Source: Gammaproteobacteria bacterium
GTDB lineage: Bacteria > Pseudomonadota > Gammaproteobacteria > Steroidobacterales > Woeseiaceae
Direction of reading: 5' to 3'
DNA: 64,000 nt
Assembly (NCBI GenBank): GCA_013151645.1
Contig: JAADHU010000015.1
Coordinates: 1 to 64,000, forward strand
Shown: one piece after another, positions 1-64,000 of the stretch
Layout of the letters: every line of letters starts with the position of its first letter
Numbering within the stretch: position 1 is the stretch's first letter
Program-made: the position numbers and the translations under genes
Notes under the pieces: generated by a model
What the model saw: only the letters and a program-made list of their open reading frames with translations
Told to the model about the DNA's origin: nothing
Database searches by the model: none

Positions 1-151
1 AGCCCTCTCCCAGCCCGTCTTCCAAGCACAAAAAGTCCGTATGGCAGCGAGTGGGTCGCCGCTGAGTGAGTCAGGGTCTTTCGAACTCAGCGGCGACCCA
101 CTCGCTGCCATACGGACTTTTTGTGCTTGGAAGACGGGCTGGGAGAGGGCT
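1..151. repeat. Perfect 67-bp inverted repeat (hairpin) at the window edge
   Basis: Bases 1-67 are the exact reverse complement of bases 85-151, with a 17-base spacer (68-84). No mismatch was found in the arms. The right arm overlaps the stop codon (150-152) of the leftward DUF2461 gene. It has no transposase. It may continue beyond the left edge, so the true arm length is unknown. It could be a MITE or large REP-like hairpin, a strong terminator, or a fold-back artefact at a contig end. Confidence 0.95.
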
Positions 152-845
152 AGAAAGGCACGCCGACTGCTTTGCAGAGGAAGCGCATGTAGGGTTCGCC
201 GGCGCGGAAGGCGGTTTCGACTTTTTGCTGGAATTTCGGCTGGGTTGCGGCGCCGGAATCGAGGTTTTTGATCGCGATGAAATCCTTGCGCTTGATATCA
301 GTCAGCAGCGGATGGTCTTTATCAAAACCTCTTGGCGCGCGACTTAGCGTCTCACCACCCAGCTTGAAATGCCTTGAAAACGTCTTGTCCTTGCTGGCAC
401 TAAGCCACTGGGCTTCCTTGTCGACGATGCGCTGCCGGATACCGAAGAGTGGCTCTGAATCCGGTCGCCACATGCCCACGCCAACAAATATCTGCTCGGT
501 ATCGATATGCACGTAGTACCCCGGTGAATGCACGTCTCTGGCCTGCTCATGTCTGAACTGGATACCGATGTTGGTCTTGTAGGGCGTTTTGTTCTTCGAA
601 AAACGGGTATCGCGATAAACGCGCATCAGTGAGCCGCCCATACGCTTCGGTATCGCCGTGAACCGCGGCGCGATTTTCTCGAGGGGATCGTGCATGGATT
701 GAATAAATCTGAGCGCGACGTCAAGCACGTGTTCCTCATACCGCGCTTTGTTCTCGTTGAACCACTCACGATTGTTGTTGTTCTTGAGTTCGTTCAGAAA
801 ACCGATCGTGTCGGCTGTGAAACATGCGTAGCGAGCTTGTGCCAT
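150..845 (-). CDS. DUF2461 family protein
   Basis: A 231-residue protein of the DUF2461 (TIGR02453) family, whose biochemical role is not established. The N-terminus carries the family signature FLNELKNNNNREWFNENK, followed by the conserved MRVYRDTRFSKNKTPYKTN stretch near residue 70. No signal peptide or membrane segment is visible, so it should be cytoplasmic. The ATG at 845 is preferred over an upstream start because AGGAG lies 10 bases before it. The gene abuts the DUF7009-like gene upstream (stop at 847), so the two probably form an operon. Its stop codon lies in the large inverted repeat. Family assignment is firm; function is unknown. Confidence 0.85.
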   Translation of the reverse strand: MAQARYACFTADTIGFLNELKNNNNREWFNENKARYEEHVLDVALRFIQSMHDPLEKIAPRFTAIPKRMGGSLMRVYRDTRFSKNKTPYKTNIGIQFRHEQARDVHSPGYYVHIDTEQIFVGVGMWRPDSEPLFGIRQRIVDKEAQWLSASKDKTFSRHFKLGGETLSRAPRGFDKDHPLLTDIKRKDFIAIKNLDSGAATQPKFQQKVETAFRAGEPYMRFLCKAVGVPF

Positions 846-846
846 G

Positions 847-1230
847 TTAGTCGTGCTCCTGCCTTTCGTTCGGGTTTGGAAACATATCGGATTCGTCCTC
901 ACCTTGCCGCTCCGTCAGGCACACGAAGTCTTTTTCAAGCAGCAGAGTGAGTGTGTCGTTCTCGCCCAGTGTTTCTTCGGCCAACACCGAGATCTGATCT
1001 GAACCGGCCCATGTATTGACGATAGACGCGGGAATACGGAGCCCAATGGTGTTGTTGATGTAGAACGCCTCAGGCCGCAGGCCATCAGCCGAACTTTCCA
1101 CAACGTATCGAATTCTGGCGCCACTCGGGAAATTCAAATCGGCACTCACGGATCCATCGTCGCGGAGCGTGTTGGCCTCGGTTCGCGTGAGCCTGAACCT
1201 GATCGAATTATCGCGTATTCTCAATTTCAT
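847..1230 (-). CDS. DUF7009-like small protein
   Basis: A 127-residue protein beginning MKLRIRDNSIRFRLTRTE, an opening typical of a small uncharacterised family annotated as DUF7009. The middle looks like beta strands and the tail is very acidic (EDESD near the end). No signal peptide is seen. An ATG 33 bases further upstream (1263) is in frame, but neither start has a strong Shine-Dalgarno; 1230 is chosen because family members start at MKLRIR. It is directly followed by the DUF2461 gene, so a joint operon is likely. The family name comes from memory and no function can be given. Confidence 0.7.
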   Translation of the reverse strand: MKLRIRDNSIRFRLTRTEANTLRDDGSVSADLNFPSGARIRYVVESSADGLRPEAFYINNTIGLRIPASIVNTWAGSDQISVLAEETLGENDTLTLLLEKDFVCLTERQGEDESDMFPNPNERQEHD

Positions 1231-1298
1231 GAGCGAACCAACGTTGCCTGAAGGGGCGGTCATTTAACCATGTTTCAGCAGAAAACTGCGCAACCTCG

Positions 1299-2057
1299 AT
1301 GATTTCCGAGCCCCTGTTTTACGCGGCAACCGTGCCGGCGATACTGATTTTCGGTATCTCGAAAGGCGGCTTTGGCGGCGGCCTCGGAGTCCTGGCCATA
1401 CCGTTAATGGCGCTGGTGATGTCTCCCCTGCAGGCGGCCGCGATTCTCCTGCCGATACTGTGCCTGATGGATTTGTTCGGCCTGTGGGCCTACCGGGGAA
1501 AATGGATTGCGACTGAATTGCGTATTCTCGTGCCGGCCTCTTTGCTTGGTATTGGGGTGGGTACGCTGTTATTCGAGTACATGAGCCCGGCGGTTGTTCG
1601 TCTGCTGCTGGGGATTGTCGCGCTCAGCTTCACGCTACAATACTGGCTCGTACACAATTTTCGGAGGGAGACGAAACACTCCGTGTATCCCGCGTCCGTC
1701 GGCATTCTTGCCGCAGGCGCCGCTGGATTCACGAGCTTTATTGCACATGCCGGCGCGCCACCGCTCAATATGTATCTACTGCGACGTGGCATGGATCGAA
1801 GCCGGTTTGTGGGCACCTCCGTCGTATTTTTTGCCGTCGTAAACTACGTAAAGCTCGTCCCGTACGCCTGGCTGGGGCAGTTCGACCGCAGCAACCTGTA
1901 CACGGCACTCGTGCTCTCGCCGCTGGCACCAATCGGCATCGGCGCCGGTGTCTGGCTGCACAACCGGGTGAGTGACCGGTTTTTCTTTCGCTTCGTCTAT
2001 GTCCTGCTATTTGTGGTTGGCATCAAACTCATCTACGACGGCATCAGCGGGCTTTGA
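1299..2057 (+). CDS. TauE/SafE family sulfite/anion exporter
   Basis: A 252-residue inner-membrane protein of the TauE/SafE family, which exports sulfite, sulfoacetate and related sulfur anions or organic acids. The start is typical: a hydrophobic helix, then the glycine-rich FGISKGGFGGGLGVLAIPL repeat motif, and a second related half after residue 130 with GFTSFIAHAGAPPLNMYLL. About eight membrane helices can be drawn. It converges on the octaheme gene and overlaps its 3' end by 14 bases. A second, distinct TauE/SafE protein lies in the sulfur module at 39.3 kb. The substrate cannot be read from the sequence. Confidence 0.88.
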   Translation: MISEPLFYAATVPAILIFGISKGGFGGGLGVLAIPLMALVMSPLQAAAILLPILCLMDLFGLWAYRGKWIATELRILVPASLLGIGVGTLLFEYMSPAVVRLLLGIVALSFTLQYWLVHNFRRETKHSVYPASVGILAAGAAGFTSFIAHAGAPPLNMYLLRRGMDRSRFVGTSVVFFAVVNYVKLVPYAWLGQFDRSNLYTALVLSPLAPIGIGAGVWLHNRVSDRFFFRFVYVLLFVVGIKLIYDGISGL

Positions 2058-4401
2058 GTCGACCGAGAAGTGTGGCGATATCCGCATTTTCCGGATATTG
2101 GGCTTGCATGCGCAAGGCCTCACGACGTGCATCCTCGTTACGTCCTGTGGCATAAAACATCGTCGTTAAGCCCCAACCAATATCGAAATCGCCAGGGAAA
2201 GCCTGACTCGCATCCTGCATCGCGGCCATCGCCTCATCGGCGTGTCCCAATGAATTGAGCGCCACCGCATACACGTACGCGTAGCGCCGATTTCCGGGTT
2301 CGAGGACCGCTGCACGTCGCAGCTCTGGCAATGCAACCTCAGCCTGGCCACCGCGAACCAGTAGCAGTCCCAGCGAATGACGCAATGCCGCACTATCGGT
2401 GTCCAGCTCCAGACCCGCCTGCAACAACAACATGGCATCTTCGTCACGCGCCAATTGCCGATACAAATCGGCCAGATTCACTCGCGCGACGACGGCTCCC
2501 GGCTCCATCGCCAGCGCCCGTAATAACGAAGCCTCTGCCCGTTCCGTGTCACCCCGTGCAAGGTAAATGGACGCCAGGTTGCTGTGGGCTTCCGGCCGTT
2601 CCGCGGCCGCCAGCTGTGCGTCAATGTATTCTTTTTCGGCCGCCCTGAACGCTGCCTGTGCGCTCTGCGGGAGACCGCGCCTGGCGGGAGACAATATGCT
2701 CGCGGCTTCGATGCGCACCGCGCGCACCGGGTCGTCAAGGAGCGGCGTCCCGCCCGCCAAAGCGAGTTCACTCGCCGCGCCCCGTAGCGCCCGCAAAGCA
2801 CCCAGGCGAAGCAGCGGATCGGCGTTGTTCAGCCCGTCACGAATAGCACCGACCGAGTTCGAATCCAGCGGCGGGACAAGCAGGGAAAGAGCGGTCGCTC
2901 GTGCGATTCCGGGAAACGCCGAATTGCGCGTCGCGTCCGCCAGCGCTTTATTGGCCCCGGCAGCAACACCGCGACCTGCATGGATGGCACCCGCATAATG
3001 GCCCTGCCGGGTCTTGCCGTACCAGTCATCCACTGCCGCGGCGGCCCACTCCGGCCCTTGTTGTGCGTGACAATTATTGCAGGCATTCGGCGATCCTGTC
3101 GAAATCGTCAGATCAGGTCGCGGCACGCGAAAACTGTGATCGCGTCGACCATCAATCACCATGTAGTTGCGGGATGGCATATGGCAATCGACACAAACGA
3201 CCTGCTCCGGTGGATGCCGGTGATGATCGCTGCTCGCAAATCGGGACGGCAGGTGACAAGTGGCGCAAATGTCGCTCGGCTTACCTGACGTTCGTAGTGT
3301 TGCGGTATGCGGATCGTGGCAGTCTGTACAGCTCACACCAGCCTGATACATCTTGCTTTGAACGAATGATCCCCAGACATACGCCTCGCCATGAATCTGA
3401 CCATCGGCATAATAAAGCGGCTCGTCCAGCAATGCGGGCATGTGCGTGTCCAGCAACGACCGTCCGTATTGATATTCCCCCGTAATGGCGGCGCGCCTGG
3501 CATGACATCGGCCACAGGATTCGGGCTGCTGCGGGGGACGGACACGAAGTTCGCTACGCTGCGCAATACCGCTCTGAGAATTCATTTGCCATCGTGCCTG
3601 CTTCGTATCGTCAAGATCGACGAGCAGGCCAGTCGTGCGCTCAACAGTGCCGGCATTCGCCGCCGCCACATGCCGGGACCCCGGCCCGTGACAACCTTCG
3701 CAACCCACGTTGATTTCGGACCATGTCGTGTCGAACGACTGCGTCGCGCCGGCGAAGTTTTTTTGCAGGTTGGTGGAGTGACATTCGGCGCACATGTAGT
3801 TCCAGTTCTGCGCCCGGCCCGTCCAGTGCAGCGGGTCATCGGATGCTATGAATTCCTGCGCATAGATGTGGAACCAGCGCTGCCCACCCGCCGACTTTTT
3901 GCGACCGTCCCACGCCAGCGGTAACGCTTGCAATCGACCGCCGCTGAACTCGACCAGGTATTGCTGTAACGGCGCTACGCCGAACGTATAGCGAATTTCA
4001 AATTCCGCCAATTCGCCCGCTTCATTGTCCGTCCTGACCCAATAGCGTCCGTTGCGCGTAAAGAATGAACTAAGGACATCGCCAACCCTGATGCTGGCAT
4101 TGTCAAAATCGCCAAGCACCGTTTTCGCCGTCGCATGCTGCATCGCCAGATCGTGGTGCGAACCGGACCAGTCCTGGTACTGAGACGCATGGCAGACGGC
4201 GCATTGTGTCGAACCCAGGAATTCGACCGGGCTGTTCGTGAAAGCGGCGGACGCCGGCAGGGTCGCGTCGGGCGAGTGGCAGGCAGCCGCCAGGCCGACC
4301 AGCAGGATCATCAGCACCCCGCGGATACACGAAAGACGGCAGCCTGTGATTACCAAATGGACGTTCCCGCAAGCAGAAAAGGCGCGCGACCGGGCATGCA
4401 C
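2044..4401 (-). CDS. Octaheme cytochrome c / HEAT / TPR lipoprotein
   Basis: A large exported protein with eight CxxCH heme motifs in its first 440 residues (CAVCH, CAECH, CEGCH, CGRCH, CTDCH, CATCH, CVDCH, CNNCH). The layout is that of the cytochrome c554/octaheme family. A HEAT-like stretch follows (about 500-590), then four to five TPR repeats to the C-terminus. A lipobox-like LAAAC lies just after MILLVG, so the mature protein is probably a lipoprotein. The long 5' end is uncertain: ATG at 4311, with GGGGTG before it, or a start between the two, is as likely as 4401. Similar multiheme-TPR proteins are usually only named by domain. It may take part in periplasmic electron transfer or nitrogen/sulfur oxyanion chemistry; this is inference. 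Confidence 0.85.
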   Translation of the reverse strand: MHARSRAFSACGNVHLVITGCRLSCIRGVLMILLVGLAAACHSPDATLPASAAFTNSPVEFLGSTQCAVCHASQYQDWSGSHHDLAMQHATAKTVLGDFDNASIRVGDVLSSFFTRNGRYWVRTDNEAGELAEFEIRYTFGVAPLQQYLVEFSGGRLQALPLAWDGRKKSAGGQRWFHIYAQEFIASDDPLHWTGRAQNWNYMCAECHSTNLQKNFAGATQSFDTTWSEINVGCEGCHGPGSRHVAAANAGTVERTTGLLVDLDDTKQARWQMNSQSGIAQRSELRVRPPQQPESCGRCHARRAAITGEYQYGRSLLDTHMPALLDEPLYYADGQIHGEAYVWGSFVQSKMYQAGVSCTDCHDPHTATLRTSGKPSDICATCHLPSRFASSDHHRHPPEQVVCVDCHMPSRNYMVIDGRRDHSFRVPRPDLTISTGSPNACNNCHAQQGPEWAAAAVDDWYGKTRQGHYAGAIHAGRGVAAGANKALADATRNSAFPGIARATALSLLVPPLDSNSVGAIRDGLNNADPLLRLGALRALRGAASELALAGGTPLLDDPVRAVRIEAASILSPARRGLPQSAQAAFRAAEKEYIDAQLAAAERPEAHSNLASIYLARGDTERAEASLLRALAMEPGAVVARVNLADLYRQLARDEDAMLLLQAGLELDTDSAALRHSLGLLLVRGGQAEVALPELRRAAVLEPGNRRYAYVYAVALNSLGHADEAMAAMQDASQAFPGDFDIGWGLTTMFYATGRNEDARREALRMQAQYPENADIATLLGRLKAR

Positions 4402-4464
4402 GATACCCTGTCCAGGGTGATCGCGGAAGCACAGCTCGACGACGTCGCTCTATGCATCACTACT

Positions 4465-4500
4465 CCTGACGAGCCCGGTGTTGCCACCGGGCTCGTCAGG
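4465..4500 (-). terminator. Strong 16-bp hairpin downstream of cspA
   Basis: Arms 4465-4480 and 4485-4500 pair perfectly (16 bp, GC-rich) around a TTGC loop. It sits between the 3' end of the cold-shock gene and the octaheme gene. On the leftward strand no U-run follows, whereas the rightward side is T-rich (TTATTATTATTTT). It most probably ends cspA transcription, perhaps with help from Rho, or stabilises the mRNA end. Confidence 0.6.
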
Positions 4501-4547
4501 TACGTACTGCTTATTATTATTTTGGGGACTAACGCAATCCAGTCGAA

Positions 4548-4760
4548 CTAGTCGGCCATTACGTTTTCAGCCTGCGGACCCTTCTGGCCCTGCGTGACTT
4601 CCATCGTTACCTTCTGGCCTTCTTTCAGCGTCTTGAATCCTTCCATACTAATCGCGCTGTGGTGAACGAATACATCGGCTCCGCCTTCACGTTCAATAAA
4701 ACCAAACCCTTTGTCATCGTTGAACCACTTTACGGTTCCATCAACTCTTTCGCCTGACAT
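4548..4760 (-). CDS. cspA: Cold-shock protein, CspA family
   Basis: A 70-residue single cold-shock domain (OB fold) that binds single-stranded RNA and DNA and melts mRNA structure. Both RNA-binding motifs are present: [13 protein letters not shown] (RNP1 region) and VFVHHSAI (RNP2 region). Length matches the family exactly. AGAGG precedes the ATG. It stands alone between a strong hairpin downstream and a long leader upstream. Which paralogue it is (CspA, CspD, CspE) cannot be told from one copy, and it may be constitutive or cold-induced. Confidence 0.95.
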
Positions 4761-5112
4761 AACTACCTCTTAACAATAAAAACCGACCGAAGCCGGCACT
4801 CTGACTACGCCCGGTTAAGTCCGGGTCTACGCGCATATTAATCATAAATTTCGCGTGATTGGCAGTTTTTGGTTTAGATCCAGTCTAAAAACGCCGACTT
4901 CAGCCACCAATAATGGTCATTTTAGCCCTTTGATTACAGCGACATGACGGCGTCAGATCGAAAAGCCACGAAATCGCAGCGCTGCCGGGTTTTGTTAACT
5001 TGGCGCGTCAATTGCGCGAGAACACCGCCAGACAGTGTCCTGCTGCGTGCTTATTACGGTGCGGCGCGTGCCGGCCTGACCGATAACACCAGGCGTGTTC
5101 GCGATGGGCACT
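4761..5112 (-). promoter_or_regulatory. Long cspA leader with terminator-like hairpin; rest without a gene
   Basis: No convincing gene lies here. Reading leftward towards cspA there are three visible elements: a perfect TTTAGA-CTGGA-TCTAAA inverted repeat at about 4873-4889; an AT-rich TTTATGATTAATATG stretch at about 4836-4850 that could hold a -10 box; and a compact CCGGC-UUCG-GUCGG hairpin (4783-4796) followed by a run of U just before the ribosome-binding site. The last looks like an intrinsic terminator inside the leader and could attenuate cspA at normal temperature. Bases 4944-5112 show nothing recognisable. Confidence 0.45.
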
Positions 5113-6270
5113 TCAACGGCCCGGTACGCGCGCCAGCATCGACCGTCGGAGCATTGAGACGTTCTGACAACCCATCAGAATCATGTCTCGCTCCATTTCC
5201 GACCGTAGCAGGCCCATAGCCCGATCAACACCGGCGGCGCCGGCGCCCGCCAGTGCGTAGAGATACATTCGTCCGCCCGAGCATGCAGTGGCCCCCATCG
5301 CCAGCGCTTTTAGCACGTGAGTTCCGCGCCGTATTCCGCCATCGACGATAATCTCGATTCGCCCGCCCACGGCATCGACGATCGCCTGCAACTGATCGAA
5401 TGGTGCGCGCGCACCGTCCAGCTGCCGGCCACCATGATTGGAAATCATGATGGCGCTGGCGCCAACCTCGACGGAGCGTTTGGCATCATCCACCGACATC
5501 ACGCCCTTGATCGCGAACGGTCCGCCCCACTTTTCGATCATTCTTGCGGCGTCGTCCCAGTCAATGGAGCGTTTCATTTGTGAATTGATGTAGTCGACGA
5601 TCGACGATTCAACCGTCGATCCCGCGGTCGTATAGCGCGAAACGTTGGGGAGGTCGAATTTTTTTCGTAACAGGTAGTTGACTGCCCATTCCGGGTGCAG
5701 GGCAAAACCGAGCAGGCTTTTCAGCGTCAGCGACGGTGGCGTTGTCATGCCTGTCAGGTAGTCTCGCTCCCGATTGCCGGCTACGATCGTATCCACCGTT
5801 AAGGCCAGCGCATCGAATTCAGCTTCCTTGCAGCGCTCTATCAGGTCGTCGGTCAATGCGGTGTCGTTGTGAATGTACAGTTGAAAGAGTTTCGGCGCGT
5901 TCGTCATAGCGCCAATATCTTCTATGCTGCGAGTACCAATGGTCGAAACACCGAACAAGGTACCGTATTTCTCTGCGGCCGCCGCCACAGCCGCTTCTCC
6001 ATCGTGATGAAACAGGCGCTGCATCGCGGTCGGGGAAAGAAACAATGGCATGGCCAGTTCCCGGCCCAGCACGCGGGTGGTCAGATCAATGTCCTCCACA
6101 CCGGCCAGCACATTGGGGACGAGATCGACTGAATTGAATGCATCGGTATTGCGCTGCAAGGTGATTTCGTCATCAGCACCGCCGTCGATGTAGTGAAAAA
6201 TTGCCGCGGGCAGGCGCTGTTTCGCGAGTGCGCGAAAATCGGCGGTCTTGTAACAATTCTTGAGTCGCAC
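5113..6270 (-). CDS. FMN-dependent alpha-hydroxy-acid dehydrogenase (LldD-like)
   Basis: A 385-residue member of the L-lactate dehydrogenase/glycolate oxidase family, which oxidises 2-hydroxy acids using FMN. The whole TIM-barrel signature is there: YIDGGADDE near the start, LSPTAMQRLFHHDGE, LTVDTIVAGNRERD, the catalytic SNHGGRQLDGA with the base histidine, and IIVDGGIRRGTHVLKALAMGA for FMN phosphate binding. Length is that of LldD. The start is GTG with GGAG seven bases before. No signal peptide is seen; such enzymes usually sit at the inner face of the membrane and reduce quinone. Lactate is the default substrate, but mandelate or another hydroxy acid is possible. Confidence 0.88.
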   Translation of the reverse strand: MRLKNCYKTADFRALAKQRLPAAIFHYIDGGADDEITLQRNTDAFNSVDLVPNVLAGVEDIDLTTRVLGRELAMPLFLSPTAMQRLFHHDGEAAVAAAAEKYGTLFGVSTIGTRSIEDIGAMTNAPKLFQLYIHNDTALTDDLIERCKEAEFDALALTVDTIVAGNRERDYLTGMTTPPSLTLKSLLGFALHPEWAVNYLLRKKFDLPNVSRYTTAGSTVESSIVDYINSQMKRSIDWDDAARMIEKWGGPFAIKGVMSVDDAKRSVEVGASAIMISNHGGRQLDGARAPFDQLQAIVDAVGGRIEIIVDGGIRRGTHVLKALAMGATACSGGRMYLYALAGAGAAGVDRAMGLLRSEMERDMILMGCQNVSMLRRSMLARVPGR

Positions 6271-6399
6271 CTGCTTTCTCCGGCGGCACTGACCAATTGA
6301 AGCTGCAGCGTAACATGACTTCAGGGCTTTGGATTCGGTGCATTAACCGCTGATTTGCATCGTTTGAGTCGTGGCGCTACGGACTCGTGGTATACAAAA

Positions 6400-7011
6400 T
6401 CAATGGTTTGTGGTGACTTTCGTCGCCGTGGTCGCAATCTGCTTCAGCTTCCAGACGCGGTAGCCTTCGAACAGGGCAAGCAACGTGAGGTGAGCCAGCG
6501 CCACAATGGCAGCGGAGCTCACGAGCAGCCAGTGTACGAACAGCAGCACGGCCGCTGCGTACACCATACGGTGCAGTTTTTTCCAGCTACTTTTCAGCCG
6601 GCGAACGGCATAATCGTTGCTGGTCGCAGCCAACACCAGCAGAACAATCAGCGCGACCCAACCTGTCCCTATCGCAGGCGTCCTCGCATCGTCAAGAATA
6701 TCCGCCCACCAATGCGCTTTCTCAAGATAAACAGCCGTGTGCAGCACGGCGTAAGCGAAACTGGCAATGCCGAGGTAACGCCGATTCTTTGTCAGCCAGC
6801 GTGGAAATGCCTTGCCCGGGAACATGAGCAGCAATGGCGTCGCCAGCAGTGCAAGAATAAGCAGGCGCGCCGACATTTCACCCGACGCATGAATCGCCTC
6901 AGCGAAGATCAGCCGACCGCCGCTGTAGTCGACAACGGTACTGATGAACGGGAGACTGAGCACGAACCAGACGAAATAGCGCGTTTTCGTCAGTCGCAAC
7001 AAGAAGTTCAT
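6400..7011 (-). CDS. Ferric reductase-like / YedZ (MsrQ)-like heme membrane protein
   Basis: A 203-residue membrane protein with about six helices and the ferric-reductase-like transmembrane layout. MsrQ/YedZ proteins are b-type hemoproteins that pass electrons from quinol to the periplasmic methionine sulfoxide reductase MsrP. Conserved histidines suited to heme lie in FAYAVLHTAVYL and LLFVHWLLV. The ATG at 7011 (MNFLLRLTKTR) is chosen over a longer in-frame start because the extra residues are hydrophilic and unlike the family. No MsrP gene is adjacent; the neighbour is a divergently transcribed oxidase gene. So the electron acceptor is open. Confidence 0.7.
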   Translation of the reverse strand: MNFLLRLTKTRYFVWFVLSLPFISTVVDYSGGRLIFAEAIHASGEMSARLLILALLATPLLLMFPGKAFPRWLTKNRRYLGIASFAYAVLHTAVYLEKAHWWADILDDARTPAIGTGWVALIVLLVLAATSNDYAVRRLKSSWKKLHRMVYAAAVLLFVHWLLVSSAAIVALAHLTLLALFEGYRVWKLKQIATTATKVTTNH

Positions 7012-7153
7012 GGGTATTTTCACAGAGTAAAGAATATCAGCTGCGTGCGAATTCAAGAAATCCGTCGAAAGAGGGCTTTTTCGACGAATTGATTGACCGT
7101 CAGAAAGGCCCTGCACTAGTATCACCGCAGGCCTAACTTGCAGAGACTGCTTC

Positions 7154-8506
7154 GTGTCAGATAATTCCTACGATCTTCCCCTGGACAGGGATGACACCCG
7201 CTGGGCAACCTCGGCATGGCTGATCCTGGGCCTGGTATCACTAATAGCCGCTGGCATCTTTTCGCTATTGCTGGTGCTTGCCAGAACGCCCGTTGTCCAG
7301 AGCTTCATCCCGTTCCTCGATTTTTTTCGCGTCTCACTCGTTGTCCATGTCACGCTATCCGTATTGATCTGGCTGCTGTCGTTCTCGGCGGTTCTGTGGA
7401 GCGTGAGCAGCACGAAAAAACACCCTCTCTGGGACCGGATTTCCGTCGGGCTCGCGGTCAGCGGTACCGTGCTGATTATCATTGCGCCGTTCATCGGTGC
7501 CGGCAACCCGCAAATGAGCAACTACGTGCCGGTACTGGATCATCCGGTCTTTTTTGTCGGGCTCGAACTTTTTGCCGCAGGCATCCTCAGTCACCTGTTG
7601 CGATCTTTGCTGGCGTACCGGCGTATCGGTCCGACGCTGACTGGCTCAGATGCGCTGCAGGCCGGCATTACTGTCTCGGCGATTATTACGGGCGTCGCCA
7701 TCCTGGCCGTACTCGCGTCCATGCGCGGCCTGCCCGACACGATGACGGGTCAGGTCTACTTCGAGTTCCTCTTCTGGGGCGGCGGACATGTCATTCAATT
7801 CAGCTATACTCTGCTGATGATGGTTGCCTGGGTCGTGCTGGCCGACAAAAGTGGCTGCCGTATCGAACTGACGCCCCGTCTTACGCTCGTCTTCCTGATC
7901 TTTCTCGCCTTGCCGATCATCACGGTGCCATTCCTCTATGTAGCCCATGACGTCGCATCGCCCGGACATCGACTGGCTTTTACCGAGTTGATGAAATACG
8001 GCGGCCTCTCCTGCCTGCCGTTAGGATTGGCCGTATTTGCCAGCCTGTTCAATGCTGGCAAGGCCGACGGCGAACAGCGCTATTTGCGCTCCGCACTGAT
8101 CGCTTCTGTCGGCCTGTTTGCCGCTGGAGGCGTACTCGGGTTCATGATCGCCGGACTGGACATCGTAATACCGGCGCATTACCACGGCGCCACTGTCGGC
8201 GTAACGATCGCCTTCATGGGCCTCACTTTCTACCTGCTTCCGCGTCTCGGATTCGGCCCGCTGCCCCCACGCATGACGTTCTGGCAGCCGTATCTGTATG
8301 GCGGCGGCCAGCTACTGCACATCACCGGACTCGCATGGACGGGCGGCTACGGAGTACAACGCAAGACAGCAGGTGTCGCGCAAGGCCTGGACCGAATTGA
8401 AGAGATCGTGGGAATGGGCCTGATGGGTTTTGGTGGTTTGATTTCCGTCATCGGTGGACTCCTGTTTCTGATCGTCGCCTGGAAATCACTGCGGGGGAAA
8501 ACCTGA
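7154..8506 (+). CDS. Divergent heme-copper oxidase subunit I-like protein
   Basis: A 450-residue protein with about twelve membrane helices and the helix and histidine pattern of heme-copper oxidase subunit I. His65 in helix II and the His342-Tyr-His344 pair (IPAHYHGATVGV) fit the ligands of the low-spin and active-site hemes. Helix VI has FWGGGH (His212). The place of the usual His-His CuB pair reads His265-Asp266 (YVAHDVASPGH), so the metal site is altered. Such acid replacements are known in some nitric-oxide-reductase-like families. Start is GTG. The stop overlaps the start of a 60-residue membrane protein (TGATG). It may be a minor oxidase, a NO reductase or a non-catalytic relative. Confidence 0.75.
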   Translation: MSDNSYDLPLDRDDTRWATSAWLILGLVSLIAAGIFSLLLVLARTPVVQSFIPFLDFFRVSLVVHVTLSVLIWLLSFSAVLWSVSSTKKHPLWDRISVGLAVSGTVLIIIAPFIGAGNPQMSNYVPVLDHPVFFVGLELFAAGILSHLLRSLLAYRRIGPTLTGSDALQAGITVSAIITGVAILAVLASMRGLPDTMTGQVYFEFLFWGGGHVIQFSYTLLMMVAWVVLADKSGCRIELTPRLTLVFLIFLALPIITVPFLYVAHDVASPGHRLAFTELMKYGGLSCLPLGLAVFASLFNAGKADGEQRYLRSALIASVGLFAAGGVLGFMIAGLDIVIPAHYHGATVGVTIAFMGLTFYLLPRLGFGPLPPRMTFWQPYLYGGGQLLHITGLAWTGGYGVQRKTAGVAQGLDRIEEIVGMGLMGFGGLISVIGGLLFLIVAWKSLRGKT

Positions 8507-8688
8507 TGGAAATATTGCTCTTCACGGCCGTTGGCATTGCGATTTACGTTGCAGCGGACTGGCTATTGAAACGGATAGAATCGGCTCGTGAAGAACCACT
8601 GAAATACCGTCAGATCATTTTTTTCATCATTTTCCTGACGTTGGCGATGACATCGTTTCCGTTACTGCAGCGCTTTTTGTCATCCTGA
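8506..8688 (+). CDS. Small membrane protein coupled to the oxidase-like gene
   Basis: A 60-residue protein with two hydrophobic helices (LLFTAVGIAIYVAADWLL and IIFFIIFLTLAMTSFPLL) around a charged KRIESAREEPLKYRQ loop. Its ATG shares a base with the stop codon of the preceding gene (TGATG), so translation is probably coupled. The position fits a small accessory subunit of the subunit I-like protein. I do not recognise the family. The downstream neighbour is convergent. Confidence 0.7.
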   Translation: MEILLFTAVGIAIYVAADWLLKRIESAREEPLKYRQIIFFIIFLTLAMTSFPLLQRFLSS

Positions 8689-8696
8689 GCGGGAAC

Positions 8697-9098
8697 CTAA
8701 TGATGCACGCCCAGATTGCCGTGAAGCCGGGCATCAAAGCTTCCAAAATGCCCAAGAAACCAGTCTGACAAGCATTCGCTCAGGAGCTTGAAACCCGCTT
8801 CAGCATCCTGGTCAAAGATATCCATCATGTCCCGGATTTGATCGAGAAGATCCTCGTGATCATCTTTGTGCGCGTCGTATTCTTCGTAACCTGCTTCCCG
8901 CATCACGCGCTCTTCAAGCGCGAAATGCATCGCAATTGCCGTGTGCGTATCACCCAGGAACTGCTCAATGGATTTCGCATCGCACCGCGCCTGTAGTTCG
9001 GCATGAAGTTCGTTTATTAGCTGGATCATCTGGCGATGCTCGTCGTCCATTGCATCGATGCCGATGGAGTATTCAGGTTTCCAGGTGAGCAGTGGCAT
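8697..9098 (-). CDS. Bacteriohemerythrin
   Basis: A 133-residue single-domain hemerythrin that binds O2 (or NO) at a non-heme diiron centre. All ligand motifs are visible in order: DDEHRQM, the HTAIAMHFALEERVM helix with two histidines and the glutamate, HKDDHEDLL, and GHFGSFDARL with the last histidine and aspartate. There is no signal peptide, so it is cytoplasmic. ATG at 9098 is used, with AGGA six bases before; an in-frame TTG lies six bases further up. It is the last gene of a leftward run with SCO and the cytochrome b-ferredoxin fusion, suggesting oxygen supply or sensing for that respiratory module. Confidence 0.92.
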   Translation of the reverse strand: MPLLTWKPEYSIGIDAMDDEHRQMIQLINELHAELQARCDAKSIEQFLGDTHTAIAMHFALEERVMREAGYEEYDAHKDDHEDLLDQIRDMMDIFDQDAEAGFKLLSECLSDWFLGHFGSFDARLHGNLGVHH

Positions 9099-9106
9099 GA
9101 TCAATC

Positions 9107-9598
9107 CTATTCAAACACGAAACGCTTCGAGAGTTGATCGAAACGAATGACGAAATTTCTGCCCGGGGCGATAGTGACGTGCGCGGACTGCGAATAGCGA
9201 AAGGTGGAATCACTACCGGTATTGTCAAGATTCATGCTTAAGTCATATTCACCCGCGGCGATGACGATGCGCTGGTAAGCGATCGATTCACCATCAGACC
9301 ACAGGCCGCTTGGCGGCAAAGTAGCGCTATACAGAATTTTCTTGTTGGCCGATATTTCGACACGCACCGGGTGGCGTTCTCGCGGACAATCAGCCGGCCT
9401 GCGCATGTTGGGCGCCAACTCGTTAAGCTCTTCCTGAGTGAACTTGCGGCACGTTCCGATTCTTTCCCCGGCGAGCGAAAAAGATACCGAAACGATCGCT
9501 TCGTCGTTGCCGAGTACGCGCAGTACCGGCCAGGCCGAAAAAACCCCCACGACCACCACGAACAGCGCGTAAAAAACCATTTGCCCGAGAATTCTCAC
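9107..9598 (-). CDS. Membrane-anchored beta-rich protein of the oxidase cluster
   Basis: A 163-residue protein with one N-terminal helix (MVFYALFVVVVGVFSAWPVL) and a soluble, probably periplasmic, beta-rich domain. Two cysteines (GTCRKF and PADCPRE) could form a disulfide. Its ATG overlaps the stop of the cytochrome b fusion gene (ATGA), and hemerythrin follows nine bases later, so the three are one operon. I do not recognise a named family. The position suggests an accessory or assembly factor for the membrane electron-transfer complex. Confidence 0.7.
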   Translation of the reverse strand: MRILGQMVFYALFVVVVGVFSAWPVLRVLGNDEAIVSVSFSLAGERIGTCRKFTQEELNELAPNMRRPADCPRERHPVRVEISANKKILYSATLPPSGLWSDGESIAYQRIVIAAGEYDLSMNLDNTGSDSTFRYSQSAHVTIAPGRNFVIRFDQLSKRFVFE

Positions 9599-11139
9599 TC
9601 CGCATCCCCGTGGCGTACGACGCTATCCACGGATGCGCGCAGCTTCTGCAGATGCCTGGACATCTGCTGTGGCGCAATATTCTTGTCACGCCAGATCATC
9701 GCGATCTTGCGGTTGTCGATTCGTTTTCTGAGATGGGGGTCACGGGTGCGCATAACACGTTGCGCGGTCCAGTCCGCGCCGAATCGAAAACGACATCCGC
9801 CATCTGCACAGGCGGTCAGGACTATGCCATCGGCGTATCCACGAGACAATGCATAGTCCAGATACGACGGCGGAATCTGACCCATGCAGGCGACATAGAT
9901 TACTGCTTCCCCCGCTGATTGCAGTTGTTTTCCGACCCGGTTTCCTTCGCAACAAAAAGTCAGTATCCGGCTCGTGTGATCATCCTTGTAGCTGGCCGAT
10001 TTGATTTTTTCACGCAACGTGGCCGCTGACAACGCCGGCAAATCGATACCCGGAACGAGGTCGCTTCGTGTGCGAAACGGACTCGCCGTGGGACAAGCGC
10101 CGACACAGATACCACAGCTCACGCAAAGGTCCGCTACGACGACCGCTTCTTCCGTATAGCTCTTGCCGTCGCTGCGCGGTCGCATGTCGATCGCGCCATA
10201 CGGACAATCATCTGCGCAACGTCTGCAGCCGTTGCAATTTTCCAGATCCACTATGGCCGGTTCCTGCTTACGACCCGGTGGTAACCACGGTGCCATGACG
10301 ATCAGCCCGGTGATGCCGACGAGCATCGTCCATACCCAGCCTGGTGACCACGCCCGTACCAGTGGGTAGGTGTGCAGATAAAACCAGTCCAGGTTGATCG
10401 ACTGCGTCGCCTGCGACAGGTTCGCTTTGTCCTGACTTTCCGCGGGAAACACCAGCGCGAGTACCAGCATCGCCAGCAAGGTGCCACTCATCAGGGTCCG
10501 AGGTGGACTGATCACCGGCCGCGAAATGCGGAACAAGTGCAACCAGATGCCGAATACCAGGAAAATTGGCAGGCCTATCAGGTGCAGGAACGCCATGAGG
10601 GTAAAAAACCGGTCGCTTAAAACCGAGTCGCTGAGAAAGTTGGCGGCCATCGATCCGGTAAAGATTGGTATCGCATCCATCAACTCCGCGGACGTGATGG
10701 CTGTGTAGTGCGCCAGTTCATCCCAGACGAGCCAGTACCCCGTGATTCCCAGTGGGAATATCATCCATATGAGCGGCATGCCCGTGACCCAGCTAAACCA
10801 CCGACTCTGGCGATAGCGGTCAAACGAAAACTCCTTGGCGATGTGCAATAGCACCGTCACAATCAGGGCGTCCGATGCGTATCGATGCAGACTGCGCATG
10901 ATGCCGCCCAGGTACCATTGCTGATGCGTCAGGTATTCGAGGGACTCGAACGCCCCCGACACGCTTGTGTGAAAAAATATCAGCAACCAGATGCCGCTGA
11001 CCAGCACGATCCAGCAAAAAAAGATGCTCAGAGAACCGAGCTGATCGAGCGGACTGTGGCCCGGCGAAAATACCCGGGACATCGGTCGCTGCAGGATCTT
11101 AAAGCCGGCACGACCGGTTTTTTGCAACAGGGAGAGCAA
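9595..11139 (-). CDS. Cytochrome b6-like / 2[4Fe-4S] ferredoxin / MvhD-domain fusion
   Basis: A 514-residue three-part electron-transfer protein. Residues 30-220 form a cytochrome b N-terminal domain with His85/His99 and His186/His201; the 14 and 15 spacing is that of cytochrome b6. After another helix (about 265-285) comes a bacterial ferredoxin with Cys302/305/308/312 and Cys339/342/345/349. Residues 390-480 match the MvhD/heterodisulfide-reductase-associated domain (CCEGN, VACMG, TACADGGC). It could link quinone to a low-potential soluble donor or acceptor. No hydrogenase or Hdr gene is near. It overlaps the next gene (ATGA) and follows SCO by seven bases. Confidence 0.85.
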   Translation of the reverse strand: MLSLLQKTGRAGFKILQRPMSRVFSPGHSPLDQLGSLSIFFCWIVLVSGIWLLIFFHTSVSGAFESLEYLTHQQWYLGGIMRSLHRYASDALIVTVLLHIAKEFSFDRYRQSRWFSWVTGMPLIWMIFPLGITGYWLVWDELAHYTAITSAELMDAIPIFTGSMAANFLSDSVLSDRFFTLMAFLHLIGLPIFLVFGIWLHLFRISRPVISPPRTLMSGTLLAMLVLALVFPAESQDKANLSQATQSINLDWFYLHTYPLVRAWSPGWVWTMLVGITGLIVMAPWLPPGRKQEPAIVDLENCNGCRRCADDCPYGAIDMRPRSDGKSYTEEAVVVADLCVSCGICVGACPTASPFRTRSDLVPGIDLPALSAATLREKIKSASYKDDHTSRILTFCCEGNRVGKQLQSAGEAVIYVACMGQIPPSYLDYALSRGYADGIVLTACADGGCRFRFGADWTAQRVMRTRDPHLRKRIDNRKIAMIWRDKNIAPQQMSRHLQKLRASVDSVVRHGDAE

Positions 11140-11146
11140 CGCGGGC

Positions 11147-11944
11147 CTAGCGATTCCGAGGCCGCCGAAAGCCGCGCCAGAGATAGACGAAGCCGGACAA
11201 TACGACCAGAAAACCGATGGCTGTCTGAATGAACAACGAATTGTCTATCTCGTAGCGTCCGGTCGCCGGATTGTAGACGGTGCAAAACAGGCGCACCCTG
11301 TCGACGAGGCTCGCGATAACATGGCCCTGCGACTCCGGCCGATTCAGGACCAGTTCCTTGAGTGGTTCGACCAGCCACGGCAATTCGAAGTTGATGCCGT
11401 AAACCTGCCGGTAGACAGCGTTGTCCCGACCAATGATTGTCACCTGATTGATGTGATCGAATCCTCGTGGCGAAGGAAAATATTGAAAGCCAAGGTCAGC
11501 ACTCAATGCCTCGATGGTCTCTCTGGACCCACTCAGAAACTCCCAGCCGTCCGCATGGATATTCTGTTCTCTGGCGAAGGCTCGCATCGCATCCGGTGTG
11601 TCATGTGCTGAGTCGAAACCGATCGTTACAATTTTGAAACTCTCGTCACCGAGGATTTCGCGTGCCGCACGAGTCGCCCTGTCCAGGTTCTTCGTCGTCG
11701 TGGGGCAGACATGATGGCAGGAGGTAAAAATCATGCTGATCAGCAATGGTTGACCCGCGTAATCCCGCAGATTCACGCTTCGATTGAGTCGATCTGTCAG
11801 CTGATAGTCACCGAGTGGGTTACCGATCGCACTCTGCGAGATCTCAAGCGCTGTATCGCGGTCATACTCCGCCGGAAATACCGTCGTGGTGGCCAGCGCA
11901 AGCACCAGCATCAGTGATTTCCTGCCTACAGCCATGCCGTTCAT
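11147..11944 (-). CDS. SCO1/SenC family copper chaperone
   Basis: A 265-residue thioredoxin-fold protein that delivers copper to the CuA site of cytochrome oxidase. It has an N-terminal signal (LMLVLALATTTVFPA), the copper-binding CHHVCP motif (CxxxC) and the downstream histidine in FDHINQ. Unlike many SCO proteins it also has a C-terminal membrane helix (FIQTAIGFLVVLSGFVYLW), so it is anchored with the domain in the periplasm. The next gene is the cytochrome b fusion. The coxBA operon lies just upstream behind a terminator, which fits a role in CuA assembly of CoxB. ATG at 11935 is an alternative start. Confidence 0.9.
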   Translation of the reverse strand: MNGMAVGRKSLMLVLALATTTVFPAEYDRDTALEISQSAIGNPLGDYQLTDRLNRSVNLRDYAGQPLLISMIFTSCHHVCPTTTKNLDRATRAAREILGDESFKIVTIGFDSAHDTPDAMRAFAREQNIHADGWEFLSGSRETIEALSADLGFQYFPSPRGFDHINQVTIIGRDNAVYRQVYGINFELPWLVEPLKELVLNRPESQGHVIASLVDRVRLFCTVYNPATGRYEIDNSLFIQTAIGFLVVLSGFVYLWRGFRRPRNR

Positions 11945-11971
11945 TAAACCTCATTTGCACCTTGACGGCAC

Positions 11972-12002
11972 AAAAAATAAGGGGCGGGCAATGCCCGCCC
12001 CT
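11972..12002 (-). terminator. Intrinsic terminator of the coxBA operon
   Basis: On the leftward strand a GGGCGGG/CCCGCCC stem (11983-11989 with 11995-12001) is followed by TTATTTTTTG. It lies 30 bases after the coxA stop codon and before the SCO gene, so it separates the two transcription units. Confidence 0.8.
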
Positions 12003-12031
12003 AGGGGTCCCGGGGGGTTGGGACCTGTTTG

Positions 12032-13744
12032 CTAGGATATCGGCCAAACGGAAGCGAGATACTTCCAGTTGATGACATAGTAAATAACGAAAATAACCAG
12101 GAAGAAGATCGCCAGCAAGAACGTGCCCGGCGCAGCGAATCCCCACTTGCCTGCGGCCGCGTGACCGCCTTCCGGCACGACAATCGGTTCGGCGCGCAGT
12201 ACGCGGCTGGTGGTGAAGCCCCAGGCCGATTCAGAATCAACGGGTTTGCCAAAGAACACGGACAGGACCGTAACCAGCACGAAGATTGCTCCGCCGATGA
12301 CCGCGGCCGTACCTGATATACCCACAATACCCATGAACGTGTAGGCACTGGCTGGATAGTCGAAACCGAGCATCGAATCCGTGAAGGCCATGTCCCAATG
12401 CCGCCGCTCCACGCCCAATGTCCCGGCACCCATCATCGCCAGCGTAAACACCGCCATACCGAAACCGAACAGGTAGGGTTGCCACTTGACAAGTCCCGGG
12501 AACATCACCTGTTTGCGGAACAACGTGGGGATCAGGAAATACGTCAGTGACATGAAGGCCAATGTCGTACCGATTACCACAGTCGCGTGGAAATGGCCGG
12601 GAACGTAGATTGTATTGTGGATGATAATGTTGATTTGTTCAGTACCCATGATAACGCCGGAGATACCGCCGATGAATCCGAAGCCAACCAGCGAAATAAA
12701 CATCCCGGAGAATATCGGATTGCTCCACGGCGCTTTCCGCAACCATTCGAACAGCCCGTTGGTCAGTCCCTTGGCACGTTGGGCAACTTCGATAGAACCC
12801 GGTACCGTCAATCCGTGCACCATGCTGGCGAGCACGGCCAGGTACATCGCATAGCTTGTATTGAAGATCTTCCATTCCGAACTCAGGCCCGGATCGACCA
12901 GCAAGTGATGCGCGCTCGCCAGTTGCAAAAAGGCGATATACAGGAAGAAAGCGGTGCGACTGACTTTTTCCGACAAGGGTCGGGCGCCGAAGACGATAGC
13001 CGCAATGGCATACCAGACCGCGACATGAGCCGCGACGTTGATTTGCTGCGACGAATGTCCTAGCGCCCACCATATAAGCCGGTACATAGCAGGATCGATG
13101 TGATTGATGTATCCGATTGACCAGAGGTAGGTTGGTATCAGAATGATCGCACCAGAGGCGATCGTGAACACAGCGATGATGCAAGCAGTCAGCGCACCAA
13201 AAGTGACCAGAGGAATCGATCCCTCATAGGTTTTCTCCTCTTTGGCGATGACCAGCGTGCCTAAAAACACGAAACAACCGATCAGTGCGCCCACGGCGAA
13301 GAGAATAAGTCCGAGGTAAAAATTCGGGTTGGCCGGCATTGGCACATACGAAGTCATCATGACCGATGCATCGCCATTCATGACGGCCAGGTTGTTCACG
13401 ACCATGCCAATCATCATCAATGCGAAACCAAGCCAGGCGATTTTCGGGGTTGCAAGGCGGCATTTCAGCAATGTCGATGAGCAAAAATAGAGCACGGCAA
13501 TTTCGAAGGTGATGAGCCAGAAAATCAGCATATCGACACCGTGCATGGTCAATAGCTGGTAGAACCTGTCCGCTGGCAGCAGGTGAACCGCCGGCCAGCG
13601 CGTCAGCGTAACCAGCAATGCACCGACTCCGCCGATCAAGAGAAACACGATCGATGCGACCGCATGCGCCTTCATCAGGCGTTCCGCGGGTTTATGAAAC
13701 TGCAATCCGGATTCCGGGCACGTTCTAAAAAGTTCGGCGCTCAT
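12032..13744 (-). CDS. Cytochrome c oxidase subunit I (two-subunit, B-type-like)
   Basis: A 570-residue heme-copper oxidase catalytic subunit that reduces O2 to water and pumps protons. About twelve to fourteen helices are visible. The ligands are all there: MHGVDMLIF (helix II), WWALGHSSQQ (helix VI), LASAHHLLVD (the CuB His-His pair), and VPGHFHATVV (heme ligands). There is no subunit III gene, and the helix VI sequence lacks the HPEVY motif, pointing to a B-type (ba3-like) enzyme rather than an aa3 A-type enzyme. The ATG at 13744 overlaps the coxB stop (ATGA). It is followed by an intrinsic terminator. Confidence 0.92.
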   Translation of the reverse strand: MSAELFRTCPESGLQFHKPAERLMKAHAVASIVFLLIGGVGALLVTLTRWPAVHLLPADRFYQLLTMHGVDMLIFWLITFEIAVLYFCSSTLLKCRLATPKIAWLGFALMMIGMVVNNLAVMNGDASVMMTSYVPMPANPNFYLGLILFAVGALIGCFVFLGTLVIAKEEKTYEGSIPLVTFGALTACIIAVFTIASGAIILIPTYLWSIGYINHIDPAMYRLIWWALGHSSQQINVAAHVAVWYAIAAIVFGARPLSEKVSRTAFFLYIAFLQLASAHHLLVDPGLSSEWKIFNTSYAMYLAVLASMVHGLTVPGSIEVAQRAKGLTNGLFEWLRKAPWSNPIFSGMFISLVGFGFIGGISGVIMGTEQINIIIHNTIYVPGHFHATVVIGTTLAFMSLTYFLIPTLFRKQVMFPGLVKWQPYLFGFGMAVFTLAMMGAGTLGVERRHWDMAFTDSMLGFDYPASAYTFMGIVGISGTAAVIGGAIFVLVTVLSVFFGKPVDSESAWGFTTSRVLRAEPIVVPEGGHAAAGKWGFAAPGTFLLAIFFLVIFVIYYVINWKYLASVWPIS

Positions 13745-14292
13745 TGCCCCCCCTCCGTAACATAGATTTTGCCAAGCATCGTGTGATGTCCAATGCCGCA
13801 AAACTCGTTACAAATAATCGTCTGTTCGCCGCTGGTATCGGGTGTGACTGTCAGCACCATTTCGTAGCCCGGTAATATTTGCGTATTGATATTGACCGGC
13901 TGCAGGGAAAAACCATGCTGCCAGTCCATCGAGGAAATGTGCAATCGATAGGTCTGCCCCTTTTCGAACTCAAGTAGCGGCCACCATTGCCAGAGCCGCC
14001 CTACGAGGTACACATCGCTGCCCGGCGGCGGTCGCACAACCGGCAAATTCGCCGCTGTTTCCGTACGCACCGTATACTCGTCGACCATTGCCTGAGTCTT
14101 TGCAAGAAACGCCTGCGGCGTCGTTCTGTAGGCTTCGTTCGACAGGTTCTGTTTTCCGTAGATATGCCAAAATGGCATCATGAAAAACATGATCAATGAC
14201 CAGGTCAGCGCAATCGCTATCCAGGTCCCCTCTACTCTATCCAGAGGTTGCTTCCACCAGACGATTTCAGCAGGCGGTTGAATCGCACTCAC
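13741..14292 (-). CDS. Cytochrome c oxidase subunit II (CuA)
   Basis: A 183-residue subunit with one N-terminal membrane helix (IAIALTWSLIMFFMMPFW) and a periplasmic cupredoxin domain. The CuA ligands are complete: DWQHGFSL supplies the first histidine, and CNEFCGIGHHTM supplies two cysteines, histidine and methionine. The single anchor helix is typical of B-type oxidases. It accepts electrons from cytochrome c and hands them to CoxA, whose start codon it overlaps. A 53-residue membrane peptide gene lies 46 bases upstream in the same direction. Confidence 0.92.
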   Translation of the reverse strand: MSAIQPPAEIVWWKQPLDRVEGTWIAIALTWSLIMFFMMPFWHIYGKQNLSNEAYRTTPQAFLAKTQAMVDEYTVRTETAANLPVVRPPPGSDVYLVGRLWQWWPLLEFEKGQTYRLHISSMDWQHGFSLQPVNINTQILPGYEMVLTVTPDTSGEQTIICNEFCGIGHHTMLGKIYVTEGGQ

Positions 14293-14338
14293 AGCTGTAC
14301 CCCGCGTGTTTCGTGATTATTTGCTGATCAGCCTGCAA

Positions 14339-14500
14339 TCAGTTCGCAATAGGAATGGTGACAATTTCCATGATTCCCCAGATGATGTAGAACACCGCCG
14401 GAAAAACGACGCCGATAAACAACAGCAGAAAGGGGTTGTCGAGCATGCGTTGCATGATCGGAATACGTACAATTTCATCCTGAGAGGATTGATCATTCAT
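14339..14500 (-). CDS. 53-residue oxidase small subunit (IIa-like role)
   Basis: A short gene just upstream of coxB, read leftward from ATG 14500 to TGA 14339. It begins MNDQSSQDEIVRIPIMQ and has one strong membrane helix (LLLFIGVVFPAVFYIIWGIM) with a short hydrophobic tail. Position and shape match the single-helix subunit IIa of B-type oxidases, which packs against subunit I. Sequence identity to a named family could not be tested. It is probably the first gene of the coxBA operon. Confidence 0.72.
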   Translation of the reverse strand: MNDQSSQDEIVRIPIMQRMLDNPFLLLFIGVVFPAVFYIIWGIMEIVTIPIAN

Positions 14501-14697
14501 AAAAGCAGCCTTTTTCGATTTGATTGTGCTTCTTGCTTAAGCCAGCATGGCGACGGACGATTCGCAGCCTTGCTGGGTACCCCACACACGGGCTAACGCT
14601 ATGCTTGTCGGGTTCAGGAGGAAACTGGGGAAAATACCTAGTTTTTTTTTCGATACGCGATGCTCCAATGTGACGCCTGTTCTACTGAGGACGAACA

Positions 14698-15297
14698 ATG
14701 CTCTACAAACTCATTGCAGCACTACCTATCGTGCTTCTTGGGGCATGCGGCGGTAAGACATCCGGCCTGCCGCCATTGACCGATGACCGTTACGAATTAC
14801 GCAACGACGGGGATTGCGTGCTGGATACCGGCACCAGCCTCCTGTGGGAGCGCAAATCAGGCGAACCCGGTCTGCGCAACTGGCACGACACATACAGCTG
14901 GTTCGACCCGACATCATCCAACGGCGAAATAGACTACCGGGGAACCGAAGACGGCGGTTCCTGCAAGCAGGGTTCGTGTGATACCTGGCACTTCGTCGAA
15001 GCGATCAACGAGGCGAAGCTTTGCGGTTACAGCGACTGGCGTTTACCCGACCGCGATGAACTCTACTCCATCAGCGATCTGAGCAAGTCTGCATCCCCAC
15101 CAACGATCAATGCATTCGCCTTTCCATTCACTCACGCTGACGAATACTGGTCGGACAATGACTACAGTTTCCAGCCAGACTCTGCCTGGACCTGGAGTTT
15201 CCAGTACGGGCACGATCGCGTGGACTGGAAAAAGGAAGCGAAATTCGTGCGCCTCGTCCGTGGTACTGCGTCCGCGCTGACGCCGGTTCAGGAATAG
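14698..15297 (+). CDS. DUF1566-type lipoprotein
   Basis: A 199-residue predicted lipoprotein: the signal ends in LLGAC (Cys17). The mature part has the Lcl-like DUF1566 pattern, with DTGTSLLWER near the start, LCGYSDWRLPDRDEL in the middle, YWSDNDY and a C-terminal KFVRLVRG. This fold resembles C-type lectin-like domains and is common in exported proteins of marine bacteria. Cysteines CKQGSCDTW may form a disulfide. It lies 15 bases before the first heme A synthase gene and may be co-transcribed, but a role in oxidase assembly is only suggested by position. Confidence 0.8.
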   Translation: MLYKLIAALPIVLLGACGGKTSGLPPLTDDRYELRNDGDCVLDTGTSLLWERKSGEPGLRNWHDTYSWFDPTSSNGEIDYRGTEDGGSCKQGSCDTWHFVEAINEAKLCGYSDWRLPDRDELYSISDLSKSASPPTINAFAFPFTHADEYWSDNDYSFQPDSAWTWSFQYGHDRVDWKKEAKFVRLVRGTASALTPVQE

Positions 15298-15312
15298 GTC
15301 CATAATCGCCCT

Positions 15313-16272
15313 ATGCGGAAACTGGCGATAGCATCACTGGCACTCGTCGTCCTGTTGGTGTCGCTCAGCGCTTACCTGCGTCTCGAACACTCCGGAATAG
15401 GCTGCGAACCCTGGCCCTCCTGTTATGGCAACATCGGTGTCGTCGCCAGCAAAGTCACCGTTGGCGATGCCTATGAACGCCTGCTGGAGGAAGCGCGCCA
15501 ACCGTTGTCCTGGGCCAGGCCACTACACCGCCTGGTTGCCAGTGTTCTCGGCATGATGATACTCGGCCTGGCGCTGCTGGCGGTCATTCGCAAGCGCGAC
15601 CGGGTGCTGGCATTGAGCTTGTTGTTGCTTACGGTGTTTCTGGCCGGGCTCGGAATTTATTCAGAAGGGATCAACAATCCGGCTATCGTGATGGGCAACC
15701 TCGCCGGTGGTTTTTCAATGCTTGGACTGCTTGGCTGGATGGTTTTCCGATCGCCACGGACAGCGGCGGCTTCGCGTCATTCCGTCCGCGTGCTGGCCAT
15801 CATCGCGTTGGCCGTTCTTGGTCTGCAAATTCTGTTCGGCGGATTGACCAGCGCTAATTTTGCCGCTTCCGCCTGCAGGACTGTGCCGGACTGTCACGGC
15901 AGCTGGCTGCCAGGCAAGAATCTCGCCGCCGCGTTTGACCTTACACAGGCACATCAAATTGGTGCATCCGGCAATGTGCTCGGCGGTGCTGAACGCGCCG
16001 ATATTCAAAAGCTGCATCGGCTCACCGCGATATTAACTGCTGTTCTGATCATTGCGGCAGGTATCGCCGCGATGAGAGCGGAATCCCGTTACCGGTCCAC
16101 CGCTACAGTGATGCTCATCATCGTACTGGCGGAATTTTCAGTCGGCGTCGCGGCTATTGTAACGGAGCTGCCGATTGGCCTGGCGGTCGCACACAACTGG
16201 CTGGCCGGCATATTGTTGCTGAGTCTGCTGAAGCTTGTCGTGGATTCTCGACCTCAACGCGGACGGCTGTAA
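15313..16272 (+). CDS. COX15/CtaA family heme A synthase, cysteine-pair type
   Basis: A 319-residue membrane protein with about eight helices that would oxidise the methyl group of heme O to give heme A. Histidines for heme b/o binding sit in RPLHRLVASVLGM and KLHRLTAILTAV, and in VAHNWLAGILLL. Two extracytoplasmic cysteine pairs (GCEPWPSCYG and ACRTVPDCHG) are the disulfide hallmark of one CtaA class. A second, cysteine-free paralogue follows 60 bases later. Having both next to an oxidase operon is unusual. One of them may have another hydroxylation or heme-handling role. Confidence 0.85.
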   Translation: MRKLAIASLALVVLLVSLSAYLRLEHSGIGCEPWPSCYGNIGVVASKVTVGDAYERLLEEARQPLSWARPLHRLVASVLGMMILGLALLAVIRKRDRVLALSLLLLTVFLAGLGIYSEGINNPAIVMGNLAGGFSMLGLLGWMVFRSPRTAAASRHSVRVLAIIALAVLGLQILFGGLTSANFAASACRTVPDCHGSWLPGKNLAAAFDLTQAHQIGASGNVLGGAERADIQKLHRLTAILTAVLIIAAGIAAMRAESRYRSTATVMLIIVLAEFSVGVAAIVTELPIGLAVAHNWLAGILLLSLLKLVVDSRPQRGRL

Positions 16273-16331
16273 GCGCCAGATCAAGCCTGCTAACATTGCC
16301 GACCGAGTTGCAATAACATCGAGCCCTGTCA

Positions 16332-17372
16332 ATGAGTGATTACACTTCCACGCAAGACCGTGCCGTAGCCAAGTGGCTGCTCATATGCTGCAGCCTCGTT
16401 TTCGTCATGGTTGTCCTCGGTGGCGTAACCCGCCTCACCGGCTCGGGGCTATCGATGGTCGACTGGCAGCCCGTCAGTCGTTTGCTACCGCCAATCGGCG
16501 ATCAGGAGTGGCAAAAGACCTTTGAAATGTATCAGCAGACGCCGGAATTCCAGAAAAAAAATGCCCACATGGATGTGCACGATTTCAAAGGTATTTTCTG
16601 GCTTGAATACGTGCACCGCCTGCTTGGCCGCATCATTGGCATGGTCTTCTTTTTTCCCTTCGTCTATTTCCTCTGGCGCGGCTTCATTGGCCGGGACGAA
16701 TGGATCAAGTACACATTGATGTTTTTTCTGGGCGGCATGCAGGGCGTACTCGGCTGGTATATGGTCAAGAGTGGGCTCGTCAATGTTCCCGCGGTCAGCC
16801 AGTATCGATTGACCGCCCATCTCATCGCCGCATTCGCCATCTTCGGGTATATGTTCTGGATTGCCTTGTCACGACTCTACCCGTCCCGAGACGGAGGCAC
16901 CGCACACCCGTGGTTCGGCAATACCATCGCGCTCACGATACTCATTACCGCAACGATCGTTGCAGGCGGTTTCGTCGCGGGCCTCAAAGCGGGCAAGATT
17001 TACAATACGTTTCCGATGATGGGCGATTACTGGCTACCGCCGGGGATGCTCGCGCTCGATCCCGTGTGGCGAAATTTTTTCGATAATATGGCGACCGTGC
17101 AGTTCGACCATCGAATCCTGGCCATTACGACCTTTGTGCTGGTCGTCGTTTATTGGACGAAGATTCGCAAGACGAAGTTGCCGGTCGGGGCAGGGAAAGC
17201 GGTCAACGCGCTTCTGCACACGGCGACTCTGCAGGTTATTCTGGGTATTTCCACATTGTTGCTGGTGGTCCCCGTTTTCCTTGCCGCCACCCACCAGGCG
17301 GTTGCGATGCTGCTATATGCTATTGCATTGTATCTTTGCCACCGTTTGTATTACGCCACTGACCGCGACTGA
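16332..17372 (+). CDS. ctaA: Heme A synthase, proteobacterial/mitochondrial COX15 type
   Basis: A 346-residue protein with eight helices of the COX15 class found in proteobacteria and mitochondria. It has the signature GGVTRLTGSGLSMVDWQP, the heme histidines in EYVHRLLGRIIG and QFDHRILAITTF, and AGLKAGKIYNTFPMMG. It converts heme O to heme A in the inner membrane. No heme O synthase gene (ctaB) is in the window. It stands between the cysteine-type paralogue and hemN, making a small heme-synthesis group that serves the oxidases encoded upstream. Confidence 0.93.
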   Translation: MSDYTSTQDRAVAKWLLICCSLVFVMVVLGGVTRLTGSGLSMVDWQPVSRLLPPIGDQEWQKTFEMYQQTPEFQKKNAHMDVHDFKGIFWLEYVHRLLGRIIGMVFFFPFVYFLWRGFIGRDEWIKYTLMFFLGGMQGVLGWYMVKSGLVNVPAVSQYRLTAHLIAAFAIFGYMFWIALSRLYPSRDGGTAHPWFGNTIALTILITATIVAGGFVAGLKAGKIYNTFPMMGDYWLPPGMLALDPVWRNFFDNMATVQFDHRILAITTFVLVVVYWTKIRKTKLPVGAGKAVNALLHTATLQVILGISTLLLVVPVFLAATHQAVAMLLYAIALYLCHRLYYATDRD

Positions 17373-17426
17373 ACTACGGTATATACCCATTTTCCTGCTA
17401 CACCACTTCAGCGACCATAGCGCACC

Positions 17427-18842
17427 ATGAACGAACACCGCACAACTTCCGACACCGAATTCCAATTGATCAGCTTCGATGCCGATCTGGTCAGCCGTTA
17501 CAGTGGACGAGGTCCGCGATATACGTCATACCCAACGGCCGTGCAATTCACCGATGCGTTCACCGAAGCGGAGTATCGCGAGGCGGCCCGCGCCAGCAAC
17601 GAGCGCGGGCGACCTTTGTCCCTCTATGTCCATATTCCTTTTTGCACCACGCTTTGCTACTACTGTGGCTGCAACAAGATTGTGACGCGCAACGCCGCCC
17701 GGGTACGAGATTATCTCGACTGCCTGTATACCGAGATCACGATGCAAGCGGAATTGTTCGACCAGGATCGCCGGGTCGAACAGCTGCATTTTGGCGGCGG
17801 TACGCCAACCTTTCTCGACGACAAACAGCTGTGTCAGTTGATGACCCACCTGAGCCAGGCCTTTTCGCTCGAGACCGGACCATCACGCGAGTTTTCGATT
17901 GAGGTCGACCCGCGCTCCGTTCACAGCGAATCCATTGAGTTGCTGGCGAACCTGGGATTCAATCGCCTGAGCCTGGGTATTCAGGATTTCGATCCCGAGG
18001 TGCAGCGCGCCGTGAACCGAATCCAGTCAACCGAAGACGTGCAAAATCTGGTCAATGATGCTCGCAAGTATGCATACCGGTCTGTGTCGTTCGACCTGAT
18101 CTACGGACTGCCCCGTCAGAGCGTCGCGAGTTTCGATGTGACTCTCGATCAGGCCATGGCGATGCGACCTGATCGGCTGGCGATTTATAACTACGCGCAT
18201 TTGCCAGAGCGTTTCAAGGGTCAGCGCATGATTCACGCCAAGGACCTGCCGACTCCGGAAACGAAACTCGACATCTTGCAACACACGATCGAAAAATTGA
18301 CCGATGCCGGCTATCTGTACATCGGCATGGATCATTTTGCACTGCCTGACGACGACCTCGTGCAAGCGAAACACGACGGCACGCTACAGCGCAATTTTCA
18401 AGGCTACTCAACCCACGGCGGCCTGGACCTGGTCGCTCTCGGCGTCAGTGCAATCGGTAACATCGGCGATACTTTCGCGCAGAACTCGGTGAGCACGATT
18501 GAGTATGAAACTCTGATATCGAAAAAGCAGCTACCGGTCAAGAAAGGCCTGATCGTCGATGAGGACGATCGGATACGGGCCGCCGCCATACAGGACATCA
18601 TGTGCCACGATGGAATTGACTATGCCGTTTTCGGGCAACAACACTCAGTCAATTTCAGCGAATATTTTGCCCCGGAACTGGAGCGACTCGCCGATCTTGC
18701 AGAGGACGATCTGATCGTCATCACAAACACGGCCATTGCCGTCACGGCGAAAGGTCGGCTCTTGTTGCGCAGCATTGCGATGGTATTCGACCGCTACCTG
18801 TCCACTGCCGATACGAACAAGCGCTTCTCTCAGGCCATCTGA
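17427..18842 (+). CDS. hemN: Oxygen-independent coproporphyrinogen III oxidase
   Basis: A 471-residue radical SAM enzyme that decarboxylates coproporphyrinogen III to protoporphyrinogen IX without oxygen. The start is typical (LVSRYSGRGPRYTSYPTA). The cluster motif is CTTLCYYCGCNK (CxxxCxxCxC), followed by HFGGGTPTFL. The C-terminal HemN domain holds YIGMDHFALPDDDL and FQGYSTHGGLDL. Length agrees with true HemN rather than the shorter HemW. Heme made here would serve the cytochromes of this region, and low-oxygen expression is expected, though no convincing FNR box was found upstream. Confidence 0.95.
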   Translation: MNEHRTTSDTEFQLISFDADLVSRYSGRGPRYTSYPTAVQFTDAFTEAEYREAARASNERGRPLSLYVHIPFCTTLCYYCGCNKIVTRNAARVRDYLDCLYTEITMQAELFDQDRRVEQLHFGGGTPTFLDDKQLCQLMTHLSQAFSLETGPSREFSIEVDPRSVHSESIELLANLGFNRLSLGIQDFDPEVQRAVNRIQSTEDVQNLVNDARKYAYRSVSFDLIYGLPRQSVASFDVTLDQAMAMRPDRLAIYNYAHLPERFKGQRMIHAKDLPTPETKLDILQHTIEKLTDAGYLYIGMDHFALPDDDLVQAKHDGTLQRNFQGYSTHGGLDLVALGVSAIGNIGDTFAQNSVSTIEYETLISKKQLPVKKGLIVDEDDRIRAAAIQDIMCHDGIDYAVFGQQHSVNFSEYFAPELERLADLAEDDLIVITNTAIAVTAKGRLLLRSIAMVFDRYLSTADTNKRFSQAI

Positions 18843-18872
18843 CGGCTGGCTTTGCTGCCTCAGGCTAAGGAA

Positions 18873-19622
18873 TCAGCTCTCATTTCGCGGCGTCTTGCGA
18901 AGATAATATTCGAAAGGCTGACCGCCGGCGTAACGGTTGTTAATCCATAAGATCAGCATTCCCTCAACATAAGCAGCATGACGCAATGGCCCGAGGTCGA
19001 TCGTCTCAAATCCAAGGTCTGACGCGAGTTCAGCCACGGTAACTTTTGCCGCTTCGTTGTCACCAACGAGTGGAATTGTGATCGGCCCGCCGGTCGAATC
19101 CGGATCAATCATCGTCCTCCAGCCCACGGTGCTAAACGCTTTTACAACAAATGCACCTGGAGCGGCCGCCTGGATGATCTCTGCGTTGGATGTGGCCGCG
19201 CGATGAATGAAAAAACCGTTTTCGTCCTTACCAAGCGGATTGGTCGGATCGATGATGATTTTGCCGGATAAGTCACCGAGCCCTTCAGTAATGGTTTTCA
19301 CGAGCATGCCCGGCACCGCAAGGACGACGATATCCGCACCGTCAACCGCCTTGACCGGCGTCGTTGCGTAAGCCCCGTGCCCTGTTTTGGTCACCAGATC
19401 GACGACTTTCTGTTGCGTCGCATCACGCGAACCATAAACAATGCTGTGACCGAGCTCGGCGAACTCGGGTCCGAGTGCGCGCGCCACATCGCCCGTACCG
19501 ATAACCGCAATGGTCTCAGCGGTCGCCAGCGACGCTCCCAACAATCCGGATGCCAACAGAAAAATTGCGATACGCGGTAAAAACCTGCGCAAGTAAATCG
19601 TCACCTGGTCCATTCGAGCCAT
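18873..19622 (-). CDS. Exported F420-dependent/NADP oxidoreductase-like Rossmann protein
   Basis: A 249-residue protein of the NADPH:F420 oxidoreductase-like family (ProC/NAD_binding family). The Rossmann motif IAVIGTGDVARAL follows a clear signal peptide (IAIFLLASGLLGASLATA). The n-region LRRFLPR resembles a Tat motif, which would allow export folded with bound cofactor. Later motifs DPTNPLGK, KAFSTVGW and GDNEAAK are typical of the family. An exported member is odd because free NADP is absent outside the cytoplasm. ATG 19613 is an alternative start. It converges on hemN. The substrate is unknown. Confidence 0.78.
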   Translation of the reverse strand: MARMDQVTIYLRRFLPRIAIFLLASGLLGASLATAETIAVIGTGDVARALGPEFAELGHSIVYGSRDATQQKVVDLVTKTGHGAYATTPVKAVDGADIVVLAVPGMLVKTITEGLGDLSGKIIIDPTNPLGKDENGFFIHRAATSNAEIIQAAAPGAFVVKAFSTVGWRTMIDPDSTGGPITIPLVGDNEAAKVTVAELASDLGFETIDLGPLRHAAYVEGMLILWINNRYAGGQPFEYYLRKTPRNES

Positions 19623-19737
19623 GCCCCTGAAAAATCCACCGAGGCACTACAATAGCATTTTGAATCAACGCGCACGCATTAACCGCAAGATCAGACCGCT
19701 ACAGGCAGGTCGTGATCCGAAGCGCGAGACGCGCCGT

Positions 19738-19986
19738 CTACTTGTCGGCGAGAATCGTCCGGTCAGTCGGTTGAGATTTCTGCCGATAACGTTGCCGCAT
19801 CATGAATAGGCCAATGCCACACAGGCAGCAGACGATGCCGAGCACGAGATACCAGATCGTCGGTCCAAACGCGAAACCCACATACAGGCCGGCGAAAATC
19901 AGAAAGAGCCCGGCGAAGAACCAGAACTGTGGAATTTTTTCGTACAGCGATTCCGGTAACCACATAGTATTTGTCACAGTAGTCAT
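19738..19986 (-). CDS. Small two-helix membrane protein
   Basis: An 82-residue protein with two hydrophobic helices (FWFFAGLFLIFAGLYVGFAF and WYLVLGIVCCLCGIGLFMM) and a basic C-terminal tail (RQRYRQK). Bacterial inner-membrane proteins of this type are common and unnamed. It stands alone between divergent genes. No function can be inferred. Confidence 0.6.
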   Translation of the reverse strand: MTTVTNTMWLPESLYEKIPQFWFFAGLFLIFAGLYVGFAFGPTIWYLVLGIVCCLCGIGLFMMRQRYRQKSQPTDRTILADK

Positions 19987-20201
19987 TTGGCAGAGAACGT
20001 GGAGAATGCCGGCAAGTACACTGCGACATCTGGGCTATTGCTCACAAAACCTCCCTCACGCTCGTAATCTCTACTGAAACTGAGACCTGGTTCACAAGTT
20101 TTTGCCGCCTGTTAAGCAGGAACTGACGAAATTATGTTTGCCAATGCACGCGACTGGGACGAAACTGATTTCCTTGGTTAACGATGGGAAGGAGAAAATC
20201 G

Positions 20202-20687
20202 GTGATTCGACGTTTAAAAATTTGCCTGGCCATGTTCGTTGCGCTGATGTGCCTGATGTATGCAAGTCAAAACCTGGTCAACCTCGGTGCCGCATTCAAT
20301 TTCGTCGCCGATATCGTATCAATGGCCAATCAAGTGGTCTATCCGAGATCATTCGGCCCGGCCATTCACAGCCCGGCACTGATCTGGATAATTCTGTACA
20401 TCATTATTGCGCTGGAAATCGGTGCCGGCCTGCTGGCCGCCAGAGGTGCCGTCGACCTCTGGCAAGTGCGCAATGCCGACGCGGAAGATTTCAATAACGC
20501 CAAGACATTCGCAATATTGGGCGCTGGCATCGCCGTTGTTATCTGGTTCGGATTGTTTTCGGTCATTGGTGGAGCGTACTTCCAAATGTGGCAAACGGAA
20601 GTGGGTTCCGCCGCGCTGCAGGGTGCATTTCAGTACGCGGTACTTAACGGCATTATTCTGATCTTCATCAATACGGCCGATACTTAG
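20202..20687 (+). CDS. DUF2165 family small integral membrane protein
   Basis: A 161-residue membrane protein with four helices and the DUF2165 pattern (ASQNLVNLGAAFNFVADIVSM, then ALEIGAGLLAARGAVDLW). GTG at 20202 is the likely start because AAGGAG lies eight bases before it. The ATG at 20184 overlaps that Shine-Dalgarno sequence and is less plausible. The family has no assigned function. It is a single gene that converges on the serine hydrolase gene. Confidence 0.8.
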   Translation: MIRRLKICLAMFVALMCLMYASQNLVNLGAAFNFVADIVSMANQVVYPRSFGPAIHSPALIWIILYIIIALEIGAGLLAARGAVDLWQVRNADAEDFNNAKTFAILGAGIAVVIWFGLFSVIGGAYFQMWQTEVGSAALQGAFQYAVLNGIILIFINTADT

Positions 20688-20750
20688 CATTTACAGCAAG
20701 TAATACCGGGAAGTATGGCGGCGCTTGCCGGTCGCAGGCCCAATACTCTG

Positions 20751-22091
20751 CTAGTCAATGATCGCCTGATAGGTGCCGCTGGCAAACTTTTGCCGGACGT
20801 TGCCTGGGTCCGCCGGAAAGCGCTGCGTCATGATAATCCCAATGATCTCTTCTTCAGGATCCACGAAGAATTGGGTATTAAAAAAACCGCCCCAGAAATA
20901 GCTTCCTGCGGAGCCCGGGTTCCCCGCAAGGCCCGGATCCTCAAGAACCGCGAAGCCGAGGCCAAATTTAATACCCGGCCCGACATTCAGGTCGCCGATA
21001 TTGTTCCTCGTCATCATGGTGACTGTTGTCGGACTCAATAAACGCACGCCATCGAGCTCACCGCCATTGAGAAACATCTGCAGGAAACGGACGTAGTCGG
21101 AAATCGTGGAAACAAGCCCGGCGCCACCCGAAAAATAGGTGCGCGGTCCTTGGTAGGGATAAGTAGCGGAATAGACAAGGTAATCGTTAACGACAGTCTC
21201 GTTCCCCAGCTCACGCATTCCTCCCTCTTCCGTTGATGTGTAAACGGAGGCCAGCCGCCCGACCTTGTCGTCATCCAGATAGAAATGCGTGTCCGCCATC
21301 GCCAGTGGCTTGAAGATTCGGCTAACGAAATACTCATCAAGGGTCATGCCGGAGACGACTTCAACAAGATGACCAAGCACGTCGATGGACAGCCCGTACG
21401 CAAACTGCTCCCCCGGCTCGAACAACAGCGGCAGCTCGCCCAGCCGACGACTTAAATCGGCAATACGTCCGTCTGTTTCTGATAAACCATCGGAAACGCC
21501 GGCCTCGGCGTAAAGCCGTGCAATCTTTTCTCTCTGGGCACCACTGCTAATAAACCGGTAGCTGATGCCCGACGTGTGTGTCAGCAATTGCCGGATGGTT
21601 ATTTCGCTCACGGCCGCTGTCGTCTCAACGCCGTCGGTACCGGCCTTCAATACGCGAAGATTTTTCAGCTCGGGAATGTAGTCCGATACCGGATCGCTGA
21701 GTAAAAAGTGGCCTTCTTCGTAAAGCATCATGACCGCCAGGCTGGTGACCGGTTTTGTCATGGACGCGATGCGAAAAATGGTATTGATCTCCATTGGTTT
21801 TCGATCGTCTATATCCGCCATGCCGAACGACTGCAGAAACGCAATTTCTCCTCGACGCGCTATCAATGCGACAGCCCCGGCGATTTCGCCTTTTTCAACA
21901 GCTCGCGCGACGATATTCTCGACCCGGTGCAGCCGGGTGGTCGAAAATCCCAATGCCTGCGGATCGGCTTGCGGAAGTCCTTGCGCGCCGGCAATAGCGG
22001 GCAGAAAAATCAGCCAGGCCGGGAGAATCACCCTCCGCGCGGTAATCACGCGCAAGCGAAATCCCATTTTACAGGCAGTCCAGAGTGTCAT
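20751..22091 (-). CDS. Exported serine hydrolase, beta-lactamase/EstB family
   Basis: A 446-residue protein of the class C beta-lactamase-like fold used by esterases and D-aminopeptidases. The catalytic SMTK (SxxK) lies in FRIASMTKPVTSLAV, and FAYGLSIDVLG supplies the tyrosine of the second motif. The hydrophobic start ending in AGAQG is a signal peptide. HTSGISYRF is also typical. ATG at 22091 is chosen; a GTG 24 bases upstream is possible. The residues after the SxxK/Tyr motifs differ from true AmpC, so an esterase role is more likely than antibiotic resistance. Confidence 0.85.
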   Translation of the reverse strand: MTLWTACKMGFRLRVITARRVILPAWLIFLPAIAGAQGLPQADPQALGFSTTRLHRVENIVARAVEKGEIAGAVALIARRGEIAFLQSFGMADIDDRKPMEINTIFRIASMTKPVTSLAVMMLYEEGHFLLSDPVSDYIPELKNLRVLKAGTDGVETTAAVSEITIRQLLTHTSGISYRFISSGAQREKIARLYAEAGVSDGLSETDGRIADLSRRLGELPLLFEPGEQFAYGLSIDVLGHLVEVVSGMTLDEYFVSRIFKPLAMADTHFYLDDDKVGRLASVYTSTEEGGMRELGNETVVNDYLVYSATYPYQGPRTYFSGGAGLVSTISDYVRFLQMFLNGGELDGVRLLSPTTVTMMTRNNIGDLNVGPGIKFGLGFAVLEDPGLAGNPGSAGSYFWGGFFNTQFFVDPEEEIIGIIMTQRFPADPGNVRQKFASGTYQAIID

Positions 22092-22212
22092 CACTTTCTT
22101 CTCCAGCTCCTCCACCCGCTACGACTGGATTAAGGAGACAATACGTACAGCAAAAAGAAACGATTTCTCCACAAGCGCGGAGATTACAATCGAGCCCGCG
22201 CGACGCACTGGA

Positions 22213-23364
22213 CTACACGCTTTCGAGTGCTTTATCCAATGCTTCAATCAAGTCTTCTGCATCTTCCAGACCCACCGAGAGTCGCACCAATCCGTCGATT
22301 ATACCAACGCGAATACGCTCGGCTTCTTCCACGGCGGCGTGCGTCATGGTGACCGGATGTGTCACCAGCGATTCAACGGAACCAAGATTTTCTGCCAGCG
22401 TCCATAATTCAATCGAATCCATGAGCTTCTTGCCCGCTGTCAGGCCACCTTCTACCTCAAACCACATCATGGCGCCGAAGCCGCTCGCCTGTTTCTTCGC
22501 CAGGTCGTGCTGGGCAAAAGACTCCAGCCCCGGATACGCAACCTGCTTGACCTTCGGATGCGCCTCAAGAAATTTTGCAATCGCCATCGCATTGGCGGCC
22601 TGCTGTTCCATGCGCACGGACAGCGTTTTGCAACCTTGCAGCGTCAACCACGCAACCATGGGTGACATGATCGAACCGGTACTGTTCTGAATAAATCGAA
22701 TCTGTTCGTCCAGTTCCGCAGTCTTTGAAACTACGGCGCCGCCGACGGTCGCATTATGACCATCGAAATACTTGGTCGTGCTATGCAGGGACAAGTCTGC
22801 ACCGAGATCGAGCGCTTTTTGAAAATACGGCGTCAGGAATGTGTTATCGACAACGTGAACCGCACCCGCTTCTTTGGCGATGTCCGAAATCGCTGCAATA
22901 TCCGACAACTTCATCGTGGGATTGGCCGGCGTTTCCGTCAAAAACAGTTTTGTGTTCTTTTGAACCTTGGCTCGAACTTCGTCCGGATTGGCCGTGTCAG
23001 CGAACGTAAACTCGATTCCAAAGCGATTGAGCACTTTCGTGCACAGACGATAAGTGCCTCCATAGGCCACGTCGGAAATGATGGCGTGATCGCCCGCACT
23101 TAGAAAAGCGAGCATCGTGCAGGTAACGGCCGACATGCCCGTGCCAAAACAAATTGCATCCGCACCGTCCTCAAGCACCGTCAGTTTGTTTTCCAGCGCT
23201 CGCACCGTCGGATTGCCCGAGCGCGAATAGCTGTATCCTTTGGACAGATATTCGTCGACCGACTCCTGGACGAAAGTGGTCGATTGGTAGATCGGCGTCA
23301 GAATGGCGCCTGTCGTCGGGTCCGGACTTACTCCTGCATGAATCTGCTTGCTGCGAAACCGCAT
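22213..23364 (-). CDS. Trans-sulfuration PLP enzyme (cystathionine gamma-synthase/lyase type)
   Basis: A 383-residue Cys/Met-metabolism PLP-dependent enzyme. It starts MRFRSKQIHAGVSPDPTTGA, has GYSYSRSGNPT, the PLP-binding YGGTYRLC region and the lysine in LHSTTKYFDGH, and ends with the family pattern SLVTHPVTMTHA and RLSVGLEDAEDL. ATG at 23364 follows AGGAG by seven bases. These enzymes make or cleave cystathionine; synthase, gamma-lyase and beta-lyase cannot be separated by eye, although the tail resembles MetB/CGL. It is cytoplasmic and stands between two exported proteins. Confidence 0.9.
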   Translation of the reverse strand: MRFRSKQIHAGVSPDPTTGAILTPIYQSTTFVQESVDEYLSKGYSYSRSGNPTVRALENKLTVLEDGADAICFGTGMSAVTCTMLAFLSAGDHAIISDVAYGGTYRLCTKVLNRFGIEFTFADTANPDEVRAKVQKNTKLFLTETPANPTMKLSDIAAISDIAKEAGAVHVVDNTFLTPYFQKALDLGADLSLHSTTKYFDGHNATVGGAVVSKTAELDEQIRFIQNSTGSIMSPMVAWLTLQGCKTLSVRMEQQAANAMAIAKFLEAHPKVKQVAYPGLESFAQHDLAKKQASGFGAMMWFEVEGGLTAGKKLMDSIELWTLAENLGSVESLVTHPVTMTHAAVEEAERIRVGIIDGLVRLSVGLEDAEDLIEALDKALESV

Positions 23365-23451
23365 CGCAATCTCCTGATTATTTAGCCTGCCCACGTTCGG
23401 GGCCGATATGATACACAACCTGTATCGGCACAGGAATGTGCAACGTCAGTC

Positions 23452-24375
23452 TCACGGCGTACGGTTCACCTTGATCGTCACGCTCACCGGTTCTTCACTG
23501 AGACCGTAGTAACTGAGTATGAACTCGTTACTGGTGTAGGCCGGACCGCGCGGCGATCCCTCATGCAATTGCCGGATGATTCCAATATTGCCCAGCGACA
23601 GAATCTGGCCAGGCACAAGCCGTTTGCCGGATTTCCGTAGCTGGTCGCGAATCCATCGAACCACGGCGAGCGGTTCGTACCACCCGGCCATCGTGCCGGC
23701 CTGAATTTCATTGCCGTTCTCATCATGTACGGCGAAAGTGAACGAATTGATCTTGTCGATCCACTCCCGGGTCGGCTGTAGCATCAATGGCTCACCCACG
23801 AAGGACATGCGGCTACCCATATTGGCGACGACCGTGCCGTTGATACTGCGTGTACCGGCTTCGTAGTACGGATCGGGTATTTCGGCGAAGGGAATAATGG
23901 CATCGAGCCCGGCCAGTGTGTCCAGATCGGTCTGCGCATCGTTAATTTTGTCGCTGCCCACCCTAAAGGCGAAATCGGCCTCCAGGAATCCCCGGCGGGT
24001 CTGGTCCAGAGTCACTGCTGTGCCGCTGGGGAAAATCATGCCCTCCAGAATGGCACCACGAATCCCGCCGGGTGGAAACGTTGGAAATCCCGGGCCCGGA
24101 TCATGCCCGCCGGTTTTCCAGCCAACGACAGGCCCGAGTGCGGGTTTCATGTATTCCACCAGGCGATCCTGCCAGACGTAGGCCTCCGCCAACGACATCT
24201 CGTGGGTGAATCCCGGCATCGGTTTATGCGCCAGGAAATCGTCCGCGATCTGTCGAATTTCTGTGTAAATGGCGTCGTCGCCGGTCGTTGAGCTATCCGC
24301 CGGCCCGCCGCACGCCGATAGCAAAACCGTAGCCAGCAACGCAGGCCAGCCGCGCTGACGATGTAAATAGGCCAT
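23452..24375 (-). CDS. Lipoprotein with 2-keto-4-pentenoate hydratase-like fold
   Basis: A 307-residue lipoprotein: signal ending LLSAC (Cys22). The mature part resembles the fumarylacetoacetate hydrolase/MhpD hydratase family: GPVVGWKTGG near residue 85, a FLEADFAFRV metal-site-like strand, AEIPDPYYEAG, and a C-terminal GQILSLGNIG. These enzymes are cytoplasmic and act on aromatic meta-cleavage products, so an outer-membrane or periplasmic lipoprotein copy is odd. GGGAG precedes the ATG. It is next to the MetB-like gene but no shared pathway is evident. Confidence 0.75.
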   Translation of the reverse strand: MAYLHRQRGWPALLATVLLSACGGPADSSTTGDDAIYTEIRQIADDFLAHKPMPGFTHEMSLAEAYVWQDRLVEYMKPALGPVVGWKTGGHDPGPGFPTFPPGGIRGAILEGMIFPSGTAVTLDQTRRGFLEADFAFRVGSDKINDAQTDLDTLAGLDAIIPFAEIPDPYYEAGTRSINGTVVANMGSRMSFVGEPLMLQPTREWIDKINSFTFAVHDENGNEIQAGTMAGWYEPLAVVRWIRDQLRKSGKRLVPGQILSLGNIGIIRQLHEGSPRGPAYTSNEFILSYYGLSEEPVSVTIKVNRTP

Positions 24376-24502
24376 TTTTCACGCTCCCAATCGAAGATAT
24401 CCCGGGCGAACTGCGTACGGTATCAGATAGTGCAACAGCGGACACTCGAGTCAAGGCACCCATTGTATAATTTGCAGATACATAGTTATACGAGGAATCG
24501 AC

Positions 24503-24883
24503 ATGACTCTACGCCTGACACTCGTTGCTGCGGTCACCTGCATTTTCTTGATCCAGGGTTCGGCCTACGGACACCATTCCTTTGCGGCAGAGTTCACCGC
24601 CGAGGAAACCGCGACCATCGAGGGAGTCGTGACAGAAATCTGGTTTCGAAACCCGCACGTCCGCTATTTCATCGACGTGGCCGACGGCGAGGGCGACATT
24701 GCACGCTGGGATACCCGCGGCAGCAGCCCGACTTTACTGGTTCGAAAAGGATGGACGAAAAAGACTATTTCGGTCGGCGACAAAGTCACTATTCACGGTC
24801 ATCTCGGCCGTAATGACAAACACCTGCTGTCAATAATAACGGTCGAGCTTGCCGACGGCACGAAAATCGGCCAGGGATACTAG
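24503..24883 (+). CDS. DUF6152 family exported protein (copy 1)
   Basis: A 126-residue exported protein: signal peptide to GSAYG, then HHSFAAEFTAEETATIEG. This HHSFA opening and a later RNPHVRYFIDV and VTIHGHLGR mark the DUF6152 family, probably a small beta-barrel OB-like fold. GAGGA precedes the ATG. It is followed after one base by its partner gene. The pair is repeated at 25949-27153. The family is common in marine and soil proteobacteria and has no assigned function. Confidence 0.85.
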   Translation: MTLRLTLVAAVTCIFLIQGSAYGHHSFAAEFTAEETATIEGVVTEIWFRNPHVRYFIDVADGEGDIARWDTRGSSPTLLVRKGWTKKTISVGDKVTIHGHLGRNDKHLLSIITVELADGTKIGQGY

Positions 24884-24884
24884 G

Positions 24885-25925
24885 ATGCTGCATATTTTAC
24901 GGTCCATCATTGTTTTTGCGGTTGGCACCTCGGTGTTATCGTCTGCGTACGCGCAAAGTTCTCCACAAGGAGACTGGATGCTGGAACTCAAAGGCGATGG
25001 CCCCCCGATTATCGGTCTGCTGACGTTGCAGCCGTCCGCAGAGACCTGGACCGGTCATGTAGAAGGAGGCCCGGTCGCCGTCACGATCGACGGGAACTCG
25101 ATCGAAGTATTGGTCGACAGCCGTGATCTTGCCGGCTTCGTATTTAACCGACGTCTGACCGGAACGTTCTCTGATCAATCGATGTCAGGTTCATTCACGA
25201 TTGAGGGTGCGACCGAAGACCCGGAACCCGGTGGTGAATGGACGGCGAGCCGAAAGCCCGCCGATCGACCCCGTCAAGCACCGCAGCCAGTGGACATCGG
25301 CGGTACCTGGACTCCGGCACCGGGTGTCGACTTTCGCAAGTATTCCATGGACCTGACGGACAAGGCGCAGGATTGGTTCGACGGTTACCTGATGCACTAC
25401 GATCAGCCGAATGTGCGCTGCGTATCGCCTGGTATTGTCGCCATGGTTGCATGGGGTGCGTACCCGATGGAGATAATCGCCAGTGAAAACCGACTGACCT
25501 ATATTTATGAAGTCGGCAGCGAAGTTCGCCGCGTATTCCTGGACGGCAAGAGTCCGCCGGACTACTACCCGCCCTCGCCAATGGGTTTTTCAAACGGCTA
25601 TTGGGACGGCAGCGACCTCGTTATCGATACGCAACTCCTCGAAGCTAACGTTCGCGACTTCCGCGGTGAACCGGTATCGGAGGGCGCACGTATGCGCGAG
25701 CGCTACACCGTGAGTGACAATGGCAATACACTGTCGGCCGTCATCACGCTGCTTGATCCGGAAAATTACAAGGTACCGCCGGTTCGTCGCCGCAAGTGGG
25801 TGCGAAATCCGGACACGGAGATTTACCCTTACGAGTGCGACCCTGACTCCTTCTATCGACAGATGTATGAGCAGAAAAAACTCGATATGTATTTTGAACG
25901 TGCGAAACGGCGACAATTTGACTGA
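24885..25925 (+). CDS. Exported partner of DUF6152 protein (copy 1)
   Basis: A 346-residue exported protein (signal to SSAYAQ). The first half (30-120) looks like a lipocalin or beta-sandwich: GDWMLELKGDGPPIIG and later GEWTASR. The second half begins GGTWTPAPGVDF and continues VAWGAYPMEIIASE, FLDGKSPPD, NGYWDGSDLVIDTQLL and RERYTVSDNG. This second half is shared in pattern with the protein at 26329. The start is one base after the DUF6152 stop. The function is unknown; the pair probably acts together in the periplasm. Confidence 0.8.
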   Translation: MLHILRSIIVFAVGTSVLSSAYAQSSPQGDWMLELKGDGPPIIGLLTLQPSAETWTGHVEGGPVAVTIDGNSIEVLVDSRDLAGFVFNRRLTGTFSDQSMSGSFTIEGATEDPEPGGEWTASRKPADRPRQAPQPVDIGGTWTPAPGVDFRKYSMDLTDKAQDWFDGYLMHYDQPNVRCVSPGIVAMVAWGAYPMEIIASENRLTYIYEVGSEVRRVFLDGKSPPDYYPPSPMGFSNGYWDGSDLVIDTQLLEANVRDFRGEPVSEGARMRERYTVSDNGNTLSAVITLLDPENYKVPPVRRRKWVRNPDTEIYPYECDPDSFYRQMYEQKKLDMYFERAKRRQFD

Positions 25926-25948
25926 CGGATGACGGAGGCAATGGAACC

Positions 25949-26332
25949 ATGAGTTTCGAGCGAAACCAAAGCATCGCGATCGTCGGCATCGCAGTGGGCC
26001 TTTTGATGACCTCCAGCGCAGCTGCTCATCACTCTGCAGCCGCCTATGACCTAGAAAAAAACGTGGCCGTCTCCGGAGTCGTCAGGTCTTTCAGCTGGCG
26101 AAACCCGCACACTTTGGTCAGCCTTGCCGTCACCGACAAAGATGGCTCCGTTGTTATCTGGAAATTTGAAGGCAATGGCGCCAGCAACCTGGTGCGTAAC
26201 GGCTGGAAACGCTCGATGCTCAAGGTCGGCGATCACGTCACCATTCATGCTAACCCGATGAAAAATGGCCATCCCGGTGGCCGACTGCAAGGCGCGACAC
26301 TGGCTGATGGCGAGTTGGTCGGACAGAAATGA
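25949..26332 (+). CDS. DUF6152 family exported protein (copy 2)
   Basis: A 127-residue exported protein: signal ending SSAAA, then HHSAAAYDLEKNVAVSG. It carries the same RNPHT, VRNGWKRSMLKVGDHVTIHA and terminal ATLADG pattern as copy 1 at 24503. GGAGG precedes the ATG. Its stop overlaps the ATG of its partner (ATGA). The duplication of both genes together suggests a functional unit. Confidence 0.85.
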   Translation: MSFERNQSIAIVGIAVGLLMTSSAAAHHSAAAYDLEKNVAVSGVVRSFSWRNPHTLVSLAVTDKDGSVVIWKFEGNGASNLVRNGWKRSMLKVGDHVTIHANPMKNGHPGGRLQGATLADGELVGQK

Positions 26333-27153
26333 TGCAGCGCAGGATGGCAACTTGCACTCACACCCTCTTGTTACTCCTGACATCCGGCATGCTGCTCCCC
26401 TGCCAGCACCCTGCGGCGGCCGCGGACGTTTCGACGGGACCACCAGTTAATGAAAACGGCGAGCGACTCAACGCGCTCGCTCCGGGCAATCTCGCCTTTC
26501 CTCGTCCCGCCGCGCCGTTCGACCTGACAGGTACCTGGACGACCAATTTTCGCTGGCCGGAAAACGAAGCAACGGGCGGTTATGAGTTTTTCCCGTTGCC
26601 AAAACTGAAACCGGAAGCGGCGGCGATATACGCTGAAAAGCAAAAAGCCTTCGCCGCCGGAAAAACGTATCGTGACGATGCAGGTCTGTGCTTTCCACCC
26701 GGTATGCCCAGAATGATGACGCGCGTCTGGCCACTGATGATCATGCAATACCCTACGATCATCGTCATGATCAGCGGCTTCGACAACGGCTTGCGCATGA
26801 TCTTTCTCGACGGTCGAGACCACACGGAATACGACTATCTCATTCCCAGCTACCAGGGCGATTCCATCGGTCACTGGGAAGATGACACGCTCGTGATCTC
26901 GACAACCGGCCTCGAACCGGAACGTCACTGGATGCAACAGGGCATCCCGATGAGCGAGGAACTGGTCATCGAAGAACGCATCACCGTGTCCGAAGATGGC
27001 CGGACCATGAAACTGCAGATGACGTTTACTGACCCGGTCAACTGGGAAGGCGAATGGAAAACCACCAAGTACTTCCGCTTCTCCGACACCGCCGAAATCA
27101 CCGAAGTCAATTGCCTGCCCGCCATCACCAACGACGGCATCCAGGGCCTGTAG
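26329..27153 (+). CDS. Exported partner of DUF6152 protein (copy 2)
   Basis: A 274-residue exported protein. After the signal it lacks the N-terminal sandwich of copy 1, going straight to DLTGTWTTNFRWPENEA. It shares LMIMQYPTIIVMISG, MIFLDGRDHTEY, GDSIGHWEDDTLVISTTGL and EELVIEERITVSEDG with the copy 1 layout. The GHWEDDTLVISTTG stretch is frequent in exported proteins found beside DUF6152. ATG overlaps the stop before it. Function unknown. Confidence 0.8.
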   Translation: MMQRRMATCTHTLLLLLTSGMLLPCQHPAAAADVSTGPPVNENGERLNALAPGNLAFPRPAAPFDLTGTWTTNFRWPENEATGGYEFFPLPKLKPEAAAIYAEKQKAFAAGKTYRDDAGLCFPPGMPRMMTRVWPLMIMQYPTIIVMISGFDNGLRMIFLDGRDHTEYDYLIPSYQGDSIGHWEDDTLVISTTGLEPERHWMQQGIPMSEELVIEERITVSEDGRTMKLQMTFTDPVNWEGEWKTTKYFRFSDTAEITEVNCLPAITNDGIQGL

Positions 27154-27261
27154 ATCACTGTTAAGATACTGCCGAGCACTAATCCAGGGACTTGGCTGCC
27201 ACGATCGAGAACCCGTGCGGTGAGATCGCGACAAAATGTCCGCAGCTTAAGGAACCCAGGC

Positions 27262-28992
27262 ATGTCCATCCACAGAATTCTCCCCTCCCTTCTGACAGGC
27301 ATGCTGGTCCTCCAGGCCTGCAGTCCGCCGGATGAACAATCAATAGCCGCGGCCCCGCCCGACACTACCGCAACCGAAAAAACGGCAACGGCTGCAGTCG
27401 CTATCCCCGACGAATACGGCGCGCAAATCAGCGAAGACGTCCTGCGTGCCGGAGGTAATGCCGTCGACGCCGCCGTCGCAACCGGCTTTTCACTGGCCGT
27501 GACATTTTTCGATGCCGGCAATATTGGCGGCGGCGGTTTCATGCTGATCCACATGGACGGCGAGACTACGTTTCTCGACTATCGGGAAACTGCACCGCTG
27601 GCGGCGAACAAGGATATGTATCTCGACGAAAACGGCGACGTAATCGAGAACGCGAGCCTGATCGGCGGCCAGGCGGCGGGCGTGCCCGGCACGGTAGCCG
27701 GCCTGTGGGCGGCTCACCAGCGCTACGGAAAACTACCCTGGAAAGACCTGGTGATGCCGGCCGTACACCTGGCCGAAGATGGCTTTTTGCCCGCAGACAT
27801 CCTCGTTGAAGATGTCCGCAATGTGCATGACTGGTTTGCTGGCCGTACGAATTTCAACGAACATTTTGCGGATTTCCGCAGCGGCGAATTGTTCAGGCAA
27901 CCGGATTTGGCGAGAACGTTGCGGCGCATCGCCGATCTGGGTGCGGACGATTTTTATCGCGGCGAGACGGCAGGACTTGTTGTGGCACAAATGGATCGCA
28001 GCAATGGCTTGATTACGGCTGACGATCTGCATAACTATGAGGCGGTCTGGCGTGAACCACTACGCGCTGCATGGCGCGATTACGAAATTGTATCGGCACC
28101 GCCACCCAGTTCGGGCGGCTTTGCCGTAATTCAGCTTTTGAAGATGAAAGATTACCTGCGACACGACTTTGAAGGCCTGCCGCATAACTCGCCTCAATAC
28201 ATTCACCTGGTCGCCGAAATGGAGAAACGGGTGTTTGCCGATCGCGCTGAATACCTGGGTGATCCGGCGTTCGTCGATATCAATCTCGACCGCCTGATCA
28301 GCGACGAGTATATCGCCCGACGTGCGGCCGAGGTAAACGTGGAGCAAATTTCCGAACTGGGTGGCGTTGAGCCAGGGCTGGAGTCGCCGGAGACGACACA
28401 CTACTCCATCGTCGATCAGTGGGGCAACGCCGTCTCGAATACGTACACAATCAACTGGTATTTCGGCAGTGGCGTTGTCGTCGAAGGGGCCGGGTTTTTG
28501 CTGAACAACGAAATGGATGACTTTAGCGTCAAACCCGGCGTACCGAATATATTCGGTGTAGTCGGCAACAAGGCCAACGAAATTCAACCTGGCAAACGAA
28601 TGTTGTCATCGATGTCACCCACTATTTTATTGAAGAACGACGAAGTCGAAATGGTCGTGGGAACGCCGGGCGGCTCGACAATTTTTACGTCCGTGTTTCA
28701 GACGATCACCAATATTCTGGATTTCGACATGACGCCGCTTGAGGCCGTCGGCGCAACTCGCTTTCATCATCAACTGTTGCCACCGGACCTGATCACCTAC
28801 AGCGTGACACGTCCGCTCCCTGAGGAAACCGTTCGCGCGTTGTCTGACCGGGGCTACCGCCTCGAACCGCATGGATTCGAGTTTGGTGACGTACAGGTTA
28901 TTTCACGTGGCACGGATGACTGGATTCCGGCTTCGGACCCGCGTGATCGGGGCGATTCCAGGGTGATATCCAGTGTCGAAAAGCCGGACTGA
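27262..28992 (+). CDS. ggt: Gamma-glutamyltransferase, lipoprotein form
   Basis: A 576-residue N-terminal-nucleophile hydrolase that cleaves or transfers gamma-glutamyl groups from glutathione. The signal ends VLQAC (lipobox). Family motifs are GGNAVDAAVATGF, NIGGGGFMLIH and DYRETAP in the large subunit. The catalytic threonine begins the small subunit at ETTHYSIVDQWGNAVSNT, with MSSMSPTILL later. Length fits GGT. ATG 27262 is chosen because AAGGA lies before it and the signal peptide begins there. Autocleavage before that threonine is expected. It gives glutamate and cysteinylglycine for uptake. Confidence 0.93.
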   Translation: MSIHRILPSLLTGMLVLQACSPPDEQSIAAAPPDTTATEKTATAAVAIPDEYGAQISEDVLRAGGNAVDAAVATGFSLAVTFFDAGNIGGGGFMLIHMDGETTFLDYRETAPLAANKDMYLDENGDVIENASLIGGQAAGVPGTVAGLWAAHQRYGKLPWKDLVMPAVHLAEDGFLPADILVEDVRNVHDWFAGRTNFNEHFADFRSGELFRQPDLARTLRRIADLGADDFYRGETAGLVVAQMDRSNGLITADDLHNYEAVWREPLRAAWRDYEIVSAPPPSSGGFAVIQLLKMKDYLRHDFEGLPHNSPQYIHLVAEMEKRVFADRAEYLGDPAFVDINLDRLISDEYIARRAAEVNVEQISELGGVEPGLESPETTHYSIVDQWGNAVSNTYTINWYFGSGVVVEGAGFLLNNEMDDFSVKPGVPNIFGVVGNKANEIQPGKRMLSSMSPTILLKNDEVEMVVGTPGGSTIFTSVFQTITNILDFDMTPLEAVGATRFHHQLLPPDLITYSVTRPLPEETVRALSDRGYRLEPHGFEFGDVQVISRGTDDWIPASDPRDRGDSRVISSVEKPD

Positions 28993-29011
28993 TACGGACA
29001 GGGACTAACAG

Positions 29012-29458
29012 TCAGAACGTCTCTCCCGAATCGAGCGGCTCCATCGATTCCAGTTGCTCCAGCAGATTGATTGCGACACCAATAAAATCGGTATCGGTAA
29101 TGATACCGCGCAGTTCGCCGTCTGTAACGACCGGTAAACAGCCTATACGGTGCTTTTCCAGAAACAGCGCAGCCTGGCGAAGACCGGCATGCTCGTCGAC
29201 CGTCGCGAGATCGGTGACCATGATTTCCTTCACCTTGATATCCCGCGGATGAAGGCGGCTCTCCTCTTCCCGCAGGAATGAATCGGTCGCTGCAAGCAGA
29301 TCGCTCAACGACAAAATGCCCTGCAAGATACCGTCATCACCGGTCACCAGCAAATGATGAATACGATTGTCCCGCATCAACATGCGCGCCATATCCAGAT
29401 CGTCCTCCGGTGAAACCGTGATCAGGTCGGTGCTCATGATGGTTTCGATATCAATCAT
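29012..29458 (-). CDS. Tandem CBS-domain protein
   Basis: A 148-residue protein made of two CBS domains: IMSTDLITVSPEDDLDMA... and IMVTDLATVDEHAGLRQAA.... Each ends in the usual LQGILSLSDLL or LRGIITDTDF strand-helix. Such stand-alone Bateman modules bind adenine nucleotides and sense energy state. CAGGA precedes the ATG. It converges on the ggt gene. No partner enzyme is fused, so the target is unknown. Confidence 0.92.
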   Translation of the reverse strand: MIDIETIMSTDLITVSPEDDLDMARMLMRDNRIHHLLVTGDDGILQGILSLSDLLAATDSFLREEESRLHPRDIKVKEIMVTDLATVDEHAGLRQAALFLEKHRIGCLPVVTDGELRGIITDTDFIGVAINLLEQLESMEPLDSGETF

Positions 29459-29660
29459 CTTCCTGTCCCCAGACGTACTTCAAGTCCATATTATCAATTC
29501 CAGATGCCACAGCTATTGCGACATTCACGTATGTCAGTGGCGATGATTTGTCGAGGTGCTACGCCGCAAGCCGACGCGATATCTACCTATTTTCCAGCGA
29601 ATTCCGAACGCGTAGTTTGTAGGCTGATGAGGTAACACATCCTGCGTGAGAGGTAACCAC

Positions 29661-30272
29661 TTGAACTCTTCATCAGACAATAGTGGCCTTGTAGAAATCA
29701 ATACGGCGCGACCCGTCTGGGATCGTTTTTTTACGGTAGCGCCGCTGGTTCTGATTGGTACGACTGACCGCGACGGCGAACTCGATCTGGCACCGAAACA
29801 TATGGCAACCGCCATGGGATGGCAGAATTACTTTGGTTTCGTGTGTTCACCACAGCACACGACCTGCAGCAATATCGAACGCACGGGTGTATTTACGGTC
29901 AGCTACCCAAGGCCGTCGCAGATTCTGCACACCAGCCTGGCCGCCTCCCCGCGACGGGTAGATGGCGAAAAACCGATACTCAAAGGCTTTGAGACTTTTG
30001 CGGCCACCGGGATTGAGGGTCGGTTTATTAGGGGTGCCTATTTGTTTTTTGAATGTCGTCACTTCAAGACCGTCGATGGTTTCGGCGAAAACTGCCTGAT
30101 CACCGGCGAAATTGTAGCGGCCCGTGCCGACCCGCTCTTCCTGCGTGCGCACGAGATCGATGACCAGGAGTTAATTCACAACGCCCCACTGCTCGCCTAC
30201 CTGGCTCCCGGTCGCTTCGCCACCGTCGAACGCTCAACCGCATTCCCGTTTCCCCGGGATATGAAAAAGTAG
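29661..30272 (+). CDS. Flavin reductase family protein (FMN-binding split barrel)
   Basis: A 203-residue protein of the flavin reductase/DIM6-NTAB family. It has VAPLVLIGTTDRDGELDLAP at the first strand, NYFGFVCSP, and FTVSYPRP, which fit the FMN phosphate loop. The likely start is TTG at 29661 with GAGG eight bases before; a GTG 15 bases upstream is weaker. It is followed after seven bases by the M20 peptidase and the P-loop DUF1611-like gene, so a three-gene operon is plausible. Substrate unknown. Confidence 0.85.
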   Translation: MNSSSDNSGLVEINTARPVWDRFFTVAPLVLIGTTDRDGELDLAPKHMATAMGWQNYFGFVCSPQHTTCSNIERTGVFTVSYPRPSQILHTSLAASPRRVDGEKPILKGFETFAATGIEGRFIRGAYLFFECRHFKTVDGFGENCLITGEIVAARADPLFLRAHEIDDQELIHNAPLLAYLAPGRFATVERSTAFPFPRDMKK

Positions 30273-30279
30273 GACCGCG

Positions 30280-31464
30280 ATGGACGCGTCCCGTGCTGAA
30301 GAAATCCTGGACACTGTGCGGGCACAGGAAGATACCTTTATTGATATCTTGAAGCGCCTGGTCGAAGCTGAATCGCCGTCGTCCGAACCGGACCAGCACG
30401 AACTGGTTCGCTCTATTCTGGAATCCGAACTGCATGCCCTTGGATTCTCAGTTAGAGAATCCGGTCCGAAGAATGGTCCGCGGCATATTTATGCACGGCC
30501 CGGACAGCGTATCAAGAATGCTCCGCTGCAGCTTATCATCGGGCATTACGATACCGTTTGGCCATTGGGCACGGTGGCTCACCGACCTTTTAGCGTAAAC
30601 GGCAATGTCGTCCGCGGCCCGGGCACGTTCGATATGAAAGGCGGTCTGGCGCAGCTTCTCATTGCTCTGCGGACCACCCGGGAACTGGGGCTATCCCCCC
30701 TGCTCACGCCGGTCGTGTTCATCAATGCGGACGAGGAAATCGGTAGCCGTACGTCGACTCGTTTCATTCGTATGCTGGCCCGCCGGGCCGATCGGGCCTG
30801 CGTGCTGGAACCGGCGATGGGCGAAGACGGCGCGTTGAAAACCGAACGCAAGGGCATCGGCCGCTTCACCATTACGGTCTTTGGCAAAGCCGCGCACGCG
30901 GGGCTCGATCCGCAGGGTGGTGCCAGTGCAATACTCGAATTGGCGCACGTCATACAAAACCTGTTCGCACTAAATGACCCGGACAATGGCATTTCGGTAA
31001 ACGTGGGAACCGTTGATGGCGGATTGCAGCCGAATGTCATCGCCCCGAACAGCAAAGCCGTCGTCGATGTGCGCGTCCCGACGGCACGGGCCGGCGACGA
31101 GATCGAGAAAACCATTCACAGTCTTGAGGCGAGCGTCCCCGGCGTCAAACTGCGCATCGAGGGCGGTATCGGCAGACCATCCATGGAAAGTACGCCTCGC
31201 AATCGTGCGCTATGGAGGCAGGCACATGCGCTGGGACAGGACCTCGGCCTCGACCTCGAACAGGTAAGAGCGGGTGGCGGTTCCGACGGCAATACAACCA
31301 GTCAGTTCACCGCTACGCTGGATGGACTCGGGCCGGTTGGTGATGGCGCACACGCAGATCACGAACGTCTCTATATCGATAAAACACTTGAGCGAACCGC
31401 GTTGCTCGCCCTGATACTCCTGTCACCGCCAGTCACTCAGATCGCCGGCAGGAAACCGGCATGA
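30280..31464 (+). CDS. M20 family metallopeptidase (glutamate carboxypeptidase-like)
   Basis: A 394-residue dizinc amidohydrolase of the M20/ArgE/CPG2 family. Metal ligands are visible in GHYDTVWPLG, FDMKGGLAQL, NADEEIGS (catalytic and metal glutamates), and the C-terminal histidine in GDGAHADHERL. KAAHAGLDPQGG is the lid-domain motif. No signal peptide is present, so it is cytoplasmic. It removes an N-acyl group or a C-terminal amino acid. Its stop overlaps the ATG of a DUF1611-like gene (ATGA), which suggests a joint pathway on N-acylated amino acids. Confidence 0.9.
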   Translation: MDASRAEEILDTVRAQEDTFIDILKRLVEAESPSSEPDQHELVRSILESELHALGFSVRESGPKNGPRHIYARPGQRIKNAPLQLIIGHYDTVWPLGTVAHRPFSVNGNVVRGPGTFDMKGGLAQLLIALRTTRELGLSPLLTPVVFINADEEIGSRTSTRFIRMLARRADRACVLEPAMGEDGALKTERKGIGRFTITVFGKAAHAGLDPQGGASAILELAHVIQNLFALNDPDNGISVNVGTVDGGLQPNVIAPNSKAVVDVRVPTARAGDEIEKTIHSLEASVPGVKLRIEGGIGRPSMESTPRNRALWRQAHALGQDLGLDLEQVRAGGGSDGNTTSQFTATLDGLGPVGDGAHADHERLYIDKTLERTALLALILLSPPVTQIAGRKPA

Positions 31465-32480
31465 GTAACACGCTCTACGGGTCGCTGGCGCGCATCGCGG
31501 ATTTCGACACGCAACCGTATTCGGTCGTCGCTTTACCGCAGTCGCAGTGGGATTCCGGCGACTATGTGAATGGGCTGGTGACGGGGGCACCGTCAGAGCT
31601 GTACAACATCGAAAACTGTCGCGGCACAATGATTCCCGTGCACCCCGGCGACCATGTCATCGGTGCCTTCGGTCACCGCGAAGCGACGCTGGAAGGCGTG
31701 GGCAGCTGGAGGGATATTCGCGACAACAAAATGGACGCACTAACCACGGCGGGCCTGTTCGGGGCGTTCACCTCGGTTTCACGGTTTTTGCCGAAAACAA
31801 TCTCGTTGAACTATTGTGGACATCTCATGCGCGACGGACAGAAAGTGTGCATGTCAGATTTTGCCATGACGTCGGACGAAGTGGAATTCAACGTGCCCAC
31901 GATATTGCTGGTTGGCACCTCAATGTCCGCTGGCAAGACCATGACCGGTCGACTGGTGGTTCAACAACTGTCTGCTTTGGGCCTGAAAATCTTCGGTGCG
32001 AAACTGACCGGTGCCGGTCGATACCGCGACATCCTGAGTTTCAGGGACGCCGGCGCCGTTGAGATTGTTGACTTTGTCGATGCCGGCTTGCCGACGACGG
32101 TCGTGCCGGAAGCCACGTTTCGCGACGCAATCCGGCCGCTCCTGCACTACATCACGAGGCAGGAACCGGACTTTCTGGTCGCGGAAGCCGGTGCATCGCC
32201 GCTGGAACCTTACAACGGTGAAGCAGCCATCAACGAACTTCGTGACAACATCAGGTGCACCCTTCTTGCGGCCTCGGACCCCTACGCCGTCCTCGGTGTG
32301 CAACAGGCATTCGGTCTCAACCCCGATCTCGTCACAGGACCCACGACCAATACCTCTGCGGCAATCAATCTTGTCAAGAAGCTCACCGGCGTACCTGCAC
32401 TGAATATTCTGGACCCTGATTCAATACCCACTTTCCGGCAGTTACTGAGCAGAACTCTGGGAGTACATTTTGAGCGTTAG
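31461..32480 (+). CDS. P-loop protein distantly like DUF1611/DgcN
   Basis: A 339-residue protein with a central P-loop (LLVGTSMSAGKTMTGRLV, about residue 150) and an N-terminal domain of its own. The C-terminal half (AKLTGAGRYRDILSFRDAGA, then FLVAEAGASPLEP) parallels DUF1611 proteins such as the DgcN encoded at 48.0 kb, where the P-loop reads GTDCAVGKK. DgcN transfers an acetyl group to D-glutamate. This one may acylate another amino acid, with the overlapping M20 peptidase removing the group. That pairing is inference. It ends 4 bases into the convergent CDF gene. Confidence 0.7.
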   Translation: MSNTLYGSLARIADFDTQPYSVVALPQSQWDSGDYVNGLVTGAPSELYNIENCRGTMIPVHPGDHVIGAFGHREATLEGVGSWRDIRDNKMDALTTAGLFGAFTSVSRFLPKTISLNYCGHLMRDGQKVCMSDFAMTSDEVEFNVPTILLVGTSMSAGKTMTGRLVVQQLSALGLKIFGAKLTGAGRYRDILSFRDAGAVEIVDFVDAGLPTTVVPEATFRDAIRPLLHYITRQEPDFLVAEAGASPLEPYNGEAAINELRDNIRCTLLAASDPYAVLGVQQAFGLNPDLVTGPTTNTSAAINLVKKLTGVPALNILDPDSIPTFRQLLSRTLGVHFER

Positions 32481-33337
32481 TGCGCCGGCTCAACATGCAC
32501 CGAAATGTCGGCGACTTCGAATTGAGACTCCAGAAGATGCTCGACTTTATCGGCAATAGCATGCGATTCGACGGTTGTGAGTGCCGGTAGAACCGTCACG
32601 ATTACATCTACGGCGCGGTCAGCCCCGACCCAGCGAGAGCGAACCCTTGGTACGTCGACAACGCCATCCACTACGCTGATCGCCGCAATCAATTCTTCCG
32701 GCTCGATGGCCATTTCATCGACCAGCACAGGCACAACGCTACGAAACAGCCCGAATGCGAGATAGAGAATCACGGCGGCAACACCCAGTGCGCACACCGT
32801 ATCGAGCCAGGGATAGCCACGCACTGAAAGCTGCCAGCCGATAATGACGACGATGGTTGTCAGCACATCGGCGAATGTGTGGCTCGCATCCGCCAAAAGG
32901 ATCGGTGATCCAAGGCGCTTGGCCCAACGCCGTTGCCAGGTCGCGATAGTAATATTCATGATCAAAACCACGATCATCACGTACAAGCCCCACGAACTCA
33001 TCCGCGGCTGGAGGGTGTCGCGGGTCAATGAACGAATCGCAATTTCGATTGCGATGGTCGCCAGCAGTGTCGCCAATACGAAAACCGCCAGCATTTCGAA
33101 TTTCTTGTGGCCGTAAGGATGTTCCCGATCCGCCGGCTGATTCGATTCACGAACCACTATCCACGCAATAATGTTGTTGACTACATCCGTCAGCGAGTGA
33201 ACGGCATCGGCAATCACCGCCATGGAGCCGGTGGAGAAACCCACCAGAGTTTTCAGCCCCAGAACGAATACGTTTGCAGAGCCTTCGAGAACCAGTATGC
33301 GCAGGATCATGGCTTCGCGGCTTTTTTCGTCTTTCAA
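32477..33337 (-). CDS. Cation diffusion facilitator transporter
   Basis: A 286-residue CDF-family metal/proton antiporter with six helices and a C-terminal cytoplasmic ferredoxin-like domain. Metal ligands lie in IADAVHSLTDVVNN (helix II, HxxxD) and LLADASHTFADVLTT (helix V). The HPYGHKKFE signature of the family is present. TTG at 33337 is the likely start since AGGAG precedes it by seven bases, and it overlaps the glk stop (TTGA). Zinc, iron or manganese efflux is possible. The pairing with glucokinase is unusual. Confidence 0.92.
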   Translation of the reverse strand: MKDEKSREAMILRILVLEGSANVFVLGLKTLVGFSTGSMAVIADAVHSLTDVVNNIIAWIVVRESNQPADREHPYGHKKFEMLAVFVLATLLATIAIEIAIRSLTRDTLQPRMSSWGLYVMIVVLIMNITIATWQRRWAKRLGSPILLADASHTFADVLTTIVVIIGWQLSVRGYPWLDTVCALGVAAVILYLAFGLFRSVVPVLVDEMAIEPEELIAAISVVDGVVDVPRVRSRWVGADRAVDVIVTVLPALTTVESHAIADKVEHLLESQFEVADISVHVEPAH

Positions 33338-34305
33338 GTCAGTTCTCCTGCGCAATAACTCGCGCCCAGTAACCCGGGTTGCGGATGAATAACAAGTTGT
33401 ACCGGTATTTTCTCCATCAATGCTCTTTGACGCCCCTTGTTTTCAAATCCCCTGCGAAAATTGCTGGCCGCCAGCATCTCGGCATACCGTGGCACAATTC
33501 CACCGGCGATATAGATACCCTCGGCCGCTCCGAGGGCCAATGCCAGATCGCCGGCTACCTGACCCAGTACCTCGAAGAATATATTCACCGTATCGACGGC
33601 GCTGGGATCGCTTTGCTCTGCCGCACTACTGAAAATTTCCGATGTCGATAGTTCACTCTTGTCGTTGCCACAAGCTGTGCTTAGGACCCGATAGATATTT
33701 TTCACTCCCGGCCCGGACAACAGTCGTTCGGTGGAGACCCGACCGAACTGTTCGACTAACTCACTGTAAATCTGAAATTGTGCCTCCGTTTCAGGCGCGA
33801 AACCAACATGGCCTTGTTCACCCACAATAGGGAAAAGCGAATGATTGCGCTTGCACAGACCGGCTGCGCCGAAGCCGGTACCCGGACCGACAACGGCGAC
33901 GGTGAACTCCGGCCTGTCGAGATCGATTCGGTGCGGAGATCCTATGGCGAAAAAATCGGATGCGCCGAGCAATGGAATTGCGTAAGCGATTGCTTCGAAA
34001 TCGTTAAGCAGCCTGATGGCTTCCGTATTGAATACCTCCCGCAGTTTTGCGATGTCGACCCGCCACGTATTGTTCGTTACTCGTACACCGTCGATCCCGA
34101 CCGGGCCGGCCACTGCGAGGCAAATTGCAGTAACTCGTTCAATGCCAACACTCTCTAGATAGGCTTTCATCGCCAGCGTCGCGGTTTCGAAGTCGGCGCA
34201 ACGCAAAGACTTTTGGGACGAAAACTGCGAATCACTGCCGTCCACAATGGCAAAGCGCGCATTAGTGCCGCCAATATCACCTACTAAGTGGCAAGGGCTT
34301 GCCAT
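33334..34305 (-). CDS. glk: Glucokinase
   Basis: A 323-residue glucokinase of the proteobacterial Glk family. It phosphorylates glucose at C6 with ATP. Motifs: GDIGGTNARFAI (phosphate 1), LAVAGPV, NDFEAIAYAIP, VVGPGTGFGAAGL and EQGHVGFAPE (substrate site), IAGGIVPRY. Length matches E. coli Glk. It is divergent from the symporter gene 107 bases away, which suggests uptake and phosphorylation of a hexose as one function, and it is coupled to the CDF gene by a four-base overlap. Confidence 0.94.
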   Translation of the reverse strand: MASPCHLVGDIGGTNARFAIVDGSDSQFSSQKSLRCADFETATLAMKAYLESVGIERVTAICLAVAGPVGIDGVRVTNNTWRVDIAKLREVFNTEAIRLLNDFEAIAYAIPLLGASDFFAIGSPHRIDLDRPEFTVAVVGPGTGFGAAGLCKRNHSLFPIVGEQGHVGFAPETEAQFQIYSELVEQFGRVSTERLLSGPGVKNIYRVLSTACGNDKSELSTSEIFSSAAEQSDPSAVDTVNIFFEVLGQVAGDLALALGAAEGIYIAGGIVPRYAEMLAASNFRRGFENKGRQRALMEKIPVQLVIHPQPGLLGASYCAGELT

Positions 34306-34412
34306 TCGTCACCCGTCATTCGGTATCATGGGAAAAAGAGAAATACGCCGATTGGTCGATCACCGCTGTGCAACCCCAATCTTAAACGTATTTAGAGGGG
34401 GATGAGAGCTTC

Positions 34413-36080
34413 ATGAGTACATTAACGACGCTGGACTGGATGGTCATCGGCCTCTACTTCGCCATCCTGCTCGGCATCGTTATTGCGGCAACACGGCACC
34501 AGAATACCTCAACCGATTATTTTCTTGCTGGCAGGAACATGGGGTTTTTCGCCATCGGTGCGTCCATTTTTGCCTCCAATATTGGCTCCGAGCATATCGT
34601 CGGACTCGCCGGTCAGGGCGCATCGACCGGCTTGGCAATGGCCCACTACGAGCTCCATGCCTGGATCGTCGTGCTGCTTGCGTGGGTGTTTGTGCCTTTT
34701 TACTACCAGTCCAGAGTACTGACGATGCCGGAGTTTCTGGAAAAACGCTTCGGGCCCCGACCGCGCTGGATCCTCTCAATCGTGTCACTCGCCGCCTACG
34801 TTTTGACGAAAGTCTCGGTGACCGTTTATGCCGGAGCACTGGTCTTCCAGACCCTGCTGCCCGACACGTTTGGCGGCCCCGAAAACGCTTTTTGGGTCGG
34901 TGCGATTACGACCGTCGTCCTGACCGGTCTCTACACGGTCACGGGCGGACTTCGTGCCGTCCTGTACACGGATTCCGCGCAGGCCGTGGTCCTGCTGATC
35001 GGCTCCGCGGCGATTACCTATTTCGGTCTTGAGCGGCTCGGTGGCTGGGGTGAACTGCAGACTTTCACGCGCGAAAATGTCGCACAATATGCACTCTGGC
35101 GGCCGCTATCCGACCCGGATTTTCCGTGGCTCGGGATCCTCATCGCCTCGCCGATCGTCGGTATCTGGTACTGGTGCACGGACCAATACATCGTCCAGCG
35201 AACCCTGGCCGCAAAGGATCTCAGGACGGCTCGCCGGGGAGCCTTGTTTGGTGCTTTCCTGAAAGTCTGGCCGGTACTGATTTTTCTGATTCCCGGACTG
35301 ATCGGTGCTGCTCTCAACAGCAAGGGGATGCTCAACATTCCCGTCGACGACGAGGGAAGACTGGCCGGTGACCAGGTCTTCCCTGCCCTGGTTGCCTCAC
35401 TGTTACCCGCCGGACTCCGCGGACTGGTCGTGGCCGGAATTATGGCGGCGTTGATGAGTTCGTTATCGTCTTTGTTCAACTCGGCCGCCGCCTTATTTAC
35501 GATCGATATTTATGAAAAGCTCCGCCCCGGGGCATCCGAGCAGCGCCTGGTTACCGTCGGCCGACTGGCGACAGGTGTCGTTGTGATTCTGGGATTGCTC
35601 TGGATTCCGGTCATGCCCATGATTTCAAAAGGCGGCTTGTACCAGTACCTGCAAAGTGTCCAGGGCTATCTCGCACCGCCGATCACCGCCGTATTCCTGT
35701 TCGGCCTGTTTAGTGAGCGTATTAACAATCGTGGTGCCGTATGGGGTTTGGGTCTCGGTTTTGCCCTGGGTATGGCGAAACTCACTATCCAGGCACTATT
35801 TGGTCGCGGCAAGATCGAGGACCCGGCATTTCTGGCTGCCATCGGTGATTTCAATTTTCTTTATTTTTCCGGTGTCCTGTTCCTCATGTGCAGCATTATT
35901 ATTGTCGTTATGTCTTATACCTCCGACAAACCCGACCCGGAGAAAATTCGCGGACTCACATTCTCTTCTATCGACCGCGATGTCGTCCGTGCAAGTTGGG
36001 ATAAAAATGACATTGTCGCGACTGTGGTCATTCTCAGCCTTGTCGCAACGATCTATACTTACTTCTCTTTCTGGGTGTAG
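34413..36080 (+). CDS. Sodium/solute symporter, SGLT (SLC5) family
   Basis: A 555-residue transporter with about fourteen helices of the sodium:solute symporter family. Typical SGLT features are DYFLAGRNMGFFAIGASIFASNIGSEH split over helix 1-2, GGLRAVLYTDSAQAVVLL, the RTLAAKDLRTARRGALFGA loop and LMSSLSSLFNSAAALFTIDIY. The helical pattern matches sodium/glucose or sodium/myo-inositol transporters. A divergent glucokinase supports a hexose substrate. GAGAG precedes the ATG. The serine deaminase gene follows after 39 bases. Confidence 0.92.
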   Translation: MSTLTTLDWMVIGLYFAILLGIVIAATRHQNTSTDYFLAGRNMGFFAIGASIFASNIGSEHIVGLAGQGASTGLAMAHYELHAWIVVLLAWVFVPFYYQSRVLTMPEFLEKRFGPRPRWILSIVSLAAYVLTKVSVTVYAGALVFQTLLPDTFGGPENAFWVGAITTVVLTGLYTVTGGLRAVLYTDSAQAVVLLIGSAAITYFGLERLGGWGELQTFTRENVAQYALWRPLSDPDFPWLGILIASPIVGIWYWCTDQYIVQRTLAAKDLRTARRGALFGAFLKVWPVLIFLIPGLIGAALNSKGMLNIPVDDEGRLAGDQVFPALVASLLPAGLRGLVVAGIMAALMSSLSSLFNSAAALFTIDIYEKLRPGASEQRLVTVGRLATGVVVILGLLWIPVMPMISKGGLYQYLQSVQGYLAPPITAVFLFGLFSERINNRGAVWGLGLGFALGMAKLTIQALFGRGKIEDPAFLAAIGDFNFLYFSGVLFLMCSIIIVVMSYTSDKPDPEKIRGLTFSSIDRDVVRASWDKNDIVATVVILSLVATIYTYFSFWV

Positions 36081-36119
36081 TGTTCAAGTGTCGACAGTCG
36101 GCACGATGGAGTAAGAAAC

Positions 36120-37517
36120 TTGGCCGTTAGTGTCTTTGAATTGTTCACGATCGGAATCGGTCCATCCAGTTCCCACACCGTCGGTCCAATGCGCGCCGCA
36201 CGCCGGTTTTCGTTGCGTCTGCAAGAGAACGACGTGCTCAACGAGGTGTCTCGCATCGTCATCCGTTTATACGGCTCGCTGGGAGCGACCGGTCGCGGAC
36301 ATGGCTCCGACAAAGCGGTCATTCTTGGACTGGAAGGCGCAGAACCTGAATCGGTGGATATTGCCGGTATCGATGCAAGAATGGCAGCGATCGGGGAACA
36401 CGCGTCGCTGGAAATACTGGGTGACCACACGGTTTCATTCGATGCTCGTCGTGACCTGATTTTCGAAAAACGAGAGTCGTTACCCGGTCACCCGAATGGC
36501 ATGCGCTTTGTCGCGCTAGCGGCCGACGGTCGAGAATTGCTGTCTCGTATTTACTATTCGGTCGGTGGCGGTTTCGTCGTGAACGATAACAAAACCGATG
36601 GTCCGGTGATCGTCGAATCACCACGGCGACTGCCGTTCGTTTTTGACAGCGGCGAAGAGCTGCTCGCGCTTTGCGAGAAAAATGACCTTCCCATCAGCGA
36701 ACTGATGCTGAAAAACGAACTTGCGTGGCGGACTGAAGATGATGTTCATCGAGACTTGATGAATATCTGGCAGACCATGCAGTCCTGTGTGAAATCAGGC
36801 TGCGAAACCACGGGGTTAATGCCGGGCCTGAAGGTCAAACGGCGTGCCGCCCTGCTATACCGGCAACTGAGCAGCCAGGCCGAAGCCGCGTTGCGTGATC
36901 CTTTGACGATCATGGACTGGGTCAACCTGTACGCCCTGGCGGTCAATGAAGAGAATGCCACCGGTGGACGCGTTGTGACGGCACCCACCAACGGCGCCGC
37001 GGGGATCATTCCGGCGGTATTGCATTACTACGACCGATTCTGCACGGGCGCGTCGCCGGACGGTATTGTGCGATTCTTGCTGACGGCGGGCGCCGTCGGC
37101 ATGTTGTTTAAGCGAAACGCGTCAATTAGTGGCGCGGAAGTCGGCTGCCAGGGCGAAGTTGGCTCGGCTTGTTCGATGGCGGCTGCCGGTCTGACCGAGG
37201 TGCTCGGCGGCAGCCCGTCACAAGTCGAGAACGCCGCAGAGATCGCAATGGAACACAATCTTGGACTGACCTGCGATCCAATCGGCGGACTGGTACAAAT
37301 ACCCTGCATCGAAAGAAATGCAATGGCCTCTGTGAAGGCCATCAACGCCTCACGGCTTGCGCTGCGCGGCGACGGCACGCACTTCGTTTCGCTCGACAAA
37401 GTCATTCAAACCATGCGCGAAACCGGCCACGACATGCAGGAAAAATACAAAGAGACGTCCCGGGGTGGTTTGGCGACGAACGTGATCGAGGTCCCGGTGA
37501 ATTTTATTGAGTGTTGA
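36120..37517 (+). CDS. sdaA: L-serine ammonia-lyase, single-chain [4Fe-4S] type
   Basis: A 465-residue enzyme that deaminates L-serine to pyruvate. The beta domain begins [21 protein letters not shown], and the alpha domain holds [31 protein letters not shown], and [14 protein letters not shown], giving the three cysteines that bind the [4Fe-4S] cluster. Length agrees with SdaA. Start is TTG with GGAG eight bases before. It is cytoplasmic. It follows the symporter closely and may be co-transcribed, feeding pyruvate. Confidence 0.95.
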
Positions 37518-37536
37518 AGCACGCCGCAGTCGCGAG

Positions 37537-39267
37537 CTAACTTGTTTGATTCAAATCACTCACATCGTGTGGCGTCGGCGTTTGCGGCAACATTTCGGGA
37601 TTTACCATCCATTCCCTGCCCTTTAGCAGCAGGTGCCAGTAAATACCGGGTAAAAGTTTCTCCTTCAGGATCCAGGCCAGGCGGGACGGCTCATAACTAT
37701 TGATGAACCACTGCGGAAAACTGGGCAAATGCTTGCCACCGTAGCCAAACTCCGCCAGCACTATCTTGCCGCGCTCGACCGTCAGCGGGCAGGAACCGTA
37801 ACCGTCGTAAACCGAACGAGGAGTGCTTGCATTCAGAACGGCAACGATATTTTCGGCCGCAACCGGCGCCTGTACACGAACCGCCGCAGCAGTCTTGGCA
37901 TTGGGTGCCGAATTGACATCGCCCACTGAGAAAATATTGCCAAACCGGGTGTGCTGAAGCGTCTCCGGCGATACGTCAACCCAGCCTGCCTCGTTCGCGA
38001 GCGCACTCGAACGCACGAAGTCCGGTGCAGTCTGCTTCGGACAGACGTGCATCACGTCGAAATCGACTTCGACGCGTTTCGTCTCACCACCGTCTGTTGC
38101 CTTGTCGAACCAGGCTTTCTTTGCAGGCCCGTCCACCGCGACCAGGTTTTCGCCGAGACGAAGGCCAATATCGTATTTTTCGACGTATTTCATCAATGGC
38201 GGGACGTAGTCAGCGACGCCAAAGAGAACCGGACCCGCATTGTGAAACTCAACTGAAATATCCTTAAGTCGATCATGCCGCAACCAATGATCGCAGGATA
38301 AATACATCGCTTTCTGTGGCGCACCGGCACATTTGATCGGCATGACGGGTTGCGTGAAAATCGCTCTGCCATCGCGCAGTTCCTGTACCAGGTCCCAGGT
38401 ATAGGGCGCCATGTCGTAAAGGTAGTTAGACGTTACTCCGTTCTTGCCCAACGTATCGGTCAATCCTTCTACCGCATCCCAGTCAAGTTTTATGCCTGCG
38501 GCTACAACTAACGCGCGGTAGCCGATACGCTCGCCATCTTCAACAACAATGCAATTGTTCTCAGGCTCAAAGGAAGCCACTGCAACGCGATTCCAGCTCA
38601 CACCTTTCGGCATTACGGCGGCCATTGGGCGCTGCGTTTTCTTGCGGTCAAATACGCCGCCGCCGACAAGCGTCCAGCCTGGCTGGTAATAGTGCGCATC
38701 GCTTGGCTCAATCACCATGATATCGAGATCGGGATCGCGCTTGAGCAAACTCGATGCTGTCGCCAGACCTGCGGTACCGCCACCGACAATAACGACGTCG
38801 TGGCGAACCGGGGTGCCGGCGGCAGCCGTTTTTTCTTCGGGGGTCGCCGCCGCTTGTTCTGCCAGCATAGTCCTCATGCCAGACAGGTCGTAGCCCGCTT
38901 CCGAGGTTGCCGAGAGCACGGCGTCAACATTCAGTGTTCTCGCCTCTGACATAGCCCACAAAGTGATCGATCGCGTCCCCGTTCGACAAAATGCAAGTAT
39001 GGGCCCCATCGCACTCGCGCAGGTGGTCGCGAAATCTTCGATGTTCTGCTCACTGATTATGCCGGGGATGATTGGAATGTAGAAATACCCCAGCCCCATG
39101 GCTTCAGCCGCAGCCGCGATTTCTGCGGAGGTCGGTTGACCCTGCGCCTCGTTGTCCGGGCGATTGTTGACAATGGTCTTGATGCCTTGCGCCGCGGCAA
39201 TACCGAGGTCGGCAACCTGCAACTGCTCAGCAACGGAAAAATGCGGGGATACTTTTTTGATTTGCAT
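37537..39267 (-). CDS. DUF442 phosphatase-rhodanese-like / SQR-like fusion
   Basis: A 576-residue fusion. Residues 1-110 form a DUF442 (TIGR01244) domain with the dual-specificity-phosphatase-like loop FCRTGTRS (Cys94). This domain is elsewhere part of Blh in BigR operons. After a linker (110-155) comes an FAD enzyme of the sulfide:quinone oxidoreductase family: GGGTAGLATASSL, then IKCAGAPQKAMYLSCDHW, VCPKQTAPDF and FSVGDVNSAPNAKT. It would oxidise sulfide to persulfide and reduce quinone. NCBI-style naming knows this fusion. It sits next to TauE/SafE and a persulfide dioxygenase, and downstream of a SqrR-type operator region. Confidence 0.9.
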   Translation of the reverse strand: MQIKKVSPHFSVAEQLQVADLGIAAAQGIKTIVNNRPDNEAQGQPTSAEIAAAAEAMGLGYFYIPIIPGIISEQNIEDFATTCASAMGPILAFCRTGTRSITLWAMSEARTLNVDAVLSATSEAGYDLSGMRTMLAEQAAATPEEKTAAAGTPVRHDVVIVGGGTAGLATASSLLKRDPDLDIMVIEPSDAHYYQPGWTLVGGGVFDRKKTQRPMAAVMPKGVSWNRVAVASFEPENNCIVVEDGERIGYRALVVAAGIKLDWDAVEGLTDTLGKNGVTSNYLYDMAPYTWDLVQELRDGRAIFTQPVMPIKCAGAPQKAMYLSCDHWLRHDRLKDISVEFHNAGPVLFGVADYVPPLMKYVEKYDIGLRLGENLVAVDGPAKKAWFDKATDGGETKRVEVDFDVMHVCPKQTAPDFVRSSALANEAGWVDVSPETLQHTRFGNIFSVGDVNSAPNAKTAAAVRVQAPVAAENIVAVLNASTPRSVYDGYGSCPLTVERGKIVLAEFGYGGKHLPSFPQWFINSYEPSRLAWILKEKLLPGIYWHLLLKGREWMVNPEMLPQTPTPHDVSDLNQTS

Positions 39268-39285
39268 GATAATTCAATCTCCGAC

Positions 39286-40068
39286 TCAGCTGGTGAGCCC
39301 CAGTACATCCGGTAGAGAACGGGCGAGAATGTAAATACCCATTACGATAAGAAAGACGCCGAAACCTTTTCTTAGTTTGTCCTGCGGCACGCGGTGTGCC
39401 AACTTCGCGCCGGCAAAGCTGCCAACAATTCCCAATCCTGTTACGACCATCAAGGTGCTCCAGTCGAGTTGCAGGTTTTGTGCTTCCAGTACAGCGATGT
39501 ATTTGTAAAAGCCGCTAAACGACTTCATGGCGATGATCAGCAGGCTTGTCGCAACTGCTTTTCTCATCGACAGCCCACCCAGCAGCACGAGCGCCGGGAC
39601 GATCAGAAAGCCACCGCCAACGCCGACCAGGCCGGTCAGCATACCGACGATCAAGCCATCGATTGCGATCTTCCACGCAGCACGGGATATGCGTTCCGGC
39701 GAGTCCAGGTTCACCGGGCGCAACATCATATACGATGCCAACAGCATCACGACAGCGAACATCGCTAACTGCACGATACCCGGCACAAAGGCTGCGATCG
39801 TCGCGCCAAGATACGTGCCTGCCATTCCAGGCAAGCCGAATACAAAAACATTGCGCCAGTCGATCAGCTTCGCTTTGAGGAACTGCAGGCTACCTGCGAG
39901 AGCGATGGTTCCGACGATAAACAACGATCCGGCGATAGCGACTTTTTCGTCCTGGCCGATCAGGTAGACCAATACCGGCACCGTCAATATCGAACCGCCC
40001 GAACCGAGCAAACCCAGGCTCACACCGATCGCGATTGCACCGGGCCACGCTAGAATTGGTACTGCCAT
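39286..40068 (-). CDS. TauE/SafE family sulfur-anion permease
   Basis: A 260-residue membrane protein with about eight helices. It has the two typical repeats: IGVSLGLLGSGGSILTVPVLVY near the start (split across helix 1) and LTGLVGVGGGFLIVPALVLL in the second half. BigR operons of other proteobacteria carry such permeases for sulfite export. The SQR fusion gene lies 18 bases downstream, so they are co-transcribed. A terminator-like hairpin separates it from the persulfide dioxygenase gene upstream. Confidence 0.9.
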   Translation of the reverse strand: MAVPILAWPGAIAIGVSLGLLGSGGSILTVPVLVYLIGQDEKVAIAGSLFIVGTIALAGSLQFLKAKLIDWRNVFVFGLPGMAGTYLGATIAAFVPGIVQLAMFAVVMLLASYMMLRPVNLDSPERISRAAWKIAIDGLIVGMLTGLVGVGGGFLIVPALVLLGGLSMRKAVATSLLIIAMKSFSGFYKYIAVLEAQNLQLDWSTLMVVTGLGIVGSFAGAKLAHRVPQDKLRKGFGVFLIVMGIYILARSLPDVLGLTS

Positions 40069-40148
40069 TACACGACCTCGATTGCCTGGATCGTTCGAAT
40101 AATTGCGGAGCAGTTCGTTCCTGCTTCGATATTCCTCGCAGCGTGTCG

Positions 40149-40176
40149 AAAAAGTCTCAGGCGAGTATGAGACTTT
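40149..40176 (-). terminator. Intrinsic terminator after the persulfide dioxygenase gene
   Basis: On the leftward strand AAAGTCTCA and TGAGACTTT (40151-40159 with 40168-40176) form a stem around an 8-base loop, followed by a T run (TTTTT). It lies just after the stop of the persulfide dioxygenase gene and before the TauE/SafE gene, so partial termination or attenuation in the operon is likely. Confidence 0.65.
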
Positions 40177-40188
40177 CCCAACACGCCG

Positions 40189-41049
40189 TTAGAGCCTGTT
40201 CAATGGAATTTTCAGATAACTGACGTTGTTGCCTTCCGGCGGCGGGAATTGACCGGCTCGAATGTTGACCTGAATAGACGGCAGTATCAGTTTCGGCATT
40301 CCCAGCGTCGCATCGCGTTCAGTCCGAAATGCGACGAACTCTTCCCGAGTGACCCCTGCGTGAATGTTGACATTGGCCTCACGCTCTTCGACCACCGTCG
40401 TTTGCCAGGCAAACTCCGCCCTTCCGGGCGCCTTGTAGTCATGGCACATGAACAGACGAGTAGCGTCCGGCAGCGCGAACAATTTTTGAACGGAGTCATA
40501 CAGTGTCGCCGCATCGCCGCCGGGAAAATCGCAACGTGCCGTTCCGTAGTCCGGCATAAAAAGTGTATCACCGACGAAGCAAGCATCGCCGAGCAGGTAA
40601 CTGTTGCATGCCGGCGTGTGGCCGGGTGTATGTATGACACGGCCCGTCACGCCGCCGACCGCGATCGTATCGCCATCACCCAGTAGTTCATCGAAATGAC
40701 TGCCATCCGCCGGGACATCCTGCAGATTGAATATGTCGTTGAATACGTTTTGTATGATTCCGACTTTGGAACCGATGCCAATCTTTCCGCCCAGTTTTTC
40801 CCTTAGATATTGCGCGGCCGTCAGGTGGTCAGCATGGACATGAGTCTCGAAAATCCGTTCGACTGTCAGCCCGCCCGATTCGATGAAAGCCACTACGTTG
40901 TCCGCAGATTCTGTCGACGTTCTCCCGGACGCCGCGTCGTAATCCAGCACCGGATCGATGACCGCACACTGCTTGCTGTGAGGGTCCGTCACAACATAGG
41001 TCACCGTAAAAGTGGCATCGTCAAAAAATGCTTTTACATCCGGATTCAT
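40189..41049 (-). CDS. Metallo-beta-lactamase-fold persulfide dioxygenase-like enzyme
   Basis: A 286-residue enzyme of the ETHE1/Blh group that would oxidise glutathione persulfide to sulfite using one iron and O2. Motifs: THVHADHLTAAQYL, the HTPGHTPACNSYL histidine, DTLFMPDYGTARCDFPGG (signature of persulfide dioxygenases) and LFMCHDY. ATG at 41049 follows AAGGA by seven bases. It is cytoplasmic. It is divergent from the SoxH-like gene across a perfect ATATTAG palindrome, so SqrR-type control is likely. It is followed by permease and SQR genes. Confidence 0.9.
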   Translation of the reverse strand: MNPDVKAFFDDATFTVTYVVTDPHSKQCAVIDPVLDYDAASGRTSTESADNVVAFIESGGLTVERIFETHVHADHLTAAQYLREKLGGKIGIGSKVGIIQNVFNDIFNLQDVPADGSHFDELLGDGDTIAVGGVTGRVIHTPGHTPACNSYLLGDACFVGDTLFMPDYGTARCDFPGGDAATLYDSVQKLFALPDATRLFMCHDYKAPGRAEFAWQTTVVEEREANVNIHAGVTREEFVAFRTERDATLGMPKLILPSIQVNIRAGQFPPPEGNNVSYLKIPLNRL

Positions 41050-41121
41050 TGTTGTTCCTTTGCCTGGTCCTCTGGCGTCGGCAGGGACGACCATCGCCGC
41101 CAGCCGCCTCGCCCGGGGTGT

Positions 41122-41145
41122 TTATATTAGAAAATTCTAATATAA
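41122..41145. promoter_or_regulatory. SqrR/BigR-type operator, site A
   Basis: An 11-base arm TTATATTAGAA at 41122-41132 is repeated in perfect inverted form at 41135-41145, giving ATATTAG-N6-CTAATAT at the core. It lies midway between the divergent persulfide dioxygenase and SoxH-like genes. It is the best copy of a motif found at five places in the window. Confidence 0.8.
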
Positions 41146-41222
41146 TTCTGTCCTGCAAACAACCGATACGATAATATTCCGCCAGAGGCAACGACTGCCG
41201 TCCACCCGCTCTCGGATCCGTT

Positions 41223-42176
41223 ATGTTTCGAACGATTTTATTCCTGCTGCTCCTCGCGTGTATTTACTCGACGCCAGTGAGTGCCGATCAGGCCATTGAC
41301 GATCGATACCCGCGCTCTATCCTTTACTCGAAGCCGGTCGAATTCATTCCGGGCGTCTGGTCTGCCATTGGGGCAACTGCACCACCGAATTACGGCAATG
41401 CCGGTCACAACAACAACCTCTCTTTTATCGTCACCGGCGATGGCGTTGTCGTCTTCAACAGTGGCGCCAGCTACCTGCTCGCAAAAGCACTGCATGATGA
41501 AATCAGGAACGTTACGGGTCAGCCCGTCATCCTTGTCATCAACGAAAACGGCCAGGGCCATGCCATGCTGGGTAACGGTTACTGGATCGATCAAGGGGTA
41601 CCCGTGCTGGCGCACGAAGCGGCGGCTGAATCTTTCGCGAAAGACGGTCATGAGTCGCTTGCGCGCTTAAAGGCCTATGCCAGAGAGCGCTCTCTTGGGA
41701 CCACGGTGCAGGCGCCGACCGAGATATTGACGGACTCCCGTATCATTGAGAAAGGCGACTTTCGAATCGAAGTGCTTTGGCTGGGGCTCGCTCATTCTCC
41801 GGGTGACCTGGTCGTTTGGTTGCCGAAACAACGCCTTGTGATCGCCGGTGACATGGCCTTTCACGAACGGCTGTTACCCATTTTCGAGGATACGCAAACT
41901 GCCGAATGGCTTCAGACCTGGCAACGATTTGAAGACCTGCAAGCGCTGTATGTAATCCCCGGGCACGGTCATCCCACCAACATGGCACAGGTCAGGCGCT
42001 ATACACGGGACTACCTGCTTTACATGCGCCGTGAAGTGCAGTCGCTGCTCGATGAAGGTGAAGATATGCAGGCGGCCTACGGGATCGACCAATCTGCCTA
42101 TTCGCACTTACACACGTTCGACGATCTGGCGAAGAAAAATGCCGGTCGAATCTTTGAAAAAATGGAATTTGAATAA
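41223..42176 (+). CDS. Exported SoxH-like metallo-hydrolase with altered first metal motif
   Basis: A 317-residue periplasmic protein (signal to PVSA) with the metallo-beta-lactamase fold seen in SoxH-like proteins. The first zinc motif, normally HxHxDH, reads NGQGHAML, so the first three ligands are replaced. Later ligand positions are kept: LGLAHSPGDLVVW, IAGDMAFHERL and YVIPGHGHP. It may bind one metal or have a new activity. An ATATTAG palindrome lies upstream, shared with the persulfide dioxygenase gene. It converges on the DUF302 gene. Confidence 0.75.
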   Translation: MFRTILFLLLLACIYSTPVSADQAIDDRYPRSILYSKPVEFIPGVWSAIGATAPPNYGNAGHNNNLSFIVTGDGVVVFNSGASYLLAKALHDEIRNVTGQPVILVINENGQGHAMLGNGYWIDQGVPVLAHEAAAESFAKDGHESLARLKAYARERSLGTTVQAPTEILTDSRIIEKGDFRIEVLWLGLAHSPGDLVVWLPKQRLVIAGDMAFHERLLPIFEDTQTAEWLQTWQRFEDLQALYVIPGHGHPTNMAQVRRYTRDYLLYMRREVQSLLDEGEDMQAAYGIDQSAYSHLHTFDDLAKKNAGRIFEKMEFE

Positions 42177-42197
42177 AGCCGCGTTCGCGCCGCCGAA

Positions 42198-43235
42198 TCA
42201 GAACCCCTCAAGCGCGTCCTCGATTGAATTTGCAATCGTTCCCGGTACGCCGACGTTTGCGGTAAAAGCACGATAACCTGAATCCCAAAAATACAATTGC
42301 ATTCGCCACATCTGCCCATAGTGCAGAACGAGGGTCTTGTCTCCCTCCCTCACAACCAGAACTTCCGTCGGCAACGCCGTAACGTGATCGACACCAGGAA
42401 AAGCAGCACGTTCACCTTTGCCATCCTTGCGAAATCTTGAGTTGATACGAATCATATTGTCTTCGATATACGGATTGGTCAGTCCGAGGTAGACACTGTC
42501 CTTGCCGATCGGGATCTGTGCAATCACTTCCCAGCCGCTGGCATCGTCCGCATCGCCTGCGGTACCTGCAGCCAACCTGGCCGCAACGCGCGTTACTGTG
42601 GTATCGAAGTCCGCCGCCGTTGTTTCGCCAATCTCTAACTGACTTTTCCTGAAGGTGCGAAATTTCGCCATCATGCGTGCCGGGCCATCGCCTTTGTATT
42701 TACGATAGTGCTTCTCGGTCCGGCTTGGACCATGCGCAATCGCAAGCGCCTCGCCGGGTACCTTCGCAACCGCATCACGAATTTTCTGAGCCGCGCGATC
42801 CGCCGCCGCCAGAAGGTCGTCGTACTGGTCAGAACCGGCGTAGTACACCATCGCGTGCGCGCGAGGGTTGGCCATGTCAACGAATGTCTGCAGTTCTTCG
42901 CCAAAGGTATAGACAGCGACCCTGAGTATCTGTGCTGACACGGTGCGTGGCGATTCAGCCGCAGCGGCGGCGAGATAATCCGGCGATGTCAGTACGTAGA
43001 TGCGTGCTTTTTGCACGCCCTCTGGAACACGGACGTCGTGCACGGCATACACGTTCAGGCCGGACCCTCGCAGCCCGGACTCTACGGCCGACGCGGTGTC
43101 TTCAAAGGACACCGACGACTGATGAATAGTCTCGAAAATAGCGAACTTATCGGCCGCGGTGGCAGACGCTGTAGCGAGCGTGATTCCCAGCATCGCAACA
43201 GCGATCCGTACGGCCATACTGTTTACACGTTTCAT
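42198..43235 (-). CDS. Exported DUF302-domain protein
   Basis: A 345-residue exported protein (signal MAVRIAVAMLGITLATASATA). The first half resembles DUF302 (QSSVSFEDTASAVESGL, YAVHDV), a small domain common near sulfur-oxidation genes. The C-terminal half (about 215-345) has PIGKDSVYLGLTNPYIEDNMI and a hydrophobic WDSGYRAFTANVG. ATG 43235 is used; a start at 43301 would cover the operator. AGGGGAT precedes it. Function unknown; it probably acts on sulfur species in the periplasm. Confidence 0.75.
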   Translation of the reverse strand: MKRVNSMAVRIAVAMLGITLATASATAADKFAIFETIHQSSVSFEDTASAVESGLRGSGLNVYAVHDVRVPEGVQKARIYVLTSPDYLAAAAAESPRTVSAQILRVAVYTFGEELQTFVDMANPRAHAMVYYAGSDQYDDLLAAADRAAQKIRDAVAKVPGEALAIAHGPSRTEKHYRKYKGDGPARMMAKFRTFRKSQLEIGETTAADFDTTVTRVAARLAAGTAGDADDASGWEVIAQIPIGKDSVYLGLTNPYIEDNMIRINSRFRKDGKGERAAFPGVDHVTALPTEVLVVREGDKTLVLHYGQMWRMQLYFWDSGYRAFTANVGVPGTIANSIEDALEGF

Positions 43236-43281
43236 GCCGATCCCCTTTTCACGCGGACCCTGATTTGGTCTCAGATTCTTT

Positions 43282-43301
43282 ATATTAGTTTTTACTAACA
43301 T
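43282..43301. promoter_or_regulatory. SqrR/BigR-type operator, site B
   Basis: ATATTAG (43282-43288), six bases, then CTAACAT (43295-43301). The spacing matches sites A and D. It lies 46 bases before the DUF302 start and would overlap its promoter. Confidence 0.75.
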
Positions 43302-43343
43302 AACATACGCCGCGACGGCAAAGCTTGCTGCATCGCAACACGC

Positions 43344-43379
43344 ATATTAGCTTTACCTTATATACTAAAATGCTAATAT
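43344..43379. promoter_or_regulatory. SqrR/BigR-type operator, site C (double)
   Basis: ATATTAG (43344-43350) is followed after six bases by CTTATAT, then a second, weaker copy ends in CTAATAT (43373-43379). Two overlapping or adjacent sites of the same motif stand 33 bases before the YeeE/YedE start. This suggests cooperative binding at the transporter promoter. Confidence 0.65.
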
Positions 43380-43411
43380 ACGAGTTGCCGCATTTATAGG
43401 GGGGATTTCAG

Positions 43412-43948
43412 ATGCCAAACGAACCGGTTTTATCCTGGAAAATCGCAGGACTGCTGCTGGGGTTATTGCTCATTACCGCAACCGCACTCGTCAAACCCGT
43501 CGGGGTTTCAACGCAATACGTCGTGACCGACGCCATTGTTCTTCATAGCGCCGCACCCGATCTGGCGGAGTCCAATGAATATCTCGCCAAATACGGAGAA
43601 AAAGATGACTGGAGCATCGGCTACGGCTGGATGTTCGTGGTCGGCATGTTCCTGGGCGGCGGCTTGTCCGCATTCATTACCCGATCTGTACGCCAGCGCG
43701 AAGTAGCGGCACTCCCGTCGATGTGGAAAGCTCAATTTGGTGCATCCTCTTCGCGACGAATGATGCACGCTTTCCTCGGCGGCGCACTGTTGCTGTTTGG
43801 CGCACGCCTTGCGGGCGGTTGCACCAGTGGCCACATGATGAGCGGCATTTCGCAACTCACTATCGGTTCATTCGTCTTCGGTATTTCGATCTTTGTATCC
43901 GGCATCATCACCGCACACATTCTTTACAACAAGAGGACCGCATCGTGA
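43412..43948 (+). CDS. YeeE/YedE family transporter, half 1
   Basis: A 178-residue membrane protein with about five helices, forming the N-terminal half of a split YeeE/YedE (TsuA-like) transporter for thiosulfate or other sulfur compounds. The conserved cysteine motif ARLAGGCTSGHMMSG is present. Its stop overlaps the GTG of the second half (GTGA), so the halves are made together. Two SqrR-type operator copies lie upstream. Import of thiosulfate or sulfur-transfer into the cell is the likely role. Confidence 0.9.
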   Translation: MPNEPVLSWKIAGLLLGLLLITATALVKPVGVSTQYVVTDAIVLHSAAPDLAESNEYLAKYGEKDDWSIGYGWMFVVGMFLGGGLSAFITRSVRQREVAALPSMWKAQFGASSSRRMMHAFLGGALLLFGARLAGGCTSGHMMSGISQLTIGSFVFGISIFVSGIITAHILYNKRTAS

Positions 43949-44472
43949 ATCTCCTCATTCTCGGACTGATACTCGGCATGGCATTCGGCGCCATCCTGCA
44001 GCTCGGTGGCGCGTCCAGCTACCACAAAATCATTGGTACCCTGCTGTTGAAAGACATGGCCATCATCAAACTCATTCTGACGGGTATCGCCGTCGCCACC
44101 GTCGGCATTTACGCGCTTGACCTGGTCGATATGGCCAACATGAGTATCAAGCCGACTTACATCGTCGGTATTGCGGTGGCCGGATTGATTTTCGGTGTCG
44201 GTTTCGCCGTAGCCGGCTATTGTCCCGGTACCTGCGTGGTTGCGGCTGCGGAAGGAAAGACCGATGCCGTCGTTACCATTGTCGGCGGACTCGCCGGCGT
44301 ATTAATCTATTCGCTCGTCTACCCGGCCATGAAGGGCCTGATAAGCATCACCAACTACGGCGAAGTAACTGTTCCAAGTGCATTGGGAATCACCGGCTTG
44401 TGGATTGCTGTTCCTTTCAGCGCAATTTTGTTCCTGCTGGTGTTCAGGGTATTGAAAGACCGTTACGAATAG
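43945..44472 (+). CDS. YeeE/YedE family transporter, half 2
   Basis: A 175-residue membrane protein beginning with GTG at 43945 (MNLLILGLILGMAFGA). It holds the second conserved motif AVAGYCPGTCVVAAAEGK with two cysteines and about five helices. It overlaps the first half by four bases. Together they should form one channel with three sulfur-handling cysteines. Such split pairs occur in BigR operons. Confidence 0.9.
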   Translation: MNLLILGLILGMAFGAILQLGGASSYHKIIGTLLLKDMAIIKLILTGIAVATVGIYALDLVDMANMSIKPTYIVGIAVAGLIFGVGFAVAGYCPGTCVVAAAEGKTDAVVTIVGGLAGVLIYSLVYPAMKGLISITNYGEVTVPSALGITGLWIAVPFSAILFLLVFRVLKDRYE

Positions 44473-44511
44473 GACCGTCAGGCTCGACGGCGGCACGACC
44501 GACGCCGGCCT

Positions 44512-45870
44512 TTACGATCCGGCCAGGTTGTGCTCGACCTGCGAGCAAACCTCGGTTATGGCTTCGTCGAGCGCGACCACGATCATGTCCATTTCACTTT
44601 CGTTAATGATGAACGGTGGCGCTACGTTAATGATGTCGCGGACGCTCCCTGTTCCACCGAAGTAAGTAAAAACGCCGCGCGCAACGGTGGCCTCCATGAT
44701 CTTGAAGGTAACAGCGGCATCGACTGGAAATAGTTCGAGACTTTGCTTGTTTCTGGCGATTTCCAGGGCGTAAAAGAATCCGCTGCCACGCACGTCGATC
44801 ACATAGGGATTGTCCAGCAACGTGCGGAGTTTTCGCTCCAGCACCGGCGCCAATTCCTGCACTCGTTCGATGAGTTGTTCCCGATCGATAATCTCGAGCA
44901 CCTTGTCGGCCGCCGCGCACTGGCTGGGATGACCACCGTAGGTGTGGAACATGGGCGCAATACCGGCCGCCGACAACGCCTCGGGAAGAGGCCTGCGCGC
45001 CGCAATGGCCGACATCGCCGCATATCCACCACTCATACCCTTACCGAGCACGATAATGTCCGGCTGCAAGCCCCAGTGGTCAACGGCCATGCGTTCGCCC
45101 GTACGGCCGAAGCCAGTGAGTACCTCGTCCGCAATGAAAACTATGTCATGGTGTTTGCAGATTTCGGCGATCACTGACCAATAGCCATCCGGTGGAATGA
45201 GCGCGCCACCACTGGTACCGGTGATGGGTTCCGCCTGAAATCCTGCGATCGTATCCGCACCCTCACGTTCGATGAGCGCTTCAAGTTCGGTCGCGCAAGC
45301 CACCTGGCAGGAAGGCCAGGTTTTACCAAGAGGACATCGCAGGCAATAACAAGCCGGCACATGCGGCATCTTCTGCATCATCGGCTCGAATCCCTTGCGC
45401 CGCGATTCGTGTCCGCCAAGACCCAGCGTCGCAAGTGAAGCACCGTTGTAGGAAACGTCTCTGCCGATAATTTTCCAGCGCGATTCCCGGCCCTCCGCGA
45501 TCTGGTACTGGCGCGCGAGGCGCATTGCGCCTTCGTTGGCTTCAGAGCCGCTGCCGAAAAAACTCACGGCCGGCATATCACCCGGCAACCAGTCACGCGT
45601 CAACCTGTTGGCGAGCGATAGCCGGTCCGGTGTCGCCAGCGGCGGCAGCGCATAGGTCAGTTTGGTCAGCGCTTCCGCTGCCGCATCGGCCACTTCCTGC
45701 CGACCCCAGCCGATGTTCCCGACGACGGCGCCCGCCGACGCATCGAGAATCTTCTCGCCTTTGCGGGAAAACAAATACGCGCCTTTCGCACTAACGATTT
45801 CGAGCGTATCGAAAACTTTGCTTCCCATGGGCACGCTCGGCCAGATCGCCTGCCTCGCATCCTTCGTCAT
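44512..45870 (-). CDS. Class III PLP-dependent aminotransferase
   Basis: A 452-residue class III aminotransferase. It has ILDASAGAVVGNIGWGRQE, FFGSGSEANEGAMRLARQY (phosphate cup), FIADEVLTGFGRTG (PLP-ring aspartate) and the lysine in VLGKGMSGGYAAM. These enzymes act on omega-amino acids or 4-aminobutyrate, or on 2-amino acids. It is the last gene of the leftward dgcN-dgcA-transporter run, with only seven bases before it. The substrate may be an amino acid linked with the D-glutamate route; that is inference. Confidence 0.88.
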   Translation of the reverse strand: MTKDARQAIWPSVPMGSKVFDTLEIVSAKGAYLFSRKGEKILDASAGAVVGNIGWGRQEVADAAAEALTKLTYALPPLATPDRLSLANRLTRDWLPGDMPAVSFFGSGSEANEGAMRLARQYQIAEGRESRWKIIGRDVSYNGASLATLGLGGHESRRKGFEPMMQKMPHVPACYCLRCPLGKTWPSCQVACATELEALIEREGADTIAGFQAEPITGTSGGALIPPDGYWSVIAEICKHHDIVFIADEVLTGFGRTGERMAVDHWGLQPDIIVLGKGMSGGYAAMSAIAARRPLPEALSAAGIAPMFHTYGGHPSQCAAADKVLEIIDREQLIERVQELAPVLERKLRTLLDNPYVIDVRGSGFFYALEIARNKQSLELFPVDAAVTFKIMEATVARGVFTYFGGTGSVRDIINVAPPFIINESEMDMIVVALDEAITEVCSQVEHNLAGS

Positions 45871-45877
45871 AGCGTTA

Positions 45878-46981
45878 CTACCCGCTGCGGCTTTTCAGTA
45901 TTTTTGGTAAACCGATCACCACAACAGGAATGACGTAGACCGCGAAAAACCCCCAGGCAATGGTGCCATACCCCTGGGCAATGAGTTTCGTGATGCCAAC
46001 CAGCGACAATAACGAACTTATGCCAACGGCTGCTACCGCGATGACGGCATGCGTGGATCTGCTCAGAGTGGTGCCGTTCCGCTCGGTCAGATAGGCATCC
46101 AGGCGATCATTGATCCCCTGCAACATGCCGGCACCGGTTTCGATAAACGTACCGAACAACATGACTGAATAGACAATCAGGAGTGTACCCGTGCCAAGCC
46201 TGACCATCGACCAATAAATGGGAATCTCCTCCTGCAATATATCAGGGTATTCCGCCTGAAAAGCGACGTGGAAGATGAGCCCGGGCACCACGGCGATGAC
46301 TGCACCGACAACACCCGACACCAGCGCCTCCCGCCGACTTTCGAATCCCCGTACGACATACAGCAGTAGCGGTATCGACGCGATGTTGTAGGCCCCGTAC
46401 TTGAAACCGCTCGTAGCCCAACCCGAAACTATTTCACCCTCGCCGATCACCCGCAGGATAACGTCGCCCGATTGCGAAAACACAATAACGAAATAGCTGA
46501 TGAAAACCACGTAAAGAAACAACGACCAGAAGGTCAGCACCTTCGCAATAAGTTCCCGGCCATAAAAGGTCAAAACGCCGATCAAAATCAGCATGGCGGA
46601 GAGGCCAAGAAAATAGGGCATGTGCAAATGGACTTGCAGTATGTTGCCGGCAGCCGAAGCCAGCACGGCCAAAACCAGCACGAAAAAGAGGATCATGATG
46701 ACTTCGTACGCAACCCAGCCACGACCCAGCAGCAGCTTGAAAAAATTTCGGTAGTCGTAAACACGGTATATGCGTGACAGTTCGAAAGTCAGGCTCAATA
46801 CCACCGCGATCAGCAAGAACGCCACACCGATACCCATCGTGCCGCCCAGAAACCCGAAATTTGTGAAATATTCGACGGTTTCCCGACCAGTGCCGTAACC
46901 GCCTGCAACCATCACGGACTGCACGACGGCACCGGGAACAACATAAATACGAAACCAACGGGCAGAAAACAGGCTACTCAT
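45878..46981 (-). CDS. YkvI-like inner-membrane transporter
   Basis: A 367-residue protein with about ten helices of the YkvI-like branch of the amino acid/sodium symporter (APC) superfamily. The start SVMVAGGYGTGRETVEYF is characteristic of unwound helix 1. Other features are SRIYRVYDYRNFF and TFIETGAGMLQGINDRLDAY. It lies between dgcA and the aminotransferase gene, so uptake of D-glutamate or a related amino acid is a reasonable guess. No family member of this type has a substrate I can name. Confidence 0.8.
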   Translation of the reverse strand: MSSLFSARWFRIYVVPGAVVQSVMVAGGYGTGRETVEYFTNFGFLGGTMGIGVAFLLIAVVLSLTFELSRIYRVYDYRNFFKLLLGRGWVAYEVIMILFFVLVLAVLASAAGNILQVHLHMPYFLGLSAMLILIGVLTFYGRELIAKVLTFWSLFLYVVFISYFVIVFSQSGDVILRVIGEGEIVSGWATSGFKYGAYNIASIPLLLYVVRGFESRREALVSGVVGAVIAVVPGLIFHVAFQAEYPDILQEEIPIYWSMVRLGTGTLLIVYSVMLFGTFIETGAGMLQGINDRLDAYLTERNGTTLSRSTHAVIAVAAVGISSLLSLVGITKLIAQGYGTIAWGFFAVYVIPVVVIGLPKILKSRSG

Positions 46982-47019
46982 TCGATCAATACCCCACTAC
47001 TCGTGCTACACCCTGACAC

Positions 47020-47997
47020 TCATCCCCAAAACGAGGCATCAAATACCTGTACCTGTGCGTCCCGGTATTCCAGACCACCCAGGTGATCGTTCTTTAGCAA
47101 CAACGGACCATCGATATCGACGAAATCGCAAAGCTGTGCAATAACAAAAGACGGCGCCATGCTGATTGACGTGCCGACCATGTTGCCGACCATGAGTTGG
47201 CAACCCTTTTCTTTCGCGGCATGGGCAAGTCGCAATGCTTCGGTCAAACCACCGGTTTTGTCCAGTTTGATATTGATCATGTCATAACGACTGCTGGCAA
47301 TTTCGAGCTCACTGGTATCCAGACAGGATTCATCGGCGGCCAGGACGACCGGTGAATCGAACCCTTCAAGTTCCGCATCATCGCCGCGCGGCAATGGTTG
47401 CTCGACCATGCTGATACCCAGCGATACACAATGCGGCAGAACTTCCTGCAACAGATCGAAATTCCAGGATTGGTTCGCGTCCACGACCAATTTCGCATCC
47501 GGTCGTGCGGCACGGATAGCCTCCAGACGCTCCACCGGCCGGTCTTCGCTGAGCTTGATCTTCAACACTGGATATCGACCGGCGGCTTTGGCATTGGCGC
47601 CCATTTCTTCAGGTGTCTCCTCCAGGCCGATCGTGAACACCGTAGTCACTGGCCCGGGTTCAATACCGGTAAGCTCCCAGATACTTTTTCCTGAACGCTT
47701 GGCTTCCCAGTCCCACAGCGCACAATCGATCGCGTTGCGCGCACCGCCGCTCGGCAATAGTCCCAGCAGTTCCTCCCGGGAAATACCTTTCCTCAAAGTG
47801 TCCGCGACATCGTCAATTTGGGCCATCATCGACTCGACAGTTTCGCCCGTATAGAAAACACCTTGCGCCTCACCGCGACCGCGATGACCATCCGCTTCAA
47901 GTTGAACAACGACGCTGCGCGATGAGCGCCATTCCTCGCCGCTGATACGAAACGGTTTCTGAAGATCCCATTCCTCGATATGCACGCAAATTTTCAA
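47020..47997 (-). CDS. dgcA: N-acetyl-D-glutamate racemase DgcA (enolase superfamily)
   Basis: A 325-residue enolase-superfamily protein of the dipeptide-epimerase type, named DgcA when next to DgcN. It converts N-acetyl-D-glutamate to the L form. Magnesium and base residues are visible in VLKIKLSED (lysine pair), VVDANQSWNFD, SMVEQPL, LAADESC and NIKLDKTGGL. TTG start follows AGGAGG by eight bases. It is 12 bases after dgcN. No other reading fits the pair as well, but dipeptide epimerase remains possible. Confidence 0.85.
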   Translation of the reverse strand: MKICVHIEEWDLQKPFRISGEEWRSSRSVVVQLEADGHRGRGEAQGVFYTGETVESMMAQIDDVADTLRKGISREELLGLLPSGGARNAIDCALWDWEAKRSGKSIWELTGIEPGPVTTVFTIGLEETPEEMGANAKAAGRYPVLKIKLSEDRPVERLEAIRAARPDAKLVVDANQSWNFDLLQEVLPHCVSLGISMVEQPLPRGDDAELEGFDSPVVLAADESCLDTSELEIASSRYDMINIKLDKTGGLTEALRLAHAAKEKGCQLMVGNMVGTSISMAPSFVIAQLCDFVDIDGPLLLKNDHLGGLEYRDAQVQVFDASFWG

Positions 47998-48009
47998 TCT
48001 CCACCCCTC

Positions 48010-49056
48010 CTAGATATCTCTAATACTCTCGGCAATCGCCAGCGCCCCGTCGATCATCGGATCGCTACACGGTAGTCCCATCTCCTTCGACAGATCGTCG
48101 AGATACTGACCTCGCTTATTCTCCGCCAGCTTCGACGTATTGATGCTAAGACCCGCAATGCGAACATCGGGATTGGTCAGGCGCGCCATGCGCAGGTTGG
48201 TCTCCATGCATTCATCCAGAGACGGAATCGAATATTCAGGCCAACCCAGTATTTGTGTCAGCGTTGCCTCATGACAAATAACCAACGCATCCGGCTGCGA
48301 TCCGTGCATCAGGCCCAGGCTAACGGCTGCGTAACCGGGATTGAACAACGAACCCTGCCCTTCGATAACGTCCCAGTGATCGTCGTCGTTAGCCGGTGAG
48401 AGGAGTTCCGCAGCACCGGAAATGAAATCGGCGACCACGGCATCGACGGCGATCCCGTTCCCGGCGATCATGATGCCGGTCTGCCCCGTCGCACGAAACG
48501 TTGCGTTGATACCCAGTCCCGTCAATGCTCGAGTCAACGCCAAAGCCGAATACTTCTTGCCGACCGCACAATCGGTACCAACCATCAGTACTCGCTTGCC
48601 GGAACGTTTCTCGCCGCTACCGACAGGGATGCCCCGCGGTGGCACACGAATATCGATCAACCGCGCGCCTGAGCGACTCGCCGCCTCTACAAACTCAGGA
48701 ATATCGGTCAGTCTCGAGTGCAGACCCGACACGATATCGATGCCCGCCTCGATGGCCTCCACAACGACCGGGTACCAGTGCACCGGCATTTGCCCACCGA
48801 TCGGCGTGATACCGATAACAAAGCTTCTGACGCCTTTTTCGACCGCTTCCGCCACCGACAAATAGGGCACACCAATATCAAGCGTGCCACCGGGAAGCCG
48901 CATCTGGCCCGCCACCCGGTCGGGACACCAGTCGACGATTCCCCTGCCGGTCTTGCTAAAGGATTCGTCGTCGATGTCACCGTTGAATATCAGATACGGT
49001 GCGTCGAGTTGTGTAGTTTCCTGCTGTGTCAATTCAAGTAGTTCCCAATCGCTCAT
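48010..49056 (-). CDS. dgcN: D-glutamate N-acetyltransferase DgcN (DUF1611)
   Basis: A 348-residue DUF1611 protein. DgcN of marine bacteria transfers acetyl from acetyl-CoA to D-glutamate as the first step of D-glutamate catabolism. The P-loop-like RVLMVGTDCAVGKKYSALAL lies at about residue 180, split here by the strand start. Other family parts are WCPDRVAGQMRLPGG, GQTGIMIAGNGIAVDAVV and EGQGSLFNPGY. Upstream of dgcA, transporter and aminotransferase it forms a clear operon. Bacterial cell-wall D-glutamate from dead cells would be the source. Confidence 0.88.
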   Translation of the reverse strand: MSDWELLELTQQETTQLDAPYLIFNGDIDDESFSKTGRGIVDWCPDRVAGQMRLPGGTLDIGVPYLSVAEAVEKGVRSFVIGITPIGGQMPVHWYPVVVEAIEAGIDIVSGLHSRLTDIPEFVEAASRSGARLIDIRVPPRGIPVGSGEKRSGKRVLMVGTDCAVGKKYSALALTRALTGLGINATFRATGQTGIMIAGNGIAVDAVVADFISGAAELLSPANDDDHWDVIEGQGSLFNPGYAAVSLGLMHGSQPDALVICHEATLTQILGWPEYSIPSLDECMETNLRMARLTNPDVRIAGLSINTSKLAENKRGQYLDDLSKEMGLPCSDPMIDGALAIAESIRDI

Positions 49057-49187
49057 CCGGGGAGCAACTCTATCAGAATCAATCGATAGCAGGGGTCTAT
49101 CAAGCTTGCAAGACTACCGTGACCGCCCGGTATTGCTAACCGAAACTGCCTGACGCAAATCTGGTCATTTCGTATCGAAATGAGTTA

Positions 49188-49273
49188 ATGATTGATGGGT
49201 GTCCTGAAATCCCGCTCTGAAATCCCGCTGATGATTGATGGGTGTCCTGAAATCCGGCTCTCTGAAATCGGCT
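49188..49273. repeat. Two-copy 43-bp tandem repeat
   Basis: ATGATTGATGGGTGTCCTG begins at 49188 and again at 49231, and each copy is followed by a GAAATCC-GCTC stretch. The unit is 43 bases and the copies differ at a few 3' positions. It lies between the GT-C gene and dgcN. Only two copies are present and no spacer array follows. Confidence 0.85.
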
Positions 49274-49288
49274 CTCGAGCTCAGTTAT

Positions 49289-51259
49289 TCATTCGTCTAC
49301 AGGACGTTTCAGCTCCGCTTCCTGCAGTGCCTTTTTCTGGGCCTGCAGGCGCGGTTGCAGGTACGGTCGAAGTTTGCGGTTGCTGAGCATCTGCAGGATA
49401 TCGGCGGCCTGTTTAAGTTGGTCGGACTGAATTAGCAGGCTGACGTAGTTCAGCCAGTGCTGGGCGTCTTCAGGATCCGCCCGTGTGGCCGCTTCTCCGA
49501 GCACCAGTGCACGCTCCAGGTCGCTCTGCACAAGGGCGACAATCATCCCTGCGGCCAATACCTTGGCGCGCGGGTTTCCTCGCAACGTCGGATTGGCCAG
49601 ACCGGCCGCGAATATTCGGTTGATCTGTTCCGGCCTGAATTGGCAGAGCCCTTTAGCCAGGCACTGGCTGAGATCCGTCAGATGGTGGAGCGAGGCGTTG
49701 GAAAAAGCGTGCGATTGCAGTCGCTGCGTGAGCTCAGCAACTTGCGCCGTTTTCAGGGGAAGGCCTTGACGTGCATCGAGCATGACCAACGCGAACAAAC
49801 CACTGGTATCGCGCGGGTCGATAGCCGTCGTTCGTTCGAACCGCTCCCGCGCGAGTTCGGCATACTGTGCGGATTGTTGCGGGTACTGTTCCATCAATTG
49901 CCAATACGCGCGGCCGAGCCGGTGCTGACTGCGTGCGGAGTTCGGGTGGTTACTGGCCTCGACAAGGGCAAGTTGCAGCGGATTCCCCCAGTAGCTTGCT
50001 CGTATTGCCGTACTAACCCCAAGGATAGCGACAAATAGAATGCCCAGCGCAACGCGTGCATTGCGGGTTTTTTCCGACAGGGTGGGATGTAGCAGATAGT
50101 AGGCCAGTGGCAGAAGAATCCCGTATACAGGCAGGTAGTTGCGGTGTTCGTGCACCATCTCCAGGCCGAAGATGCTGGACTCCATACTGTGGCCGACCAG
50201 GAAGAACAACAGCCCGAAGCTAATCAGTGGCGCGCGCCGGCGACAGGCCCACGCGCCCGCCAGCAAACCCGCCAGACCCAGGACGGCGAGGCCGGTCGTG
50301 GGTGGACTTAAAAACCCGGACGACAGCGGGATATCGTCGTGGAAGAGACCCAGCTGGGAGATGCTTGGGGCCACTGTCATGGCGAGATAGAACCACAAGA
50401 CGCGCGCCTGGGTCAGCAGTCGTTCTACCAACGTAAAGTCCCTGCCGCTGTAGCCCAAGCGCTCAAGATGGGTCAACAGATAGCCGAAGGCCAGCAGCGC
50501 CGGCACGATGGCAACAATGGCAAAAAAGGCCAGCAGCCCGCGCCTGCCACTTTGCGTCGGCATCGCAAAGCGAAACAGGACAATTTCCGCGATGAGCATG
50601 AAGAAAGGCAACAACGCCCCGTTTTCTTTGCTAAGCACCGCAAGTGGCGTAAACAGAAACACGCTAGCCGCCAGGAGCAATGCACCGGACTTGCCCTCGC
50701 CCTGACGATTGCGGCCCTGGCAGTAAGTGGCCAATCCCAGGAATACGAACAGGGCGCTCAGGCTGTTCATGCGTTGCACCACGTACAACACCGAGGTTAA
50801 CTCCAGCGGATGGAGCAGCCAGAACGCACTGGCCGTCAAACTGACCCATCGAATATGGCGCAGCGTAAGCGCAGGTTGGTAATGTCGCCGGTAGGCGATG
50901 AGCAATTGCTGGCTGAGCCAGTAGAGCGCCAACCCGTTCAGGATATGTATGAGCAGGTTGGTCAGTTTGAAATAAAACGGGTCCAGCCCGCTGAAGTAGT
51001 GATTCAGGGCCAGGGTAAGGTAGCTGACGGGGCGCATTAACGGACCGGACTGCAGGGAAAAAGCCGCCTGTTTCAGCGTGGCCGGTGTGAGTTCAGTGAT
51101 TTTTAGCTGTTCGTTCTGAACGATGTTTGCTTCATCGTCGAACTCGAATCCACCGCTGAGTCCCGGCGTATAAACCAGGAAAGTGAGCATAGCCAGGCAA
51201 GCCATTGACAGTAGAGGGGCGTTGCGTAGCAACGTAGTTATCGGTGATCGAACAGTCAC
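49289..51259 (-). CDS. GT-C glycosyltransferase-like membrane protein with TPR tail
   Basis: A 656-residue protein: about ten to eleven helices in the first 420 residues, then TPR-like repeats to the end. An acidic EFDDEANI pair after the first helix, and HPLELTSVLYVVQRMNSLSAL later, are features of the TMTC/O-mannosyltransferase-like GT-C group. SMESSIFGLEMVHEHRNYLP is also typical. Start is GTG with GGGGAAAG before. It may glycosylate a pilin or secreted protein using a lipid-linked sugar. No sugar or pilin gene is adjacent. Confidence 0.82.
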   Translation of the reverse strand: MTVRSPITTLLRNAPLLSMACLAMLTFLVYTPGLSGGFEFDDEANIVQNEQLKITELTPATLKQAAFSLQSGPLMRPVSYLTLALNHYFSGLDPFYFKLTNLLIHILNGLALYWLSQQLLIAYRRHYQPALTLRHIRWVSLTASAFWLLHPLELTSVLYVVQRMNSLSALFVFLGLATYCQGRNRQGEGKSGALLLAASVFLFTPLAVLSKENGALLPFFMLIAEIVLFRFAMPTQSGRRGLLAFFAIVAIVPALLAFGYLLTHLERLGYSGRDFTLVERLLTQARVLWFYLAMTVAPSISQLGLFHDDIPLSSGFLSPPTTGLAVLGLAGLLAGAWACRRRAPLISFGLLFFLVGHSMESSIFGLEMVHEHRNYLPVYGILLPLAYYLLHPTLSEKTRNARVALGILFVAILGVSTAIRASYWGNPLQLALVEASNHPNSARSQHRLGRAYWQLMEQYPQQSAQYAELARERFERTTAIDPRDTSGLFALVMLDARQGLPLKTAQVAELTQRLQSHAFSNASLHHLTDLSQCLAKGLCQFRPEQINRIFAAGLANPTLRGNPRAKVLAAGMIVALVQSDLERALVLGEAATRADPEDAQHWLNYVSLLIQSDQLKQAADILQMLSNRKLRPYLQPRLQAQKKALQEAELKRPVDE

Positions 51260-51566
51260 AATTTGTCTTTCCCCAATTGTTTCTACCAGGACACTATTCA
51301 GTTACATCAATTACCTAACGAAGCCTAAACCGAATGATGACCTATTGGCTATGGCTCAAGTCTCGAACCGCCGTTTTTTGTGCATCTCGAAGGGAATGTA
51401 TATTGACTGGCAACAAGTCTCTGAATGCCTGTCGAATGCGTTGATCGTTATTCTGATTTCCTCACGAATTCGATTCCACATTGACTAAAAGCCAGCATTT
51501 ATAACATGCAGCGCCAACGAAGCGCGACGTAATTCGGGCGAGAAAACGCGCACTGTTGGCCATCGA
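51260..51566. other. Gene-free spacer, AT-rich
   Basis: Between the GT-C gene start and the SMI1 gene end. It contains short open frames only, no Shine-Dalgarno-led start, and a T- and A-rich composition unlike the neighbours. I see no terminator or repeat of note. Confidence 0.6.
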
Positions 51567-52430
51567 TCATTGCGTAACACGTTCGCATTCAATGACGTAA
51601 CAAACCGGCGCACCGAAACCGAAAAATCTTTTCTTTTCGACTCGGACTTTTATCCTTACCAATGGCGGTACGCCAGTCAACGGGGTCTGTATCTTCCCAA
51701 CGTCCCCATTGATCCATACCAATCCGCCCTTAATGAACAGTTGATGTTTTTGATTGTCATGATTTGGTTTAATAGCTCCAATCAAGACAGTCTCGACGCC
51801 AGCATCGAGTTCTTTCAGTTCACCCAACGTTGTGGAGCCATCAATAAGCGCCATTTTCTCAGTAGACCGTTTTCGTTCCGCGACAGACTCTTCATCAGTT
51901 TCTGAAAAAGAACCCGCTTCATCGTCCCATTCCAGGTTGCCCTGCAAAATATTGTTATTGATATCCGATATAAAATTCTGTACTCCATCAAAATGACACT
52001 CTATATCTCCGTCACAGGATTCCAGAATTTGTCCCACAACACCTTGTTTAGCCGGATCCAAATCCAGATAAACAATCGTATTCCCGCCGTTGTCGGCAAA
52101 TTGAATCCATTTAGTATTGGCAATACAATCTTTGAAAACCTCTGAGTTGTTCGTAACCTGGTACCAGTCTTTATCAGCAAATTTTCGAGTAGATTCATAC
52201 AGCTCTAATACTTCCGTAATCGGTGAAATTCGATATTGACCGAACAAGAACAAATCCCCCTGGTTGCCGTTGTGCCACATATACAGTTGGCGAAACTCCT
52301 CGGGAAATTTAATTTCAAGTTCTTTCTCCGCCGCATCCAGATCTTCGGAGGTGATTGGCGGTAGCAGTTCATCTTCTATACCGTGAATCAGGCTCAAGTG
52401 TTCTTCGAACTGTTGAAGTAATTTTTTCAT
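51567..52430 (-). CDS. SMI1/KNR4 family protein
   Basis: A 287-residue protein. Residues 1-160 show the SMI1/KNR4 (SUKH) fold: ITSEDLDAAEKELEIKFPEEFRQLY split over the first helix, LFLFGQYRISPI, and VYLDLDPAK. Such proteins often serve as immunity proteins against polymorphic toxins. After an acidic linker, residues 205-287 resemble an OB-like domain (KHQLFIKGGLVWINGDVGK, then PPLVRIKVRVEKK). The gene is AT-rich compared with its neighbours. A small frame that might be a toxin remnant lies just before it. ATG 52430 has no strong Shine-Dalgarno. Confidence 0.8.
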   Translation of the reverse strand: MKKLLQQFEEHLSLIHGIEDELLPPITSEDLDAAEKELEIKFPEEFRQLYMWHNGNQGDLFLFGQYRISPITEVLELYESTRKFADKDWYQVTNNSEVFKDCIANTKWIQFADNGGNTIVYLDLDPAKQGVVGQILESCDGDIECHFDGVQNFISDINNNILQGNLEWDDEAGSFSETDEESVAERKRSTEKMALIDGSTTLGELKELDAGVETVLIGAIKPNHDNQKHQLFIKGGLVWINGDVGKIQTPLTGVPPLVRIKVRVEKKRFFGFGAPVCYVIECERVTQ

Positions 52431-52462
52431 ATCAATCACGGCCAACGTCGCCAAAGCGGACT

Positions 52463-52780
52463 TCAGCCATTCCTTTTGGATAGAACCTCATCATATACAT
52501 CAATAGCCTGACCGCACTCTTTCTCAGCCGCTGTAGGCGATCCATAATCCTCGGCACGAATTTCAAACCTTGGTGTGGGTGTAGACTCCACCAACTCCGG
52601 GCGATCCAGCCTGGTTGCGTTCGTCGCGAACCTGTCGCAGTCCTCTACGGAAGTTAACGTCTCGATTCGGCGTTCCGTCTCAACCGGCGGGCTAACGCCC
52701 GCTGAGGTCCTCGCTGACGCCAATGTCTCTACTTTAGAGTGATCCACTTGACGGGGAAGCTTACGCAACCGACTGAGCAC
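52463..52780 (-). pseudogene. Possible C-terminal remnant of a toxin-like gene
   Basis: A 105-codon frame from GTG 52780, ending 33 bases before the SMI1 ATG. The frame stays open upstream to about 52859 with a TAG then closing it, so an N-terminus seems to be missing. The tail (EDYGSPTAAEKECGQAIDVYDEVL, in two parts) has the look of a helical toxin end, and toxin-immunity gene order would be right. I do not recognise the family. It could also be a small hypothetical gene or chance. Confidence 0.35.
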
Positions 52781-52870
52781 GTCAACGGTGAGGGTTTTCG
52801 CTGGCGTTTTGTATCTTTCTGATTTACGCCGTCGTCCGACACCGCATAATCTGGCGACCGACGGCCACTA

Positions 52871-53266
52871 CTAAGAAAGCGGTCGATGAAATTCGATCAC
52901 GTTTCCGTCAGGGTCGCGAACAAAAAAGAAAACAGCACCTTCGTATTCAACTGTTTCCGTTATGCCTATTCCGAGACTATCGAGTTGACGTTTGACGGCA
53001 TCGGCGTCGGTAATCTCCAGCGCGATGTGAGTAAAACCCGTGTGTTTCACTGACTCGTCCATCAGGATATTAGTCGGCGATGCATCGGCCGACGCATTCA
53101 GAATGAAATTGATATTGATTCCGCACGGATGCTCCATGACCGCAACAGGTTCCGGGCCCATCGGCCCACCCAGAAATTCGAAACCCAGCTTCTCGTAGAA
53201 TAAACGAGCGACAGCAAGATCATTGACGCGCAGACCGACGTGATTAATACGAGTGATTTGTTTCAC
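52871..53266 (-). CDS. VOC/glyoxalase family protein
   Basis: A 131-residue vicinal-oxygen-chelate protein with two beta-alpha-beta-beta-beta units. It opens KQITRINHVGLRVNDLAVA, has FYEKLGFEFLG, then HTGFTHIALEITDADAV and FFVRDPDGNVIEFH. The usual metal ligands (His near residue 8, Glu, His near 74, Glu near the end) appear to be there. GTG 53266 has GGGAG six bases before; a longer frame has no such site. It follows the sox run and may be the last operon gene. The substrate is unknown. Confidence 0.85.
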   Translation of the reverse strand: MKQITRINHVGLRVNDLAVARLFYEKLGFEFLGGPMGPEPVAVMEHPCGININFILNASADASPTNILMDESVKHTGFTHIALEITDADAVKRQLDSLGIGITETVEYEGAVFFFVRDPDGNVIEFHRPLS

Positions 53267-53312
53267 GATGACTCCCTGGCCTTGAACAGCCCCCGATCTT
53301 TGCGAAAAATAT

Positions 53313-53765
53313 TCAGGGTTTAACCAGCGTATAGCCTTCGGCGACGCTATCAATGATTTTCGCCACACCGGCAGGTACGGGTATCGCATACGGGCTGACT
53401 TTCGGTCGTTTGCCGGTCGTTCGCTCGATGCTGTCCAGCGTATTCTCGCAAATATAGAAACGTACACCATTGTCTACCAGACTCGCGATTCGCGCATCGT
53501 ATTTTCCATCTGCATACAACAGACGAACGCCCGCTCCGAAGGTGACGATCTCAATATCGATCAGGTCCGGGCCGCCGTAGTGTTTGATCAGGTTGTTGGC
53601 CACATCAAGGACGGATGACTCTCTTTCCTGATCACTGAGCTGCAGAACCACGTGTACATCCGCGAACGGTTTTTCGTCTGCACCGGCTTGTGACCAGCTT
53701 TGGCTCAATGGCACCAAGGTGAAAAAAGCGGTCAGAAAAACGGTTAATTTGAAACGGAAATCCAT
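53313..53765 (-). CDS. Exported DsrE/DsrF-like protein
   Basis: A 150-residue protein with a signal peptide (LTVFLTAFFTLVPLSQSWSQA) and a DsrE/F/H-like domain (FADVHVVLQLSDQERESSVLDVANN, GPDLIDIEIVTFGAGVRLLYAD, in parts). DsrE-type proteins carry persulfide or cluster-bound sulfur. One cysteine is visible (YICENTLD). Its ATG (GGAG eight bases before) lies five bases after the soxB stop, so it is part of the sox operon. It may receive sulfane sulfur in the periplasm. Confidence 0.82.
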   Translation of the reverse strand: MDFRFKLTVFLTAFFTLVPLSQSWSQAGADEKPFADVHVVLQLSDQERESSVLDVANNLIKHYGGPDLIDIEIVTFGAGVRLLYADGKYDARIASLVDNGVRFYICENTLDSIERTTGKRPKVSPYAIPVPAGVAKIIDSVAEGYTLVKP

Positions 53766-53770
53766 GCTTC

Positions 53771-55531
53771 TTACTCCAGTGTATTCGCGTAATCTGCAAG
53801 ACCTGCATTGTCGGCAACATTGCGTAATTTCGGCGAATTCATTTTGTCCACGGTGATCGTCTTCTTGTCTTTCAAATACTCGGCAACCACATCCCAGACG
53901 GGCGGCCCCGGCGATTCAGACGCAACGGTCGCCCAGCCGGCCACTTTATAGTTTTTTCCCGCTTCCAGCATTCGTCCGTCGTCCAGGATCAGGTCCGAGA
54001 TACGGAAATTGATGTTCGCGGTTGGATCGCAGCTGAAATTCAGACCGCCAAGACGAACCATATCGCCACCCTGCTGATAATATGGATCTGTATGAAACAA
54101 GTTGTCGGCGACGCTTTCGAGAATCGTCTTGATCTCGGCGCCCGACATCTCCCGGGAATAAGTCTCCGGATAGGTCATAGCAGTTTGATCCATCACGCGT
54201 TCCATCGTGATGGTGTCGCCCGGGAGTACCGATGTACCCCAACGAAATCCCGGCGACAGAGAAATTTCTGCATCACCCACATCCATCAATGCATCACAAA
54301 TAACCTGGTCGAAAGTACCGTTAAAATTACCCCGCCGATATAACAATGTTCCGGCAACGGCCAGTGGTTCTTCCAGCTTATCCAGATAGGGTTTTCTTAT
54401 GCCGTCGATATACGATTGCATTTCAGCATCTGCCGGAATCAGGTTAGCGAATACCGGTAACAGACGGTAACGATAGCCATTCACTTTTCCTTTGCCAATA
54501 TCGAGATCTAGGACCGCCAAGAACTTCCCGTTGGAACCAGCGTTAGTCACGAGCGTCTTACCGGCAGAATTCTCCACAACAATCGGGCGCGGTACGCCAT
54601 CATGAGTATGCCCACCAAGGATCGCATCCACGCCGCTGACGCGACCCGCCATTTTCACGTCAACATCCATGCCGTTGTGCGACAGCACAATCACCGCATC
54701 CGGTTTTTCCGTCGCGCGAATACTGTCGACCAGCTCCTGCATGTCGTCATCGCGGATACCGAACGACCAATCCGGAATGAAGCGCTGAGGATTTGCGATC
54801 GGTGTATACGGAAACGCCTGACCAATCACCGCAATACGATGACCACCGATTTCACGAATCGAGTACGGCTTGAACACATGCCCACTGTCTTCATCGTAGG
54901 CCGCTGCACCGTCAAACAACGCATCTTCCGTGACGCGAACATTCTGTGCGATGAACTCGCCGTCAAAACGTTCGATATTCTGCATCACCTCGTCGTCACG
55001 ATAGGTGAATTCCCAGTGACCGGTCATGATGTCGACACCCAGCATGTTGCAGGCATCGACCATATCCGTACCGCGTGTCCAGAGAGACGTCGCGGACCCC
55101 TGCCAGGTATCACCACCGTCCAGCAGCAACGAGTTCCCGTCGCCGACCTCAGCACGCTGCCGATCAATGAGGGTTTTCAAATGAGCGAACCCGCCGACTT
55201 TACCGAAGCGCTCCGCGGCCGCCGCAAAATCGAGATAGGTCAGCGCATAGGCGTCGCGGCTACCGCCCGTAACGCCGATATAGTCAAGCAGACGCTGGCC
55301 CACCAGGTGCGGCGGTCGCCCCGCGGCTCCGCCAATACCAATATTGACGTTCGGCTCACGAAAATAGATGGGCGTCAGTTGAGCGTGACAATCCGTGAAA
55401 TGCAGCAGGCGCGCATTACCAAACGCGGCCGATTCATACGGATCGTCCCGAAGCTCACCACGAATGCAGCCGGACAAGAGACCGGCCGAACTGGCACAAC
55501 CCAACATCCAAACGAAATCCCGCCTGTTCAC
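53771..55531 (-). CDS. soxB: SoxB thiosulfohydrolase
   Basis: A 586-residue dimanganese 5'-nucleotidase-fold enzyme that releases sulfate from the SoxYZ-bound sulfonate. Motifs: LLHFTDCHAQLTPIY, LLDGGDTWQGSATSLW, TGHWEFTYRDD, VLSHNGMDVDVKMAG and LGGHTHDGVPRP. The N-terminus is a Tat signal (NRRDFVWMLGC) with a possible lipobox. GTG 55531 is chosen as GGGGAG lies six bases before; an ATG 18 bases upstream is weaker. Part of the leftward sox run, between the small lipoprotein gene and the dsrE-like gene. Confidence 0.95.
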   Translation of the reverse strand: MNRRDFVWMLGCASSAGLLSGCIRGELRDDPYESAAFGNARLLHFTDCHAQLTPIYFREPNVNIGIGGAAGRPPHLVGQRLLDYIGVTGGSRDAYALTYLDFAAAAERFGKVGGFAHLKTLIDRQRAEVGDGNSLLLDGGDTWQGSATSLWTRGTDMVDACNMLGVDIMTGHWEFTYRDDEVMQNIERFDGEFIAQNVRVTEDALFDGAAAYDEDSGHVFKPYSIREIGGHRIAVIGQAFPYTPIANPQRFIPDWSFGIRDDDMQELVDSIRATEKPDAVIVLSHNGMDVDVKMAGRVSGVDAILGGHTHDGVPRPIVVENSAGKTLVTNAGSNGKFLAVLDLDIGKGKVNGYRYRLLPVFANLIPADAEMQSYIDGIRKPYLDKLEEPLAVAGTLLYRRGNFNGTFDQVICDALMDVGDAEISLSPGFRWGTSVLPGDTITMERVMDQTAMTYPETYSREMSGAEIKTILESVADNLFHTDPYYQQGGDMVRLGGLNFSCDPTANINFRISDLILDDGRMLEAGKNYKVAGWATVASESPGPPVWDVVAEYLKDKKTITVDKMNSPKLRNVADNAGLADYANTLE

Positions 55532-55591
55532 GTTCGCTCCCCACTGCAAAGAATAAGTTACGCGCTTAGGTAAGGCGCAACCAGATACTAC

Positions 55592-55918
55592 TCAAAATAG
55601 CACGTTTTCCTGCCAATCTTTCTCTTGAGATATCGCCTGAGTCAGAGCCAGTTCCGCCTGCATTCTGGCTTCGTTCGCCAGCTGGATAGCGTCCTCTTTT
55701 CGTCCTTCGTCGTTGGCAATTTTCGATTGTTGCAAAAGGCCTTCCGTCTTGCTCCAGACGTTGCGGCTGGCAGCGGCTTTAGCCAATGCCGCCTCGGCGG
55801 CGGCGTAAGTTTCGGCGAAGGACACGGTCGGCGACGCCGAGCGATCTCTCGACGGTTGCAGCCCGCACCCTGCGACGATGGCGAGACCCATCGCCAAGAA
55901 CACATATTTTCCGATCAT
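55592..55918 (-). CDS. SoxK-like small lipoprotein of the sox operon
   Basis: A 108-residue lipoprotein (AIVAGC lipobox at Cys18) with a helical mature domain rich in alanine, and the motif ETYAAAEAALAKAAA plus a terminal SQEKDWQENVLF. A protein of this size and shape called SoxXA-binding protein (SAXB/SoxK) is encoded near soxA or soxB in many bacteria. AGGA precedes the ATG. Its place between soxA and soxB fits. The name is position-based and not proven. Confidence 0.65.
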   Translation of the reverse strand: MIGKYVFLAMGLAIVAGCGLQPSRDRSASPTVSFAETYAAAEAALAKAAASRNVWSKTEGLLQQSKIANDEGRKEDAIQLANEARMQAELALTQAISQEKDWQENVLF

Positions 55919-55941
55919 GATGAATTCCTGAGATACGCTCG

Positions 55942-56778
55942 TTAACGCCGCGACGCCGGTCCGTTCAATTCAAGACCATTGCTGATATACGACAAGAAAT
56001 ATTCGAGATTGCGATATTCGACGCTTTGCGCTTCCAGCGGCTTTGCCCACACCTGGGAGTTACATTCCGCAAAGCGTTTTTGAATCGTACCAATTTCACC
56101 CCATTTTGAACGGTAAACCGGCCAGTGAGTGGCCTGGCCCAGTGTGGTGCTCAAACGGTCGGCTCTTAGATTCAAGCCAGCAGATTGTATGTGGCAACTG
56201 CTGCAGGCAAAGTTCAATTGCCCTCTGCGCGTGTAGAAAAATTGCTTGCCCGCCGAGTAGGCAGCAACGGCGCCCGGACTATCCAGCGGCACCTGTATTG
56301 CAAACTCGTTGCCACGTGATGTGTAGGCCATGTAAGCCGCGATTTCCGCGAGTTCGCCGATCATGTACGCAAGTGCTTTCTCGCCATTGGCCTCTCGACA
56401 TTGATTGATCGCCAGTTCCAGCGTCACGACTTCACCGGCATCGGCATCGAAGTACGGATAATCCTGTTTCACACCAATACCACCATTGTCGAAACAGTCC
56501 GCGTAAGACTTGCCGTTGGCAAACGGTGTTTCAAAAAGTACCTGGCCATCGTCAATGGCGATCTCGTAAGGAGGAAAATCCTCCATTTCGATCCACTGCT
56601 CACGCGCTGACTGGTCGAAGGCATACAGGCCGTTGGCAAACTCCTGCATCGGTACATCGGGGAAGCGATCGCTGTAGTACTTCACCATCGCCAATCGATC
56701 CTCTTCCGGACCGGCCACGGCAGGCAGAACGGAGAATATTCCGCCGATCAAACACAGGGAAAGAATTGATTTTTTCAA
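55942..56778 (-). CDS. soxA: SoxA, c-type cytochrome of the SoxAX complex
   Basis: A 278-residue periplasmic cytochrome (signal to PAVAG). It has one heme motif (FACSSCHIQSAG), the active-site persulfide cysteine in RFAECNSQVW and a preceding disulfide pair (ADCFDNGG and INQCREANG). SoxAX joins thiosulfate to SoxY. One heme is typical of the non-Paracoccus type. Start is TTG with GGAG eight bases before. It follows soxZ and precedes the lipoprotein gene. Confidence 0.94.
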   Translation of the reverse strand: MKKSILSLCLIGGIFSVLPAVAGPEEDRLAMVKYYSDRFPDVPMQEFANGLYAFDQSAREQWIEMEDFPPYEIAIDDGQVLFETPFANGKSYADCFDNGGIGVKQDYPYFDADAGEVVTLELAINQCREANGEKALAYMIGELAEIAAYMAYTSRGNEFAIQVPLDSPGAVAAYSAGKQFFYTRRGQLNFACSSCHIQSAGLNLRADRLSTTLGQATHWPVYRSKWGEIGTIQKRFAECNSQVWAKPLEAQSVEYRNLEYFLSYISNGLELNGPASRR

Positions 56779-56816
56779 TCGATTGCTCCGTTAGCCTGGC
56801 GTAAAACAATGATTAT

Positions 56817-57155
56817 TCAGGTGCCGATTCTTTTCTTTTTCGGTTTGAGTACCATTTCGGTCTCACTGGAATCGCCCTCGTTATCGTTCCAGTGGAGTTT
56901 GACGGTATCTCCGATCACAGCGCCTTTGATGGAAAAAGACACGTAGGGATTTTTCGACACAGCTTGGCCCCAATAGGCCGTCATCACGACTTCGCCGTTC
57001 AATTCCACCACGACATCCGTAATGTAATGGGCCGGATACGGCTGATCGGTGTCCGGGTTCATACGCAGTCCGGACTCCATATCGTGCGGCATGAGCGCCT
57101 TGATTTCGGCGACGTCACCTTTGATTTTAGCTCTGATCTTGATTGGTTTACCCAT
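56817..57155 (-). CDS. soxZ: SoxZ
   Basis: A 112-residue immunoglobulin-like protein without signal peptide, exported bound to SoxY. It has the family start KPIKIRAKIKGDVAEIKALM, HDMESGLR, and HYITDVVVELNG, and the lysine-rich tail KPKKKR. AGGA precedes the ATG. It is 24 bases after soxY. It holds the carrier SoxY in the Sox cycle. Confidence 0.95.
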   Translation of the reverse strand: MGKPIKIRAKIKGDVAEIKALMPHDMESGLRMNPDTDQPYPAHYITDVVVELNGEVVMTAYWGQAVSKNPYVSFSIKGAVIGDTVKLHWNDNEGDSSETEMVLKPKKKRIGT

Positions 57156-57179
57156 TATCTTGTCCTCGACCTGCTTCCA

Positions 57180-57644
57180 TTAGCCGCCGCAGCCGCCAAT
57201 CGTGACTTTGACATCTCTCGACGTGCTATAGAGAGTTCCACCCGCCTTTACCAGTGCCATCACCTGCGAACTTTCGCCCATCTTGATACGTACGGAAACG
57301 GACGGCAGGACCCGCGGGCTCATGTCGAACGAGGCGACGAACGGCGTCGGATTGTTGGCAACGATGATACTGATGGACTCAACGTCAGCGAGATCGGTGC
57401 TAACCGTCACCGGCACTACGGCACCGTTCTCCGCGATGTCCGGAATCTTCAGTTTGATCTGATCGCTGTGCACCGGTGCCTGTCCGAACACATCTTTAAT
57501 GGCATCCTCGGCGTTGTCTGCAATGAATGCGGCGTCGGGCCGTGCAGCCAACAACAGGCGTGGCCACGCCGCCATTGCGCCCAGAGCAACAATGCCCTTT
57601 AGTAGCAATCTTCTGTGCACTTTCATCTCCTCGCTTTTGCTCAC
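57180..57644 (-). CDS. soxY: SoxY, sulfur carrier with GGCGG tail
   Basis: A 154-residue periplasmic carrier. The Tat signal RRLLLKGIVALGAMAAW is present. The mature domain ends with the carrier tail VTIGGCGG, whose cysteine holds sulfur intermediates. Its start overlaps the soxX stop (ATGA). An ATG 18 bases downstream (MKVHRR) is also possible. With SoxZ it carries thiosulfate-derived sulfur through SoxAX, SoxB and SoxCD. Confidence 0.95.
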   Translation of the reverse strand: MSKSEEMKVHRRLLLKGIVALGAMAAWPRLLLAARPDAAFIADNAEDAIKDVFGQAPVHSDQIKLKIPDIAENGAVVPVTVSTDLADVESISIIVANNPTPFVASFDMSPRVLPSVSVRIKMGESSQVMALVKAGGTLYSTSRDVKVTIGGCGG

Positions 57645-57997
57645 AGGGTATGAATGAAGTCGACCACAAGATCGATTTCATCTTCAGTTAGAATTCGATG
57701 CCGACCATAGGGCGGCATGCGGGTGGTCGGCTCCCTCACCGAGGCATCCCATATCTTCGATCGCAAGTCCGCCCGCTTCGGGTAACGTGCTTTCATCAAT
57801 AACAGCGGTGGCCCGTAATTGCCGGCCAGATCGCCACCTTTAATCGCATGGCAGGCAAGGCAGTTCCCCCGGCTGCGGGCAAACACAATGGCTTTGCCCC
57901 GCTCGATGGCATCCTCATTCAGCGGAACTTCGTCGGCCAGTGCATACTGTGAACTGGTCAAAAGAACCAGCAACGAAAGCATCAGGATGGGTCGCAT
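57641..57997 (-). CDS. soxX: SoxX, monoheme cytochrome of SoxAX
   Basis: A 118-residue cytochrome c (signal to YALA). The heme motif is CLACHAIKGGD, and the methionine ligand is likely in TRMPPYGRHR. ILTEDEIDLVVDFIHTL closes the cytochrome fold. GGAG precedes the ATG. It is 21 bases after soxD and overlaps soxY. It forms the SoxAX complex with SoxA, encoded two genes downstream. Confidence 0.93.
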   Translation of the reverse strand: MRPILMLSLLVLLTSSQYALADEVPLNEDAIERGKAIVFARSRGNCLACHAIKGGDLAGNYGPPLLLMKARYPKRADLRSKIWDASVREPTTRMPPYGRHRILTEDEIDLVVDFIHTL

Positions 57998-58018
57998 TGC
58001 ACTACTCCGGCAACAAGC

Positions 58019-58978
58019 CTAGTTCGCGGTCAATTCAAGTATGTAGTCTACAGCAGCGGCGACGTCTTCATCGCTGAGTTGCACCTGACCGCCCTTGGGC
58101 GGCATCAAACCTTTGCCGCCCAGCGCACTGGCAATCAGGGCCTCGCGTCCCGCACTGATTCGTTCTGCCCAGGCGCTCGCGTCGCCCGGTATCGGCGCAT
58201 CGCCAACTCCGGCGGCATGACACAACGCACATGCTTGCTCGTAAATCGATCGGCCGTCCGACGCCTCCGCCACACCGGGATCGGCAACCTCCGGTTCCAC
58301 GGCTTCGGTCACCGGTGGCGACGATGTAATTCTGATGCTCGCCGGGTCTTTGCAATTGCTCATGCACGCGACGTTGTTGGTATCCGGGCGGTCATCCAGA
58401 AAAAACCCGTCCTTGTTCGGCATTTCGATCGAGGCAAGATTGTCCTGTGTCAGTTCGAAATCGTACTCCACCAGATCGTTAAGGTAGAGCACATAGGCTG
58501 TCAACGCGTACACCTCCTGGTCGCTTAGCGATTCGGGCTGCGTGAACGGCATTGCACGATGAATATAGTCCCACACGGTGCTCGCGTACGGCCAGTAGCT
58601 GCCAACGGTTTTCTCGGGACGCTCGTCAGTCAGCGTGCCCTCACCACCCGCGAGTACCGGGTATCGGCCAACGCCCTCGCCGAAAGACCCGTGACACAGT
58701 GCGCACTGGTCTTCGTACAGCATTTCTCCGTCTTCCGCTGTGGCACCGCCCGGCGGCAAACCAACGCCATCAGGTCGTATATCGATGTCCCAACCGGCGA
58801 TTTCCGCCTCGCTGGCGTCCTGACCGTAGCCAAAATGCCCCGATGACCGGGCAACCGAAGCGTTGGCCTCCGTTACTGTAATCTCTCCTGCTACCTGATT
58901 CCGGCCAGCCGCGTCCGCCGCACACGCGGACAGGCCCAATGCAGCCACAATAAGCGCCAGGCTAGCTAATCTGAACAT
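58019..58978 (-). CDS. soxD: SoxD, diheme cytochrome c of sulfane dehydrogenase
   Basis: A 319-residue lipoprotein-type cytochrome (LGLSAC). It has two heme motifs, both reading CALCH (about residues 92 and 250), and the pattern AMPFTQPESLSDQEVYALTAY in the first domain. Its start overlaps the soxC stop region by 17 bases, an arrangement typical of soxCD. SoxCD removes six electrons from the sulfane sulfur so that thiosulfate goes fully to sulfate without sulfur globules. Confidence 0.92.
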   Translation of the reverse strand: MFRLASLALIVAALGLSACAADAAGRNQVAGEITVTEANASVARSSGHFGYGQDASEAEIAGWDIDIRPDGVGLPPGGATAEDGEMLYEDQCALCHGSFGEGVGRYPVLAGGEGTLTDERPEKTVGSYWPYASTVWDYIHRAMPFTQPESLSDQEVYALTAYVLYLNDLVEYDFELTQDNLASIEMPNKDGFFLDDRPDTNNVACMSNCKDPASIRITSSPPVTEAVEPEVADPGVAEASDGRSIYEQACALCHAAGVGDAPIPGDASAWAERISAGREALIASALGGKGLMPPKGGQVQLSDEDVAAAVDYILELTAN

Positions 58979-60284
58979 TGCTCACTTTCCCGTCTGCCTG
59001 CAAACGCCAGGTGTGGATCGCGTTGCGGTGATAAATGGAACTCATGCCGCGCGCCGCACGTAATTGCGTGAACGTGGGCTGCACGTAACCGGTCTCGTCA
59101 ACGGCCCGACTCTGAATCATCGCCGGACTGCCGTCCCAATCCCACTCCAGTCCAAACCGTGTCAGCGCCTTGGGCAAAATCAGGCCTTTCAGTTTCGCCG
59201 CTCGCCAGTTCACGCCGCCATCGAAAGATACATCCACACGCTTGATTTTGCCCGATCCGGACCACGCGAGTCCCTCGACTTCATAACGCCCCTTGTCTCT
59301 CAAGGGTTTTTCCGGACAGGGAAAGGTCACGACCGAGTTGCATTCCTGCAAGAAGGAAAACTTTCTTGCGCGCCCGTCGGCCAGCAGGTCGGTGTATTTC
59401 GAGGTCTCTTCCCGGTGGTACCAGGCCTTGTCGCCGACTTCCAGTCGCCGTAACCATTTCACGCTGGTATTGCCTTCCCAGCCCGGATTGAACAGGCGAA
59501 TCGGATAGCCTTGCTCCGGTCGCAGCGGTTCACCGTTCTGGGCGTAGACAACGAGCGCGTCGTCCAGCGCCTTTTCAAGCGGAATGGAACGACTCATGTG
59601 TGCGCCGTCGGCGCCCTCGGCCAGCACCCAGGCCGCATCTTTCTGCAAGCCGACCTCTTGCAAAATAGTCGACAGAAGGACACCCGTCCACTCACAGCAG
59701 CTCAGCATGCCGTGCGTAAACTGCAACGCATCCATTTGAGCGGCACGCCACTCCATGCCGCCGTTGGCCGGGCATTCGAGGAAGCGAATCATCGACGTGC
59801 TTGGAAATCGCCTCAAGTCATCGACGGTGAGAATAATCGGTCGGTCCACCTTGCCGTGAATCATCAGCCGATGATCGTCCGGATCAATGTCCGGAATCCC
59901 GCCGTGATAACGCTCGAACACCAGACTGCTTGGTGTGATTATCCCATCCAGTTCAGCCAATGGCGTGAAACTGATGGACGCAAAACGGTCCGCAGTCAGC
60001 CAGGGCACGGCGCGACGCTTGATGTTGCTCTCAAACCGGGACGGTTTACCGTACGGGTTCGTCAGCACGCCTTGTCCCAGCGACCGCGTCCAGGCGGGCA
60101 CGTTGGGCGGCAAATTTTCGTCGGCTGCGCTGACCTTGCCACCAATGGTGCCCCCGGCCATCGCACTGCCGGCCAGCAACAGGCCGTTTTTCAGAAAATT
60201 CCGCCGTTCAGCCTGCGGAAGTTTCTGACCTTCATCAGAAATTTGCTGCAGCATTTGCGCGGTCGTTGCAGATTTTGACGCCAT
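58962..60284 (-). CDS. soxC: SoxC, molybdenum sulfane dehydrogenase subunit
   Basis: A 440-residue sulfite-oxidase-family molybdoenzyme. It has a Tat-like signal (RRNFLKNGLLLAGSAMAGG), the cysteine that binds molybdenum in RFLECPANGGMEW, GMLSCCEWTGVLLS, and a dimerisation domain with IKRVDVSFDGGVNWRAAKL. It works with SoxD. It is the first gene of the leftward sox run and is divergent from the exported metallo-beta-lactamase gene across an ATATTAG operator. Confidence 0.94.
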   Translation of the reverse strand: MASKSATTAQMLQQISDEGQKLPQAERRNFLKNGLLLAGSAMAGGTIGGKVSAADENLPPNVPAWTRSLGQGVLTNPYGKPSRFESNIKRRAVPWLTADRFASISFTPLAELDGIITPSSLVFERYHGGIPDIDPDDHRLMIHGKVDRPIILTVDDLRRFPSTSMIRFLECPANGGMEWRAAQMDALQFTHGMLSCCEWTGVLLSTILQEVGLQKDAAWVLAEGADGAHMSRSIPLEKALDDALVVYAQNGEPLRPEQGYPIRLFNPGWEGNTSVKWLRRLEVGDKAWYHREETSKYTDLLADGRARKFSFLQECNSVVTFPCPEKPLRDKGRYEVEGLAWSGSGKIKRVDVSFDGGVNWRAAKLKGLILPKALTRFGLEWDWDGSPAMIQSRAVDETGYVQPTFTQLRAARGMSSIYHRNAIHTWRLQADGKVSNVQIS

Positions 60285-60338
60285 CGAAGCTACCCGATTT
60301 AGCTGAAATTTATTGGGTCTCGAGGCCCATTTCCATGT

Positions 60339-60358
60339 ATATTAGGAAATCCTAACAT
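60339..60358. promoter_or_regulatory. SqrR/BigR-type operator, site D
   Basis: ATATTAG (60339-60345), six bases, then CTAACAT (60352-60358). It lies in the 94-base space between soxC and the divergent metallo-beta-lactamase gene and is 20 bases before the latter's ATG. The sequence is the same as site B in the right half. Confidence 0.78.
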
Positions 60359-60378
60359 AAAAGGAAAGCCGTCCCCCT

Positions 60379-61332
60379 ATGGCGACGAATAAAGTACGAC
60401 GCGCTTTTGCCGCGCTCATTCCGCTAATCGTGACTTGCGCAGCCACCGCGGCTATCGCTGCAACACCGGCATCCTGCCCGCCCACGGCCGGCGTGGCACT
60501 GCAGATTCTCGGCTCCGGCGGCCCCATTGCCGATGATGCGAGAGCTTCATCCGGCTACCTGGTCTGGATCGACGGTATCGCAGTTGCCATGATCGATACC
60601 GGCGGCGGCACCTTTCTTCGTTACGGGGAATCCGGCGCGAAATTTACCGATCTGGACTTCGTCGGCTTGAGCCATTTTCACACCGACCACTCAGCCGATT
60701 TCCCCGCCCTTTTGAAGTCCGGCTCCTTCTCCGCTCGCGAGCGCGGCCTGACAGTCGCCGGCCCGGGTGCTGGTGGACCGTTCCCGGGATTGGAGGCTTT
60801 TCTGCAAAGCATGCTCGGCAAACAGCACGGCGCATACGGCTATCTCTCTGCTTACCTCGACGGCAGCGGTAATTTACCCTTGATTGACAGCGTCGAGATC
60901 GACGTCGACAAGAGCGACGCCGTCACTGTGTACAGTGGTGCAGAGAACAAAATGCAGATTGATGCGTTACCGGTTCCGCATGGCATCGTACCCGCGCTGT
61001 CGTTTAAGGTACGCGCAGGGGATTCGAGTATCGTCTTCGCGAGTGACCAAAACGGGGGTAGTCACGACTTCGTTGAATTCGCTCAAGGTGCCGACGTGCT
61101 CGTGATGCATATGGTCGTACCCGAAGGCGTCACTGGAATCGGCCGCCGTCTCCACGCACCGCCGAGCGTTATCGGCGACATTGCGCAGGAAGCCGGTGTT
61201 GATACACTGGTCCTTAGTCACTTTATGGCGAGAAGCCTTAGAGACCTCGACACCAATATTAAGATAGTCAAACAGCACTTTGACGGTCGCATCATTCTGG
61301 CGAATGATCTTGACTGCATCGCGACAAACTAG
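60379..61332 (+). CDS. Exported metallo-beta-lactamase-fold hydrolase
   Basis: A 317-residue exported protein (signal ending AAIAA). It has the intact zinc motif LSHFHTDHSADFP, PVPHGIVPALSF, FASDQNGGSHDF and VLSHFMARSLRDLD. The pattern is like RNase Z/arylsulfatase-type MBL proteins. It lies between soxC and the ArsR gene, in the same direction as the ArsR gene with 19 bases between. It may act on organic sulfate or sulfur esters; this is inference. Confidence 0.85.
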   Translation: MATNKVRRAFAALIPLIVTCAATAAIAATPASCPPTAGVALQILGSGGPIADDARASSGYLVWIDGIAVAMIDTGGGTFLRYGESGAKFTDLDFVGLSHFHTDHSADFPALLKSGSFSARERGLTVAGPGAGGPFPGLEAFLQSMLGKQHGAYGYLSAYLDGSGNLPLIDSVEIDVDKSDAVTVYSGAENKMQIDALPVPHGIVPALSFKVRAGDSSIVFASDQNGGSHDFVEFAQGADVLVMHMVVPEGVTGIGRRLHAPPSVIGDIAQEAGVDTLVLSHFMARSLRDLDTNIKIVKQHFDGRIILANDLDCIATN

Positions 61333-61351
61333 AGTTGGGAAGGAAGACTGC

Positions 61352-61672
61352 ATGGAAATAACGGCCGAATTCGATATGGAGCAGATGAATGCGGCGGCAG
61401 ACAAAGCCAGCGCACTGATGAAAACGCTGGGCCATAAAGGCCGACTGCTGATCCTGTGCCAACTCGCAAGCGGCGAAAAATCGGTGGGTGAACTGGCGCA
61501 AAGCCTCGATATGCCCCAGTCCCCCCTGTCGCAACATCTTTCGCGCATGAGAAAAGAGGGCCTGGTCGGCACACGGCGCGAAGCCCAGACTATTTTTTAT
61601 TCGTTGAAAGCAGACGAAGCCGGCAAGATTATTGAATGTCTCTACAATCTTTATTGCGCCGATGACGTTTAG
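61352..61672 (+). CDS. ArsR-family persulfide sensor (SqrR/BigR type)
   Basis: A 106-residue winged-helix repressor. The HTH is VGELAQSLDMPQSPLSQHLS. The two cysteines that mark SqrR/BigR are present: Cys36 in RLLILCQLASGEKSVGEL (alpha2) and Cys102 in IECLYNLYC at the C-terminus; Cys96 is an extra one. These form a tetrasulfide with reactive sulfur species and release DNA. The region REAQTIFYSL is also as in that group. ATG 61352 is 19 bases after the MBL gene, so both are in one operon. Likely regulator of the ATATTAG operators. Confidence 0.9.
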   Translation: MEITAEFDMEQMNAAADKASALMKTLGHKGRLLILCQLASGEKSVGELAQSLDMPQSPLSQHLSRMRKEGLVGTRREAQTIFYSLKADEAGKIIECLYNLYCADDV

Positions 61673-61767
61673 TTTTATTGATACGACAACCGTCCGGACC
61701 GCAGATTGCCAAGCTAAATCCTTTGTGCGACGCAGCAATAGTTGCACGAGTGCCGGTGTTTCTGCTT

Positions 61768-61800
61768 ATATTAGCTTTCTCTACATTAACGTTTCTTAAT
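61768..61800. promoter_or_regulatory. SqrR/BigR-type operator, site E (degenerate)
   Basis: ATATTAG (61768-61774) is followed after six bases by CTACATT, a weak right half. A second imperfect dyad, ATTAA-N6-TTAAT, lies at 61785-61800. Both stand before the FadL gene ATG at 61833. Confidence 0.5.
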
Positions 61801-61832
61801 TTTAGTGTAGCCAGAATCAGGGGAAGTCAAAA

Positions 61833-63203
61833 ATGAAAGCCATCCAAAAGCTCGCAATCACGCTGATCACTGTCGCCCTCACGCTCGCCTCCGGCAGCGC
61901 GTCGGCAACCAACGGTTACTTCACGCACGGCACGGGAACGAAAAACAAAGGCATGGCGGGCGCTGGTCTGGCCATGCCGGAAGATGCCATTTCCATGGCC
62001 AACAATCCGGCCGCGGCGTTGTTTGGGACCGGACGTCTCGACGTGGGCGCCGCACTGTTCACGCCCTGGCGCGATTACAAGACCAGCGCGAGTCAGGCGA
62101 ACGGGGCGGGGGGCGCGTTTACGATCGGCCCGAACGATATCAAAAGCTCTCGCAACTACTTCGTCATTCCCCATATCGCTTACGCCTGGAAGCTGAATGA
62201 GGAGAGTGCCTTCGGTGTCGCATTCTACGGGCGAGGAGGCATGAACACCGAGTGGGATGGCGGCAGCGCCACGCTCGACCCGGACGGACCGGGACCAGCG
62301 CCAATCACCACTTTCACCGGCACCTTTGGTGGCGGCACAGCCGGCATCGATTTGTCCCAGGCATTTCTTGACCTTACGTACGCAAGAAAGGCCGGAGACA
62401 ACTTCGCCTGGGGCGTTACGCTGATCTCTGTCGCGCAAGTGTTCAAAGCAAAAGGTCTCGGCCAGTTTGCGCCATTCACGGAATCCTTCGTCGCCAGCGG
62501 CTTCACCCAACTGCCGGAAAATCTGAGCAATAGTGGCCGCGACGCCGCATTCGGCTTCGGCGGTAAAATTGGCATTCAGGCAAACCTGAGCCCCACGACC
62601 AGTTTTGCGGCCATGTACCAAACGAAAATCTCAATGGGCGAGTTCGACAAGTATGCGGACCTGTTTGCACAGGACGGCGGCTTCGATATTCCCGCCAACG
62701 CGAAAGTCGGTTTAACCTTGCGCCCGACAGACACAACCGCGGTCAGCTTCGATATCGAACGGACCTGGTTCAGCAAAGTGGCTTCCGTCGGCAATCCCTT
62801 TTCCAACCTGTTTAACTGCCCAAGCCTGGGTGGCACCGATATTACCTCTTGTCTTGGCGGCGCCAACGGTGCCGGTTTCGGCTGGGATGACATGACCATC
62901 TACAAACTGGGTTTCGAGTGGGGACGTGGATCAGACATGGTTTATCGAGCTGGTGTCAGTACCGGCAGTCAGCCGATCGCCAGATCCGAAGTCATGTTCA
63001 ATATTCTGGCACCGGCCGTCATCAATACCCACATCACTTTCGGCTTTACCAAGAAAATGCGGCAAAACAACGAATTGAGCTTTGCACTGATGCATGCGCT
63101 CGACAACAAAGTTACCGGTCCGAATCCTTTTGACCCGTCGCAAACCATCGAAATCAAGATGTTCCAATGGGAAGCTGAATTGAGCTACAGCTGGCGTTTC
63201 TGA
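61833..63203 (+). CDS. FadL/TodX-family outer-membrane channel
   Basis: A 456-residue outer-membrane beta-barrel of the FadL family, which lets hydrophobic molecules cross. The signal ends SGSASA and is followed by TNGYFTHGTGTKNKGMAGAG and ISMANNPAA, the hatch region. The protein ends SYSWRF with a terminal aromatic, as expected for BAM. AGGGGAAG precedes the ATG. FadL proteins carry fatty acids or aromatics. Next to a persulfide-sensor gene and behind a similar operator, a sulfur compound is a possible cargo here. Confidence 0.9.
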   Translation: MKAIQKLAITLITVALTLASGSASATNGYFTHGTGTKNKGMAGAGLAMPEDAISMANNPAAALFGTGRLDVGAALFTPWRDYKTSASQANGAGGAFTIGPNDIKSSRNYFVIPHIAYAWKLNEESAFGVAFYGRGGMNTEWDGGSATLDPDGPGPAPITTFTGTFGGGTAGIDLSQAFLDLTYARKAGDNFAWGVTLISVAQVFKAKGLGQFAPFTESFVASGFTQLPENLSNSGRDAAFGFGGKIGIQANLSPTTSFAAMYQTKISMGEFDKYADLFAQDGGFDIPANAKVGLTLRPTDTTAVSFDIERTWFSKVASVGNPFSNLFNCPSLGGTDITSCLGGANGAGFGWDDMTIYKLGFEWGRGSDMVYRAGVSTGSQPIARSEVMFNILAPAVINTHITFGFTKKMRQNNELSFALMHALDNKVTGPNPFDPSQTIEIKMFQWEAELSYSWRF

Positions 63204-63267
63204 TAGGTCGCGTTGCGACTGATCGCCAACAGGATATAAGGTTGGAAACATCGTTCTATTGGCACCG

Positions 63268-63334
63268 CTGCAGGAGCGTGTGCCAACGCGCGACAAAGCT
63301 TAAGAGAGTCGCGCCCGAGGTGACGCTCCTGCAG
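63268..63334. repeat. REP-like imperfect hairpin
   Basis: CTGCAGGAGCGT (63268-63279) pairs with ACGCTCCTGCAG (63323-63334), and GCGCGAC (63288-63294) pairs with GTCGCGC (63308-63314). The middle is only partly paired. The pattern (GCAGGAGCG...GCGAC) is like REP elements of gammaproteobacteria. It lies between convergent FadL and thioredoxin genes. Confidence 0.65.
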
Positions 63335-63481
63335 TTGTTCTATGCGCAATTCTGCAGGAACATCACCTGACACGCGACCCCGTCCACAGCGTTTCCCAAC
63401 AGAGGAGCACCTGCGATTTGCGGACTGCCCATTGGTGATGTTGGGACTTGGCGTGTACGGATATTTTCGCGCTTCCTGACA

Positions 63482-64000
63482 CTATTTGAGCGCGGCTGTC
63501 GCCGCCTTGATTGACCTGCCCAGATAAAATCCGTAGTACTCGATATTGCTTATTCCCACTCTTTTCTTCGTCAACTCATTGCCGTTTGAATCGAGAAAGA
63601 GCAGCGTCGGCGTGACATCGGCCGCGTAACGCTGCGCAAATTTTCTGCCGGCGATCATCGCGCCGTCGAAATCCTCTACCGCAAATCCCTCGTCGAGGCT
63701 AACCTCGCGAAAAACGGCCTGCTTCTGCATCTGCCCGGAACGCATCATCGGAAAAAGAACCTTCTGGCGAAGAGCCGCGCAGAACTCGCAACCGGTCTGC
63801 GATATAAAAACCACGATCGGTCGATGTTCCTTTATTGACAGGCGGGCATCTGCGACGAACGATTCGGCCCAGGTAATGAGTCTCCCGGAATTGTTCGGCG
63901 CTTCCTCACAACAGGCTGCCTCAAGAAACTCCAGTGAGCGCTCGACAATGTCGTCCGCATAGAGATCGCGGAAGAAATGATCTGCACCGTCAATTTCTTC
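63482..64000 (-). CDS. Alpha/beta-hydrolase - thioredoxin-like fusion (partial)
   Basis: The frame is open from the right window edge (64000) to a stop at 63482, so the N-terminus is missing. The visible start reads like the end of an alpha/beta hydrolase: EEIDGADHFFRDLYADDIVE with the catalytic-type His in GADHFF. After a 35-residue helical linker it continues PIVVFISQTGCEFCAALR, a thioredoxin-like CEFC, and a cis-proline-like VTPTLLFLDSNG. The thioredoxin part resembles SoxW-type proteins. One continuous frame covers both parts. Confidence 0.75.
   Translation of the reverse strand, partial: EEIDGADHFFRDLYADDIVERSLEFLEAACCEEAPNNSGRLITWAESFVADARLSIKEHRPIVVFISQTGCEFCAALRQKVLFPMMRSGQMQKQAVFREVSLDEGFAVEDFDGAMIAGRKFAQRYAADVTPTLLFLDSNGNELTKKRVGISNIEYYGFYLGRSIKAATAALK

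Follow-up and report, generated by a model that had tools for sequence, protein, structure and literature searches.

A cytochrome b/ferredoxin/MvhD fusion protein encoded next to a putative eNOR-type nitric-oxide reductase in a gammaproteobacterium

CcoG, also called RdxA or FixG, is the cupric reductase of cbb3 oxidase assembly. A section of a review describes it as a membrane-bound Cu(II) reductase that has two tetranuclear Fe-S clusters and bears a terminal Ig-like periplasmic domain (PMC7558416). NosR likewise resides in the membrane and has two [4Fe-4S] clusters; according to the part of PMC7660919 concerned with it, it has no role in Cu-centre assembly and is perhaps the electron donor of NosZ. 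The removal of nitric oxide in many denitrifiers that have been little studied is attributed to the nitric-oxide reductase eNOR. The portions of the eNOR literature covered here discuss two subunits only. We found no description of the protein reported below in the literature searched, the scope of which stopped short of the main eNOR source (Murali et al. 2024).

We analysed a 64,000-nucleotide stretch (the window) of a gammaproteobacterial contig, JAADHU010000015.1, in which a minus-strand gene (9595..11139) encodes a 514-residue protein, termed FUS hereafter, assigned by Pfam and alignment. Its single open frame matches Cytochrome_B, Fer4 (in two stretches), and FlpD/MvhD of Pfam. Among 31 aligned sequences, to which all conservation figures for FUS refer, the cytochrome b part (residues 28-292, 10264..11058) has four invariant haem-b histidines (H85, H99, H186, H201), the 2x[4Fe-4S] ferredoxin part (residues 295-353, 10081..10257) has eight invariant cysteines, and the MvhD/FlpD part (residues 388-500, 9640..9978) has four (C397, C418, C444, C449), all on the minus strand. 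The three-part fusion recognized in the original prediction is thus real. The MvhD part exceeds the PF02662 cut-off (36.7 vs 22.3 bits) and matches the MvhD-type PDB chain 9sw2_D in a profile search (E 1.7e-12).

PDB searches relate the membrane part to cytochrome b6 and cytochrome b (PF00033); it shares their four haem-ligand histidines, and its profile extends over cytochrome b up to the PetD-like PEWY region. The cytochrome part goes beyond the earlier label "b6", with six membrane segments counted and a DWFY loop. D251-W252 of this loop, likewise invariant, align at the place of PEWY, albeit in a weak second stretch of a match to a chain that itself reads PVWY. The loop is predicted to be periplasmic: by the charge trend of the loops it faces outward, with the Fe-S/MvhD end on the inner side. 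Cytochrome b6 has a cysteine for heme c_n; C42 of the window's protein (numbering approximate) was rejected as an equivalent, since it is not conserved among the aligned sequences. Unlike cytochrome bc and b6f, FUS is fused to Fe-S and MvhD parts, and a Pfam scan of 17 window proteins gave no Rieske match. FUS also resembles ExtP and ExtQ of the selenite/tellurite operon (NCBIfam, E 4e-31 and E 7e-7, respectively), but remains under the ExtP cut-off with 108 vs 290 bits.

A join of two genes by sequencing error can be ruled out because the fused frame is open and full-length in many genomes. Of the 24 FUS genomes of the class, 22 have it on a single contig, whereas contig ends cut it in the remaining two, and it recurs in a phylum-wide draw. 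The gene order SCO, FUS, one-helix protein, and hemerythrin, all on the minus strand, was confirmed as predicted. The expected ATGA overlap between FUS and the one-helix gene turned out to be GTGA, as the latter begins at GTG. The one-helix protein (9107..9598, minus strand) has a predicted periplasmic beta-sandwich, with C50 and C71 invariant in 30 sequences, and its model shows one helix plus a beta domain at a mean pLDDT of 85.5. It matched no Pfam family at E<=0.01 and no Foldseek fold at E<=0.001; the best VIA row had Z 9.7 (8jkv, titled "membrane proteins"), followed by HGSNAT at Z 9.5 and below. We read this fold comparison of the model only as support for a beta-sandwich. FUS and this neighbour recur together at 49 of 49 judgeable loci, the window included, so that the pairing is not due to chance. 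At L004, L005, and L059, both are merged into one open frame.

Upstream, the gene set includes SCO and reaches to COX I and COX II. The SCO copper chaperone (11147..11944, minus strand) is above the PF02630 cut-off, and an alignment of 27 sequences shows a conservation of at least 93% for C76, C80, and H164. A strong terminator-like hairpin (11980..12002, minus strand; 10-pair stem, 9 G-C, T run) separates it from COX I; the region contains 11 such sites, a number that does not stand out from the 7.4 (sd 3.5) of shuffled sequences. According to the coordinates, the ATG of COX I at 13744 overlaps COX II as ATGA. COX I (12032..13744, minus strand) has as its best PDB relatives the ba3-type (B-type) cytochrome c oxidases, of which the cross-linked tyrosine aligns with Q234 in the motif GHSSQQ. 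H68, H230, Q233, Q234, H279, H280, H384, and H386 are invariant in 20 of 20 sequences, including the haem and CuB histidines, and the Thermus and Thermomicrobium relatives read GHGAQQ. The COX II-like subunit (13741..14292, minus strand) scores under the cut-offs of both TIGR02866 CoxB (E 2e-10) and PF00116 (E 0.0018). It has a complete CuA motif; conservation across an alignment of 24 sequences is at least 93% for C161, E163, C165, H169, M172, and H126.

The partner enzyme thus shares with eNOR the active-site glutamine, the CuA subunit (eNOR subunit II), and B-type relatives. Judged by these residues, the gene upstream of SCO encodes a putative eNOR (subunit I, eNOR-I), a nitric-oxide reductase, and does not show the active site of an oxygen reductase. 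The gene order norSY-senC-orf1, given for the Nitrosomonas sNOR operon in the text covered, had suggested sNOR as the partner. We dropped this identity since a table in PMC8756737 assigns asparagine to sNOR and glutamine to eNOR. A link of FUS with oxygen supply, as previously proposed, is not supported, given the eNOR glutamine of its partner and the genes of the cd1 nitrite-reductase family found in 21/24 FUS genomes vs 33/250 other genomes. Genes for eNOR are currently filed as cytochrome oxidases, and a constant FUS companion would aid their annotation.

Among 274 genomes of the class, FUS is present in 24 and eNOR-I in 23, with 22 in common (Fisher p 4e-29, relatedness of genomes ignored); in the three genomes breaking the pairing, contigs end near the locus. 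The phylum-wide draw gave eNOR-I in 28 of 33 further FUS genomes and in all 16 of good quality. SCO lies upstream of FUS at 38 of 46 loci and eNOR-I at 34 of 38, and at four loci (L059, L169, L174, L184) FUS and its partner are more than 7 kb away from eNOR-I. The distances of FUS and eNOR-I correlate (Mantel 0.77, 19 loci), which may mirror species history only. FUS tracks eNOR more closely than it tracks HCO2, an HCO-like protein without the helix-VII histidine pair (7154..8506, plus strand; PF00115 above cut-off), which accompanies FUS in 20/24 genomes and occurs in 10 further genomes without FUS. HCO2 is found within 9 kb downstream of FUS, on either strand, at 23/41 loci; a single-sequence search of the PDB gave no match for it, and a profile search gave one weak match (E 4e-4). 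Proteobacterial loci mostly bear SCO, FUS, and the one-helix partner, unlike eNOR of Thermus and Thermomicrobium plasmids. One plasmid from each genus had neither SCO nor FUS annotated within 7 kb of eNOR, and a search of Thermus and Thermomicrobium plasmids did not find FUS. Judged by these plasmids, FUS is thus not intrinsic to eNOR chemistry.

The Fe-S/MvhD end of FUS (residues 295-508) resembles the tail of HdrA2 (positions 572-772, E 1e-17), and QmoB also has a Fer4-MvhD tail. FUS differs from HdrA2 in having no HdrA flavin part and from MvhD systems in the fusion of its MvhD domain to a membrane cytochrome b. The original prediction of a fusion without hydrogenase or Hdr partners agrees with the window's genome, which has no NiFe-hydrogenase match (E<=0.001), no HdrA2-model match (E<=1e-40), and no MvhD match other than FUS itself. 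A hydrogenase as the regular companion was rejected, as 20/57 FUS genomes have no NiFe-hydrogenase match (E<=0.001); on the data examined, FUS is therefore neither a sequencing join nor in constant company of hydrogenase genes. HdrA2 above the family cut-off was found in 0/57 FUS genomes, though partial HdrA-like matches occur in 31/57.

Unlike CcoG, FUS has a b-haem membrane part and an extra MvhD domain, and the CcoG model (TIGR02745) does not find FUS at E<=1e-60; its only match in the window's genome is on another contig (C82, with FUS on C31). CcoG is encoded in 48/57 FUS genomes, including the window's, which rules out FUS as a substitute for missing CcoG and makes it unnecessary as a general cupric reductase. 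FUS resembles NosR as a two-[4Fe-4S] membrane protein serving one denitrification reductase (PMC7660919, in the part covered), but Pfam found no periplasmic FMN domain in FUS or its one-helix partner, and FUS has a cytochrome b instead.

We consider it an evenly balanced proposition that FUS and the one-helix protein form a transmembrane reductase dedicated to eNOR. Starting from the computed domain anatomy, the loop charge trend, the near-obligate co-occurrence with eNOR, and the position next to the partner and, in most cases, to SCO, we infer the cofactors of FUS (two b haems, two [4Fe-4S] clusters, and one [2Fe-2S] cluster expected), its electron direction, its target, and its purpose. Electrons would enter via the cytoplasmic MvhD and [4Fe-4S] end, pass the membrane through the two b haems, and exit at the periplasmic or quinone side. 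The beneficiary would be eNOR: most probably FUS would act jointly with SCO and the beta-sandwich partner to reduce or repair the copper sites of this enzyme, whereas feeding eNOR during turnover is less likely. Cytoplasmic entry is also suggested by related proteins, in which the FUS-type cytochrome b half is joined to NAD(P)H-reductase modules, namely 2Fe-2S/FAD/NAD (L007 and L060, and by similarity L009 and L182) or flavodoxin/FAD/NAD (L051). L051 contains two cytochrome b halves that are almost identical. Against this explanation count the CcoG genes of most FUS genomes, the plasmid eNOR loci without SCO or FUS, the four loci with a distant eNOR-I, the membrane half of FUS, where no cysteine, methionine, or non-haem histidine reaches 90% conservation, and the poor model of the FUS-partner fusion at L004 (mean pLDDT 62.8, pTM 0.34).

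More tentatively, proteobacterial eNOR might in general require a dedicated cytoplasm-driven reductase consisting of the cytochrome b half, swappable inputs (Fe-S/MvhD, FNR-type, CysJ-type), and the two-cysteine beta-sandwich partner. If so, copper respiratory enzymes would have in FUS a third type of Fe-S electron conduit, in addition to CcoG and NosR. Such a constant extra membrane reductase would reveal what is needed for making eNOR or keeping it active, and which cellular electrons control the N2O-producing step.

It seems rather unlikely that FUS is instead a direct path for eNOR turnover, by which electrons from the cytoplasm would reach the quinone pool or eNOR itself without passing through bc1 and cytochrome c. 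The near-obligate pairing with one reductase rather than with hydrogenase, the NAD(P)H modules of the variants, and the copper reduction already covered by CcoG would suit such a path, as would the analogy to NosR, perhaps the NosZ donor and not involved in Cu-centre assembly in the part of PMC7660919 covered. However, the full CuA subunit of eNOR is the usual entry for electrons from cytochrome c, the maturation gene SCO usually adjoins FUS, and FUS is missing next to eNOR at both plasmid loci.

In Hdr complexes, electrons move between the MvhD domain and partners of low potential. Together with the weak alignment of the DWFY loop with the Qo region of bacterial cytochrome b, this might indicate a quinol:ferredoxin-type enzyme, in line with the original prediction of a quinone:ferredoxin type, which oxidises quinol at the periplasmic site and passes the electrons via MvhD to a cytoplasmic low-potential acceptor. 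We regard this as improbable because, on general bioenergetic grounds, the reaction is uphill and brings no pmf gain in the orientation of FUS, HdrA2 is lacking as described above despite the partial matches, the sister fusions bear NAD(P)H-type modules, and none of the 17 scanned window proteins matched Rieske. The poorest prospects belong to a nitrosative-stress module, in which FUS, its partner, and hemerythrin would sense or remove NO or O2 and protect eNOR or the denitrification set: NO does react with Fe-S clusters, the cd1 family is enriched in FUS genomes, and hemerythrin lies within 1.8 kb of FUS at 17/44 loci, but it is absent within this distance at 27/44, whereas the partner and eNOR-I are nearly constant.

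The bacteriohemerythrin gene itself (8697..9104, minus strand; NF033749 above cut-off) probably starts at the ATG at 9098. Following HCO2, a 60-residue membrane protein (8506..8688, plus strand) is encoded, relatives of which are found near many FUS loci.

The 514-residue fusion (FUS; 11139-9595, minus strand) is matched in a single frame by the Pfam domains Cytochrome_B, paired Fer4 and FlpD/MvhD, which bears out the original prediction of a three-part protein joining a cytochrome b, two Fe-S clusters and an MvhD domain. We infer its cofactors from the ligand residues: H85, H99, H186 and H201, eight cysteines of the ferredoxin part, and C397, C418, C444 and C449 of the MvhD part are invariant among the 31 sequences aligned for FUS profile A4. 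In comparisons with the PDB, the membrane part resembles cytochrome b6 (E 2e-26, profile search), with a second, weak matching stretch to the PEWY region of a bacterial cytochrome b, and the tail resembles the MvhD-type chain 9sw2_D (E 1.7e-12). Mean hydropathy gives six membrane segments (37-55, 88-106, 120-138, 178-196, 216-234 and 268-286), including 88-106, which scores 1.18, below the 1.25 line, and was counted because it carries a haem histidine; a weak maximum at 142-160 was excluded by analogy with cytochrome b. Since loops 1-36, 107-119, 197-215 and 287-299 are net positive, both ends are predicted to lie inside, and the net negative loop holding D251-W252 would lie outside.

FUS belongs to a minus-strand run of genes for COX II, COX I, SCO, FUS, a one-helix protein and hemerythrin (8697-14292), beside which lie, on the plus strand, a 60-residue membrane protein and the HCO-like gene HCO2 (7154-8506). 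Seven bases separate SCO from FUS. FUS overlaps the one-helix gene (9598-9107, minus) as anticipated, although the overlap reads GTGA and not ATGA. Because a strong terminator-like hairpin (12002-11980, minus) splits COX I from SCO, the genes from SCO to hemerythrin may form a separate unit or be attenuated. Elsewhere in the window, two consecutive COX15/CtaA genes (15313-17372, plus) precede a HemN-like radical SAM gene (17427-18842), with relatives at several FUS loci, and a multihaem cytochrome c-like protein (2044-4401, minus) contains TPR repeats.

The one-helix partner is modeled as one helix and a beta domain (mean pLDDT 85.5), for which a fold search found no close fold. Residues C50, C71, R66, R73 and R75 are invariant in 30 sequences; residue 42 (9473-9475, minus) is Leu here and His in 93% of the aligned partners. 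FUS and partner form one open frame at three loci (L004, L005 and L059), and their order resembles CcoG, described in PMC7558416 as having a C-terminal Ig-like periplasmic domain.

Judged by their sequences, COX I (13744-12032) and COX II (14292-13741) would be a nitric-oxide reductase type (eNOR). The best PDB relatives of COX I are ba3-type oxidases, whose GHPIVY aligns with its GHSSQQ, so that the cross-linked Tyr is replaced by Gln. PMC8756737 recognizes eNOR by this Gln and lists Asn for sNOR. All 20 aligned rows keep Q233, Q234 and the ligand histidines, plasmid relatives from Thermus and Thermomicrobium (45% identity) read GHGAQQ, and COX II has the CuA ligands.

We compared 55 loci picked by FUS similarity, some perhaps mutual near relatives, of which 50, including the window, hold a full FUS. 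The partner adjoins FUS at all 49 loci with room (46 downstream, 3 upstream). SCO lies upstream at 38/46, eNOR subunit I (eNOR-I) within 7 kb upstream at 34/38, HCO2 downstream at 23/41 and hemerythrin nearby at 17/44. An isolate plasmid of Defluviimonas sp. SAOS-178_SWC reproduces the window's order from COX II to hemerythrin, with heme o synthase between COX I and SCO; its COX II and partner are annotated as hypothetical. At L059, L169, L174 and L184, a distance of over 7 kb separates FUS and partner from eNOR-I, which their genomes have elsewhere (on the same contig in L059 and L174). Four genomes, all from family f198 (L178, L180, L181 and L183), carry two FUS copies in tandem, and the tree of cytochrome b halves described below places the first and second copies in two groups.

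Among 274 class genomes, FUS was found in 24 (profile A1, E<=1e-60), eNOR-I in 23 (A5, E<=1e-120) and HCO2 in 30 (A2, E<=1e-50), strict thresholds that miss distant variants in genomes that are mostly incomplete assemblies. FUS and eNOR-I coincide in 22. FUS occurs without eNOR-I in G215, whose contig ends after SCO, and in G259, where eNOR-I is truncated and lies at the end of a contig; G264 has eNOR-I without FUS, its contig stopping 24 bases past that gene. FUS and HCO2 share 20 genomes, HCO2 being alone in 10 and FUS in 4. Fisher p values for FUS, ignoring relatedness, are 4e-29 with eNOR-I, 2e-19 with HCO2 and 5e-14 with the cytochrome cd1 family. In a phylum-wide draw, profile A4 found FUS in 34/398 genomes including the window's own; 28 of the other 33 have eNOR-I (E<=1e-80), as do 16/16 of good quality, and the five without it (G382, G398, G406, G487 and G538) are all incomplete or contaminated. 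Beyond the phylum, the eNOR genomes comprised two plasmid loci only.

The same cytochrome b half also occurs with other input modules. At L007 and L060, plant-type [2Fe-2S], FAD and NAD modules replace the Fe-S/MvhD part; relatives of this FNR-type fusion occur at L009 and L182. The position between SCO and partner is taken by such a fusion at L007, L009 and L182. At L051 (6672-9224, minus), the half is joined to CysJ-like flavodoxin, FAD_binding_1 and NAD modules. Its DNA matches that of the FUS on this contig at 97.6% identity (954 aligned bases, 10 gap openings), reflecting either a recent copy or module swap or a fault in assembly. A tree built from 41 cytochrome b halves unites the four FNR-type rows in one supported group and pairs the CysJ-type row with the FUS of its own contig. 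If the interchangeable modules do the same job, electrons would enter from the cytoplasm. The L060 fusion (8083-10071, minus; genome G082) lies away from the eNOR locus and about 8 kb from a two-piece match to the NiFe-hydrogenase family (E about 2e-10 and 5e-10).

As predicted, FUS stands without hydrogenase or Hdr partners in the window's genome, where it is the sole MvhD match and NiFe-hydrogenase (E<=0.001) and HdrA-like (E<=1e-40) matches are absent. Nor does it always travel with hydrogenase genes: matches to the NiFe-hydrogenase family at E<=0.001 occur in 37/57 FUS genomes, 35 of which exceed the cut-off, and 20, or 12/36 of good quality, have none. HdrA2 exceeds the cut-off in 0/57; partial HdrA-like matches at E<=1e-40 occur in 31/57, many of them read, from their sizes, as QmoA/QmoB pairs.

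We give roughly even odds to FUS, with its partner, being a transmembrane reductase dedicated to eNOR. Its purpose would preferably be maturation or repair of the eNOR metal centres, since FUS adjoins SCO and the layout is CcoG-like; against this, CcoG itself is present in 48/57 FUS genomes, and the membrane half of FUS lacks any conserved Cys, Met or His other than the haem ligands. As the main alternative, FUS might supply electrons directly to eNOR, as suggested for NosR in PMC7660919. We rate the quinone:ferredoxin enzyme first proposed as less probable, since NAD(P)H-type modules are present in the sister fusions and the window's genome has no HdrA partner match.

Pfam PF02239, the cytochrome cd1 family, which includes NirS as well as the related NirN and NirF, matches 54/274 class genomes and 21/24 FUS genomes; because the best scores fall in two ranges, these 21 are not each surely NirS. 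NirK exceeds its cut-off in 0/24 FUS class genomes, and two of the three lacking a cd1-family match (G111 and G228, the third being G120) have NirK-model matches under it. The cd1 match of the window's genome is on a different contig, C25. In HCO2, H64, H211, H341 and H343 are invariant among 16 aligned sequences, which lack the helix-VII His pair, and two of the three CuB ligands therefore seem lost. HCO2 and a cd1-family gene share one contig in several genomes (e.g., G205, G099, G227 and G014).
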